Shown: positions 1 through 34,101 of the stretch, in pieces | Numbering within the stretch: the stretch's first letter is position 1 | Layout: each line of letters begins with the position of its first letter | Origin: an uncultured Acidobacteriota bacterium | GTDB lineage: Bacteria > Acidobacteriota > Terriglobia > Terriglobales > Acidobacteriaceae | NCBI GenBank assembly: GCA_903873705.1 | Contig: CAIQPK010000030.1 | Location: 1 to 34,101, forward strand | Length of the DNA: 34,101 nt | Direction: 5' to 3' | Translations under genes and position numbers: made by a program | Notes under the pieces: model-generated | The model's database searches: none | The model's input: the letters and a program-made list of their open reading frames with translations, nothing else | Told to the model about the DNA's origin: nothing

Positions 1-965
<965 letters not shown>

Positions 966-985
966 CTGGGCGACTACCTCTTGAA

Positions 986-1015
986 TTGTCACCCTGAGCA
1001 TCGCGAAGGATCTGC
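986..1015 (+). repeat. Dispersed GTCA-C-CTGAGC type repeat, copy 1
   Basis: This is an intergenic sequence of the form TTGTCACCCTGAGC followed by GCGAAGGATCTGC. Related copies lie at 1079-1111 and 22393-22419. I recall such 'GTCAT-CTGAGCGAAGCGAAG' motifs as dispersed intergenic repeats in Acidobacteria and other phyla. No function is visible. Confidence 0.5.
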
Positions 1016-1039
1016 GTTTTGATCGACGCAGCAAAACAA

Positions 1040-1075
1040 CAAACGGCAGAGCTTCGGCTCTGCCGTTTGCTTTTT
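1040..1075 (+). terminator. Rho-independent terminator of rpoC
   Basis: A perfect 13-bp stem (CAAACGGCAGAGC at 1040-1052 pairing with 1057-1069) closes a TTCG tetraloop and is followed by GC and TTTTT at 1071-1075. It lies 75 bp after the rpoC stop codon. Confidence 0.93.
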
Positions 1076-1078
1076 AAG

Positions 1079-1111
1079 TTGTCATTCCGCAGCGCAGCGG
1101 AGGAATCTGCT
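1079..1111 (+). repeat. Dispersed GTCATTCCG...GGAATCTGC repeat, copy 2
   Basis: This sequence is related to the copy at 986-1015 and directly follows the rpoC terminator. It has an imperfect palindromic core (GCAGCGCAGCGGAGG). Confidence 0.5.
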
Positions 1112-1150
1112 TCTCTCTCGCCGCGCACGACCGTCCCCGCTCCCACGCTC

Positions 1151-1178
1151 TTGACGCCGCGCATGGACAACGTATATA
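1151..1178 (+). promoter_or_regulatory. Promoter of the ribbon-helix-helix gene
   Basis: TTGACG at 1151-1156 and TATATA at 1173-1178 are separated by 16 bp. The -10 hexamer lies inside the 14-bp palindrome at 1169-1182. The expected start is near 1185, giving a leader of about 50 nt. Confidence 0.6.
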
Positions 1179-1182
1179 CGTT
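1169..1182. promoter_or_regulatory. Perfect 14-bp palindrome, candidate operator
   Basis: AACGTATATACGTT is its own reverse complement and covers the -10 box of the promoter of the downstream ribbon-helix-helix gene. RHH proteins bind short palindromes as paired dimers and often repress their own promoter, so autoregulation is the natural reading. That part is inference. Confidence 0.55.
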
Positions 1183-1236
1183 TCTCAGTGGACGTCCTCT
1201 TCCAGCGCGCAGGTCTGAGCTTCATAAGGAATGACT

Positions 1237-1533
1237 ATGAAGAATATGCGTGAACGCCTCAATCGCCGCCTCCAACGCGACCGCCCCATGACCACCATCA
1301 GCCTGCGCATGCCGGAAGACCTCATCGACGACCTCAAAGAGATCGCTCCCATGCTCGGCTTCACCGGCTATCAACCTCTCATCCGCTCCTACATCGGCCA
1401 GGGCCTCCGCAAAGACCTCCAGCGCCTCGACGGCTCCCAACTAGAAGCCCTAACCGAAAGCCTGCGTAAGCAAGGTATCTCCGACGAAAAAATCTCCCTC
1501 GTCATCGCCGAAGCCGGTCTAAAGACCGCGTAG
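1237..1533 (+). CDS. Orphan ribbon-helix-helix (CopG/antitoxin-like) DNA-binding protein
   Basis: This is a 98-residue protein when started at ATG 1237. AAGGA at 1226-1230 sits 6 nt before that codon but directly abuts the alternative ATG at 1231. After a basic N-terminus (residues 1-15) comes a strand, MTTISLRMPEDLIDDLK, followed by two helices (EIAPMLGFTGYQPLIRSYI). This is the beta-alpha-alpha pattern of RHH/CopG/BrnA-like antitoxins, which bind DNA as dimers through the strand. The Arg/Lys-rich start is unusual but fits DNA binding. The C-terminal third is helical and polar. No toxin gene is visible on either side: upstream is a terminator plus repeats, downstream a glutaredoxin. It is therefore an orphan, probably autoregulated through the palindrome at 1169-1182. 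The target genes are unknown. Confidence 0.75.
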   Translation: MKNMRERLNRRLQRDRPMTTISLRMPEDLIDDLKEIAPMLGFTGYQPLIRSYIGQGLRKDLQRLDGSQLEALTESLRKQGISDEKISLVIAEAGLKTA

Positions 1534-1619
1534 TGGTAGGAGCGTGCAGCAGCAAGTCGTTGCCGGATGTTCTATCGGCAGCCCAGGTTTAGCAGCAAGT
1601 ATCCGTCTACAATCACCCC

Positions 1620-1862
1620 ATGCACGACGTAGTCGTCTACTCCCGCCCCGGCTGTCACCTCTGCGACATCCTCAAAGACACCCTCACCCAGCTCCAGGGC
1701 CAGGCCGACTTCCAATGGCGCGAAGTAGACATCGACACCGACCCCGAACTCCGCCAGAAGTTCAACGACGAAATCCCCGTCGTCTTCATCGACGGTCGCA
1801 AAGCCTTCAAGTACCGCATGGAAAGCCAGCAGTTCCTTCGTGCCCTGGCCAGCAGACGATAG
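1620..1862 (+). CDS. Glutaredoxin-like (DUF836-type) thiol-disulfide protein
   Basis: This is an 80-residue single-domain thioredoxin-fold protein. The beta-strand VVVYSRPGCHLC carries the redox CxxC (Cys12, Cys15). The cis-proline motif EIPVVFIDG follows near residue 56, and the protein ends soon after the last helix. Glutaredoxins reduce disulfides or glutathione/thiol adducts in the cytoplasm; the physiological partner cannot be deduced. No Shine-Dalgarno sequence precedes ATG 1620. Instead TACAAT at 1608-1613 ends 6 nt before it, which is where a -10 box would place transcription at the start codon, so a leaderless mRNA is likely. It is convergent with the minus-strand DUF6496 gene, only 3 bp away. 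Confidence 0.85.
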   Translation: MHDVVVYSRPGCHLCDILKDTLTQLQGQADFQWREVDIDTDPELRQKFNDEIPVVFIDGRKAFKYRMESQQFLRALASRR

Positions 1863-1865
1863 CGG

Positions 1866-2321
1866 CTACTTCCCCTCACGCTTCCGCGTAGCCGCCGCCT
1901 TTTTCGCACTCGCACTCCGCGCCGTCGGCGTCCGTTTCTTTGCCGCGCTCTTCGCCTGCTTCGAGAGCGCCGCCTTCGATGCCACGTTCTTGGGCTCCTT
2001 CTTCAGCCCCTTCTGCACAGCCCGCCCGCGTTTCGTCGAGCCATCTTCACCCGTCACCGGATCGCTCTTCCCGCGCGCGTCATCCTGCGCCGCCTTCTTC
2101 CGCGTCGCCGCGCTCGTCGTTTTCGGCTTACCCAGCGGAATCCCCGCCCGCCGCGCCTCGCTCAAACCAATCGCAATCGCCTGCTTCGTATTCGCCGCCC
2201 CATGCTTTCCTGCGCGGATGTGGTTCATCTCCTGCTTAACAAACTCACCCGCAGCCGTAGATGCCGACTTACCCTCGGCAAGGTCCTTTTTCGCAGCATC
2301 AATCGTTGCTTTGTCCGGCAT
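1866..2321 (-). CDS. DUF6496 protein with histone H1-like lysine/alanine tail
   Basis: This is a 151-residue basic protein. Residues about 25-65 resemble DUF6496: an EF-V-QEMNHIRAGKHG segment, then KQAIAIGLSEARRAGIPLG, a short helical motif common in small bacterial proteins of unknown function. From about residue 65 the chain is a low-complexity Lys/Ala/Thr-rich tail (for example SKQAKSAAKKRTPTARSASA) like that of bacterial H1-like DNA-binding proteins, suggesting nucleic-acid binding or compaction. The start is supported by AGAAGGAG six bases upstream. It is transcribed alone from a 330-bp intergenic region. Family membership is fairly sure from the motif; the DNA-binding role is inferred from charge only. 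Confidence 0.7.
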   Translation of the reverse strand: MPDKATIDAAKKDLAEGKSASTAAGEFVKQEMNHIRAGKHGAANTKQAIAIGLSEARRAGIPLGKPKTTSAATRKKAAQDDARGKSDPVTGEDGSTKRGRAVQKGLKKEPKNVASKAALSKQAKSAAKKRTPTARSASAKKAAATRKREGK

Positions 2322-2413
2322 CTTCCACTCCTTCTATAAGCACTCACTTCCAGAGAGGCCTCGGCCCCTCAACACAAAATTGGATGCCGACTTTCCCTGC
2401 ACCGCCAAAATCC

Positions 2414-2525
2414 TGTCAAGCCCCCCATCATGAAAAATCCCACAAGCCCTACATAACAAACGATAGATACCTCTCGCGATTTGGCGTAGTTATTCCCTCC
2501 ATCTTCTATAATGGAAGTAGAGATC
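2414..2525 (+). repeat. Dispersed intergenic element, copy 1, with a TATAAT core
   Basis: The sequence begins TGTCAAGCCCCCCAT and ends in a conserved block from 2479 (ATTTGGCGTAGTTATTCC) through TTCTATAATGGAAGTAGA. The same order of blocks is found at 27117-27229, where the 44-bp end block differs by five substitutions and one gap. TATAAT at 2507-2512 looks like a -10 box, although no good -35 sits 17 bp upstream. A terminator hairpin starts 5 bp after the element. Confidence 0.6.
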
Positions 2526-2529
2526 AGCA

Positions 2530-2564
2530 AAGGCCGCCCCTACCTCGGGCGGCCTTCTCCTTTT
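2530..2564 (+). terminator. Strong hairpin terminator after a promoter-like sequence
   Basis: AAGGCCGCCC (2530-2539) pairs perfectly with 2547-2556 across a 7-nt loop, followed by CTCC and TTTT (2561-2564). It lies only about 20 bp after TATAAT, so a transcript from there would be a very short RNA. No plus-strand gene precedes it. Confidence 0.7.
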
Positions 2565-2655
2565 AGCTCTCCATCCGGATACTTCACGTGGGTATCCGGA
2601 TACTTCGCCCCATAGAATCAACACTTGAATACCAGGTATCGGGGATACCATACCC

Positions 2656-3795
2656 CTACTTCCCAGCCCCGGTGTAGTACCCATCCCGAGTCTGGACCGT
2701 ATTCTTACCCTTCGCATCCGCCCCAGCCAGGTCCAGCACAATCTGGTGATAACCCTCCGCCGCCGCATCACCCCCCGGAGTAAACCCAAGCCGATACTGC
2801 GCCCGCAGCTCTTCCGCAATCTGCCCATAGATCGCGTCCACACTCTGCTTCTTGGTCACCTCATAAACTCGTCCACCCGTCTCCCCACACAGCCGCTCCA
2901 GCACCTTCTTCCCATCCACCTCATACCCACCCCGACCCTGTCCCATCAACGGAAACCGCCCTCCACCCGGAAACCCACCGCCACCACCCCGCCGCCCGCC
3001 ACCAGGGAACCCACCCCTGCCACCCGGCCGCTCAAATTTTGGCTTCTCACCCTTGTAATAAATCGCATAAACGATCGTGTTAGCTCGCTGTGCCGACTCG
3101 ATCGCCCGCACCAGCGTCACCTTGCTCCCATGGTCCGCGCCATCGGTCAGCAATATCAGGGCCCGTCGCCCCTGCTGCTTCGCCAGCACTTCATCCGACG
3201 CCAGAAACACCGCATCATAAAGCGCGGTTCCGGCATTGGCGAGCATATCCCGAACCCGCTCCCGCCGATCATCGCTTCCATTGCCGGAACCGCTGTTGTC
3301 ATCGCCATTGTTCGGCCGCTGAAACGAAGGCTTCTCCACATCCACTTCCTTCAGCGCCTGTTGCAGCTTCGGCCGCGACGCCGTCACATCCTGCAGCAGC
3401 TCCACCCGCCGCGCAAACTGCTCCACAAACGCCTTATCGCGATCAGGTGTCAGCATCTTGTCCAGAAACGCCGAGCTCGCCGTCCGCTCCGCATCCAGCA
3501 CCGTCCGCTGGCTCAAGCTGGTGTCAATCAGCAACCCCAGCGTCAGCGGCTCATTCGAGTCGCGGTCGAAGTATCGGATGGTCTGTGCCTTGCCATCCAC
3601 CTGCAACTGAAACGCTTCCTTCTTCAACCCGCCGATCAGCCCGCCCTTCTTGTCCCTCACCGTAGCCGGAACAATAACCAGCTTCGCGTCGACCGACAGG
3701 TCGGATTTCGGTGGCCCGCCACCGGTCTGAGCGCGGGAAGACCACGGAAGGACGAGCAGCAGGGAAGCAGGCAGAACAAATCGCAAAAGTCGCAT
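2656..3795 (-). CDS. Secreted VWFA domain protein (acidobacterial VWFA-related family)
   Basis: This 379-residue protein starts with a signal peptide (MRLLRFVLPASLLLVLP, cleavage near SRAQ). A beta-rich segment follows (VPATVRDKKG, FQLQVDGKAQTIRYF), then a von Willebrand factor A domain. The MIDAS metal site is visible as DTSLS (D-x-S-x-S) near residue 92, with a later ILLTDGADHGS. A Gly/Arg/Phe-rich insertion at about 265-290 (GGRGGFPGGGRRGGGGGFPG) interrupts the domain and is probably a flexible loop. Such proteins are abundant in Terriglobia and are thought to mediate protein contacts outside the cytoplasm; no substrate is known. The start is preceded by AGGGG about 10 bp away. The divergent neighbour is a VOC enzyme 126 bp away, and no operon partner is visible. 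Confidence 0.8.
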   Translation of the reverse strand: MRLLRFVLPASLLLVLPWSSRAQTGGGPPKSDLSVDAKLVIVPATVRDKKGGLIGGLKKEAFQLQVDGKAQTIRYFDRDSNEPLTLGLLIDTSLSQRTVLDAERTASSAFLDKMLTPDRDKAFVEQFARRVELLQDVTASRPKLQQALKEVDVEKPSFQRPNNGDDNSGSGNGSDDRRERVRDMLANAGTALYDAVFLASDEVLAKQQGRRALILLTDGADHGSKVTLVRAIESAQRANTIVYAIYYKGEKPKFERPGGRGGFPGGGRRGGGGGFPGGGRFPLMGQGRGGYEVDGKKVLERLCGETGGRVYEVTKKQSVDAIYGQIAEELRAQYRLGFTPGGDAAAEGYHQIVLDLAGADAKGKNTVQTRDGYYTGAGK

Positions 3796-3921
3796 ACTGT
3801 TGTGACCCCTATTTATCGCAAAATGTTTCGTTTACACAGTCTGCAACGAAGAAATTTCTACCCGATCAGCTCTCCCCCTCTCGCAGCAGCGTCCTTTCCC
3901 GCGCTACCGCATCCATTAACT

Positions 3922-4425
3922 ATGGCGAACGATGTCAACAAGATACCCGAACCCATTCATCCCGGCGTCCGCATGGGTCACGTCCATCTCCGCGTTGCCG
4001 ACCTCGACCGCGCCCTGGCCTTCTATCACGGTATCCTCGGCTTCGACATCACCCAGCGCATGGGCGATTCCGCTGCCTTCCTCTCCGCCGGCGGCTATCA
4101 CCATCATATCGGCCTCAACACCTGGGAAAGTCTCGGCGGCAAGCCCCCCGCGCCCGGCACCACGGGGCTCTATCACCTCGCCGTCGTCTATCCCACGCGC
4201 GCAGCCCTCGGCGACGCCCTCAGTTGCCTGCTCGCTGCCGGCGTTCAGCTCGACGGTGCAGCCGACCACGGCGTCAGTGAAGCACTCTACCTCCGCGACC
4301 CCGACCAGAACGGTGTCGAGCTCTACTGGGATCGCCCCCGCGCCGACTGGCCCGTCGACGCTACCGGCCAATTGATCATGTACACCCGCCATCTCGATCT
4401 GCAAGGTCTGCTCGCGGCAAAGTAA
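3922..4425 (+). CDS. VOC superfamily protein (glyoxalase / extradiol dioxygenase-like, single module)
   Basis: This is a 167-residue protein. Vicinal-oxygen-chelate signatures are GHVHLRVADLDRALAFYHGILGF at the N-terminus, a HHHIGLNTW strand in the middle, and GVELYWDRPRADW near the end. The histidine of GHVH, the histidine of HHHIGLNTW and the glutamate of GVELYWDR are the likely metal ligands. It resembles the N-terminal half of CatE-type catechol-2,3-dioxygenases, which have two modules in about 285 residues; here only one module is present, so it probably dimerises to form the site. The substrate is not deducible. ATG 3922 gives a compact protein, but no clear ribosome-binding site precedes it; the frame is open far upstream opposite the VWFA gene, which I consider chance. 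Confidence 0.8.
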   Translation: MANDVNKIPEPIHPGVRMGHVHLRVADLDRALAFYHGILGFDITQRMGDSAAFLSAGGYHHHIGLNTWESLGGKPPAPGTTGLYHLAVVYPTRAALGDALSCLLAAGVQLDGAADHGVSEALYLRDPDQNGVELYWDRPRADWPVDATGQLIMYTRHLDLQGLLAAK

Positions 4426-4566
4426 TTCTCCCTCTCGCAACCCACTGAAATGCAGTCGGAAACGCATCCGTCCGCTCAGCCCTTACAGCAGGCGTGACCC
4501 CTGCGTCCCGCATCGCTGGCCAGTCCCTTGATCAAAAGGGGCTTAGGGAGATAGCGCAAAAAATCA

Positions 4567-4632
4567 GCGGAAATAAGGCGTTCGTTATTATCCGCAAATT
4601 AGTATTGACAATTGTATTCATTGCGGTATAGA
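4567..4632 (+). promoter_or_regulatory. Promoter of the TonB-like gene with upstream inverted repeat
   Basis: TTGACA at 4605-4610 and TATAGA at 4627-4632 are 16 bp apart, a near-consensus sigma-70 promoter. Just upstream, GCGGAAATAA (4567-4576) and TTATTATCCGC (4585-4595) form an imperfect inverted repeat that could be an operator. The predicted leader is about 33 nt and contains AGGAG before ATG 4672. Confidence 0.7.
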
Positions 4633-4671
4633 TTAGTGGTGGGTACCTTACAAGTTTTCCAGGAGATAACG

Positions 4672-5145
4672 ATGCGCAAAGTTATATTTGCCGCTGTCGC
4701 GGTGATCCCTACGCTGATTCACGCCCAGGCAATTTCGCCTGCACAGCCCGAGTCGCGCACGTCCACCGTGCTCGTTGCTCGATTCGATAACCGTGAAACA
4801 CCCGCCATCAACTCACCCCGGGCCAGCGGCGTACCTTACAAACCCGCCGCTCGCGTCTCCACCGGCATCGTGCCGCCCCAGCTCATCCAGACCATCCCCG
4901 TCGCAGAATCTGCTGACTGGGATTGGAAGCCTGCCGAGGCCGCTCGCACAGCCGTAGTCAAGGTGCTGGTCGGCAAGGACGGCATCCCCACCGATGTCCG
5001 CATGCTAAAGGGTCTGGGCGGCCGCATGGACGATGACGTTGTGGCATCCGTCAGTCGCTTCACCTTCCAGCCCGGAAAGCTGAACGACAAGGCCTTCCCC
5101 ATGGAGGTGGAACTGACTGTCCACATCCACAGCCAGGCGAAGTAA
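4672..5145 (+). CDS. Secreted TonB C-terminal-domain-like protein
   Basis: This 157-residue protein starts at ATG 4672, supported by AGGAG at 4661-4665. Residues 1-19 are a signal peptide (MRKVIFAAVAVIPTLIHAQA). A low-complexity polar linker follows to about residue 85. The last 70 residues match the TonB C-terminal fold pattern: AVVKVLVGKDGIPTDVRMLKG, DDDVVASVSRFTFQPGKL and a final strand MEVELTVHIHS. True TonB keeps an uncleaved anchor and a Pro-rich spacer to couple ExbBD energy to outer-membrane receptors; this protein lacks the Pro-rich spacer and seems to be released or weakly anchored, so it is better called TonB-domain-like. It is monocistronic, with its own promoter and a hairpin at 5184-5211. 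Confidence 0.72.
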   Translation: MRKVIFAAVAVIPTLIHAQAISPAQPESRTSTVLVARFDNRETPAINSPRASGVPYKPAARVSTGIVPPQLIQTIPVAESADWDWKPAEAARTAVVKVLVGKDGIPTDVRMLKGLGGRMDDDVVASVSRFTFQPGKLNDKAFPMEVELTVHIHSQAK

Positions 5146-5183
5146 CCCTTCGCCCAACCCCACAACGAACGCAGCTTCATCCA

Positions 5184-5211
5184 GCAGGCGAATCCTTCGG
5201 GATTCGTCTGC
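5184..5211 (+). terminator. Hairpin after the TonB-like gene
   Basis: GCAGGCGAATCC (5184-5195) pairs with GGATTCGTCTGC (5200-5211) across a TTCG tetraloop, with one G-T pair. The following TTGGCATT is a weak T tract, so termination efficiency is uncertain. Confidence 0.55.
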
Positions 5212-5270
5212 TTGGCATTGGGGTTCTCCGGCGCTAGAGGGGTAATGCACATAACCGGCGGGATTTGCAC

Positions 5271-5299
5271 TTGTCCGCACAGCCTGATGAATTTATGTT
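5271..5299 (+). promoter_or_regulatory. Candidate promoter of the purine-rich RNA
   Basis: TTGTCC (5271-5276) and TATGTT (5294-5299) are 17 bp apart. Each hexamer is an imperfect match, so this counts mainly because a terminator closes the segment downstream. Confidence 0.35.
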
Positions 5300-5305
5300 T
5301 GCTTC

Positions 5306-5580
5306 AGCTGATGAGGCCGCAGGAAGCCGGAAGGCAGGCTGAAGGCAGGGCCGGAAGTGAAGCGGAAGGCGAAAGCCGGATGTGGATCGGAAGGCAGCGC
5401 CGGAGGACTGAACGAAGGTGGAAGGTTGGAAGAAGCTCGAAGGAAGAACCGAAGGTGCAGCGAGCGATGCAAGTCGCCTGCCGGCCCACGGTGAAGCCGG
5501 CGATGCAAGAGCCAGCTGGACTGAAAGGTTCGTCAATCATGAGAGCGCCAGGGACCGCAAGGTATCTGGCGTTTTCGTTT
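5306..5580 (+). ncRNA. Candidate GGA-rich small RNA, possibly a CsrA-sequestering type
   Basis: This is a segment of about 275 nt between a promoter-like pair and a terminator. Fourteen GGA trinucleotides occur, twelve of them within about 130 nt (5320-5445), many as CCGGAAGG or CGGAAGG. At least one is presented as a GCC-GGAA-GGC mini-hairpin, and GGC-GAAA-GCC is a further one. Dense GGA motifs in loops are the hallmark of CsrB/RsmZ RNAs, which titrate the translational regulator CsrA. Whether this genome has csrA cannot be seen here. The alternatives are a degenerate purine repeat or an unrecognised RNA family. Confidence 0.3.
5544..5580 (+). terminator. Rho-independent terminator of the candidate RNA
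   Basis: AGCGCCAG (5544-5551) pairs with CTGGCGTT (5566-5573) including one G-T pair, followed by a T-rich tract TTTTCGTTT to 5580. It lies 10 bp before the 3' end of the minus-strand TRIC gene. Confidence 0.6.
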
Positions 5581-5589
5581 AACCCCAAC

Positions 5590-6246
5590 CTAACTCTTCT
5601 TCCGCAGCGCGTCCGTCGTCCAGTTGAACTTCACGCTCGCCAGCCGCAGCGCAAATCCTGCCATCACCGAGATCGTCGCGCACGCAATCTCCGGCAAACC
5701 GCCCAGGTCCAGCAGCACGTAACAACCTGAAGCAAACAGCGCGACGATCGCGTAAAAATTGCCGCGCTCGAACACCCGCGGAGTCGTTCCGCTCAACACG
5801 TCCCGCAGCGACCCGCCGCCCACGGCCGTCGTGATGCCGAGCATGATCGCCGGCAACCAGCTCAACCCGAAGTTCTCTGCCCGCGTCGTCCCAGCCACCG
5901 CAAACACCGAGAGCGCCGCCGCATCGATCAGCATCATTGCCCGCTCCATCTTCGCGCCAAACGACGCACCGAACGCCAGCGCCACCGCCGCTCCACCCAA
6001 CGCCGTATACAGATACCCCACGTTGGTCAGCGCGAGCGGGGGTCCGTACCCCAGCAGCACATCGCGGGCTATCCCGCCGCCCAGCCCCGAGGCCAGCGCC
6101 AGCCCAAACGCGCCGATAATGTCATAAGCGTACTGCCGATGCCGCCGGGCATGCAACGCTCCACCAGCGCTCGCAATCCCGATGCCCAGGTAATCCAGCA
6201 CCGTAAAAAGCGTCCGCGGATGCACCACAACAGGGATCGCAGCCAT
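5590..6246 (-). CDS. Trimeric intracellular cation (TRIC/UPF0126, YicG-like) channel family protein
   Basis: This 218-residue integral membrane protein has about seven hydrophobic segments in two tandem halves. Each half carries the family's glycine-rich motif: SGLGGGIARDVLLG near residue 55 and TAVGGGSLRDVLSG near residue 142. Prokaryotic TRIC homologues form trimeric monovalent-cation (K+/Na+) channels; the role here is unproven. Length matches the family. No Shine-Dalgarno sequence is seen; TACAAT (minus strand, 6258-6253) ends 6 nt before the ATG, the same spacing as in the glutaredoxin gene, suggesting a leaderless transcript. It stands just downstream of the sulfatase-like gene on the same strand (45-bp gap) but appears to have its own promoter. 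Confidence 0.88.
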   Translation of the reverse strand: MAAIPVVVHPRTLFTVLDYLGIGIASAGGALHARRHRQYAYDIIGAFGLALASGLGGGIARDVLLGYGPPLALTNVGYLYTALGGAAVALAFGASFGAKMERAMMLIDAAALSVFAVAGTTRAENFGLSWLPAIMLGITTAVGGGSLRDVLSGTTPRVFERGNFYAIVALFASGCYVLLDLGGLPEIACATISVMAGFALRLASVKFNWTTDALRKKS

Positions 6247-6291
6247 TCAGCCATTGTAGGTCCAGACCGGCGTGGCCAGCCACCGTTCCAA

Positions 6292-7902
6292 TCAGTACGA
6301 AGTGTGCTCCACCCACTCCGAGAGGCTCACGATCGTCTCGATCTTCCGCCCCAGCAAGCCGTCGAACATCTCCCGCGTATGGATCGCGGAAAAGGGCCTG
6401 GAGATCGTCGCCGACGTTTGCTGTGCCGACAACTTCACCAGGTAAACCGGACGGTTTTCAAACTTGCCGCCATGTGTAGCTCTTTCTTCTTGCGCAGTCC
6501 ATCCCGGCAGCGGACGCCATACCATCGTCCGCCATCCATGATCGCCCATCACCACGATGATCGAAGAATCCCATTGCCCCATCTCCGTCAGCAACTCCCG
6601 CACGTGCGCCAGATAGCTGTCTGCAAGCGCAAGGTTGTCCACGTAGGTCGAAGGCCCACTCGTCAACCTCCCAGACCGCCAGTCATACACGCCGGGAGGG
6701 TGAGGCACAGGAAGATGCAGATACACAAAGTGGAGTGCACGATTGCGTATCGCCACGTCAGCCGCGGCCACGATCTTCTCATAGTCGGCAATGTGTCTCT
6801 CGGCATCCTTTCGAGCCGCGTCCTCGCTGCGCCAGGATGGCTGTATGACGTGCCGAAGCTTCGCGAAGCCGAACATGGAATTGGTCGGAATTTCCATGTT
6901 GGTACCGGTTGACGCATCGGGAACAATACCGCTTGGCAGAGCGAACCCGGACGTCCAATAACAGGAGTTCAGCACCGCTGACAGAATCCGGCAATAGGGG
7001 TTGTACCATCCCGCTACCGCAGTGTTGTAACCCGAAGCGAGAGCGTCTCTAAAGACCGTATCGTTGGCGTCGAACTCCCGCCACGTCCCAGTATCCGAAT
7101 CACGCATTGATAACTGGCCCGTGATCGAAGACCGTATAGCATCTACCTTTCGTCCGGTCAGCAACGCAGGCACAATCTTTTCGGTTCGCACGTCGTTGTC
7201 GAGAGGAAAGTCTGCTGGAATAGCGTGCGTAAACATCGTCGATTGCGCAGCAAGCGCATCGAAAGCCGGCAACCTCATACCGGGCAGGCGGCTTTCAAAA
7301 GTCTGCTCCTGCGATAGTTCATCGAAAATGATCCAGATAATGCGCCCTCGTGTTCCCGCCCCGGGCGCTTCACGCATCGCCGCCGGCGGGCGAGGCCGAT
7401 TGAAATCGCGTGCCCGCCAGCAACACCACGTCAACTGCAACAGTAACGCCGCACCGCACAAACCGATGACGGCGAATACATTCGAAACCATCGCAATCTC
7501 GCGATCGGTGCGGTCGCCCTCCGGGGGCAGCCACCGCAGCAAAAGAACCACAAAGCAGGCCGCCGCGAATCCCGTCATCGTCAGCCGCACCGCATGGGAG
7601 AGCGAAAACAGCTGCATCAACTCCAGGCTCTTCAGCAGCACCGATGGCGTAAACGCCAGTATGGCGGCCCACATTACCCCGCGCCCTCTCCCCGATACCT
7701 CGGCCAGCACCAGCACCACCGTCAGCAGTGCCCAACCGATCAGCGTATCGCCAATCGCAGGAACGAACAGGTTCTGAGCGGTGCCGCTCCAGTGATACAC
7801 ATTGATGTTCCCGAAGTTGACCAACGGTTCAGCGATCCAAAACAAGCCGATCGTCGCGAGGCCCAGCGCCGCGGCGATCGTTCTCCGCAGCGAGAGCTTC
7901 AA
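6292..7902 (-). CDS. Membrane-anchored sulfatase / alkaline-phosphatase superfamily protein
   Basis: The protein has 536 residues if started at TTG 7902, which overlaps the upstream TGA stop (TTGA) and gives the membrane-leader-like start MKLSLRRTIAAALGL. A TTG at 7917 would add five residues. There are four to five transmembrane segments in residues 1-160, then a soluble domain beginning GRIIWIIFDELSQE, whose Asp194/Glu195 occupy the first metal-ligand position of the superfamily. Near residue 453 comes VVMGDHGWRT, the second metal site (Asp-His). This layout (TM bundle plus hydrolase or phosphoglycol/phosphoethanolamine transferase-like domain) suits cell-envelope modification, with the domain outside the membrane. 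It is the last gene of a tightly packed operon with the methyltransferase (7899-9299) and the small protein (9301-9528). The substrate is unknown. Confidence 0.78.
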   Translation of the reverse strand: MKLSLRRTIAAALGLATIGLFWIAEPLVNFGNINVYHWSGTAQNLFVPAIGDTLIGWALLTVVLVLAEVSGRGRGVMWAAILAFTPSVLLKSLELMQLFSLSHAVRLTMTGFAAACFVVLLLRWLPPEGDRTDREIAMVSNVFAVIGLCGAALLLQLTWCCWRARDFNRPRPPAAMREAPGAGTRGRIIWIIFDELSQEQTFESRLPGMRLPAFDALAAQSTMFTHAIPADFPLDNDVRTEKIVPALLTGRKVDAIRSSITGQLSMRDSDTGTWREFDANDTVFRDALASGYNTAVAGWYNPYCRILSAVLNSCYWTSGFALPSGIVPDASTGTNMEIPTNSMFGFAKLRHVIQPSWRSEDAARKDAERHIADYEKIVAAADVAIRNRALHFVYLHLPVPHPPGVYDWRSGRLTSGPSTYVDNLALADSYLAHVRELLTEMGQWDSSIIVVMGDHGWRTMVWRPLPGWTAQEERATHGGKFENRPVYLVKLSAQQTSATISRPFSAIHTREMFDGLLGRKIETIVSLSEWVEHTSY

Positions 7903-9299
7903 GGCTTCACCATCCAAAAGAGAATGCGCCCGTTGCCTAGCAGCGCCTCCTTGGCCACGTTGAAGTGGGGTGCGAACGCCGCTCTCAGCGCATCCTCGGT
8001 AATGTGTTCGTAGATCGCCTCTCGACCGCGCAGCACCTCGATGTACTTCGGATCAGTCGGCGGCACCCATTCCAGGATCAGGTTTCGATTCGCAATCCGG
8101 CTGACCAGAGCCGCGATATGCTCCATCGGTATCTGCGCCGAAAGCAGCAGGTGGTGGATTACGGCCAGCATCATTACCGTGTCAAAGTGTCCTTCGCATC
8201 GACTCAAAAACGACGCGCCTTCACGGTTGTCCCACCCCGTTGCCGGCGTCGGATACGCCAGGTCGATGCACAGCGGCAGAATATCTTTCCCTGATCCCTT
8301 CAGCTGCCGGCACAGGCGATCCAGCACCTCGCTGTCCGTGTCAATCGCTACCACCGCCGCCCCTGTATCAGCGGCAATTCGCGAATACACGCCGATGTTA
8401 CAGCCCACATCCAGCAGAGTGGCTGGCTTGCACTCCTGCAAGATCTCGGCCACAAACTTTTGCTTCTCGTCATGATCGCTTCCGCTGTAGTGTCCCGCTG
8501 TATCGGAGTAGTCCGACCACGCTGACTTCCGCTGTCCCGGCGCCGCACGCTGCATCGCCGTCTTCAGATTCCGCAGCGTACGCAGCATCACCTTGCGCGT
8601 AATCTCGGCATCGGCCATCTCTCCCTTCGGCACGCCGCCACCCGGCTCCCCGCTTTTTTGAGGGAGCAGCTTTGAAAGTAGGATAGGCAATGTCACCGAT
8701 GACAGCGCAGGCTGCCGAAAGCGTCTCAGCAACGGCAGCGCGGCATAAATATCTTCAGGCTCAAATCCGTCGCGCCGCGTCTGCGCCGTTTGCAGCGGCC
8801 AACCCAGAAAGGTGTGCGCCAGCATGGGCAGAATGAACGTCCGCACAAACTGCCCATACGCCAGCCAGATCGACCGGTTAGGGTCCATGCGCTCGATCGA
8901 CAGCACATCGACAAACACCGCACGGCTGCCGTCGAAGAGCACGTTCAGCGGCGTCGCGTCTTTCAGAATCCAGCCTTCAGCGATCAGTTCGCTGCACAGA
9001 TCGAGTGTCAGGTTGGCAGCTTCCAGCCAAAGCGCCGCCGGCCACTCAGAAGGGTAGGAGATGAACGCAATCCGTGGATGCCGTAGCAGCAGGCCATCGC
9101 CACTGTTAGCGACAACCTCACTTCCTACAAGCCGCCCCTCGGCCACCAGCCTTGTCGCCAGGGGCGATTCCAGAAATTCGAGCAGGTCTTTCGCGTAACG
9201 TCCCTTGACAGACCGATATACGCTATCTTTGCGAATCTCTACACTGCCTGCGGGATCTCGGAAGGTGCGATGTGCAGAGGATTCGTGCTCCTCATCCAT
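7899..9299 (-). CDS. Two-domain SAM-dependent methyltransferase with kinase-like N-terminal motif
   Basis: This is a 466-residue protein. The C-terminal half is a class I methyltransferase: motif I LLDVGCNIGVYSRIA at 295-309, an acidic end of strand 2 (VVAIDTD, Asp320), and later FDTVMMLAVIHHLL and NLILEWVPP. The N-terminal half (1-250) includes LKDATPLNVLFDG-SRAVFVDVLSIE at about 112-136. The order Asp-x4-Asn followed by Asp resembles the catalytic loop and metal-binding Asp of phosphotransferase (APH/kinase) folds, so this half may be a degenerate kinase-like domain. Similar proteins are annotated as NoeA-like or generic methyltransferases. The start codon follows the upstream gene's TGA by one base, indicating translational coupling. 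The target, perhaps an envelope glycan or lipid given the neighbours, is inferred. Confidence 0.75.
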   Translation of the reverse strand: MDEEHESSAHRTFRDPAGSVEIRKDSVYRSVKGRYAKDLLEFLESPLATRLVAEGRLVGSEVVANSGDGLLLRHPRIAFISYPSEWPAALWLEAANLTLDLCSELIAEGWILKDATPLNVLFDGSRAVFVDVLSIERMDPNRSIWLAYGQFVRTFILPMLAHTFLGWPLQTAQTRRDGFEPEDIYAALPLLRRFRQPALSSVTLPILLSKLLPQKSGEPGGGVPKGEMADAEITRKVMLRTLRNLKTAMQRAAPGQRKSAWSDYSDTAGHYSGSDHDEKQKFVAEILQECKPATLLDVGCNIGVYSRIAADTGAAVVAIDTDSEVLDRLCRQLKGSGKDILPLCIDLAYPTPATGWDNREGASFLSRCEGHFDTVMMLAVIHHLLLSAQIPMEHIAALVSRIANRNLILEWVPPTDPKYIEVLRGREAIYEHITEDALRAAFAPHFNVAKEALLGNGRILFWMVKP

Positions 9300-9300
9300 T

Positions 9301-9528
9301 TCAGCCGGCTTCCCCGTTCGTGCCAGCCTCGGATGCTTTGGACCGGGTCATAAGCCCTTTCAGGCGCTTGCGGAAATAATACAAAATTCCCATCAATACG
9401 GAGCTGACGCCTTGAAACACCACAAGGCTCGAGCCTGGATCAACGTAAGCATAGGCCCGCTGCTCGAAGGCAAATAACAGGCAGACAGCCAGTCCGCAGC
9501 TCACAAAAAAGTATGCAAGTCTTAACAT
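9301..9528 (-). CDS. Small membrane protein with AYVDPGS motif
   Basis: This 75-residue protein starts at ATG 9528, supported by AAAGGG six bases upstream; a TTG at 9546 is less likely. A signal-anchor-like helix (MLRLAYFFVSCGLAVCLLFAF) is followed by AYAYVDPGSSLVVFQG, a second hydrophobic segment and a basic patch YYFRKRLKGL, then a polar tail. I recall the AYVDPGSG--QG motif in small proteins next to envelope methyltransferase/sulfatase loci. It is first in the three-gene minus-strand operon, with one base between its stop and the next start. It may help anchor or assemble the two enzymes; no activity can be assigned. Confidence 0.72.
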   Translation of the reverse strand: MLRLAYFFVSCGLAVCLLFAFEQRAYAYVDPGSSLVVFQGVSSVLMGILYYFRKRLKGLMTRSKASEAGTNGEAG

Positions 9529-10097
9529 TTTGGGCCCTTTCGACAAGGTAGATTCTTACCCGCTGAGACGGAGGAAGTAACCTCCAGGTTTCCACATTTT
9601 ACCCACGTATTACGACATAAGTACACCCACGTTACAAAGGGAATACATTCGCGGATAAGGCATCTATAGCTTTCAACCACTTACGAATTTACGCGGCTAA
9701 TTACATTCTCAAGCCCGAACAGCTCATCTCCGCTCCAACTAGCGGCATGCGATTTGCACTCTTTCCCGAATCGATACAGGGACTGCAAGTCAAGGTGGAG
9801 CGAGCCGCTCAAGGGTGGAGATGGTCCGCATCCCCTTTGCGTGCTGCCCACTATAGACGTCGAATCGCAAAAAAAGTCGTACAACGACTTCACTTTATTT
9901 TCTCACGATCATGCCGCAGCACGGCAACGATGCAAAGCCACCGTGGATTGACAGGGATAAGCCCCTTCGTTACTCGAGTTACACGACTGTGTGACGCAAC
10001 CAGGCGCGCCGTCCCCGCTTCGTCCGCGTATCCGGCGGCTTTGCCCCAAAGCCAGCTTTGCCGCATGATAAGAGCAGCCTCGAGAAGGAGATTGCCC
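9529..10097. other. Divergent intergenic region, no gene seen
   Basis: This 569-bp gap separates the minus-strand envelope operon from the plus-strand thioredoxin gene. It contains two related direct copies, ACCCACGTATTAC (from 9600) and ACCCACGTTAC (from about 9626), upstream of the envelope operon. It also has a hairpin AAGTCGT-ACA-ACGACTT (9874-9890) and TTGACA at 9948-9953 with a poor TACTCG 17 bp on, a possible thioredoxin promoter. Open frames here are short and have no recognisable content. Confidence 0.6.
9874..9890 (-). terminator. Orphan stem-loop, terminator-like on the minus strand
   Basis: AAGTCGT (9874-9880) pairs perfectly with ACGACTT (9884-9890). Read on the minus strand, the stem runs directly into a run of seven T. 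No minus-strand gene lies upstream of it, so either a small minus-strand RNA ends here or the structure is a relic. Confidence 0.4.
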
Positions 10098-10613
10098 ATG
10101 CCCGCATCCACCTCATCCCGATCCATCGCCACCACCTTCGGCCGTGTCCTGCTCGTCGCCGGCCTTCTGGTCGGCGCGACCGTCATCCTGCCGCACGCTG
10201 CTGCACAGGTCGCCGTCCCCGCCGTCGGCAAGCATCTCTATCCTGCCATCGATAAAGCCAGCGCCGACATCGCAGCCGCGCTCGTTGAGGCCAGGCGCAC
10301 TCACAAGCGCGTCCTGCTCGACTTCGGCGGCGACTGGTGCGGCGACTGCCAGGTCCTCGACATCTACTTCAACGAAGCTCCCAACGCGGCTCTCCTCGCG
10401 AACAACTTCATCAAGGTCAACATCAACATCGGCCGCATGGACGCCAACATCGACATCGCCAAAAAGTATGGCGTGCCCGTCCACGGCGTCCCCGCGCTCG
10501 CCGTACTCGACTCCAGGGGCAAGGTCATCATGGCGCAGGATAAAGAGTTCGCCGACATGCGCCACATGCAGTCCAGCTCCGTCACCGACTTCCTCAACAA
10601 GTGGAAAGGTTAG
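10098..10613 (+). CDS. Thioredoxin-family protein, periplasmic or membrane-anchored
   Basis: This is a 171-residue protein. ATG 10098 is preceded by AGAAGGAG (7-bp spacing). An N-terminal signal/anchor (about residues 13-35, ending AAAQ) leads to a thioredoxin fold. VLLDFGGDWCGDCQVLDIYF carries the redox CxxC as Cys-Gly-Asp-Cys; the cis-proline is in VHGVPALAVLD. The Asp between the cysteines (WCGDC rather than WCGPC) is found in thiol-disulfide proteins of the TlpA/DsbD-gamma and YbbN-like groups. The likely role is reduction or repair of disulfides, or a specialised chaperone, outside the cytoplasm. Twelve bases separate its stop from the YihY gene, so they are probably co-transcribed. Confidence 0.85.
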   Translation: MPASTSSRSIATTFGRVLLVAGLLVGATVILPHAAAQVAVPAVGKHLYPAIDKASADIAAALVEARRTHKRVLLDFGGDWCGDCQVLDIYFNEAPNAALLANNFIKVNINIGRMDANIDIAKKYGVPVHGVPALAVLDSRGKVIMAQDKEFADMRHMQSSSVTDFLNKWKG

Positions 10614-10625
10614 GCCCGGCCAAGG

Positions 10626-11615
10626 ATGCGGCGTTCCCGTCCAGCATCCCAGGGCCGCCTGCTCCGCTTCATTAAGCGGTGTAGTCCGCTCGCCCTGTTT
10701 CGCATCACGCGCAAGGCCATCTTCGCTGCGCTGGAGCATGATTGCCTCACCATCGCGCAGGCCACCGCCTACTCCGCGATGGTCGCGCTCTTTCCTGCTC
10801 TCATCGTCTCCGCTGCCATCGTCGGCCTGCTGCCGGACACGCTACCGTTTCGCTTCCAGATAGGCCTCTTCTTCGATCGCGTCCTGCCCTCGAACGTCAG
10901 CCCGTTGCTCGAAGCCTACTTCCAGGCCTCGCACAAAAGCCCGCAAACAGCTACCGCTCTCCTGGGTTCGCTCATCGTCAGCGTCACCGGCGCAGCCAGC
11001 GTCGTGGCCACCCTCATGGAAGGCTTCCGTCGAGCCCACAATCTTCCGCTCGAAGCCGCCGGCTTCTGGCGCCGCCGCCTCCGCGCCCTCATGCTGGTCC
11101 CGCTTTCACTGGTGCCGATGGCCGCCGCCAGCGCGCTCGTCGTCTTCGGACACATCCTTACCCAGTGGATGGCCGGCCAGTTCGCGCCGGAGGTTCGCAC
11201 CCCCTTCTACATCCTTGCCTTCGTCGTCCGCTGGGGCGTTGCACTGGCCGGCAGCGTCGGCATCATCGCCGTCATCTATCACCTCGGCACCGACGTCAGC
11301 CAGCACATGCGCCAGCACGTCGAGCCGCTGCTCAACTTTCGCATCGACTGGAGCTGGCGCCGCAGCCTCCCCGGTGCCACCGTCGCCACCATCATGTGGT
11401 TCATCACGACGCTCCTCTTCGGCCTCTACGTCACCCGTTACGCCAATTACACCCAGGTCTACGGATCGCTCGGTGCGGCCATCGCCCTCATGTTCTGGCT
11501 CTACATCATCGCCTTCAGTGTCCTCTGTGGCGCGGAGTTCAACGCGCAGTGGGCCGCCGCTCGTCGTCGCGGCAGCCCGCCGCCGCCACCGCAGCGCGCG
11601 CCAGAAGTCCCATAA
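10626..11615 (+). CDS. YihY/BrkB (UPF0761) family membrane protein
   Basis: This 329-residue polytopic protein has about six transmembrane segments. Family landmarks are TIAQATAYSAMVALFPALIV near residue 45, the central YHLGTDV region, and the highly typical YGSLGAAIALMFWLYIIAFSVLCGAEFNA near the C-terminus. The tail is Pro/Arg-rich (PPPPPQR). The family was once mislabelled RNase BN; its function is still open, with envelope or transport roles proposed. It follows the thioredoxin gene by 12 bp. Only weak SD-like GG pairs precede ATG 10626, so a few residues of start uncertainty remain. Confidence 0.9.
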   Translation: MRRSRPASQGRLLRFIKRCSPLALFRITRKAIFAALEHDCLTIAQATAYSAMVALFPALIVSAAIVGLLPDTLPFRFQIGLFFDRVLPSNVSPLLEAYFQASHKSPQTATALLGSLIVSVTGAASVVATLMEGFRRAHNLPLEAAGFWRRRLRALMLVPLSLVPMAAASALVVFGHILTQWMAGQFAPEVRTPFYILAFVVRWGVALAGSVGIIAVIYHLGTDVSQHMRQHVEPLLNFRIDWSWRRSLPGATVATIMWFITTLLFGLYVTRYANYTQVYGSLGAAIALMFWLYIIAFSVLCGAEFNAQWAAARRRGSPPPPPQRAPEVP

Positions 11616-11713
11616 TCGCGAATATCGTTCGTAGACAGGTAGAATGACACCCGGAGACATACCCTAGATTCGGCGGTGGGTCCAGGCCGATGGATGCAAC
11701 GAAAGGTTTTGAA

Positions 11714-13180
11714 ATGGCAATGAACGAACGCGGCGCCAGTGCACGCTCCGCAGGTCCTGCTCGACGGGCAAAAATTGTAGCTACCCTCGGCCCCGCTTCC
11801 GGCAACGAAGACATCTTCCGCCAGCTCGTCCGTGCCGGCCTCGACGTCGCACGTCTGAACTTCTCCCACGGTTCCCACGAGCAGAAGCTTGAACTCATCC
11901 AGATGGTCCGCAAGGTCGCCCGCGAAGAGAACAAGCCCATCTGCATCCTCGCCGACTTGCAAGGCCCCAAGATCCGCACCGGCCTCCTCGTCGGCCACAA
12001 GCCCATCCAGCTCGAAACCGGCCGCCGCCTCACCATTACGCCAGAGCAGATCGAAGGCACCGCCGAGCGCGTCAGCACCGTCTTCACCACGCTCGCTGAA
12101 AACCTTAAAGTAGGCGACCAGATACTGCTCTCCGACGGCCTTATCGAACTCCGTGTCGTCGACCTCCAGGGCGCCGACGTCGTCACCGAAATCATCAACG
12201 GCGGCATGCTCGGGGAGAAAAAGGGAATCAACCTCCCCGGCGTCTCCATCAAGGTCCCCTCGCTCACTGAGAAGGACGAGATCGACCTCGAGTTCGCCCT
12301 CAAGGCTGGCGTCGACACCATCGCCGTCTCCTTCGTGCAAAACGCCGACGACGTCCGCTACGTCAAGGGCCGCATCGCCTCCCTCGGCTCCAGCGCGTGG
12401 GTCATCGCCAAGCTTGAAAAGCCTCAGGCCATCGACCACCTCGACTCCATCCTCGAAGCCGCCGACGCCATCATGGTCGCCCGCGGCGACCTCGGCGTCG
12501 AAGTCCCGCCCGAAAAAGTCCCGGCCATCCAGAAACACATCATCCGCCGCGCAGCCGACTACCGCAAGCCCGTCATCACCGCCACCCAGATGCTCGAAAG
12601 CATGATCGACAACCCTCGCCCCACCCGCGCCGAAACCTCCGACGTCGCCAACGCCATCTACGATGGCACCGACGCCGTCATGCTCTCCGCCGAATCCGCC
12701 GCAGGCAAGTACCCCGTCGAGTCCGTCGCCATGATGAACAAGATCGTGCTCGAAACCGAGCAGCAGATCCGCCTCGAACCGCACCGCCCGCCCATGGGTA
12801 AACACAAAATCCTCAACATCCCCGAGACCATTTGCGAGTGCATGGCCCACTCCGCGCAGGACCTTGACCTCGCCGCCATCGCCATCTTCACCGAAACCGG
12901 CAACACCGCCCGCCTCCTCTCCAAGTACCGCCCCGACGCCCCCATCTTCGCCCTTTCCCCGGACCAGGCCGTCGTCTTCCGCACCAACCTCCTATGGGGC
13001 ACCTATCCGCTCCACTGCGAGCGCTTCCACGGCACCGACACCCTCGTAGAAATGGCCGAAACCATGCTCGAAGCCGGCGGCCACGTCGGCCCCCGCGAAG
13101 TAGTAGGCATCGTAGCCGGCACCGCCACCAAAGCCGGCGCCACCAACTTCATGCGCCTCCACCAAATCGGCGACCGGTAG
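11714..13180 (+). CDS. pyk: Pyruvate kinase
   Basis: This 488-residue protein catalyses phosphoenolpyruvate + ADP to pyruvate + ATP, the last step of glycolysis. ATG 11714 is chosen because GAAAGG lies 7 bp upstream; ATG 11690 would add eight residues. Order of motifs: RRAKIVATLGPAS, RAGLDVARLNFSHG, ADLQGPKIRTG, the B domain, the catalytic WVIAKLEKPQAIDHLDSIL with its active lysine, MVARGDLGVEVP, TATQMLESMIDNPRPTRAE, and a C-terminal domain ending in GTATKAGATNF. At the positions equivalent to rabbit Thr113/Glu117 the sequence has Leu and Lys (DLQGPKIRTG), which is the K+-independent class. It is followed 3 bp after the stop by an inserted cassette. Confidence 0.97.
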   Translation: MAMNERGASARSAGPARRAKIVATLGPASGNEDIFRQLVRAGLDVARLNFSHGSHEQKLELIQMVRKVAREENKPICILADLQGPKIRTGLLVGHKPIQLETGRRLTITPEQIEGTAERVSTVFTTLAENLKVGDQILLSDGLIELRVVDLQGADVVTEIINGGMLGEKKGINLPGVSIKVPSLTEKDEIDLEFALKAGVDTIAVSFVQNADDVRYVKGRIASLGSSAWVIAKLEKPQAIDHLDSILEAADAIMVARGDLGVEVPPEKVPAIQKHIIRRAADYRKPVITATQMLESMIDNPRPTRAETSDVANAIYDGTDAVMLSAESAAGKYPVESVAMMNKIVLETEQQIRLEPHRPPMGKHKILNIPETICECMAHSAQDLDLAAIAIFTETGNTARLLSKYRPDAPIFALSPDQAVVFRTNLLWGTYPLHCERFHGTDTLVEMAETMLEAGGHVGPREVVGIVAGTATKAGATNFMRLHQIGDR

Positions 13181-13183
13181 GAC

Positions 13184-13215
13184 GAGAGATTAGAAAATAG
13201 AGATTAGAGATTAAG
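13184..13215 (+). repeat. Left inverted repeat of the cassette
   Basis: It starts GAGAGATTAGAAAATAGAG and ends AGATTAAG. It is the reverse complement of 13669-13700 except for one position (A against T). Confidence 0.9.
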
Positions 13216-13259
13216 AACTGAATCGCTGCGGTCCAATTCCAACATGTTGGGAGGTTCCG

Positions 13260-13637
13260 TTGGGTGTTCAATCGTTTCGAGACATCATTGTCTGGCAAAG
13301 GTCAATGCAGCTTTGCAAGGCCATCTACCAACTCACGGCAAGCTTCCCACGCGACGAGCGCTTCGGTCTCACCAACCAGGTGCGCCGAGCCGCGGTCTCG
13401 ATCTCAAGCAACATCGCCGAAGGGCATGGGCGCGGCTCCGAGGCTCAGCTCATCCACTTTCTATACATTGCTCGTGGTTCAGCCTTCGAAGTGCAAACGC
13501 AACTGATGCTGGCAAGAGACCTTGATTTTTGCTCACCTGCGAGTTCCAAAATCTCTGAAAGTCTCTGCGACGAAGTGGGCCGCATGCTGAACGCGACGAT
13601 TGCCACACTCAAGGCAAAACAGCCAGTCAGAGATTGA
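13260..13637 (+). CDS. Four-helix bundle protein (S23 / 23S rRNA intervening-sequence family)
   Basis: This 125-residue protein starts at TTG 13260, with GGGAGG at 13249-13254 five bases before it. Family signatures are FRDIIVWQRSMQLCKAIYQL at the N-terminus, FPRDERFGLTNQVRRAAVSI, SSNIAEGHGRGSEAQLIHFL and ARGSAFEVQTQLMLARDL. It is all-helical and basic; relatives form pentameric barrels and bind nucleic acid. These proteins occur in IVS elements inserted into 23S rRNA genes and as stand-alone genes. Here it is the sole cargo of an inverted-repeat-bounded cassette, so it may act on the cassette's own ends or RNA. That role is inference. Confidence 0.88.
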   Translation: MGVQSFRDIIVWQRSMQLCKAIYQLTASFPRDERFGLTNQVRRAAVSISSNIAEGHGRGSEAQLIHFLYIARGSAFEVQTQLMLARDLDFCSPASSKISESLCDEVGRMLNATIATLKAKQPVRD

Positions 13638-13668
13638 CAGCATCTGCAACCTGTGGAAGACCGGTCCC

Positions 13669-13700
13669 CTTAATCTCTAATCTCTAATTTCTAATCTCTC
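13669..13700 (-). repeat. Right inverted repeat of the cassette
   Basis: It starts CTTAATCTCTAATCTCTAAT, ends TAATCTCTC and is the partner of 13184-13215. It ends 2 bp before the mutL ATG and so supplies mutL's upstream sequence, which has no Shine-Dalgarno motif. Confidence 0.9.
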
Positions 13701-13702
13701 CT

Positions 13703-15682
13703 ATGGGACGCATCCGAGTACTCTCCGACCAAGTCGCCAACCAGATAGCCGCTGGCGAAGTCGTGGAACGCCCCGCCTCCGTTGTCAAGGAGCTCCTCGA
13801 AAACGCCCTCGACGCCGGCGCCACCCGCATTCGCGTCGAAATTGAAGCCGGCGGCCGCAAGCTCATCCGCATCGTCGACAACGGCCACGGCATGGGCCGC
13901 GACGACGCCCTGCTCGCCTTCGAGCGCCACGCCACCTCCAAGCTCCGCAGTTCAGACGACCTGCTTTCCATCGCCACCCTCGGCTTCCGCGGAGAGGCCT
14001 TGCCTTCCATCGCCTCCGTAGCCCGAGTCACGCTCGAAACCCGCGCTCTCGAAGACGAAGCGGGCACCACGTTAGAAATCGCGGGTGGCAATCTCCTCCG
14101 CGTAGAAGACGCCGGCCTCCCTGCAGGCACCACCATCGCCGTCAAAGACCTCTTCTTCAACACCCCCGCTCGCCGCAAATTCCTCCGCAGCGAGCAGACC
14201 GAGCTAGGCCACGTTGCCGCCCTCGTCACGCACTACGCCCTCGCCCACCCCACCAAGCACTTCGAGCTGCACTCCGCCACCCAGCAGCTCCTCAACGCTC
14301 CCGCCGTAGCCAACGCCGGCGAGCGTCTGTTCCAGATCTTCGGAGCCGACGTTTTCTCCAGCATGATCCCTGTCGCCGCAGAAATGGACTTCTCCCGCGC
14401 CGGCCTCCCCGAGCCGCCACCCTGGAAGCGTGAGCAGGACTACGAAGCGCCCGAGCCCGGCTTCGTCCGCATCTCCGGCTTCGTCTCCAAGCCCGAACTG
14501 CAGAAGCTCAACCGCAACTCCACCTACATTTTCGCCAACGGCCGCCTCATCCGCGACCGCCTCATCCTGCACGCCCTCTCCGAGGCCTACCGCAACATCA
14601 TCCCACCAACATCGTTCCCCGTCGTTCTACTGTTCCTCGAACTCCCACCCCAGGAAGTCGACGTCAACGTACACCCCGCCAAGACCGAAGTCCGCTTCCG
14701 CCAGCAGGCCTTCGTACACGATTTCGTCCGCGACTCCGTCCGCACCGCGCTCATGAACGCGCGCCCCGCCGCCAGCTTCTACACCGCGCTCAACAACTCC
14801 GCCTCAGCCAGCGCCTCGCTCCTGGTCGACGTCAGCCCCCTCCCCGGCGCAGCCGACACCCTCCAACACCCCAGCAACCTCATCGCCCAATCCGAAGGCT
14901 TCATCGACCCCACCGACATAGCCGGCTTCTCCCTCACCCCACCTACCGTCCCCGCCTCCCCCGGCCGCCTCGGCTTCGACGGCCCCGGCCTCTCCATCGG
15001 CTACGACGATCCCCCTGCAAGCGACCCCACCACACAACCGGGTGCCCCACGTCCCGATCCTGGGACGTGGGATCCCACCGGCGCCCAACCCACCCTCAAC
15101 TCCCTCGCCACCCTCCGCCCCCTCGGCCAGCTCCGCGACTCCTTCATCCTCGCCGTCAATGAAGAAGGTCTCTGGATCGTCGACCAGCACGTCGCCCACG
15201 AGCGCGTCCTCTTCGAAAAAATTCTCCGCGAGCGCACTGTTGAAAGAGTTCAACGCCAGCGCCTCCTCATGCCGGTGCTCATCGACCTACTCCCCGAACA
15301 AATGGTCACCTTCGCCGCCATCGCCGAAGAGCTCAACCGCAATGGCTTCGAAGCCGAGCCCTTCGGCCCTCGCACCCTCGCCGTCAAAGCCACCCCCGTA
15401 GGCCTCGAAGGCCGCGAGCTCGAGCGCATGTTGGAAGAGGTCCTCGCCGTCACGGAACGCGAGCAGCAGGCCGAAAACGAAGAGGCCCGCCGCACCCGGA
15501 TCGCCGCTTCCATCGCCTGCCACGCCGCCATCAAGGTCAATATGCCCCTCGAACCCTCAAAAATCGACTGGCTCCTCGCCGAACTCGCAAAAACTGAGCA
15601 TCCGACCTCCTGTCCGCACGGCCGACCCATCGCATTGCGGTATTCTTTAAAAGACATTCAGCGAGCGTTCCAGCGCATCTAG
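13703..15682 (+). CDS. mutL: DNA mismatch repair protein MutL (endonuclease-type)
   Basis: This 659-residue protein couples mismatch recognition by MutS to strand incision. The N-terminal GHKL ATPase is intact: VANQIAAGEVVERPASVVKE, the Mg-binding ENALDAGATRI, VDNGHGMG, and ATSKLRS--LGFRGEALPSIASV. A Pro-rich linker spans about 375-465 and contains an in-frame palindromic element at residues 447-459. The C-terminal dimerisation domain carries the endonuclease motif DQHVAHERVLFE at 494-505, with Val replacing the usual Ala of DQHA. It also has IACHAAIKVN and the zinc-site CPHGRP at 637-642. MutL of this kind nicks DNA itself, as in bacteria lacking MutH. The start is fixed by family conservation, although no ribosome-binding site precedes it because the inserted cassette ends 2 bp upstream. 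Confidence 0.96.
   Translation: MGRIRVLSDQVANQIAAGEVVERPASVVKELLENALDAGATRIRVEIEAGGRKLIRIVDNGHGMGRDDALLAFERHATSKLRSSDDLLSIATLGFRGEALPSIASVARVTLETRALEDEAGTTLEIAGGNLLRVEDAGLPAGTTIAVKDLFFNTPARRKFLRSEQTELGHVAALVTHYALAHPTKHFELHSATQQLLNAPAVANAGERLFQIFGADVFSSMIPVAAEMDFSRAGLPEPPPWKREQDYEAPEPGFVRISGFVSKPELQKLNRNSTYIFANGRLIRDRLILHALSEAYRNIIPPTSFPVVLLFLELPPQEVDVNVHPAKTEVRFRQQAFVHDFVRDSVRTALMNARPAASFYTALNNSASASASLLVDVSPLPGAADTLQHPSNLIAQSEGFIDPTDIAGFSLTPPTVPASPGRLGFDGPGLSIGYDDPPASDPTTQPGAPRPDPGTWDPTGAQPTLNSLATLRPLGQLRDSFILAVNEEGLWIVDQHVAHERVLFEKILRERTVERVQRQRLLMPVLIDLLPEQMVTFAAIAEELNRNGFEAEPFGPRTLAVKATPVGLEGRELERMLEEVLAVTEREQQAENEEARRTRIAASIACHAAIKVNMPLEPSKIDWLLAELAKTEHPTSCPHGRPIALRYSLKDIQRAFQRI
15041..15077 (+). 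repeat. Palindromic (REP-like) element inside mutL coding sequence
   Basis: After GGTGC, the arm CCCACGTCCC (15046-15055) pairs perfectly with GGGACGTGGG (15062-15071) around loop GATCCT. The intergenic sequence from 18910 (GGTGCCCCATGTCCGGATTC) is closely similar, including the loop. The mutL frame reads through it without interruption. Confidence 0.7.
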
Positions 15683-15720
15683 CTCGGAAACAGAGTCATC
15701 ACCCCGCTCGCCGACATATT

Positions 15721-15777
15721 CCGCCTCAAAGCAATGAGCGTGAGAAGAACTGTCCGCCTCGAATCATGAGCGTGAGA
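15721..15777 (+). repeat. Imperfect tandem repeat, 33-bp period
   Basis: Two copies, 15721-15745 and 15754-15777, share CCGCCTC and end in ATGAGCGTGAGA, differing by two substitutions and a one-base gap. They lie in the 262-bp mutL-15945 gap, which also has the hairpin CAGGGGCC-TTCA-GGCCCCTG (15795-15814). Confidence 0.6.
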
Positions 15778-15794
15778 CGTTTGTCCGGAGGGAG

Positions 15795-15814
15795 CAGGGG
15801 CCTTCAGGCCCCTG
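15795..15814 (+). terminator. GC-rich hairpin downstream of mutL
   Basis: A perfect 8-bp stem CAGGGGCC / GGCCCCTG has loop TTCA. No T tract follows, so it may be a repeat palindrome rather than a working terminator. Confidence 0.4.
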
Positions 15815-15834
15815 AATAGCGTTGGCATCGAAAA

Positions 15835-15846
15835 GGGCTTTAGCCC
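15835..15846 (+). repeat. GGGCTTTAGCCC dispersed palindrome, copy 1
   Basis: GGGCT-TT-AGCCC, followed by CCGG. The identical 12-mer occurs at 19021-19032, also followed by CCG. Both lie between genes. Confidence 0.6.
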
Positions 15847-15944
15847 CGGATCATTGCCGTCACAGCATCAAAAGGAATTGGGGCACTGACCCCGGAAGGC
15901 AACACCCTTCCACCGCGGCCCAGGCTGCGAGACACGAGGTTTCA

Positions 15945-18128
15945 TTGAGTTCATCTACCGATTTCTCCGCAGGCCAGCTTGCGGCTGCACGCGCCATAGC
16001 CTGGCACCAGGACGGCAAAGCCCTCCTCACCATCGAAGGCGCTCGTAACTGGGTCGACCACTTCGGCCTCGTCCTCTTCGCCCCCCGCGCCGCGCAGCTC
16101 GGAGCACCCGCTCCCTCCTTCATCGAGGCCGTCCTCGGCACCGCTAACGAAGCCCCCACCGCCGCCGAATCCGCCGCCGCCCGCTCCCTGGCCGCGCGCC
16201 TCGTCGCCGAAGGCTCCGTCCTCCCGCTCAACCTCCTCGGTTCCGCCGGCGACCAGCCCGACTTCCTCGCCTCCGCCAAGGTCTTCAGCTACGTCTTCAC
16301 CATGCGCGGCGACAAGACCTGGAAGCAGCCGCCCTCCACATCGGACGGCGCAAAAGTCTCCCCGCTCGCTGCCCGCGTCTGGGAGGTCCTCGGCGAAAAG
16401 GGCGCCATGACCGCCTCCGAGCTCGCCACCGAGCTCGGCCGCGAAGTCACCGAAGCCGCCATTGCCCGCGCCCTCAACGAGCTCTGGGTCCACCTCCGCG
16501 TCATCCCCCAGCATCAGCAGGATGACGCCCCCGCGCTCTGGGAGCGCACCTCCCGCCGCTTCGCCAAGGCCATCAAGGCCGGCACCAACGCCGGCCAGCC
16601 CACCGCGATGTCCGCGCTCCTCTCCCTCTACCTCTCGCAGGCCGTAGGAGCCACCGAAGAAGAAGTCGCCGGCTTCCTCTCCCCGCTCACCGCCCGCTCG
16701 CGCGTCCGTGAGGTCGTTCACGCCCTCATCGCCGGCCGCCAGCTCGACGCCACCGTCGTCGACGGTAAGACTCTCCTCAACGTCTCCGGCACCCTCCCCG
16801 AGTTCGCCCCCGAACCCAAGCCCGAGCTCGCCGAAGGCGAAGAGCCCGCCGCCGAGCCCATCAAGAAAGTCGGTACCGGCCGCATCGGCAAATTCGCCCC
16901 TGGCGCAGACGCCGCCCGCAAGCCCCGCACCGACTTCAAAGGCAAGCCCGCCTTCGGCACCCGAGAACGCACCCCCGGCCCCCGTGGGGCCCGTCCCGGC
17001 GGCCCCCGCCCCTCGCGCCCTGCAGGAGCACGTCCTGATACTGAGCGCAGACCCTTCAAACGCTCCGACGACAAGCCCAGCTTCACCAAGCCCTGGGAGG
17101 AAGAAAAGCGCGAGCGTCCCGAGTCCGCCGAAGGCGAAGCCCCGCGCAAGTCTTCCACCGACAAGCCCGCCTACTCCCCCAAGGAGTTCGGCGAGCGCAA
17201 GAGCTTCGACCGCAAGCCCAAGCCCAGCTTCTCCGGCGACCGCAAGCCCTACGGCGAGCGCACCTACGGCGGCAGCAACAGCACCCCGCGCAAGACCTTC
17301 GACAAGCCCGCCTTCGGTGACCGCAAACCCTTCACCCCCCGCGAAGGTGGCGACGACCGTCCCCGCCGCAGCTTCGGAGACAAGCCCGCGTACGGTGGCG
17401 CCAGGTCCTTCGGCGACCGCAAGCCCTACACGCCCCGCGAGGGTGGCGAGCGCAAATCCTTTGGCGACCGCAAGCCCTACGACCCCCGCGAAGGCGGCGA
17501 GCGCAAGAGCTACGGAGACAAGCCCGCCTACGCCGCCGCTCGCAAACCTTTCGGCGATCGCAAGCCCTTCACCCCCCGCGAGGGCGGAGACGACCGTCCC
17601 CGCCGCAGCTTCGGCGACAAGCCCACCTACGGCGCGAAAAACTTCGCCGACCGCAAGCCCTACACCCCCCGCGAAGGCGGCGAGCGCAAGCCCTGGGGCG
17701 ACAAGCCCGCTGGCGGTGGCTTCCGCAAGTTCGACGCTCCCCGCCCCGGTGGATTCTCGAAACCCTTCGGCGACCGCAAACCCTTCACCCCCCGCGAAGG
17801 TGGAGACGACCGTCCCCGCCGCAGCTTCGGCGACAAGCCTTCCTTCGGAGCCCGCAAGCCCTTCACCCCTCGCGAAGGCGGCGACGACCGTCCTCGCCGC
17901 AGCTTCGGCGACAAGCCCGCATTCGGTTCCAAGCCGTCCTTCGGTGCCAGGAAGCCATTCGGCAGCAAGCCCTCATTCGGTGGCAAGCCGTCGTTCGGCG
18001 CAAAGAAGCCCTTCGGCTCCAAACCCTCCTTCGGTGCGAAGAAGCCGTTCGGTTCCAAGCCCGGCGGATTCGCCAAGCGTCCCTCAACCGGCGCGCCCTA
18101 CAAGCGCAAGCCGGCTTCGGAGGAGTAA
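15945..18128 (+). CDS. AlkZ/YcaQ-like winged-helix protein with long Arg/Gly-rich repeat tail
   Basis: This 727-residue protein starts at TTG 15945, supported by GAGG at 15936-15939, five bases upstream. Residues 1-290 look like winged-helix DNA-binding modules of the AlkZ/YcaQ glycosylase group: FSAGQLAAARAIAWHQDG, LAARVWEVLGEKGAMTASEL, ALNELWVHLRVIPQH and LWERTSRRFAKAIKAG. YcaQ unhooks DNA interstrand crosslinks, but I cannot confirm its catalytic QxQ/QxD motif, so enzymatic activity is open. From about 330 to the end the chain is disordered, with repeats around GDRKPFTPREGG-DDRPRRSFGDKP, switching to short SKPSFGAKKPFG units at the end. Such RGG-like tails occur on RNA helicases and pseudouridine synthases and favour nucleic-acid binding or condensate formation. 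cmk starts 6 bp later, with its SD overlapping this stop. Confidence 0.65.
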   Translation: MSSSTDFSAGQLAAARAIAWHQDGKALLTIEGARNWVDHFGLVLFAPRAAQLGAPAPSFIEAVLGTANEAPTAAESAAARSLAARLVAEGSVLPLNLLGSAGDQPDFLASAKVFSYVFTMRGDKTWKQPPSTSDGAKVSPLAARVWEVLGEKGAMTASELATELGREVTEAAIARALNELWVHLRVIPQHQQDDAPALWERTSRRFAKAIKAGTNAGQPTAMSALLSLYLSQAVGATEEEVAGFLSPLTARSRVREVVHALIAGRQLDATVVDGKTLLNVSGTLPEFAPEPKPELAEGEEPAAEPIKKVGTGRIGKFAPGADAARKPRTDFKGKPAFGTRERTPGPRGARPGGPRPSRPAGARPDTERRPFKRSDDKPSFTKPWEEEKRERPESAEGEAPRKSSTDKPAYSPKEFGERKSFDRKPKPSFSGDRKPYGERTYGGSNSTPRKTFDKPAFGDRKPFTPREGGDDRPRRSFGDKPAYGGARSFGDRKPYTPREGGERKSFGDRKPYDPREGGERKSYGDKPAYAAARKPFGDRKPFTPREGGDDRPRRSFGDKPTYGAKNFADRKPYTPREGGERKPWGDKPAGGGFRKFDAPRPGGFSKPFGDRKPFTPREGGDDRPRRSFGDKPSFGARKPFTPREGGDDRPRRSFGDKPAFGSKPSFGARKPFGSKPSFGGKPSFGAKKPFGSKPSFGAKKPFGSKPGGFAKRPSTGAPYKRKPASEE
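17190..18110 (+). repeat. Degenerate in-frame coding repeats of the basic tail
   Basis: The DNA repeats units of about 36-90 bp encoding PFTPREGGDDRPRRSFGDKP (five near-identical copies, first at about 17328, last at about 17865), GERKSFGDRKPY-type units, and from about 17930 shorter KPSFGAKKPFGS units. Synonymous differences between copies show they are not recent duplications only. Confidence 0.8.
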
Positions 18129-18134
18129 TCTTCC

Positions 18135-18908
18135 ATGGCTGAGGGCCAGATGCACCCGAACGATACCGCAGAACCCACCACCACTCCCGCCCGCCGCCAG
18201 CAGCCCGTCATCGCCATCGACGGTCCTGCCGGCGCCGGTAAGAGCACCATGGCCGCGCACCTCGCGCGCCGCTTCGGTTTCCTCAACCTTGAAACCGGCG
18301 CCATGTACCGCGCCCACGCGCTCAAGGCCATAGACCACGACCTGGGCTTCGACGAAGAGCAGACCCTGCTCGACCTCGCCGCCCACACCCGCATCACCCT
18401 CCAGCCGCAGCTCGAAGGCAACCGCGTCCTGCTCGACGGTGTCGACGTCAGCCGCCGTGTTCGCGACAAGGACGTCACCGTCGCTGCCTCGCAAATCTCC
18501 ATCCACCCCCATCTCCGCTCCTGGATGGTGGCGCAGCAGCGCAAGCTGGGCGAAAAAGGCGGCGTCGTCATGGAGGGCCGCGACATCGGCACCGCCGTCT
18601 TCCCCGACGCCGAGGTGAAAATCTTCCTCGACGCTGACCCCGAAGTCCGAGGCAACCGCCGCTACCGCCAGGGCCCGCCCGACGCTCCCGTCACCGAAGC
18701 CGCCATCATCAAGGAACTAAAGGAACGCGACGCCCGCGATCGCAATCGCGCCGAGTCGCCGCTCCGCCCCGCCGACGACGCCGTCATCCTCGATTCCACC
18801 GGCATGACCCTCGAAGAGGTACTCACCGCCGCCGAACAAATCGTCCACTCCCACCTCGCCTCCACCTCCAACCCCACCCAGGCACCCGTAACCGGCACAA
18901 ATCCTTAG
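18135..18908 (+). CDS. cmk: Cytidylate kinase
   Basis: This 257-residue enzyme phosphorylates (d)CMP to (d)CDP with ATP in pyrimidine nucleotide supply. It has a P-loop GPAGAGKST at about 31-39, the CMP-binding region LNLETGAMYRAHALKA, VVMEGRDIGTAVFPDAEVKIFLDA, and the LID segment with arginines (RRYRQG, ERDARDRNRAESPL). N- and C-terminal extensions (about 20 and 15 residues, Pro/Thr-rich) are not part of the core. GGAGGAG lies just before and overlaps the stop codon of the upstream gene, so translation is probably coupled. A Ser/Ala position common in other Cmk proteins (ASSGLMYR) is TGAMYR here, which is within family variation. Confidence 0.95.
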   Translation: MAEGQMHPNDTAEPTTTPARRQQPVIAIDGPAGAGKSTMAAHLARRFGFLNLETGAMYRAHALKAIDHDLGFDEEQTLLDLAAHTRITLQPQLEGNRVLLDGVDVSRRVRDKDVTVAASQISIHPHLRSWMVAQQRKLGEKGGVVMEGRDIGTAVFPDAEVKIFLDADPEVRGNRRYRQGPPDAPVTEAAIIKELKERDARDRNRAESPLRPADDAVILDSTGMTLEEVLTAAEQIVHSHLASTSNPTQAPVTGTNP

Positions 18909-18913
18909 CGGTG

Positions 18914-18940
18914 CCCCATGTCCGGATTCTCGGACAGGGG
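18914..18940 (+). repeat. REP-like palindrome related to the copy inside mutL
   Basis: CCCC-AT-GTCCG pairs with CGGAC-A-GGGG around loop GATTCT. The preceding GGTG and the loop match the mutL copy at 15041-15071. Confidence 0.6.
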
Positions 18941-19020
18941 AAACAGAATCCCGCGGCAGACCAAAGCTCTCACACGGCCGCTCTCAGACCAGACCCCTTC
19001 AACAAGACCCGCAACAGACC

Positions 19021-19032
19021 GGGCTTTAGCCC
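19021..19032 (+). repeat. GGGCTTTAGCCC dispersed palindrome, copy 2
   Basis: Identical 12-mer to 15835-15846 in a similar context. Confidence 0.6.
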
Positions 19033-19222
19033 CGAACAAGCCCGAATTGCACTCAAGACAGTGCACTTATGTCGTTCCACGCGAATTATTAAGTGGAAAA
19101 CTTGCCAGCCGTGCTAACATTTCGTCATCGTTTGAAACAAGTTGGTTTTCTGCAATAAGCACTACCGCCGAAGCCCCGATTTGGATTCAGCGTCAAAGTC
19201 AATCACAAGGAATTTGCGAGAC

Positions 19223-19423
19223 ATGGAACAGGGAACAGTGAAGTGGTTTAACGACGCCAAGGGTTTCGGCTTCATCAGCCGTCAAAATGGGGAAGTCGTT
19301 TTCGTGCACTATTCGGCGATCAACTCGAACGGTTTCAAGAGCCTCCAGGAGGGTCAGGCAGTTCAGTTCAACGTCGTAAAGGGTTCGAAGGGCTGGCAGG
19401 CTTCCGACGTTCAACCTCTCTAA
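19223..19423 (+). CDS. Cold-shock domain protein
   Basis: This 66-residue single OB-fold protein binds single-stranded RNA and [20 protein letters not shown] contains RNP1 (KGFGFI), and VVFVHYSAI contains RNP2. The end, [13 protein letters not shown], matches the usual last strand. Start ATG 19223 is the family-standard MxxGTVKWF. AAGGA lies 11 bp upstream, a slightly long spacing. Cold-shock proteins act as RNA chaperones, induced by cold or growth state. It is monocistronic and followed by a hairpin at 19475-19498. Confidence 0.96.
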
Positions 19424-19474
19424 GCCTCGGCTTGGTGGGTCCAGACTTAGCAGCAACACCTAACTTTTTGAGGT

Positions 19475-19498
19475 AAGGGACGGCTTCGGCTGTCCCTT
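19475..19498 (+). terminator. Hairpin terminator of the cold-shock gene
   Basis: AAGGGACGGC (19475-19484) pairs with GCTGTCCCTT (19489-19498) across TTCG, with one G-T pair. A weak tract (GCCCATTT) follows. Confidence 0.65.
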
Positions 19499-19588
19499 GC
19501 CCATTTAAACGCCTGCCCGAAAATAACTGGCCCCCTCGTTTGTCATTCCCGCAGGGAATCGGCGTTTGCTGTTGCCGTTGCCTGTTCT

Positions 19589-19640
19589 ACTTCGCGAAAC
19601 GTGGCGCTCAAACTTCTTGAACGTCGCGTCAAGGCTTTTG
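19589..19640 (+). repeat. 52-bp dispersed repeat, copy A
   Basis: It starts ACTTCGCGAAACGTGGCGCT. It matches 27053-27104 at 41 of 52 positions without gaps. It lies between the cold-shock gene and the minus-strand secreted-protein gene. Confidence 0.55.
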
Positions 19641-19665
19641 CTCCCGTCCGCCCCACCCCGGCCAC

Positions 19666-20604
19666 CTACTTCGGTGTCTCGCCCGCCCCATCCTCCACCA
19701 CCCCATTCGTCCCCACAATAGTGCTCGAGGTCTGGAACTTCCGATAGTCAGACATCTCGGTGTGCGTCCGTCCGTGAATGCGGTAAACCACCATCCCGAC
19801 GCTGGCTTTCCCCTGTCCCGCGAACTCTTTCGGCAGCCACACCTCGTTGTTGATCTTCTGCTGCTCAAACGTGAAGCTCATGCCTTTGTGGATGTCGAGC
19901 AGCATCCCCAGGCCAATCTTAAAGTCTCCGAGGAAGCGGCCTTCAGTACGCGCAATCACGCGGTCCTCTTCGTCGAACCACACCGTTCCCACCAGATCTT
20001 TGACGATATTTTCCCCCACGTTCTTCGTCTTCACATTGCGATTACCCGCATAGTCCAGCACAATCGCCGGTCGTCCATTCAGCATCACCCGCCGCTCATT
20101 GGTAAACGTTCCCAGTTCCAGCATCCGTGAAGCGGAAATGATGGTGCCATCTCCCTTTCCTTCGGCAACTTTGGCGTCACGCTTGGCCTTGTACTTCTGA
20201 GCCTTGGCGATCTCCTCATCCACGCGCTGGCTTTCTTTCTTCGCTTCGTCGGGCGTCAGCGGCTTGCCACCCCGCGCCACGATCCTCTGAATCCGAACCC
20301 CGCCCACCGTAAAGCTCTCCGAGTCGGTCACCGTCGTCTTCTTTACGGCTTCGTCGCCGTCGAACTCTTCCATCACGTGATGCACGTGGTACGTGTATTG
20401 CAGCAAAACCTTTTCATCCCGCTGCTGATGCTGTTCCACAATCTTCAGCAACTCAGGAATCGGCGGCAGCGGTTTGCTCTCCACCTCGGCAACCGCGTTC
20501 GGCGCAGGCGCGTCCTGCCCGCACATCGTCAGCCCCGACGCCGCCATCACCGCGACAACTCCCGCCCTGCGCAACCAAACCATCACCTCAACTATGCCAC
20601 GCAT
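19666..20604 (-). CDS. Secreted protein of unknown function, conserved-looking
   Basis: I do not recognise a named family with confidence. ATG 20604 (312 residues) is preferred because GGGGG precedes it by 7 bp; ATG 20628 and 20583 are alternatives. A signal peptide (VVWLRR-type basic start, hydrophobic GVVAVMAASGLTM) ends near residue 30. Then come a charged helical segment with a Lys/Glu-rich coil (KKESQRVDEEIAKAQKYKAK) and a beta-rich C-terminal half (RPAIVLDYAGN, VGTVWFDEEDRVIARTEGRF, NEVWLPKEF). The latter pattern recalls the antiparallel-sheet LolA/outer-membrane lipoprotein-sorting fold, so a periplasmic lipid- or lipoprotein-handling role is possible but only inferred. It is divergent from the MFS gene with about 50 bp between starts. 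Confidence 0.65.
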   Translation of the reverse strand: MRGIVEVMVWLRRAGVVAVMAASGLTMCGQDAPAPNAVAEVESKPLPPIPELLKIVEQHQQRDEKVLLQYTYHVHHVMEEFDGDEAVKKTTVTDSESFTVGGVRIQRIVARGGKPLTPDEAKKESQRVDEEIAKAQKYKAKRDAKVAEGKGDGTIISASRMLELGTFTNERRVMLNGRPAIVLDYAGNRNVKTKNVGENIVKDLVGTVWFDEEDRVIARTEGRFLGDFKIGLGMLLDIHKGMSFTFEQQKINNEVWLPKEFAGQGKASVGMVVYRIHGRTHTEMSDYRKFQTSSTIVGTNGVVEDGAGETPK

Positions 20605-20655
20605 TTCATACCCCCAGCCTCGCGGCATCTAAACTGGATATACGGAGTCCACGCA

Positions 20656-22368
20656 CTGCCAGCTCAACCCACCAGCGCACCCGAACCAACCTCAGCCAAC
20701 CCAGGCCTCCCGCAAGGCTCCGGCAACGGCTTCGCCCCGCTGCGCATACCGCTCTTTCGCGACCGCTGGATAGCCTCCACCGTCTCCTCGGTCGGCACCT
20801 GGATGCAGGATACCGCCGGCACCTGGCTCATGGCCGTCCTCACCACCTCGCCTCTGCTCATCGCCCTCATGCAGACGGCGGCCAGTCTCCCGCTCCTCTT
20901 CCTCGGCCTCCTCGCCGGTGCCACCGCCGACATCTACGAGCGCCGCCGCCTGCTCATCTTCTGGCAGACCTGGATGCTCGTCGCCGTAGCCATCCTCGCC
21001 ATCCTCAGCTTTGCCGGCGTCGTCTCGCCCATCGCGCTACTGTTCTTCACCTTCCTGCTCAACATCGGTTCGGCCATGAACAACCCCGCCTGGCAGGCCA
21101 TCGTTCCCGAGCTCGTCCCGCGCACCGAGCTCCCCAACGCCGTCGCCCTCAACGCCGTCTCCAATAACATCGCCCGCGCCGTCGGCCCCGCCCTCGGCGG
21201 CCTCATGATCGCCGCCTTCACCCGCGCCCAGACCGGCGCCGCCTGGGTCTTCACCCTCAACTCCGCCTCCTACGCCGGGGTCATCTGGATACTCTTCGTC
21301 TGGAAGCGCAAGCCCCTCTTCAAAAGCGCCCTCCCCGCCGAACGCATCGCCGGCTCCGTCCGCTCCGGCATCCGATACCTTCGCTACTCGCCCGCCCTCC
21401 AGGCCCCTCTCATCCGCGCCGGCATCTTCACCTTCTTCGTCAGCGCCGTATGGTCGCTGCTCGCCGTCGTCGCCAAACAGGACCTCCACGAAGGCTTCCT
21501 GCAAGGCGCGCTGGGTTACGGCGTTCTCAACGGCAGCCTCGGCATCGGCGCACTCATTGGAGCCAGCACACTCCACAACCTCCGCGCCCGCATCTCCAGC
21601 GATACGCTCCTCGCCTTCAACACCGGCTACTACGTCATCGCGTTCCTCATCCTCGCCTTCGTCAAGACACCCTTCATCGTTATCCCCGCCCTCCTCATCG
21701 CCGGCTTCGCGTGGACCACCACCATGTCGACCATCAACGTAGCCGTCCAACTCTCCGTCCCCGCCTGGGTCCAGGCCCGAGCGCTCGGCATCTACCTCAT
21801 GGTCTTCCAGGGCGGTCTCGCCCTCGGCAGTGTTCTTTGGGGAGCCATCGCCGAGCACGCCTCCACCAAGTCTGCCTTCATTTGCGCCGCCATCGGCACC
21901 CTCGCGACGATGCCCATCGTCCTCCGCGCCCACATCCTGCAGGGCGAAGCACCCGACCACAGCCCCTACCGCTGGAAGCGCCCCGTCCCCGACCTCGCTC
22001 TCCCACCCGAACCCGAAGACGGCCCTGTCCGCATTTCCATCGACTACACCATCCCGCTCGAACACTACGCCGAGTTCACCCACCTCATCCACCAGCTCGA
22101 AGGCGTCCGCCTCCGCGACGGGGCCATCCGCTGGGGCATCTACCGCGACGCCGCCGACCCCACCCACATCAACGAAACCTTCCTCATGGAAAGCTGGCTC
22201 GACTACCTCCGCTCCCGCGAGCGCATGACCGCCGCCGACCACCTCATCCGCGCCCGTGTCCACGCCCTCCACCTCGGCGAAGAACCCCCAAAAATCTCCC
22301 ACCAGATCTTCGTCCGAGAAATCACCCCGGAAATCCACCAGACCGAAACCGCCACCTCACAGCCGTAG
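20656..22368 (+). CDS. MFS exporter (EntS/MFS_3-like) with C-terminal monooxygenase-like domain
   Basis: The protein has about 570 residues. Twelve hydrophobic segments begin at FRDRWIASTVSSVGTWMQDTAGTWLM. The cytoplasmic loop DIYERRRLLIFWQ and ELPNAVALNAVSNNIARAVGPALGG are typical of the MFS_3 (PF05977) exporters related to enterobactin exporter EntS. After the last helix a soluble domain (about residues 450-545: VRISIDYTIPLEHYAEFTHLIHQL, GAIRWGIYRD, FLMESWLDYLRSRERM) resembles an antibiotic-biosynthesis-monooxygenase fold, a known fusion in this family. The start is problematic: no in-frame ATG, GTG or TTG exists between 20386 and the first helix. CTG 20656, with GGAG eight bases upstream, is my best guess. 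The substrate is unknown. Confidence 0.8.
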   Translation: MPAQPTSAPEPTSANPGLPQGSGNGFAPLRIPLFRDRWIASTVSSVGTWMQDTAGTWLMAVLTTSPLLIALMQTAASLPLLFLGLLAGATADIYERRRLLIFWQTWMLVAVAILAILSFAGVVSPIALLFFTFLLNIGSAMNNPAWQAIVPELVPRTELPNAVALNAVSNNIARAVGPALGGLMIAAFTRAQTGAAWVFTLNSASYAGVIWILFVWKRKPLFKSALPAERIAGSVRSGIRYLRYSPALQAPLIRAGIFTFFVSAVWSLLAVVAKQDLHEGFLQGALGYGVLNGSLGIGALIGASTLHNLRARISSDTLLAFNTGYYVIAFLILAFVKTPFIVIPALLIAGFAWTTTMSTINVAVQLSVPAWVQARALGIYLMVFQGGLALGSVLWGAIAEHASTKSAFICAAIGTLATMPIVLRAHILQGEAPDHSPYRWKRPVPDLALPPEPEDGPVRISIDYTIPLEHYAEFTHLIHQLEGVRLRDGAIRWGIYRDAADPTHINETFLMESWLDYLRSRERMTAADHLIRARVHALHLGEEPPKISHQIFVREITPEIHQTETATSQP

Positions 22369-22392
22369 CTATAGCCATTGCCCGTTTGTCGC

Positions 22393-22419
22393 CGTCATCC
22401 TGAGCGAAGCGAAGAACCC
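22393..22419 (+). repeat. Dispersed GTCATCCTGAGCGAAGCG repeat
   Basis: A member of the same loose repeat type as 986-1015. It lies between convergent MFS and sucA genes. Confidence 0.5.
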
Positions 22420-22530
22420 CTAAGTTCAGCCACAAATGCCCAAGGCCCACCTCAGAAACCTTCGCCTTTCTCTGCGTGCTCTCCCCTTCGCCTTTCTTCG
22501 CGTGAAACGCCCCAGCCCACACCCTCCCAA

Positions 22531-22563
22531 AAGCAAAGGGCCGCCCCAACAAAGGGGCAGCCC
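22531..22563 (-). terminator. Terminator of sucA (minus strand)
   Basis: On the minus strand GGGCTGCCCC (22563-22554) pairs with GGGGCGGCCC (22547-22538) across a 6-nt loop, with one G-T pair. It is followed by TTTGCTT. It lies 36 bp after the sucA stop. Confidence 0.7.
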
Positions 22564-22598
22564 AGGCAAACTAACAACTAAGAACTAACAACTCAAAC

Positions 22599-25094
22599 CT
22601 ACTTCTCGCTCTCAAACCCCAGAGCCAGATCCACCAACGTCTTCTCCTCCATCTCGTGCGCCTTAGCCGACCCCGTAGCCGGGCTCGCACTCGCCGTTCG
22701 ACTCACCTTCAGCATCGCACGATTACCCACCATCGTCTTCATCCGCGGCATCACGTAAGTCAGGGCCCCCATGTTCGCCGGCTCTTCCTGAACCCACACA
22801 ATCTCATTCGCCGACGGGTGCTGATCGATCGCCGCCTGCAGCTCTTCCTCCGGCCACGGATAAAGCTGGTCCACAAAAATGATCCCCACGCTCATGTCCT
22901 TCCGCTTGGCCCGTTCCACCCGCAGATTGTGCCCAATCTTGCCGGTGCACACCAGCAGCCGACGCGGCTCCGAAACCTCGTTATCCGGCACCACATTCAA
23001 AAATCCATCCCGCGAAAAATCACCAATCGGCGACATCGCATCCGGATGCCGCAACATCGACTTCGGCGTAAACACTACCAGCGGCTTCCGCCACTTCCGC
23101 ATCGCCTGACGCCGCAACAAATGAAAGTACTGCGCCGCAGTAGACGGCTGCGCAATCTGAATATTGTCCTGCGCCGCCAGCTGCAGATACCGCTCTACGC
23201 GCGCGCTCGAGTGCTCCGGCCCCTGGCCTTCGTACCCATGCGGCAGCAACATCACAATCCCCGACAGCAGGTTCCACTTGGCCTCACCCGCCGCTATGAA
23301 CTGATCGATGATGATCTGCGCGCCATTAGCAAAGTCCCCGAACTGCGCTTCCCAAAGCACCAGCGCCTCCGGAAAATCTCGCGAGAACCCATACTCAAAC
23401 CCGAGGCATCCCGCCTCCGACAGCATCGAGTTATAAACTTCCCACTTCGCCTGCCCCTCAGCGACAGCCGACAGCGGCGAAAACCGCTGCTCCGTCTCCA
23501 CATCGATCAGCACAGAATGCCGCTGATTGAACGTCCCACGCTGCGAGTCCTGCCCAGTCAGCCGCACCGGCGTTCCCGCCTTCAGCAGCGCCGCATAAGC
23601 CAGCAGCTCGGCCGTGCCATAGTCGAACGGCTTCCGCCCTTCGCCCATCTCCACCCGCGGATCCAGCACCGTCTTCTTCACCTTCGGATGAAGGTTGAAA
23701 CCCTCCGGCGCTCGCGTTATCGCCTTCGTCAGCTCCGCAATCTCCGCCGCGTCAATGCCCGTCTTCGGGTTGTCATCGGCATCCAGCGCACCGCCATGGT
23801 AGTTGTCCCAATACTCCGGCAGCGACCGCATCGACGCCTTTTTCTCCGCCATCGTCGCTTCCTTCTGGTCCTCCAGGAAGCCCTGCTGAATCGCCTTCAC
23901 TTCAGCCGACGAGTCCACTCCCAGCTGCTTCGCATAAATCTCAGAAAGCGTCGGATGCGTCTTGATCTTCGCGTACCGCTTCGGCGAAGTCACCGTCGGA
24001 TCGTCCACCTCCGAGTGTCCATGCCGCCGATACCCAATCAAATCCACCACCACGTCCGACTTGAACGTCTGCCGGTACTCCATCGCCAGCGCCGCTACCC
24101 GCACCACGGCATCCGAGTCCTCCGCATTCACATGGAAAATCGGAATCGGCAACCGCTTCGCCAGGTCGCTCGCAAAGCGCGACGAGTTCGACTCCTCCGG
24201 CAGCGCCGTAAAGCCCAGCAGGTTGTTCGTAATAATCTGCAGCGTCCCGCCCACGTTATACCCATGCAGCGAAGCCAGGTTCAGCGTCTCCGCCCAGATC
24301 CCCTGTCCCGCAAACGCTGCGTCGCCATGAATGATGATCGGCAATACTTCTTCCTTGCCCTTGTTGCCCACGCGTTCCTGCCACGCCCGCGCCCGCCCCA
24401 TCACCACCGGGTCAACCGCTTCCAGATGGCTCGGATTCGAAGCCAGATGCAGGTTCACGATCTTGCCGTTCGGCGCCGTGAACTCACCCGTAGCTCCGGT
24501 GTGATACTTTACATCCCCGCCGCCCATCGTGCTGCGCGGGTCAACATCTTCAAACTTCGTAAATATCTCCGAAGCATCACGCCCAATCGTGTTGGTCATC
24601 ACGTTCAACCGTCCACGATGCGCCATCGCAATAATCGACCGCGTCACGCCGACTTCACTCGCCGTAATAAACGTCTGGTCCAGGTACGGAATGAGCGCCG
24701 TCAAACCCTCCAGCGAAAACCGCTTCGTGCCCAGGTACCGCTGCTGAATCACTTGCTCAAAAACATCCGCGCGGATCAGCCCATTCAGAATCCGCGCCGT
24801 GTCTTCGGCCTTGAAATCCTTCTCCAGCCGCTCCTGTATCCACGCCCGCTTCTCGCCGCTCGGTATGTGCATGTACTCCACACCGATCGACCCGCAATAA
24901 TACCGCCGCGCCTCCTCCGCGTCGGCTCCATCCGGCGCCGGTGTAGGAAAGGGTTCAGGCGCAAGATACTGCCCCAACGGGTCCAGCGACGCCTGCAGAT
25001 AACCCCAGCGGCGGAAGATGTCGAAAGTAGCTTCGCGATCAGTGTTCACGGTCGTTTTAGCGGCTTGGGGGAGGGAAATCGTCTTTGAAGACAT
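22599..25094 (-). CDS. sucA: 2-oxoglutarate dehydrogenase E1 component
   Basis: This 831-residue thiamine-diphosphate enzyme decarboxylates 2-oxoglutarate and passes the succinyl group to the E2 lipoyl domain in the TCA cycle. Landmarks: SIGVEYMHI, AMAHRGRLNVMTN, HLASNPSHLEAVDPVVMG, the ThDP motif HGDAAFAGQGIW-(about 25 residues)-ITNN, IGYRRHGHSEVDDP, and a C-terminal transketolase-like half with LLPHGYEGQGPEHSSARVERYL. It is about 100 residues shorter than E. coli SucA, lacking part of the N-terminal E2-binding region. sucB is not adjacent, so the complex is encoded at split loci. GGATG lies before the ATG. It is followed by a terminator at 22531-22563. Confidence 0.96.
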   Translation of the reverse strand: MSSKTISLPQAAKTTVNTDREATFDIFRRWGYLQASLDPLGQYLAPEPFPTPAPDGADAEEARRYYCGSIGVEYMHIPSGEKRAWIQERLEKDFKAEDTARILNGLIRADVFEQVIQQRYLGTKRFSLEGLTALIPYLDQTFITASEVGVTRSIIAMAHRGRLNVMTNTIGRDASEIFTKFEDVDPRSTMGGGDVKYHTGATGEFTAPNGKIVNLHLASNPSHLEAVDPVVMGRARAWQERVGNKGKEEVLPIIIHGDAAFAGQGIWAETLNLASLHGYNVGGTLQIITNNLLGFTALPEESNSSRFASDLAKRLPIPIFHVNAEDSDAVVRVAALAMEYRQTFKSDVVVDLIGYRRHGHSEVDDPTVTSPKRYAKIKTHPTLSEIYAKQLGVDSSAEVKAIQQGFLEDQKEATMAEKKASMRSLPEYWDNYHGGALDADDNPKTGIDAAEIAELTKAITRAPEGFNLHPKVKKTVLDPRVEMGEGRKPFDYGTAELLAYAALLKAGTPVRLTGQDSQRGTFNQRHSVLIDVETEQRFSPLSAVAEGQAKWEVYNSMLSEAGCLGFEYGFSRDFPEALVLWEAQFGDFANGAQIIIDQFIAAGEAKWNLLSGIVMLLPHGYEGQGPEHSSARVERYLQLAAQDNIQIAQPSTAAQYFHLLRRQAMRKWRKPLVVFTPKSMLRHPDAMSPIGDFSRDGFLNVVPDNEVSEPRRLLVCTGKIGHNLRVERAKRKDMSVGIIFVDQLYPWPEEELQAAIDQHPSANEIVWVQEEPANMGALTYVMPRMKTMVGNRAMLKVSRTASASPATGSAKAHEMEEKTLVDLALGFESEK

Positions 25095-25156
25095 GGCACA
25101 TCCATGCTAGTCCTTTTGCGCGTATTTCGCACACAGCGTCCGATATTCGCAATGCG

Positions 25157-25903
25157 CTAAAACGCCAGGGTATCAACTGCCAGGACAGGTCCCAACCCCG
25201 CAGACTGAGCGAAAACAATCATATGCCTTTTCCCCGTGCCTGCCTCCCGCGCCGGCACGCCCGCAACGTGCACCGTCTTCTCCCCGTCCGTACTCGCGGT
25301 GGCCACCTTCACGAACGTCGACGCCACCGCCACATGCGCCAGCGTACGTCCCGCATTCTCGCCCCGGGCCACCCGCGATGACGCCGCATCTTCCGCCACC
25401 ACGGCATAAATATCCACCTTGGCCGTACCCGCACTCACGCGGAAAGTCAGTGCCATCCCATCGCCCTCGGCCTTCACGCCCACCACCTGCACGCTCACCG
25501 CCGAGACCTTTTTCAGCCTGCTGAAAGCCTGGGCGACCGCCGCCGGGTCGCTGCCCAGCACCTCCTGCTCGCCATTCACCACCATCTGCGGCGTGTAAAC
25601 CTCACCCAGTCCAAACCGTCGCCCGTAGGCAGATTGCCGGTCGGTGGAAACGTCCGTAGAAAAGGGATCGCGCCACCCCAGCTGGTTCCAGTAGGTCACA
25701 TGTTCGCTGATCCCGACCACCAGGTCACCAGCGGCGGTTCGCGTCCCATTCAGTTGCTTCAGCAGGGCGTCGGCTGGCGGGCAACTTGAGCATCCCTCTG
25801 ATGTGAACAACTCCAGCAACACCACGCGCGGTGCGGCCTGCGCCAGCAGTCGCCCCCCGTACAATCCCAGGCTCAGGATCACCATCGCTAACTGCTTCGG
25901 CAT
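25157..25903 (-). CDS. DUF1223 secreted thioredoxin-fold-like protein
   Basis: This is a 248-residue protein. A signal peptide (MPKQLAMVILSLGLYGGRLLAQA) is followed by the DUF1223 signature VVLLELFTSEGCSSCPPADALLKQL, with a CxxC-type CSSC motif at about residues 38-41. Then come the conserved HVTYWNQLGWRDPFS and GEVYTPQMVVNGEQEVLGSD. The fold is thioredoxin-like, and a redox role outside the cytoplasm is plausible though undefined. AGGAAG lies 7 bp before the start. It is encoded 62 bp upstream of sucA on the same strand but has no evident metabolic link to it. Confidence 0.88.
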   Translation of the reverse strand: MPKQLAMVILSLGLYGGRLLAQAAPRVVLLELFTSEGCSSCPPADALLKQLNGTRTAAGDLVVGISEHVTYWNQLGWRDPFSTDVSTDRQSAYGRRFGLGEVYTPQMVVNGEQEVLGSDPAAVAQAFSRLKKVSAVSVQVVGVKAEGDGMALTFRVSAGTAKVDIYAVVAEDAASSRVARGENAGRTLAHVAVASTFVKVATASTDGEKTVHVAGVPAREAGTGKRHMIVFAQSAGLGPVLAVDTLAF

Positions 25904-25965
25904 GGCTTTCTTCCTCAGCCAGTGAGACGCCTTGCTTCATGTGAAGTTACAGGTTGCCCCGAAAA

Positions 25966-26471
25966 TCATCGCGGTCGCGGCATCGTCAAATCAAGGTCCG
26001 TCGCCGTCATCTGCTTGGTCAGCATACCACCTGCCCGGTGTGCTGCTGCACATGCCCCACCACCTGGTAGATCGCCTCCAGCACGGAAACCTCTCCCCGC
26101 TGCGGATTCGTTCGCTCCAGCAGACGCTCAACCGGTAGTGCCGTGATCACCGCAGCCGCCTCCCGCGTCGTCGCCGCAAACTTCTCCGCCAGCTGCGCCG
26201 CCGTCATCCCGCCCGCGGTTGAAAACTCCTCATCCCTCACCCGCACGTCCGGCTGCTTGTCTACGCCAAACAGGATCCACTGCCGCATGTTCCCGCACAG
26301 GTGCAGCACCAGGTTGCCCACGGCGTTCTCATGCTCTCCGCCGCGCTGCCACACCTGTTCATCGGTCAACCGGCCCAGGCAGGTGGTCATGGTCGTGGTC
26401 ATCTCTTCCAGCTTCCGGCCGGAAAAAGCCAGAAACAACGCACCAACTTCGCTCTCACTCGGAAAACTCAT
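25966..26471 (-). pseudogene. DUF1572 (DinB-like) protein gene with a frameshift near its 3' end
   Basis: The open frame 26471-26019 encodes 150 residues: a helical DinB-superfamily protein with LTDEQVWQRGGEHENAVGNLVLHLCGNMRQWI, the metal-site-like VLEAIYQVVGHVQQHTGQVV, then Cys-stop. In DUF1572 proteins HTGQ is followed by several more residues. Shifting frame within the last ten bases (26021-26030) reads MLTKQMTATDLDLTMPRPR and stops at 25966, a natural-looking ending. So one base appears to be missing, either a real mutation or a sequencing error. DinB-like proteins are putative metal-dependent thiol transferases. The truncated protein keeps the bundle's likely ligand His residues, so it may still function. 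It is divergent from the NIPSNAP gene. Confidence 0.7.
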
Positions 26472-26554
26472 CCCGCCATATTACGCCGTGCTGAACGACA
26501 CCCGCGCCTATCATCCGGCATAATAGGGCCAACTTGTTCTCAGGAGAAAACCTC

Positions 26555-26986
26555 ATGGATCGTCGCACTATGTTGTTCGGAACCGCAGCAGCCGGCCTTC
26601 TGCCGCTGGCTTTGGGCAGCGACCTCTTAGCCCAGGAGGCCAACAAGGGCGCCACTGCCGATACCGTTTACGAACTCCGCACCTACCACATTGCGCCCGG
26701 CATGGAAGAAGCCCTCCACAAGCGCTTCCACGAGCACACCATCGCCCTCTTCGAGCGTCACGGCATCCACCCCGTCGGCTTCTGGAGCCCCATCGACGGC
26801 GAAACCCCGTTGCTCATCTACATCCTCCGCTACAAAGACCTCCGGGCCAGCAAGGAAGCGTGGCAAGCCTTCGCCACTGACCCCGATTGGGCCGTCGCCA
26901 AGAAAGCCTCCGAAGTAAACGGACCACTCACCACCAAGATCGACTCCGTCCACATGAAAGCAGTCGACCTCTTCCCCAAGGCCTGA
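26555..26986 (+). CDS. NIPSNAP family protein with Tat-like signal
   Basis: This is a 143-residue protein. ATG 26555 is preceded by CAGGAG. The N-terminus MDRRTMLFGTAAAGLLPLALG has a twin-arginine, a hydrophobic stretch and a probable cleavage near LLAQEA, indicating Tat export. The mature part is a NIPSNAP/ferredoxin-like alpha-beta barrel: VYELRTYHIAPGMEEALHKRF, HGIHPVGFWSP, LLIYILRYKDLRASKEAWQAFATDPDW. NIPSNAP domains dimerise and resemble antibiotic-biosynthesis monooxygenases; no substrate is known. CATAAT at 26519-26524 is a possible -10 box. A 14-bp hairpin follows at 27004-27036. Confidence 0.88.
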   Translation: MDRRTMLFGTAAAGLLPLALGSDLLAQEANKGATADTVYELRTYHIAPGMEEALHKRFHEHTIALFERHGIHPVGFWSPIDGETPLLIYILRYKDLRASKEAWQAFATDPDWAVAKKASEVNGPLTTKIDSVHMKAVDLFPKA

Positions 26987-27003
26987 GCTCACACAAACCA
27001 CCA

Positions 27004-27036
27004 AAGCCCCGCAGAAGCAAACCTTCTGCGGGGCTT
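27004..27036 (+). terminator. Hairpin terminator of the NIPSNAP gene
   Basis: AAGCCCCGCAGAAG (27004-27017) pairs perfectly with 27023-27036 across loop CAAAC. The T tract is poor. Confidence 0.75.
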
Positions 27037-27052
27037 CACCGTTCATCGTCCG

Positions 27053-27229
27053 ACTTCGCAAAACTTAGCGCTTAAACTTCGCGAACGTTCCGTCAAAGCC
27101 TTGGCCTGCGCCTTGCTGTCAACCCCCCACGCCTGTGCAAATCCCCCCAAACCCGCACCACCAAAGGGCAAATCGCCCAAAACCATTTGGCATAGTTATT
27201 CCCCCCAATCTTCTAAAATAGAAATAGAC
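27053..27229 (+). repeat. Composite dispersed element, both halves present
   Basis: The left part (27053-27104) matches 19589-19640 at 41 of 52 positions. The right part (27117-27229) matches the element at 2414-2525, starting TGTCAACCCCCCA and ending in ATTTGGCATAGTTATTCC through TTCTAAAATAGAAATAGA. TAAAAT at 27214-27219 occupies the place of TATAAT in the other copy. Confidence 0.6.
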
Positions 27230-27401
27230 CCAACTACACCCCAGGGAACCAAAATGTTGCGCCACCCATAACCCCTGTGGACCCGGATTTTACCCGCTAA
27301 GTTCTTTGTTTCACATATTTTACAAAAGGTCTGCCCAGACCAGGCCAAGTAGAATCAAGATTTTACGTGCCCGGATAAGGGGGGGTGGCACCCCCATACC
27401 A

Positions 27402-27430
27402 TTGACATACGGGACGCGAACCATTAGGCT
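27402..27430 (+). promoter_or_regulatory. Promoter of the Cys-rich leader / YeiH operon
   Basis: TTGACA (27402-27407) and TAGGCT (27425-27430) are exactly 17 bp apart. The expected start, 7-10 bases further, falls on G27439 or A27440, which is the first base of the leader ORF's ATG, so its mRNA would be leaderless. A GGGGGT-GGC-ACCCCC hairpin lies 6 bp upstream of the -35 box. Confidence 0.7.
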
Positions 27431-27439
27431 CTACTCCTG

Positions 27440-27520
27440 ATGAAGCAGACCCTCACCGCCGCGACCTGTTGCATGTGTTGTTGCATGCTGCGCTGTTGCG
27501 CCGGTGTCTGTCAGCTCTAG
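27440..27520 (+). CDS. Cys-rich leader peptide (candidate cysteine-responsive attenuator)
   Basis: This is a 26-residue ORF beginning MKQTLTAAT and containing eight cysteines (positions 10, 11, 13, 14, 15, 19, 20, 24), in runs Cys-Cys-Met-Cys-Cys-Cys and Cys-Cys. It ends Gln-Leu-TAG. No ribosome-binding site exists upstream because the promoter abuts the ATG. It is followed 38 bp later by a terminator-type hairpin (27559-27604), then by a small membrane peptide and a YeiH-type transporter gene. Poly-Cys leaderless ORFs that sense cysteine supply by ribosome stalling are established in mycobacteria; in this kind of bacterium the role is inferred. Low Cys-tRNA would stall ribosomes in the Cys run and favour read-through into the transporter. 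Confidence 0.72.
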   Translation: MKQTLTAATCCMCCCMLRCCAGVCQL

Positions 27521-27558
27521 GTAGAAGCCCCCAAACTTCACCTCTGGTTCTCGAAAGC

Positions 27559-27604
27559 ACCCACGCAACGGCTTCCCTCTAAGGGAACGCACAGCGTGGG
27601 TTTT
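27559..27604 (+). terminator. Nested attenuator hairpin after the Cys-rich leader
   Basis: An outer stem ACCCACGC (27559-27566) / GCGTGGGT (27594-27601) ends in TTTT. Inside it is a second perfect stem TTCCCT (27573-27578) / AGGGAA (27582-27587). An alternative pairing AGAAGC (27523-27528) with GCTTCT (27608-27613) could compete when ribosomes stall upstream. It lies between leader peptide and structural genes. Confidence 0.65.
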
Positions 27605-27664
27605 CTGCTTCTGAACCCAATTCTTCCCCTCACCGTACCGATACACCCGTAGGAGACTCCAAAA

Positions 27665-27808
27665 ATGGCGCCTCGCCTCAACACATCCGATATCATCGCC
27701 CGCACCGACCATCGCCTCAGCTTCAACGCCGACATCGCCGCCATCGTGCTCGCTGTCGCCCTGGCCGCCATGGTCCGCCTCAACGTGCTTCCCGGCATCA
27801 GCTTCTAA
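27665..27808 (+). CDS. Small single-span membrane peptide upstream of the YeiH transporter
   Basis: This is a 47-residue ORF with AGGAG at 27651-27655, nine bases before ATG, and C-ending codon use like its neighbours. A polar N-terminus (MAPRLNTSDIIARTDHRLSF) leads to a hydrophobic helix (ADIAAIVLAVALAAMVRL) and ends VLPGISF. I recognise no family. Its place, after the attenuator and 45 bp before the transporter start, suggests it is co-expressed with and perhaps associates with that transporter. Its reality rests on the ribosome-binding site, codon use and the transmembrane pattern. Confidence 0.6.
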   Translation: MAPRLNTSDIIARTDHRLSFNADIAAIVLAVALAAMVRLNVLPGISF

Positions 27809-27853
27809 TCTTCCGCCGCGCAACCGAAGCCTTGAGTTAGCCCACCCAATCTC

Positions 27854-28951
27854 TTGTCCGCACAGACCATTTCGCTCCAGCCCGCTTCCGCGGCAACGCC
27901 CTCGCCGGTCAAGCACGCCCTCGTGCTGCTTCCCGGCGTTGCGCTGTTGTTCGGCATCGGCGTGCTCGGCAAGGGCATCGAGGCCTTCTCCACCTGGCTC
28001 CGCACCACGCACAACATCCCTGTTCCCAGCATCGAGTACGTGCTCTGGGCCATCCTCCTCGGCCTCCTCGTCTCCAACACGGTCGGCGTCGCCCCCATCT
28101 TCCGTCCCGGCGTTGCCACCTACGAGCTCTGGCTCAAGTTGGGCATCGTCCTCGTCGGCGCCAGGTTCCTCCTCCAGGACGTTGCCCACATCGGCGGCAT
28201 GAGTCTCCTGCTGGTCGCCATCGAGCTGGTCCTCTCGCTCAGCGTCATGACGCTGCTCGGCCGCATCTTCAACCTCCCGCCCAAGCTCACCTCGCTGCTG
28301 GCCATCGGCTCCAGCATCTGCGGTGTCACGGCCATCATGGCCGCACAGGGCGCCATCGAGCCCGACGAGGAAGACACCGCCACCGCCATCGCCGCCATCC
28401 TCACCCTCGGCGCGTTGGCCCTCTTCACCTTCCCGGCGATCGGCCACGCGCTCCACATGGGCCAGGAAAGCTACGGCATCTGGACCGGTCTCGCCGTCGA
28501 CAACACCGCCGAAGCCACCGTAACCGGCGCCCTCTACGGCGACAAGGCCGGCACCTATGCTGTTCTCGCAAAAACGGCGCGTTCCGCCTTCATCGGCTTC
28601 GTCGTTCTCGGCTACGCGGTTTACTGGGCTTCCAAAGGACAAGCCCATCGCATCGAGAACAAGCCGCTCTTCCTCTGGCAGAAGTTCCCCAAGTTCATCC
28701 TCGGCTTCCTCGCCCTCTCGCTGCTCGCGACAGCCGGCTTCTTCTCTAAGGGGCAGTTGAACTCGCTCGGCAACCTGTCAAAGTGGGCGTTCCTCCCCGC
28801 CTTCGCCGGAGTAGGTCTACGCACTCAACTTCGCGACCTCGTGAATCAAGGCTGGAGACCGATCGTCGTCGGCGTCCTGGGCGAGATCTTCATCGCCCTC
28901 GTCACACTCGGCCTCGTCTTCGCCGCTTACCGTCACGGAGGCGTGCGATGA
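27854..28951 (+). CDS. YeiH/TauZ-type (UPF0324, COG2855) putative sulfate exporter family transporter
   Basis: This 365-residue protein has about ten transmembrane segments. Family signatures: YVLWAILLGLLVSNTVG, FRPGVATYELWLKLGIVLVGARF, the very conserved SSICGVTAIMAAQGAIEPDEEDTATAIA, and WTGLAVDNTAEATVTGALYG. It ends with KWAFLPAFAGVGLRTQLRDL and a last helix. TTG 27854 is the only plausible start. Members near taurine/sulfonate degradation genes (TauZ) were proposed to export sulfate or sulfite. Here the gene lies behind a Cys-rich attenuator, which would switch it on when cysteine is short. That fits acquisition of a sulfur compound better than export. Its stop overlaps the start of a second Cys-containing ORF (ATGA). 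Confidence 0.88.
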   Translation: MSAQTISLQPASAATPSPVKHALVLLPGVALLFGIGVLGKGIEAFSTWLRTTHNIPVPSIEYVLWAILLGLLVSNTVGVAPIFRPGVATYELWLKLGIVLVGARFLLQDVAHIGGMSLLLVAIELVLSLSVMTLLGRIFNLPPKLTSLLAIGSSICGVTAIMAAQGAIEPDEEDTATAIAAILTLGALALFTFPAIGHALHMGQESYGIWTGLAVDNTAEATVTGALYGDKAGTYAVLAKTARSAFIGFVVLGYAVYWASKGQAHRIENKPLFLWQKFPKFILGFLALSLLATAGFFSKGQLNSLGNLSKWAFLPAFAGVGLRTQLRDLVNQGWRPIVVGVLGEIFIALVTLGLVFAAYRHGGVR

Positions 28952-29013
28952 ACCTCCATCAGATCCGCACATCGAGTCCCGCTCGAATGTATCGCTGTCG
29001 TTGTTGCCGCTAG
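28948..29013 (+). CDS. Second short Cys-containing ORF between transporter and TonB receptor
   Basis: This is a 21-residue ORF starting at ATG 28948, overlapping the transporter stop as ATGA. It ends Tyr-Arg-Cys-Arg-Cys-Cys-Arg, so three of its last five residues are Cys. It ends 95 bp before the TonB-dependent receptor start. By position and composition it could be a second cysteine sensor for the downstream gene. No T-tract terminator is visible after it; only a weak CACGC-CATA-GCGTG stem occurs, at about 29066-29079. Chance is possible for so short an ORF. Confidence 0.5.
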   Translation: MNLHQIRTSSPARMYRCRCCR

Positions 29014-29108
29014 CGCAAGAACCAGCTCGAAGTCCCTTTCCAACCGATACCAAAACATGCCACCACGCCATAGCGTGAGTGCGCCCTTATCCCTTTCAGG
29101 AGAACGCC

Positions 29109-32100
29109 ATGATCGCCATTGCCCCTTTGCGACAGTCACGCAAGGTCTTCTATCTCTACCTCGTCATCGCCCTTGTCGTCGCCCTGGCTGTTGGCCTTTC
29201 CAGCCGCGCGCAGGTTGTCGGCGGCACCATCAGCGGCACAGTAGCTGATTCCAGCGGCGCTCTCATCCCCGGCGCAACCGTCCTCATCCACAACACCGAC
29301 ACCGGCACACAGCGCACCCTCACCACCGACGGCACAGGCCGCTTCTCGGCACCCTCCGTTCCCGTTGGCAGCTACGCCGTAACCGCCACTGCCACTGGCT
29401 TTGCCGAGTACAAGCGCACCGGCATCGAGCTCACCGTCGGCCAATCCCTCAACCTCGCCCTCGCCCTCGCCGTCTCCGGCAGCGACACCATCAACGTGGA
29501 CTCCGCTCCTCCGTCGGTCGACACGTCCACCCAGCAAACCTCCGGCCTGGTCGACTCGCGCCAGGTCAAGGAACTCCCCCTCAACGGCCGCAGCTACGAC
29601 CAGCTCGTCACCCTCAACCCCGGAACGGTGAACTATACGGCCCAGCGCTCCGGCTCCGTCGGCACATCGAACTCCTCGGTAGGCAACATGTTCGTCGTCT
29701 CCGGCCGCCGTCCCCAGGACAATCTCTACCTCCTCAACGGCATCGAGTACACCGGCGCCTCCCTCATCAACATCACCCCCGGCGGCACCTCCGGCCAGCT
29801 CCTCGGCGTCGACGCCGTCCGCGAGTTCAACGTAGTGTCTGACACCTACTCTGCTAGCTATGGCAAGCGTCAGGGCGCCCAGGTTTCCATCGTCACCGCA
29901 TCGGGAACGAATGCGATCCATGGCAGCGCCTATGAGTTTCTGCGCAACAGCTTCTTCGACGCCCGCAACTTCTTTGACCAGGCGCGTATTCCCAATTTCC
30001 AGCGCAACAACTACGGCGCTTCACTGGGTGGGCCAATCAAGAAGGACAAAGTATTTCTCTTTGGCAACTACGAAGGCTATCGCCAGAATCTCGGCCTTAC
30101 CGATGTAACCCTCGTGCCTGACAACAACGCACGCCTCGGTTTGTTGCCGGATGCAAAGACGGGCAATCTGGTCAACGTGGGTGTGAACGCATCCGTTGCT
30201 CCGCTGCTGAACCTCTGGCCTGTAGCCAACGGCCCCGAACTGCTGGATCCTACGACGGGTCTTCCCACCGGCATCGCGAAAGCCTTCTCCAACCCAACCC
30301 AGCACATTCGCGAAGATTTCGGAACCGTACGTTTTGATACCAACATCGCTGCCAACGATTTGCTCTTTGCGGTCTACACCGTCGACGACTCCACAGCGCA
30401 CACCCCCACGCAGAATCCGCTGTCACTGATCGACGAAAGCCTGCGTGAGCAGGTGCTTAGTGTGCAAGAACAGCATGTCTTCTCTCCACACCTGCTCAAC
30501 ACGGCACGCGTTGGCTACTCGCGCGCGTCATTCTACTTTCTGGGTTCGTCGACCCCGCTCAACGGAGCTACTGTTCCGGGCTTCTATGCAGGACGCCCTG
30601 TCGGCGCGATCGTCATCGCTGGTTCAACGGCGTCGAACGGCGCTTCACAGATCACCGGCGCTGGCGCTAATGTCGGTTCAAACAACGCTGTTACGCGCAA
30701 TCTCTACACCGCAGACGACCACATCTATCTCACCCGCGGACGGCACACGCTGGAGATCGGCGGCTGGGTTCAGCGTCTCGACTCCAACGACAACCTCGCA
30801 CAGAACCAATACGGACAGGCTTCTTTCGCATCACTGACGACCTTCCTTCAGGGCACCATCAAGACGTTCACCATCGTTCCTTCACCCACACCGCTAAACT
30901 GGCGCACGTGGCTCGGTGCTGCGTATATCGAGGACACGTGGCACGCCACACCGCAGCTGGAAATCCGCGCTGGGCTACGCTCGGAGTCGACTGCCGGATG
31001 GAACGAGCGGCACGGACGCGCTTCCAACTACGGTTTCACCAATGGCGTGATCAACGCAGCCCCCAACATCGGCAACTCGGCTCTCACCGTGAACCGCGCG
31101 AAGTTTCTTCCGCAGCCTCGCCTTGGCCTGGCGTACACGCCTTTTGCCAGCGGCAGGACCAGCATCCGCGCCAGCTTCGGTCTGCACAACTCTCTGCTCG
31201 ACAACCTTGACTACCGTCTCGATCAGACCGCGCCGTATAACGCGACGCTATCTTATTCAGGCACAACCGTCGCTAACCCCGTCTCGGGTGCAACGACGAT
31301 TTCGCCTTCGAATATTCAAACTGATATCAGCACGCCCACGGTCCTCTCGTGGACATTGAAGGTTGAGCAGCAGATAGCTCCGAATACATCGATCACCGTG
31401 GCCTACGTCGGTTCGCACGGCTATCACCAGATACTCTCTGAGGATCAGAACGAAACGCCGTTCGTCGTTTGCCCTGATCCCGCTTGCACTGCGGCAACAG
31501 CAGGTGTGGCACCGCCGGCAAGATTGACCACAGGCTCGATCTACTACCTGCCGCTTGCCAAGGCGAATCCCGCCTATGCCAACACGACTTCCTGGGTTTC
31601 ACAGGGTTCGAGCAGCTATCACGGAGTCGAAGTCGATTTGCATCGCAACTTCGCCAACGGATTGCAGGTCCGCTCGAACTACACGTTCTCAAAGAATCTC
31701 GACAACGGTTCTGCGTGGAATACGTCGGTCTCAGCCAACACACCGGCATTTGTCTCCGTGCCTCAGAAGCCGAGTCTCGACTACGGTCCCGCTGCTACGG
31801 ATGTCCGTCACCTGTTCGCGTTCAACGGCTCTTACGACCTTCCGTTCGGGCACGCCAAACCCTTCCTCGCCAAGAGCGGACATGCGACAGACCTGCTGGT
31901 GTCGGGCATTACCTTGTCTGCCATTTCCAATCTACAGACCGGCTTTCCCTTCACGCCTCAACTTGGCTATAACCCCACCGGCTCGGGCGATTCGCGCAAC
32001 CCTGTCCGCCCGGACATCAACCCCAGCTTCCACGGTTCCCACTACACGCAAGGCACAACCACGCAGCGCGCGAACCAGTTCTTCAACCCTGCAGCCTTCC

Positions 32101-32420
32101 AGGCTCCGGCTTATGGCACCGTCGGTAACCTGGGCCGCGACACGCTCACCGGACCAGGCTACGCGAACCTCGATCTTTCGCTGGCTAAAACAACTATTAT
32201 CACTGAACGCTTCCGTACACAGTTTCGTGCGGAGTTCTTCAACGTCCTGAATCACACCAACCTCGCAACGCCGAATGCGACGATCCTCACGTCTGGGCCG
32301 ACGCAAAGCACCACCGCGGCAACGCGCAATGCGGTCGCGGCGGCATCACCAACCGCGGGCGTCATCACGGGAGCATCGACCAGTCGTCAGATTCAGCTGG
32401 GATTGAAGCTGCTGTTCTAA
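29109..32420 (+). CDS. TonB-dependent receptor with N-terminal carboxypeptidase-regulatory-like domain
   Basis: This is a 1103-residue outer-membrane protein of the Oar-like type abundant in Acidobacteria. ATG 29109 follows AGGAG (6-bp spacing). A signal/anchor (VFYLYLVIALVVALAVGLSSRAQ) precedes a beta-sandwich regulatory domain (GGTISGTVADSSGALIPGA to about residue 120). Then come a plug domain (QVKELPLNGRSYDQLVTLNPG, YLLNGIEYTG, VDAVREFNVVSDTYSASYG) and a large barrel ending in IQLGLKLLF, with the terminal aromatic residue expected for barrel insertion. Such receptors take up large or scarce ligands using TonB energy; the ligand is unknown. Position behind the Cys-rich ORFs suggests a sulfur-containing ligand. 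From about 29830 codon use becomes less strictly C-ending than in the first 700 bp. Confidence 0.92.
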   Translation: MIAIAPLRQSRKVFYLYLVIALVVALAVGLSSRAQVVGGTISGTVADSSGALIPGATVLIHNTDTGTQRTLTTDGTGRFSAPSVPVGSYAVTATATGFAEYKRTGIELTVGQSLNLALALAVSGSDTINVDSAPPSVDTSTQQTSGLVDSRQVKELPLNGRSYDQLVTLNPGTVNYTAQRSGSVGTSNSSVGNMFVVSGRRPQDNLYLLNGIEYTGASLINITPGGTSGQLLGVDAVREFNVVSDTYSASYGKRQGAQVSIVTASGTNAIHGSAYEFLRNSFFDARNFFDQARIPNFQRNNYGASLGGPIKKDKVFLFGNYEGYRQNLGLTDVTLVPDNNARLGLLPDAKTGNLVNVGVNASVAPLLNLWPVANGPELLDPTTGLPTGIAKAFSNPTQHIREDFGTVRFDTNIAANDLLFAVYTVDDSTAHTPTQNPLSLIDESLREQVLSVQEQHVFSPHLLNTARVGYSRASFYFLGSSTPLNGATVPGFYAGRPVGAIVIAGSTASNGASQITGAGANVGSNNAVTRNLYTADDHIYLTRGRHTLEIGGWVQRLDSNDNLAQNQYGQASFASLTTFLQGTIKTFTIVPSPTPLNWRTWLGAAYIEDTWHATPQLEIRAGLRSESTAGWNERHGRASNYGFTNGVINAAPNIGNSALTVNRAKFLPQPRLGLAYTPFASGRTSIRASFGLHNSLLDNLDYRLDQTAPYNATLSYSGTTVANPVSGATTISPSNIQTDISTPTVLSWTLKVEQQIAPNTSITVAYVGSHGYHQILSEDQNETPFVVCPDPACTAATAGVAPPARLTTGSIYYLPLAKANPAYANTTSWVSQGSSSYHGVEVDLHRNFANGLQVRSNYTFSKNLDNGSAWNTSVSANTPAFVSVPQKPSLDYGPAATDVRHLFAFNGSYDLPFGHAKPFLAKSGHATDLLVSGITLSAISNLQTGFPFTPQLGYNPTGSGDSRNPVRPDINPSFHGSHYTQGTTTQRANQFFNPAAFQAPAYGTVGNLGRDTLTGPGYANLDLSLAKTTIITERFRTQFRAEFFNVLNHTNLATPNATILTSGPTQSTTAATRNAVAAASPTAGVITGASTSRQIQLGLKLLF

Positions 32421-32431
32421 CCGCCCGATCC

Positions 32432-32470
32432 AACAGACAAGGCCCGCCACATCGGCGGGCCTTGTCTGTT
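32432..32470. terminator. Bidirectional terminator between convergent genes
   Basis: A perfect 17-bp stem, AACAGACAAGGCCCGCC (32432-32448) with 32454-32470, has loop ACATC. The arm ends are T-rich on both strands (TTGTCTGTT). It lies 12 bp past each of the two convergent stop codons. Confidence 0.85.
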
Positions 32471-32482
32471 CAGGTTGAGGCG

Positions 32483-34101
32483 CTATCGGGTGCCAACGTG
32501 CGCAAAGTCGATGAAGGCGCGCGCGGGGTCGGTGTGGATGAGTTTCACGTTCACCTTGTCCCCAACATCGAGACCATCACCGCCTTGCATGACGCGGCCT
32601 TCTGCCGGCGGATGGAATACGCGAACGTAAACGCCCTTGTCCGAAGCTCCGGTGACAACCCCTGCGAAGATCTGCCCGATGCGGGGCGCGAGTGCCACTG
32701 CGGCAACGCGCTTCTGCATATCGCGCTCGATTTTTCGCAACAGCTTGTCAGCATCGTTGCAATGCTGCGCGATCGCGCCCAGCTCGTCGTCCGTATAGGG
32801 TGGCGGGGTGTTGTCGATCATGGCGTGGAGGATGCGCTGGGTGACGAGGTCGGGGTAGCGGCGGTTGGGGGCGGTGGAGTGGGTGTAGTCGCGGGCGGCT
32901 AGGCCGAAGTGGCCTGTGGGGTCGTCGTTGGGGCGCATGAGCATGTACTCGCCTGGACCCATGAGCTTGATGACGGCGACGGCGAGGTCGGGGTAGTGGA
33001 TGGCGTCGGCGGCGCGCTGGGCCTCGAGGAAGGCGTTGAGGGCTACGGAGTCCGGCGCGGCGGGAAGGGAGCCGCCGTGCTCGGCGGCGAGGGCGACGAT
33101 GCGGTCCCAGCGGACAGGGATGCGGACGACGCGCTGCAGGCCGCTGCGTCCGCCTTTGCGGAGGGTTCGGGCCATTACGCCGTTGGCCGCGACCATGAGG
33201 TCCTCGATGAGGTCCATGGCGCGGTTGTGGATGGCCTCTTGTACGTCGACTACTCGGCCGTCGGCGACGACCGGATCGGCTTCGGCGCGGTGGAACTCCA
33301 GAGCGCCGTTCTCGACGCGGGCCTTGTGCAGGTTCTGTGCGGCTTCGTCCTGGAGCTTGAGCTGGTCTTCCAGCCAGTTAGCGGGAAGGCTCGGGCTGCG
33401 CTGGGCTTCGTTCTGGGGCTGAGCGGCGCGGGCGCTGTCGGAGCGAAGGTCAAAGGCAGGGCCTTCGTTGGCTCCTGCGGCGGTGTTGTCAAGCCAGGGA
33501 CCGACGCGCGAGTAGGCGAGCTGGGCGCGGTTGCGGACCAGAGCGCGGGAAACCTTCTCGTCGCTGACTGAGCCGGAAGGACTGACGGTGAAGGTCATCA
33601 TGATGGCCAGGCGATCACCGTCCTCGTTGAGTGAGGTGAGATCGGTAGAGAGATCGAAGGGCAACATGGGGAAGTTCTTTACCGCGGTATAAATCGTCTG
33701 CGTCTGATCCTGCGCGTGCTTGTCGATCGGCGAGCCCTTGGTTACGGCAGCGGCTACGTCGCCGATGGCTACGCGGAGCTTGATGCTGTTCTCCGGTGCG
33801 CGCTCGGCTACTTCGATCTGGTCGAGGTCGCGGGAAGTGTCGTTGTCGATCGAGGACCAGCCGAGAGAGCGAAGGTCTTCGATGTTGCCGGCCGGCTTCT
33901 GCGTGGCGAGAGCCTGGCGAATCTGTTCGACCTGCTCGTCTACACCGGCGCCGAACTCGGGTTTGAAGCCATCGGCGTGCATCTCGTCCAGCGCGGCGCC
34001 GGCGAGGTTGAAGTTTCTCGCATCGGTGGGGTGGACGGGGATGAAGTGGGTGGCGTCGCGGTGGATGCCGTAGTTGGGGCGGTGGTTATTGTGGGGCTGA
34101 T
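32483..34101 (-). CDS. RNB-domain ribonuclease (RNase II/R family), 5' end outside window
   Basis: The frame is open from the window edge to TGA at 32483, giving about 539 residues. ATG 33982 is not taken as the start because coding-like sequence (THFIPVHPTDARNFNLAG) continues upstream with no in-frame ATG, GTG or TTG. The RNB catalytic aspartates are in SLGWSSIDNDTSRDLDQIEVAE. Further family marks are the region around LPFDLSTDLTSLNEDGDRLA, and THSTAPNRRYPDLVTQRILHA, the equivalent of the SPIRRYPDL motif. A C-terminal S1-like strand set (IGQIFAGVVTGASDKGVYVRV) follows. It degrades RNA 3' to 5' with Mg2+. It is shorter than RNase R, lacking most cold-shock domains, which suggests a lineage-specific variant. 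Confidence 0.9.
   Translation of the reverse strand, partial: QPHNNHRPNYGIHRDATHFIPVHPTDARNFNLAGAALDEMHADGFKPEFGAGVDEQVEQIRQALATQKPAGNIEDLRSLGWSSIDNDTSRDLDQIEVAERAPENSIKLRVAIGDVAAAVTKGSPIDKHAQDQTQTIYTAVKNFPMLPFDLSTDLTSLNEDGDRLAIMMTFTVSPSGSVSDEKVSRALVRNRAQLAYSRVGPWLDNTAAGANEGPAFDLRSDSARAAQPQNEAQRSPSLPANWLEDQLKLQDEAAQNLHKARVENGALEFHRAEADPVVADGRVVDVQEAIHNRAMDLIEDLMVAANGVMARTLRKGGRSGLQRVVRIPVRWDRIVALAAEHGGSLPAAPDSVALNAFLEAQRAADAIHYPDLAVAVIKLMGPGEYMLMRPNDDPTGHFGLAARDYTHSTAPNRRYPDLVTQRILHAMIDNTPPPYTDDELGAIAQHCNDADKLLRKIERDMQKRVAAVALAPRIGQIFAGVVTGASDKGVYVRVFHPPAEGRVMQGGDGLDVGDKVNVKLIHTDPARAFIDFAHVGTR

Follow-up and report, generated by a model that had tools for sequence, protein, structure and literature searches.

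The leader upstream of a yeiH-like transporter gene in a Granulicella-related acidobacterium is, as judged from sequence comparison, very probably a cysteine-sensing, ribosome-mediated transcription attenuator that works through a leaderless leader peptide. The element lies in the window, by which we mean the whole stretch of 34,101 nucleotides that was analysed, and a first-pass annotation had proposed it as a leaderless poly-Cys attenuator in an acidobacterium. That proposal gained support here, since promoter position, Cys codons, stop and hairpin are conserved, the predicted antiterminator is better than 96% of synonymous recodings, and the same device recurs before genes for CysD, CysH and a NirA-like reductase. 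In our judgement attenuation is very likely for this class of elements and likely for the yeiH leader. Anatomy, conservation, pairing potential and gene associations were computed, and from these we infer that the leader ORF is translated, that ribosomes stall and polymerase reads through, and that cysteine is the signal.

All features of the element lie on the + strand. The promoter (27402–27430) consists of TTGACA (27402–27407), a 17-nt spacer and TAGGCT (27425–27430), the latter matching TATAAT at three of six positions and ending 9 nt before the ATG at 27440, as had been annotated. Transcription is predicted to start at this ATG or within about 3 nt of it. The ATG opens the leader ORF (27440–27520; MKQTLTAATCCMCCCMLRCCAGVCQL, then a stop), whose 26 codons include the eight Cys codons previously reported; its CCxCC core, encoded by TGT TGC ATG TGT TGT (27467–27481) and conserved among leaders, is the proposed stall site. 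Downstream lies a putative intrinsic terminator (27559–27604) with an 8-bp outer stem (ACCCACGC/GCGTGGGT), a nested inner hairpin and a following TTT; the hairpin itself (27559–27601) spans 43 nt, has a dG of -24.3 and is located 38 nt 3′ of the leader stop. The earlier description of this hairpin held for its position, its T-run and the perfect outer stem, but the inner stem carries a bulge, so the structure as a whole is not perfect. A generic promoter and terminator scan of the window reported neither the leader promoter nor the attenuator terminator, and both were accepted because they are conserved in relatives. Rfam gave no match at the gathering score in the window and nothing relevant on six further loci.

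For the comparison across relatives we used the best 30 YeiH loci from 200 family genomes together with 31 loci from named GTDB contigs, including Granulicella, Bryocella, Terriglobus, Edaphobacter and Paracidobacterium. Among the loci kept, and with duplicates counted, a Cys-rich short ORF was present upstream in 41 of 42 with a YeiH at least 67% identical; L048 encodes a YeiH 79% identical and yet has neither the leader nor the small ORF described below. Requiring CCxCC and an ATG start yielded 32 non-redundant loci, from which L030, a member of a low-identity clade, was dropped to leave 31. Since these sequences are related, the leader counts are not independent. Promoter position, Cys codons, stop and hairpin are conserved among these leaders, and the first-pass annotation had named conservation of the last three as support. 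A TTGAC box occurred in 31/31 leaders, with a -10-like hexamer (the best-scoring one among spacers of 15–19) at 17 nt in 27 and at 15 nt in 4. CCxCC is nearly fixed, to which the selection of the set by this motif contributes. Core Cys codons 1 and 3 are TGT in every one of the 31, and over whole leaders TGT outnumbers TGC by 149:100, versus 7:20 in long window frames, which serve as a rough proxy. In the 27-sequence leader alignment, which leaves out L033, L055, L002 and L006, the terminator stem shows compensatory changes at columns 116/159 (A-U in 20, G-C in 6) and 123/152 (C-G in 14, U-A in 8).

The position of the promoter and the lack of a ribosome-binding motif are both compatible with a leaderless anatomy. 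The -10-like hexamer ends 3–12 nt 5′ of the ATG in 30 of the 31 leaders, and an SD-like motif (GGAG, GAGG or AGGA at -20 to -4) was found in 0/31, which fits the leaderless arrangement that had been postulated. The exception, L049, has 22 nt between the -10 and the ATG, but an in-frame GTG occurs 7 nt past its -10; in L007 and L042, outside the 31, the leader start is likewise GTG as read by eye. Leaderless genes are predicted to make up 13.3% on average in three Acidobacteria, according to the passages available from PMC3160421, so leaderless initiation is plausible in this host.

In the proposed mechanism, RNA polymerase would start at or beside the AUG at 27440, where a ribosome would initiate without a Shine-Dalgarno site. 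With Cys-tRNA plentiful, the ribosome would pass CCxCC, reach the stop and cover the end of the leader, whereupon the terminator (27559–27601) would form and transcription would stop. With Cys-tRNA scarce, it would stall on CCxCC and leave 27492–27509 free to pair with 27556–27572; this pairing would take up the 5′ arm of the terminator, and with the terminator blocked the polymerase would continue into a small ORF, yeiH and a receptor gene. The operon may, by extension, serve sulfur acquisition during cysteine shortage.

The two strands of the putative antiterminator were examined by pairing analysis and synonymous recoding. The 5′ strand (27492–27509, inside the end of the leader ORF) comprises GCTGTTGCG, GGTG and CT, which can pair respectively with CGCAACGGC, CACC and AG of the 3′ strand (27556–27572, overlapping the 5′ arm of the terminator). 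When folding was modelled with a ribosome assumed to leave the RNA free from 13 nt past the first base of the A-site codon, the pairing probability of the window terminator was 0.00–0.24 with the ribosome on CCxCC, 0.97 with the ribosome at the stop and 0.97 without a ribosome. When the ribosome was placed on the last of the four core Cys codons, the terminator probability at equilibrium fell below 0.5 in only 9 of 30 yeiH leaders. Equilibrium folding was convincing in the window and was rejected as proof of a switch, the terminator dominating in most relatives; the comparison of cognate with non-cognate pairing energies (-20.6 versus -19.3) was set aside as well, there being almost no difference.

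Recoding showed an antiterminator of unequal strength, very strong for most reductase leaders tested, good for the window and weak for many yeiH relatives. Compared with 200 synonymous recodings, the window antiterminator had a z of -2.16, with 4% of recodings as good. The effect was modest over 30 yeiH leaders (mean z -0.71), with 21 below zero and 9 not; L055 was left out of the folding and recoding tests because the script picked a longer hairpin. Leaders of other genes, described below, gave a mean z of -2.99, with 21 of 23 below zero (the exceptions being L159 and L165), in a hand-picked set outside which twelve of the 32 counted non-yeiH leaders fall. The native pairing was unmatched by any of the 200 recodings in 8 of the 12 leaders of reductase genes, in 2 of the 3 of CysD genes, in the only one of CysH and in 1 of the 5 of peroxiredoxins, and eleven leaders of reductase, CysD and CysH genes (8, 2 and 1) reached z values from -3.3 to -7.0, several of the reductase leaders being close relatives. 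The reductase leader of the window genome itself showed no antiterminator advantage (z -0.39, 39% of recodings as good).

The device was sought before other genes with a covariance model, R1, built from 27 yeiH leaders only and spanning CCxCC through the terminator, which was run against the window genome and 200 family genomes. The window genome gave eight matches at E values up to 10, including those before yeiH, a gene for a NirA-like nitrite/sulfite reductase (E 0.006; leader VSFVSTTAACCPRLGAQGPAAVAH, then a stop, opened by a GTG that TATGCT precedes by 6 nt) and a gene for a 1-Cys-type peroxiredoxin (E 0.06; leader MTTVNSISTLSRCCCGCCCCGPCAGESI, then a stop). Five matches (L136, L138, L139, L140 and L141) were not credible, and one of these, the unrelated L136 (E 0.012), scores above the peroxiredoxin match.

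In the family, 44 of the 200 genomes had a match at an E value of 0.01 or below, with 66 matches in total. A Cys ORF was present in 45 of the 52 matches inspected, 13 of them before yeiH and 32 before other genes. As a chance level, of 4000 positions drawn at random from the fetched loci 3.2% had a Cys ORF with at least three Cys, versus 44 of 52 R1 matches. Of the seven matches rejected for want of a Cys ORF, six were another repeated element and one (L187) falls, as read, antisense to the start of a reductase gene. The 32 non-yeiH leaders precede genes for NirA-like reductases (18), CysD (4), CysH (2), peroxiredoxins (4) and TonB/Oar-type receptors (4), the receptor at L171 being only 29% identical to that of the window. 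An in-frame ATG, GTG or TTG 3–12 nt after a -10-like box is possible in 26 of the 32, a raw count with no null. By eye, the terminator stem recurs after the reductase, CysD, CysH and peroxiredoxin leaders. The Cys pattern varies with the target gene (ACCPCP, CCACCC, CCCCCC and CCCGCCCC), and Cys codons persist throughout.

CysD and CysH were above the NCBIfam cut-offs, and their presence among the targets indicates that the putatively regulated genes include members of the cysteine pathway. The peroxiredoxins match PF00578 and PF10417, and the reductases match PF01077 and PF03460. The best models for the reductases, ferredoxin-nitrite reductase and NirA, were both below cut-off, and the family includes nitrite reductases; the enzymes may act on nitrite or on sulfite, the latter being the presumptive substrate here. 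A search of the phylum returned three R1 matches outside the family. In two of them, L198 and L200, from one other family, a Cys ORF and a terminator precede a gene for a tetrapyrrole methylase resembling uroporphyrinogen-III methyltransferase (best models for the L200 fragment, CysG and uroporphyrinogen-III C-methyltransferase); the third, L199, has a two-Cys ORF only and was rejected. L198 and L200 suggest a broader distribution of the device within the phylum.

These data bear on three other explanations of the element, the first of which is translational attenuation in the mycobacterial style, in which a stalled ribosome would free a downstream ribosome-binding site and the hairpin would be incidental. 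This is improbable in our estimate, although leaderless poly-Cys ORFs have their closest reported counterparts in mycobacteria, whose cys-operon leaders are described, in the portions available of PMC1262725, without conserved terminators. Another type of leader, seen before YeiH genes of lower similarity (for example, MKLPLPSATRQLLGCCCR, then a stop), also has no obvious terminator by eye, and the antiterminator is weak in many yeiH relatives. Against it, stem and T-run are conserved with compensatory changes in the window and its relatives, and by eye the terminator returns behind leaders of four other target genes. A peptide that is itself the sensor of a metal or of redox state, or an arrest peptide, with CCxCC binding a ligand and halting its own ribosome, is more doubtful still: the near fixation of CCxCC among yeiH leaders, a set partly selected by the motif, and a peroxiredoxin target would suit it, but the arrangement of Cys differs between targets while the codons are kept, and CysD and CysH are among those targets. 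That a Cys-rich ORF stands by chance beside an ordinary terminator of the upstream gene is most improbable: short ORFs are many in GC-rich genomes and the -10 box is weak, but the ORF is conserved in 31 leaders, and 44 of 52 R1 matches stand against the 3.2% background.

The preferred reading, transcription attenuation, places the element beside several known systems. Canestrari et al. (2020) reportedly described leaderless poly-cysteine sORF attenuators in mycobacteria, which are said to act by release of a ribosome-binding site. The window element resembles these in being a short, Cys-rich, predictedly leaderless ORF upstream of genes, and it differs in belonging to another phylum and to another gene set (yeiH, a small ORF and a TonB-type receptor); moreover, the mycobacterial elements are reported to release the ribosome-binding site without a terminator, whereas the window has a conserved intrinsic terminator and a predicted antiterminator. 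The element appears, by analogy, to work like a classical leader-peptide attenuator.

In the published passages available, leaderless poly-Cys short ORFs of mycobacteria are called cysteine-responsive attenuators (PMC9094748, PMC13236596), and leader peptides with Cys runs are reported before the cys operons of Mycobacterium and P. acnes and before cbs of B. longum (PMC1262725). Like the window, the latter have a short ORF with consecutive Cys codons ahead of genes of sulfur metabolism, and they differ, as far as those passages go, in having the Cys run near the stop and no conserved terminator hairpins. The parallel to mycobacteria that had been drawn for the window extends to the predicted leaderless poly-Cys ORF, but not to the conserved terminator. 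The uORFC-8-2 motif before cysS in Rhodobacterales, for which read-through at scarce Cys-tRNA has been proposed, combines an upstream ORF that carries two Cys codons in tandem with a U-run resembling that of a terminator; it differs in being confined to cysS, to alphaproteobacteria and to two Cys codons, and the passage available does not call the motif leaderless (PMC8632094). In the literature searched (titles, abstract starts and passages, mostly outside subscription papers), we found no cysteine attenuator described in Acidobacteriota, nor the combination of a leaderless leader, a terminator and the present gene set.

The gene that follows the leader in the window is not yeiH. The first-pass annotation correctly placed a YeiH-like gene downstream, but a conserved small ORF (27665–27808, + strand) intervenes, which encodes 47 aa with one hydrophobic segment by inspection and has no Pfam match. 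That annotation had noted neither this ORF nor the receptor gene behind yeiH, nor the wider set of genes with such leaders. Its motif occurs in 31/31 leader loci, with lengths of about 38–63 aa and an uncertain start, and its pattern recurs at 17 of the 19 loci with a less similar YeiH (L014–L030, L058 and L060). A related form, SLDxWAVxLALxLALLVR..VPW, was observed before less similar YeiH genes and, by eye, before the Anaerolineae gene L060. The small ORF may encode a helix or subunit split off from YeiH.

The YeiH-like transporter (27854–28951, + strand) matches PF03601 at 258.2 bits (cut-off 24.5), as the YeiH family does, and scores 112.2 bits with TIGR00698, 'YeiH family putative sulfate export transporter', below the cut-off of 232.6; a search of solved structures by sequence gave no match for it. 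It is followed by a gene for a TonB/Oar-like outer-membrane receptor (29079–32420, + strand, possible start ATG 29109), assigned from domain matches (PF13620 and PF25183). A receptor gene lies 3′ of yeiH on the same strand in 23 of the 31 loci long enough and is absent in 8, two further loci being too short; these receptors are 62–75% identical, the window itself excepted. The generic scan, which also missed the attenuator terminator, found no + strand terminator from 27605 to the start of the receptor gene. In three genomes without this yeiH (G174, G188 and G196), the receptor gene stands behind a Cys leader of its own, its product being 60–72% identical over the part available. The receptor gene of G174 and G188 is arranged divergently from cysD, and there cysD has a Cys leader as well.

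Other leader designs were encountered along the way. Before less similar YeiH genes, other Cys ORFs occur in 24 of 39 loci, and nine of them end in CCCR at the stop. Short ORFs with CCC(C)R immediately before the stop, and with no evident terminator, were noted at L015, L017, L020, L022, L025, L030, L065, L067 and L080; they resemble the actinobacterial layout, giving two leader designs on one YeiH gene family. The cysD gene of the window genome (L090, G000:C3) has a terminator-less leader, MGPLMPTRCPQLSGCC followed by a stop, and one relative (L089) has such a leader too, both short Cys ORFs ending CPQLxGCC at the stop. A repeated element, GTGGCAAGACTCCCTTCGGGTTGAGTC...CATAACGAAGTCCACCCACTTCGTTGC with a strong terminator, was seen at L164, L168, L172, L184, L185 and L188; in G034 and G130 it lies immediately 5′ of the yeiH leader. 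Rfam returned no match on L172, L184 and L188, and the element looks like an undescribed small RNA.

As for the direction of transport by YeiH, it had been suggested that the 'exporter' may instead import a sulfur source, an idea that the data support in part. In its favour are the apparent control of yeiH together with a TonB-type receptor and with genes of assimilation, and the inventory of the window genome, which is 100% complete as listed and holds CysD, CysH and the reductase. In a search that covered SulP, DASS and the sulfate-ABC permease among the possible importers, this genome gave no SulP or DASS match, and the sulfate-ABC permease model gave matches below cut-off only. That YeiH replaces SulP was not borne out as a general rule: in the 200 genomes, 35 had both, 16 YeiH only, 102 SulP only and 47 neither (p = 1.0), and SulP was present in 9 of 13 genomes with a leader-bearing yeiH. 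Since the two are uncorrelated, the replacement argument rests on the window genome and a few others. As a separate observation, a distance of about 3.5 kb separates the SulP gene from the YeiH gene in two genomes (G150:C1:1250838-1256419 and G168:C16:361644-367329).

Given the attenuator, the alternative is that YeiH exports sulfite made in assimilation and acts as a safety valve, which we consider a real possibility somewhat short of probable. The passages available on published YeiH proteins favour sulfite resistance or export: Salmonella YeiH protects from sulfite (PMC12880088), and Hyphomicrobium YeiH, strongly induced by thiosulfate, is called a sulfite exporter (PMC12423496). The lack of complementarity with SulP points the same way. 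The yeiH genes of these two publications have a LysR regulator as neighbour and sulfite or thiosulfate as the signal (PMC12880088, PMC12423496), in which they differ from the window gene. Against export, the predicted derepression at scarce cysteine and the adjacent TonB-type receptor gene fit acquisition better, as does the lack in the window genome of SulP, DASS and above-cut-off sulfate-ABC permease matches. Import of a sulfur source by YeiH is a plausible and slightly favoured reading of the gene context.

Taken to its full extent, the import reading would describe an Acidobacteriota cysteine regulon controlled by leaderless poly-Cys transcription attenuators, comprising a NirA-like sulfite reductase, CysD/CysH, peroxiredoxin and probably siroheme synthesis, together with a three-part envelope system of TonB-type outer-membrane receptor, YeiH and small membrane protein that imports a sulfur source, so that YeiH would be misnamed an exporter in this lineage; we offer this whole only tentatively. 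Apart from this reading, a single cis-element here ties six or more classes of genes in one bacterial family into a putative cysteine regulon and couples a predicted leaderless leader peptide to an intrinsic terminator. The operon would open at cysteine shortage and not at sulfite excess, which gives an independent clue to the role of YeiH, and the outer-membrane receptor becomes a candidate receptor for the sulfur source.
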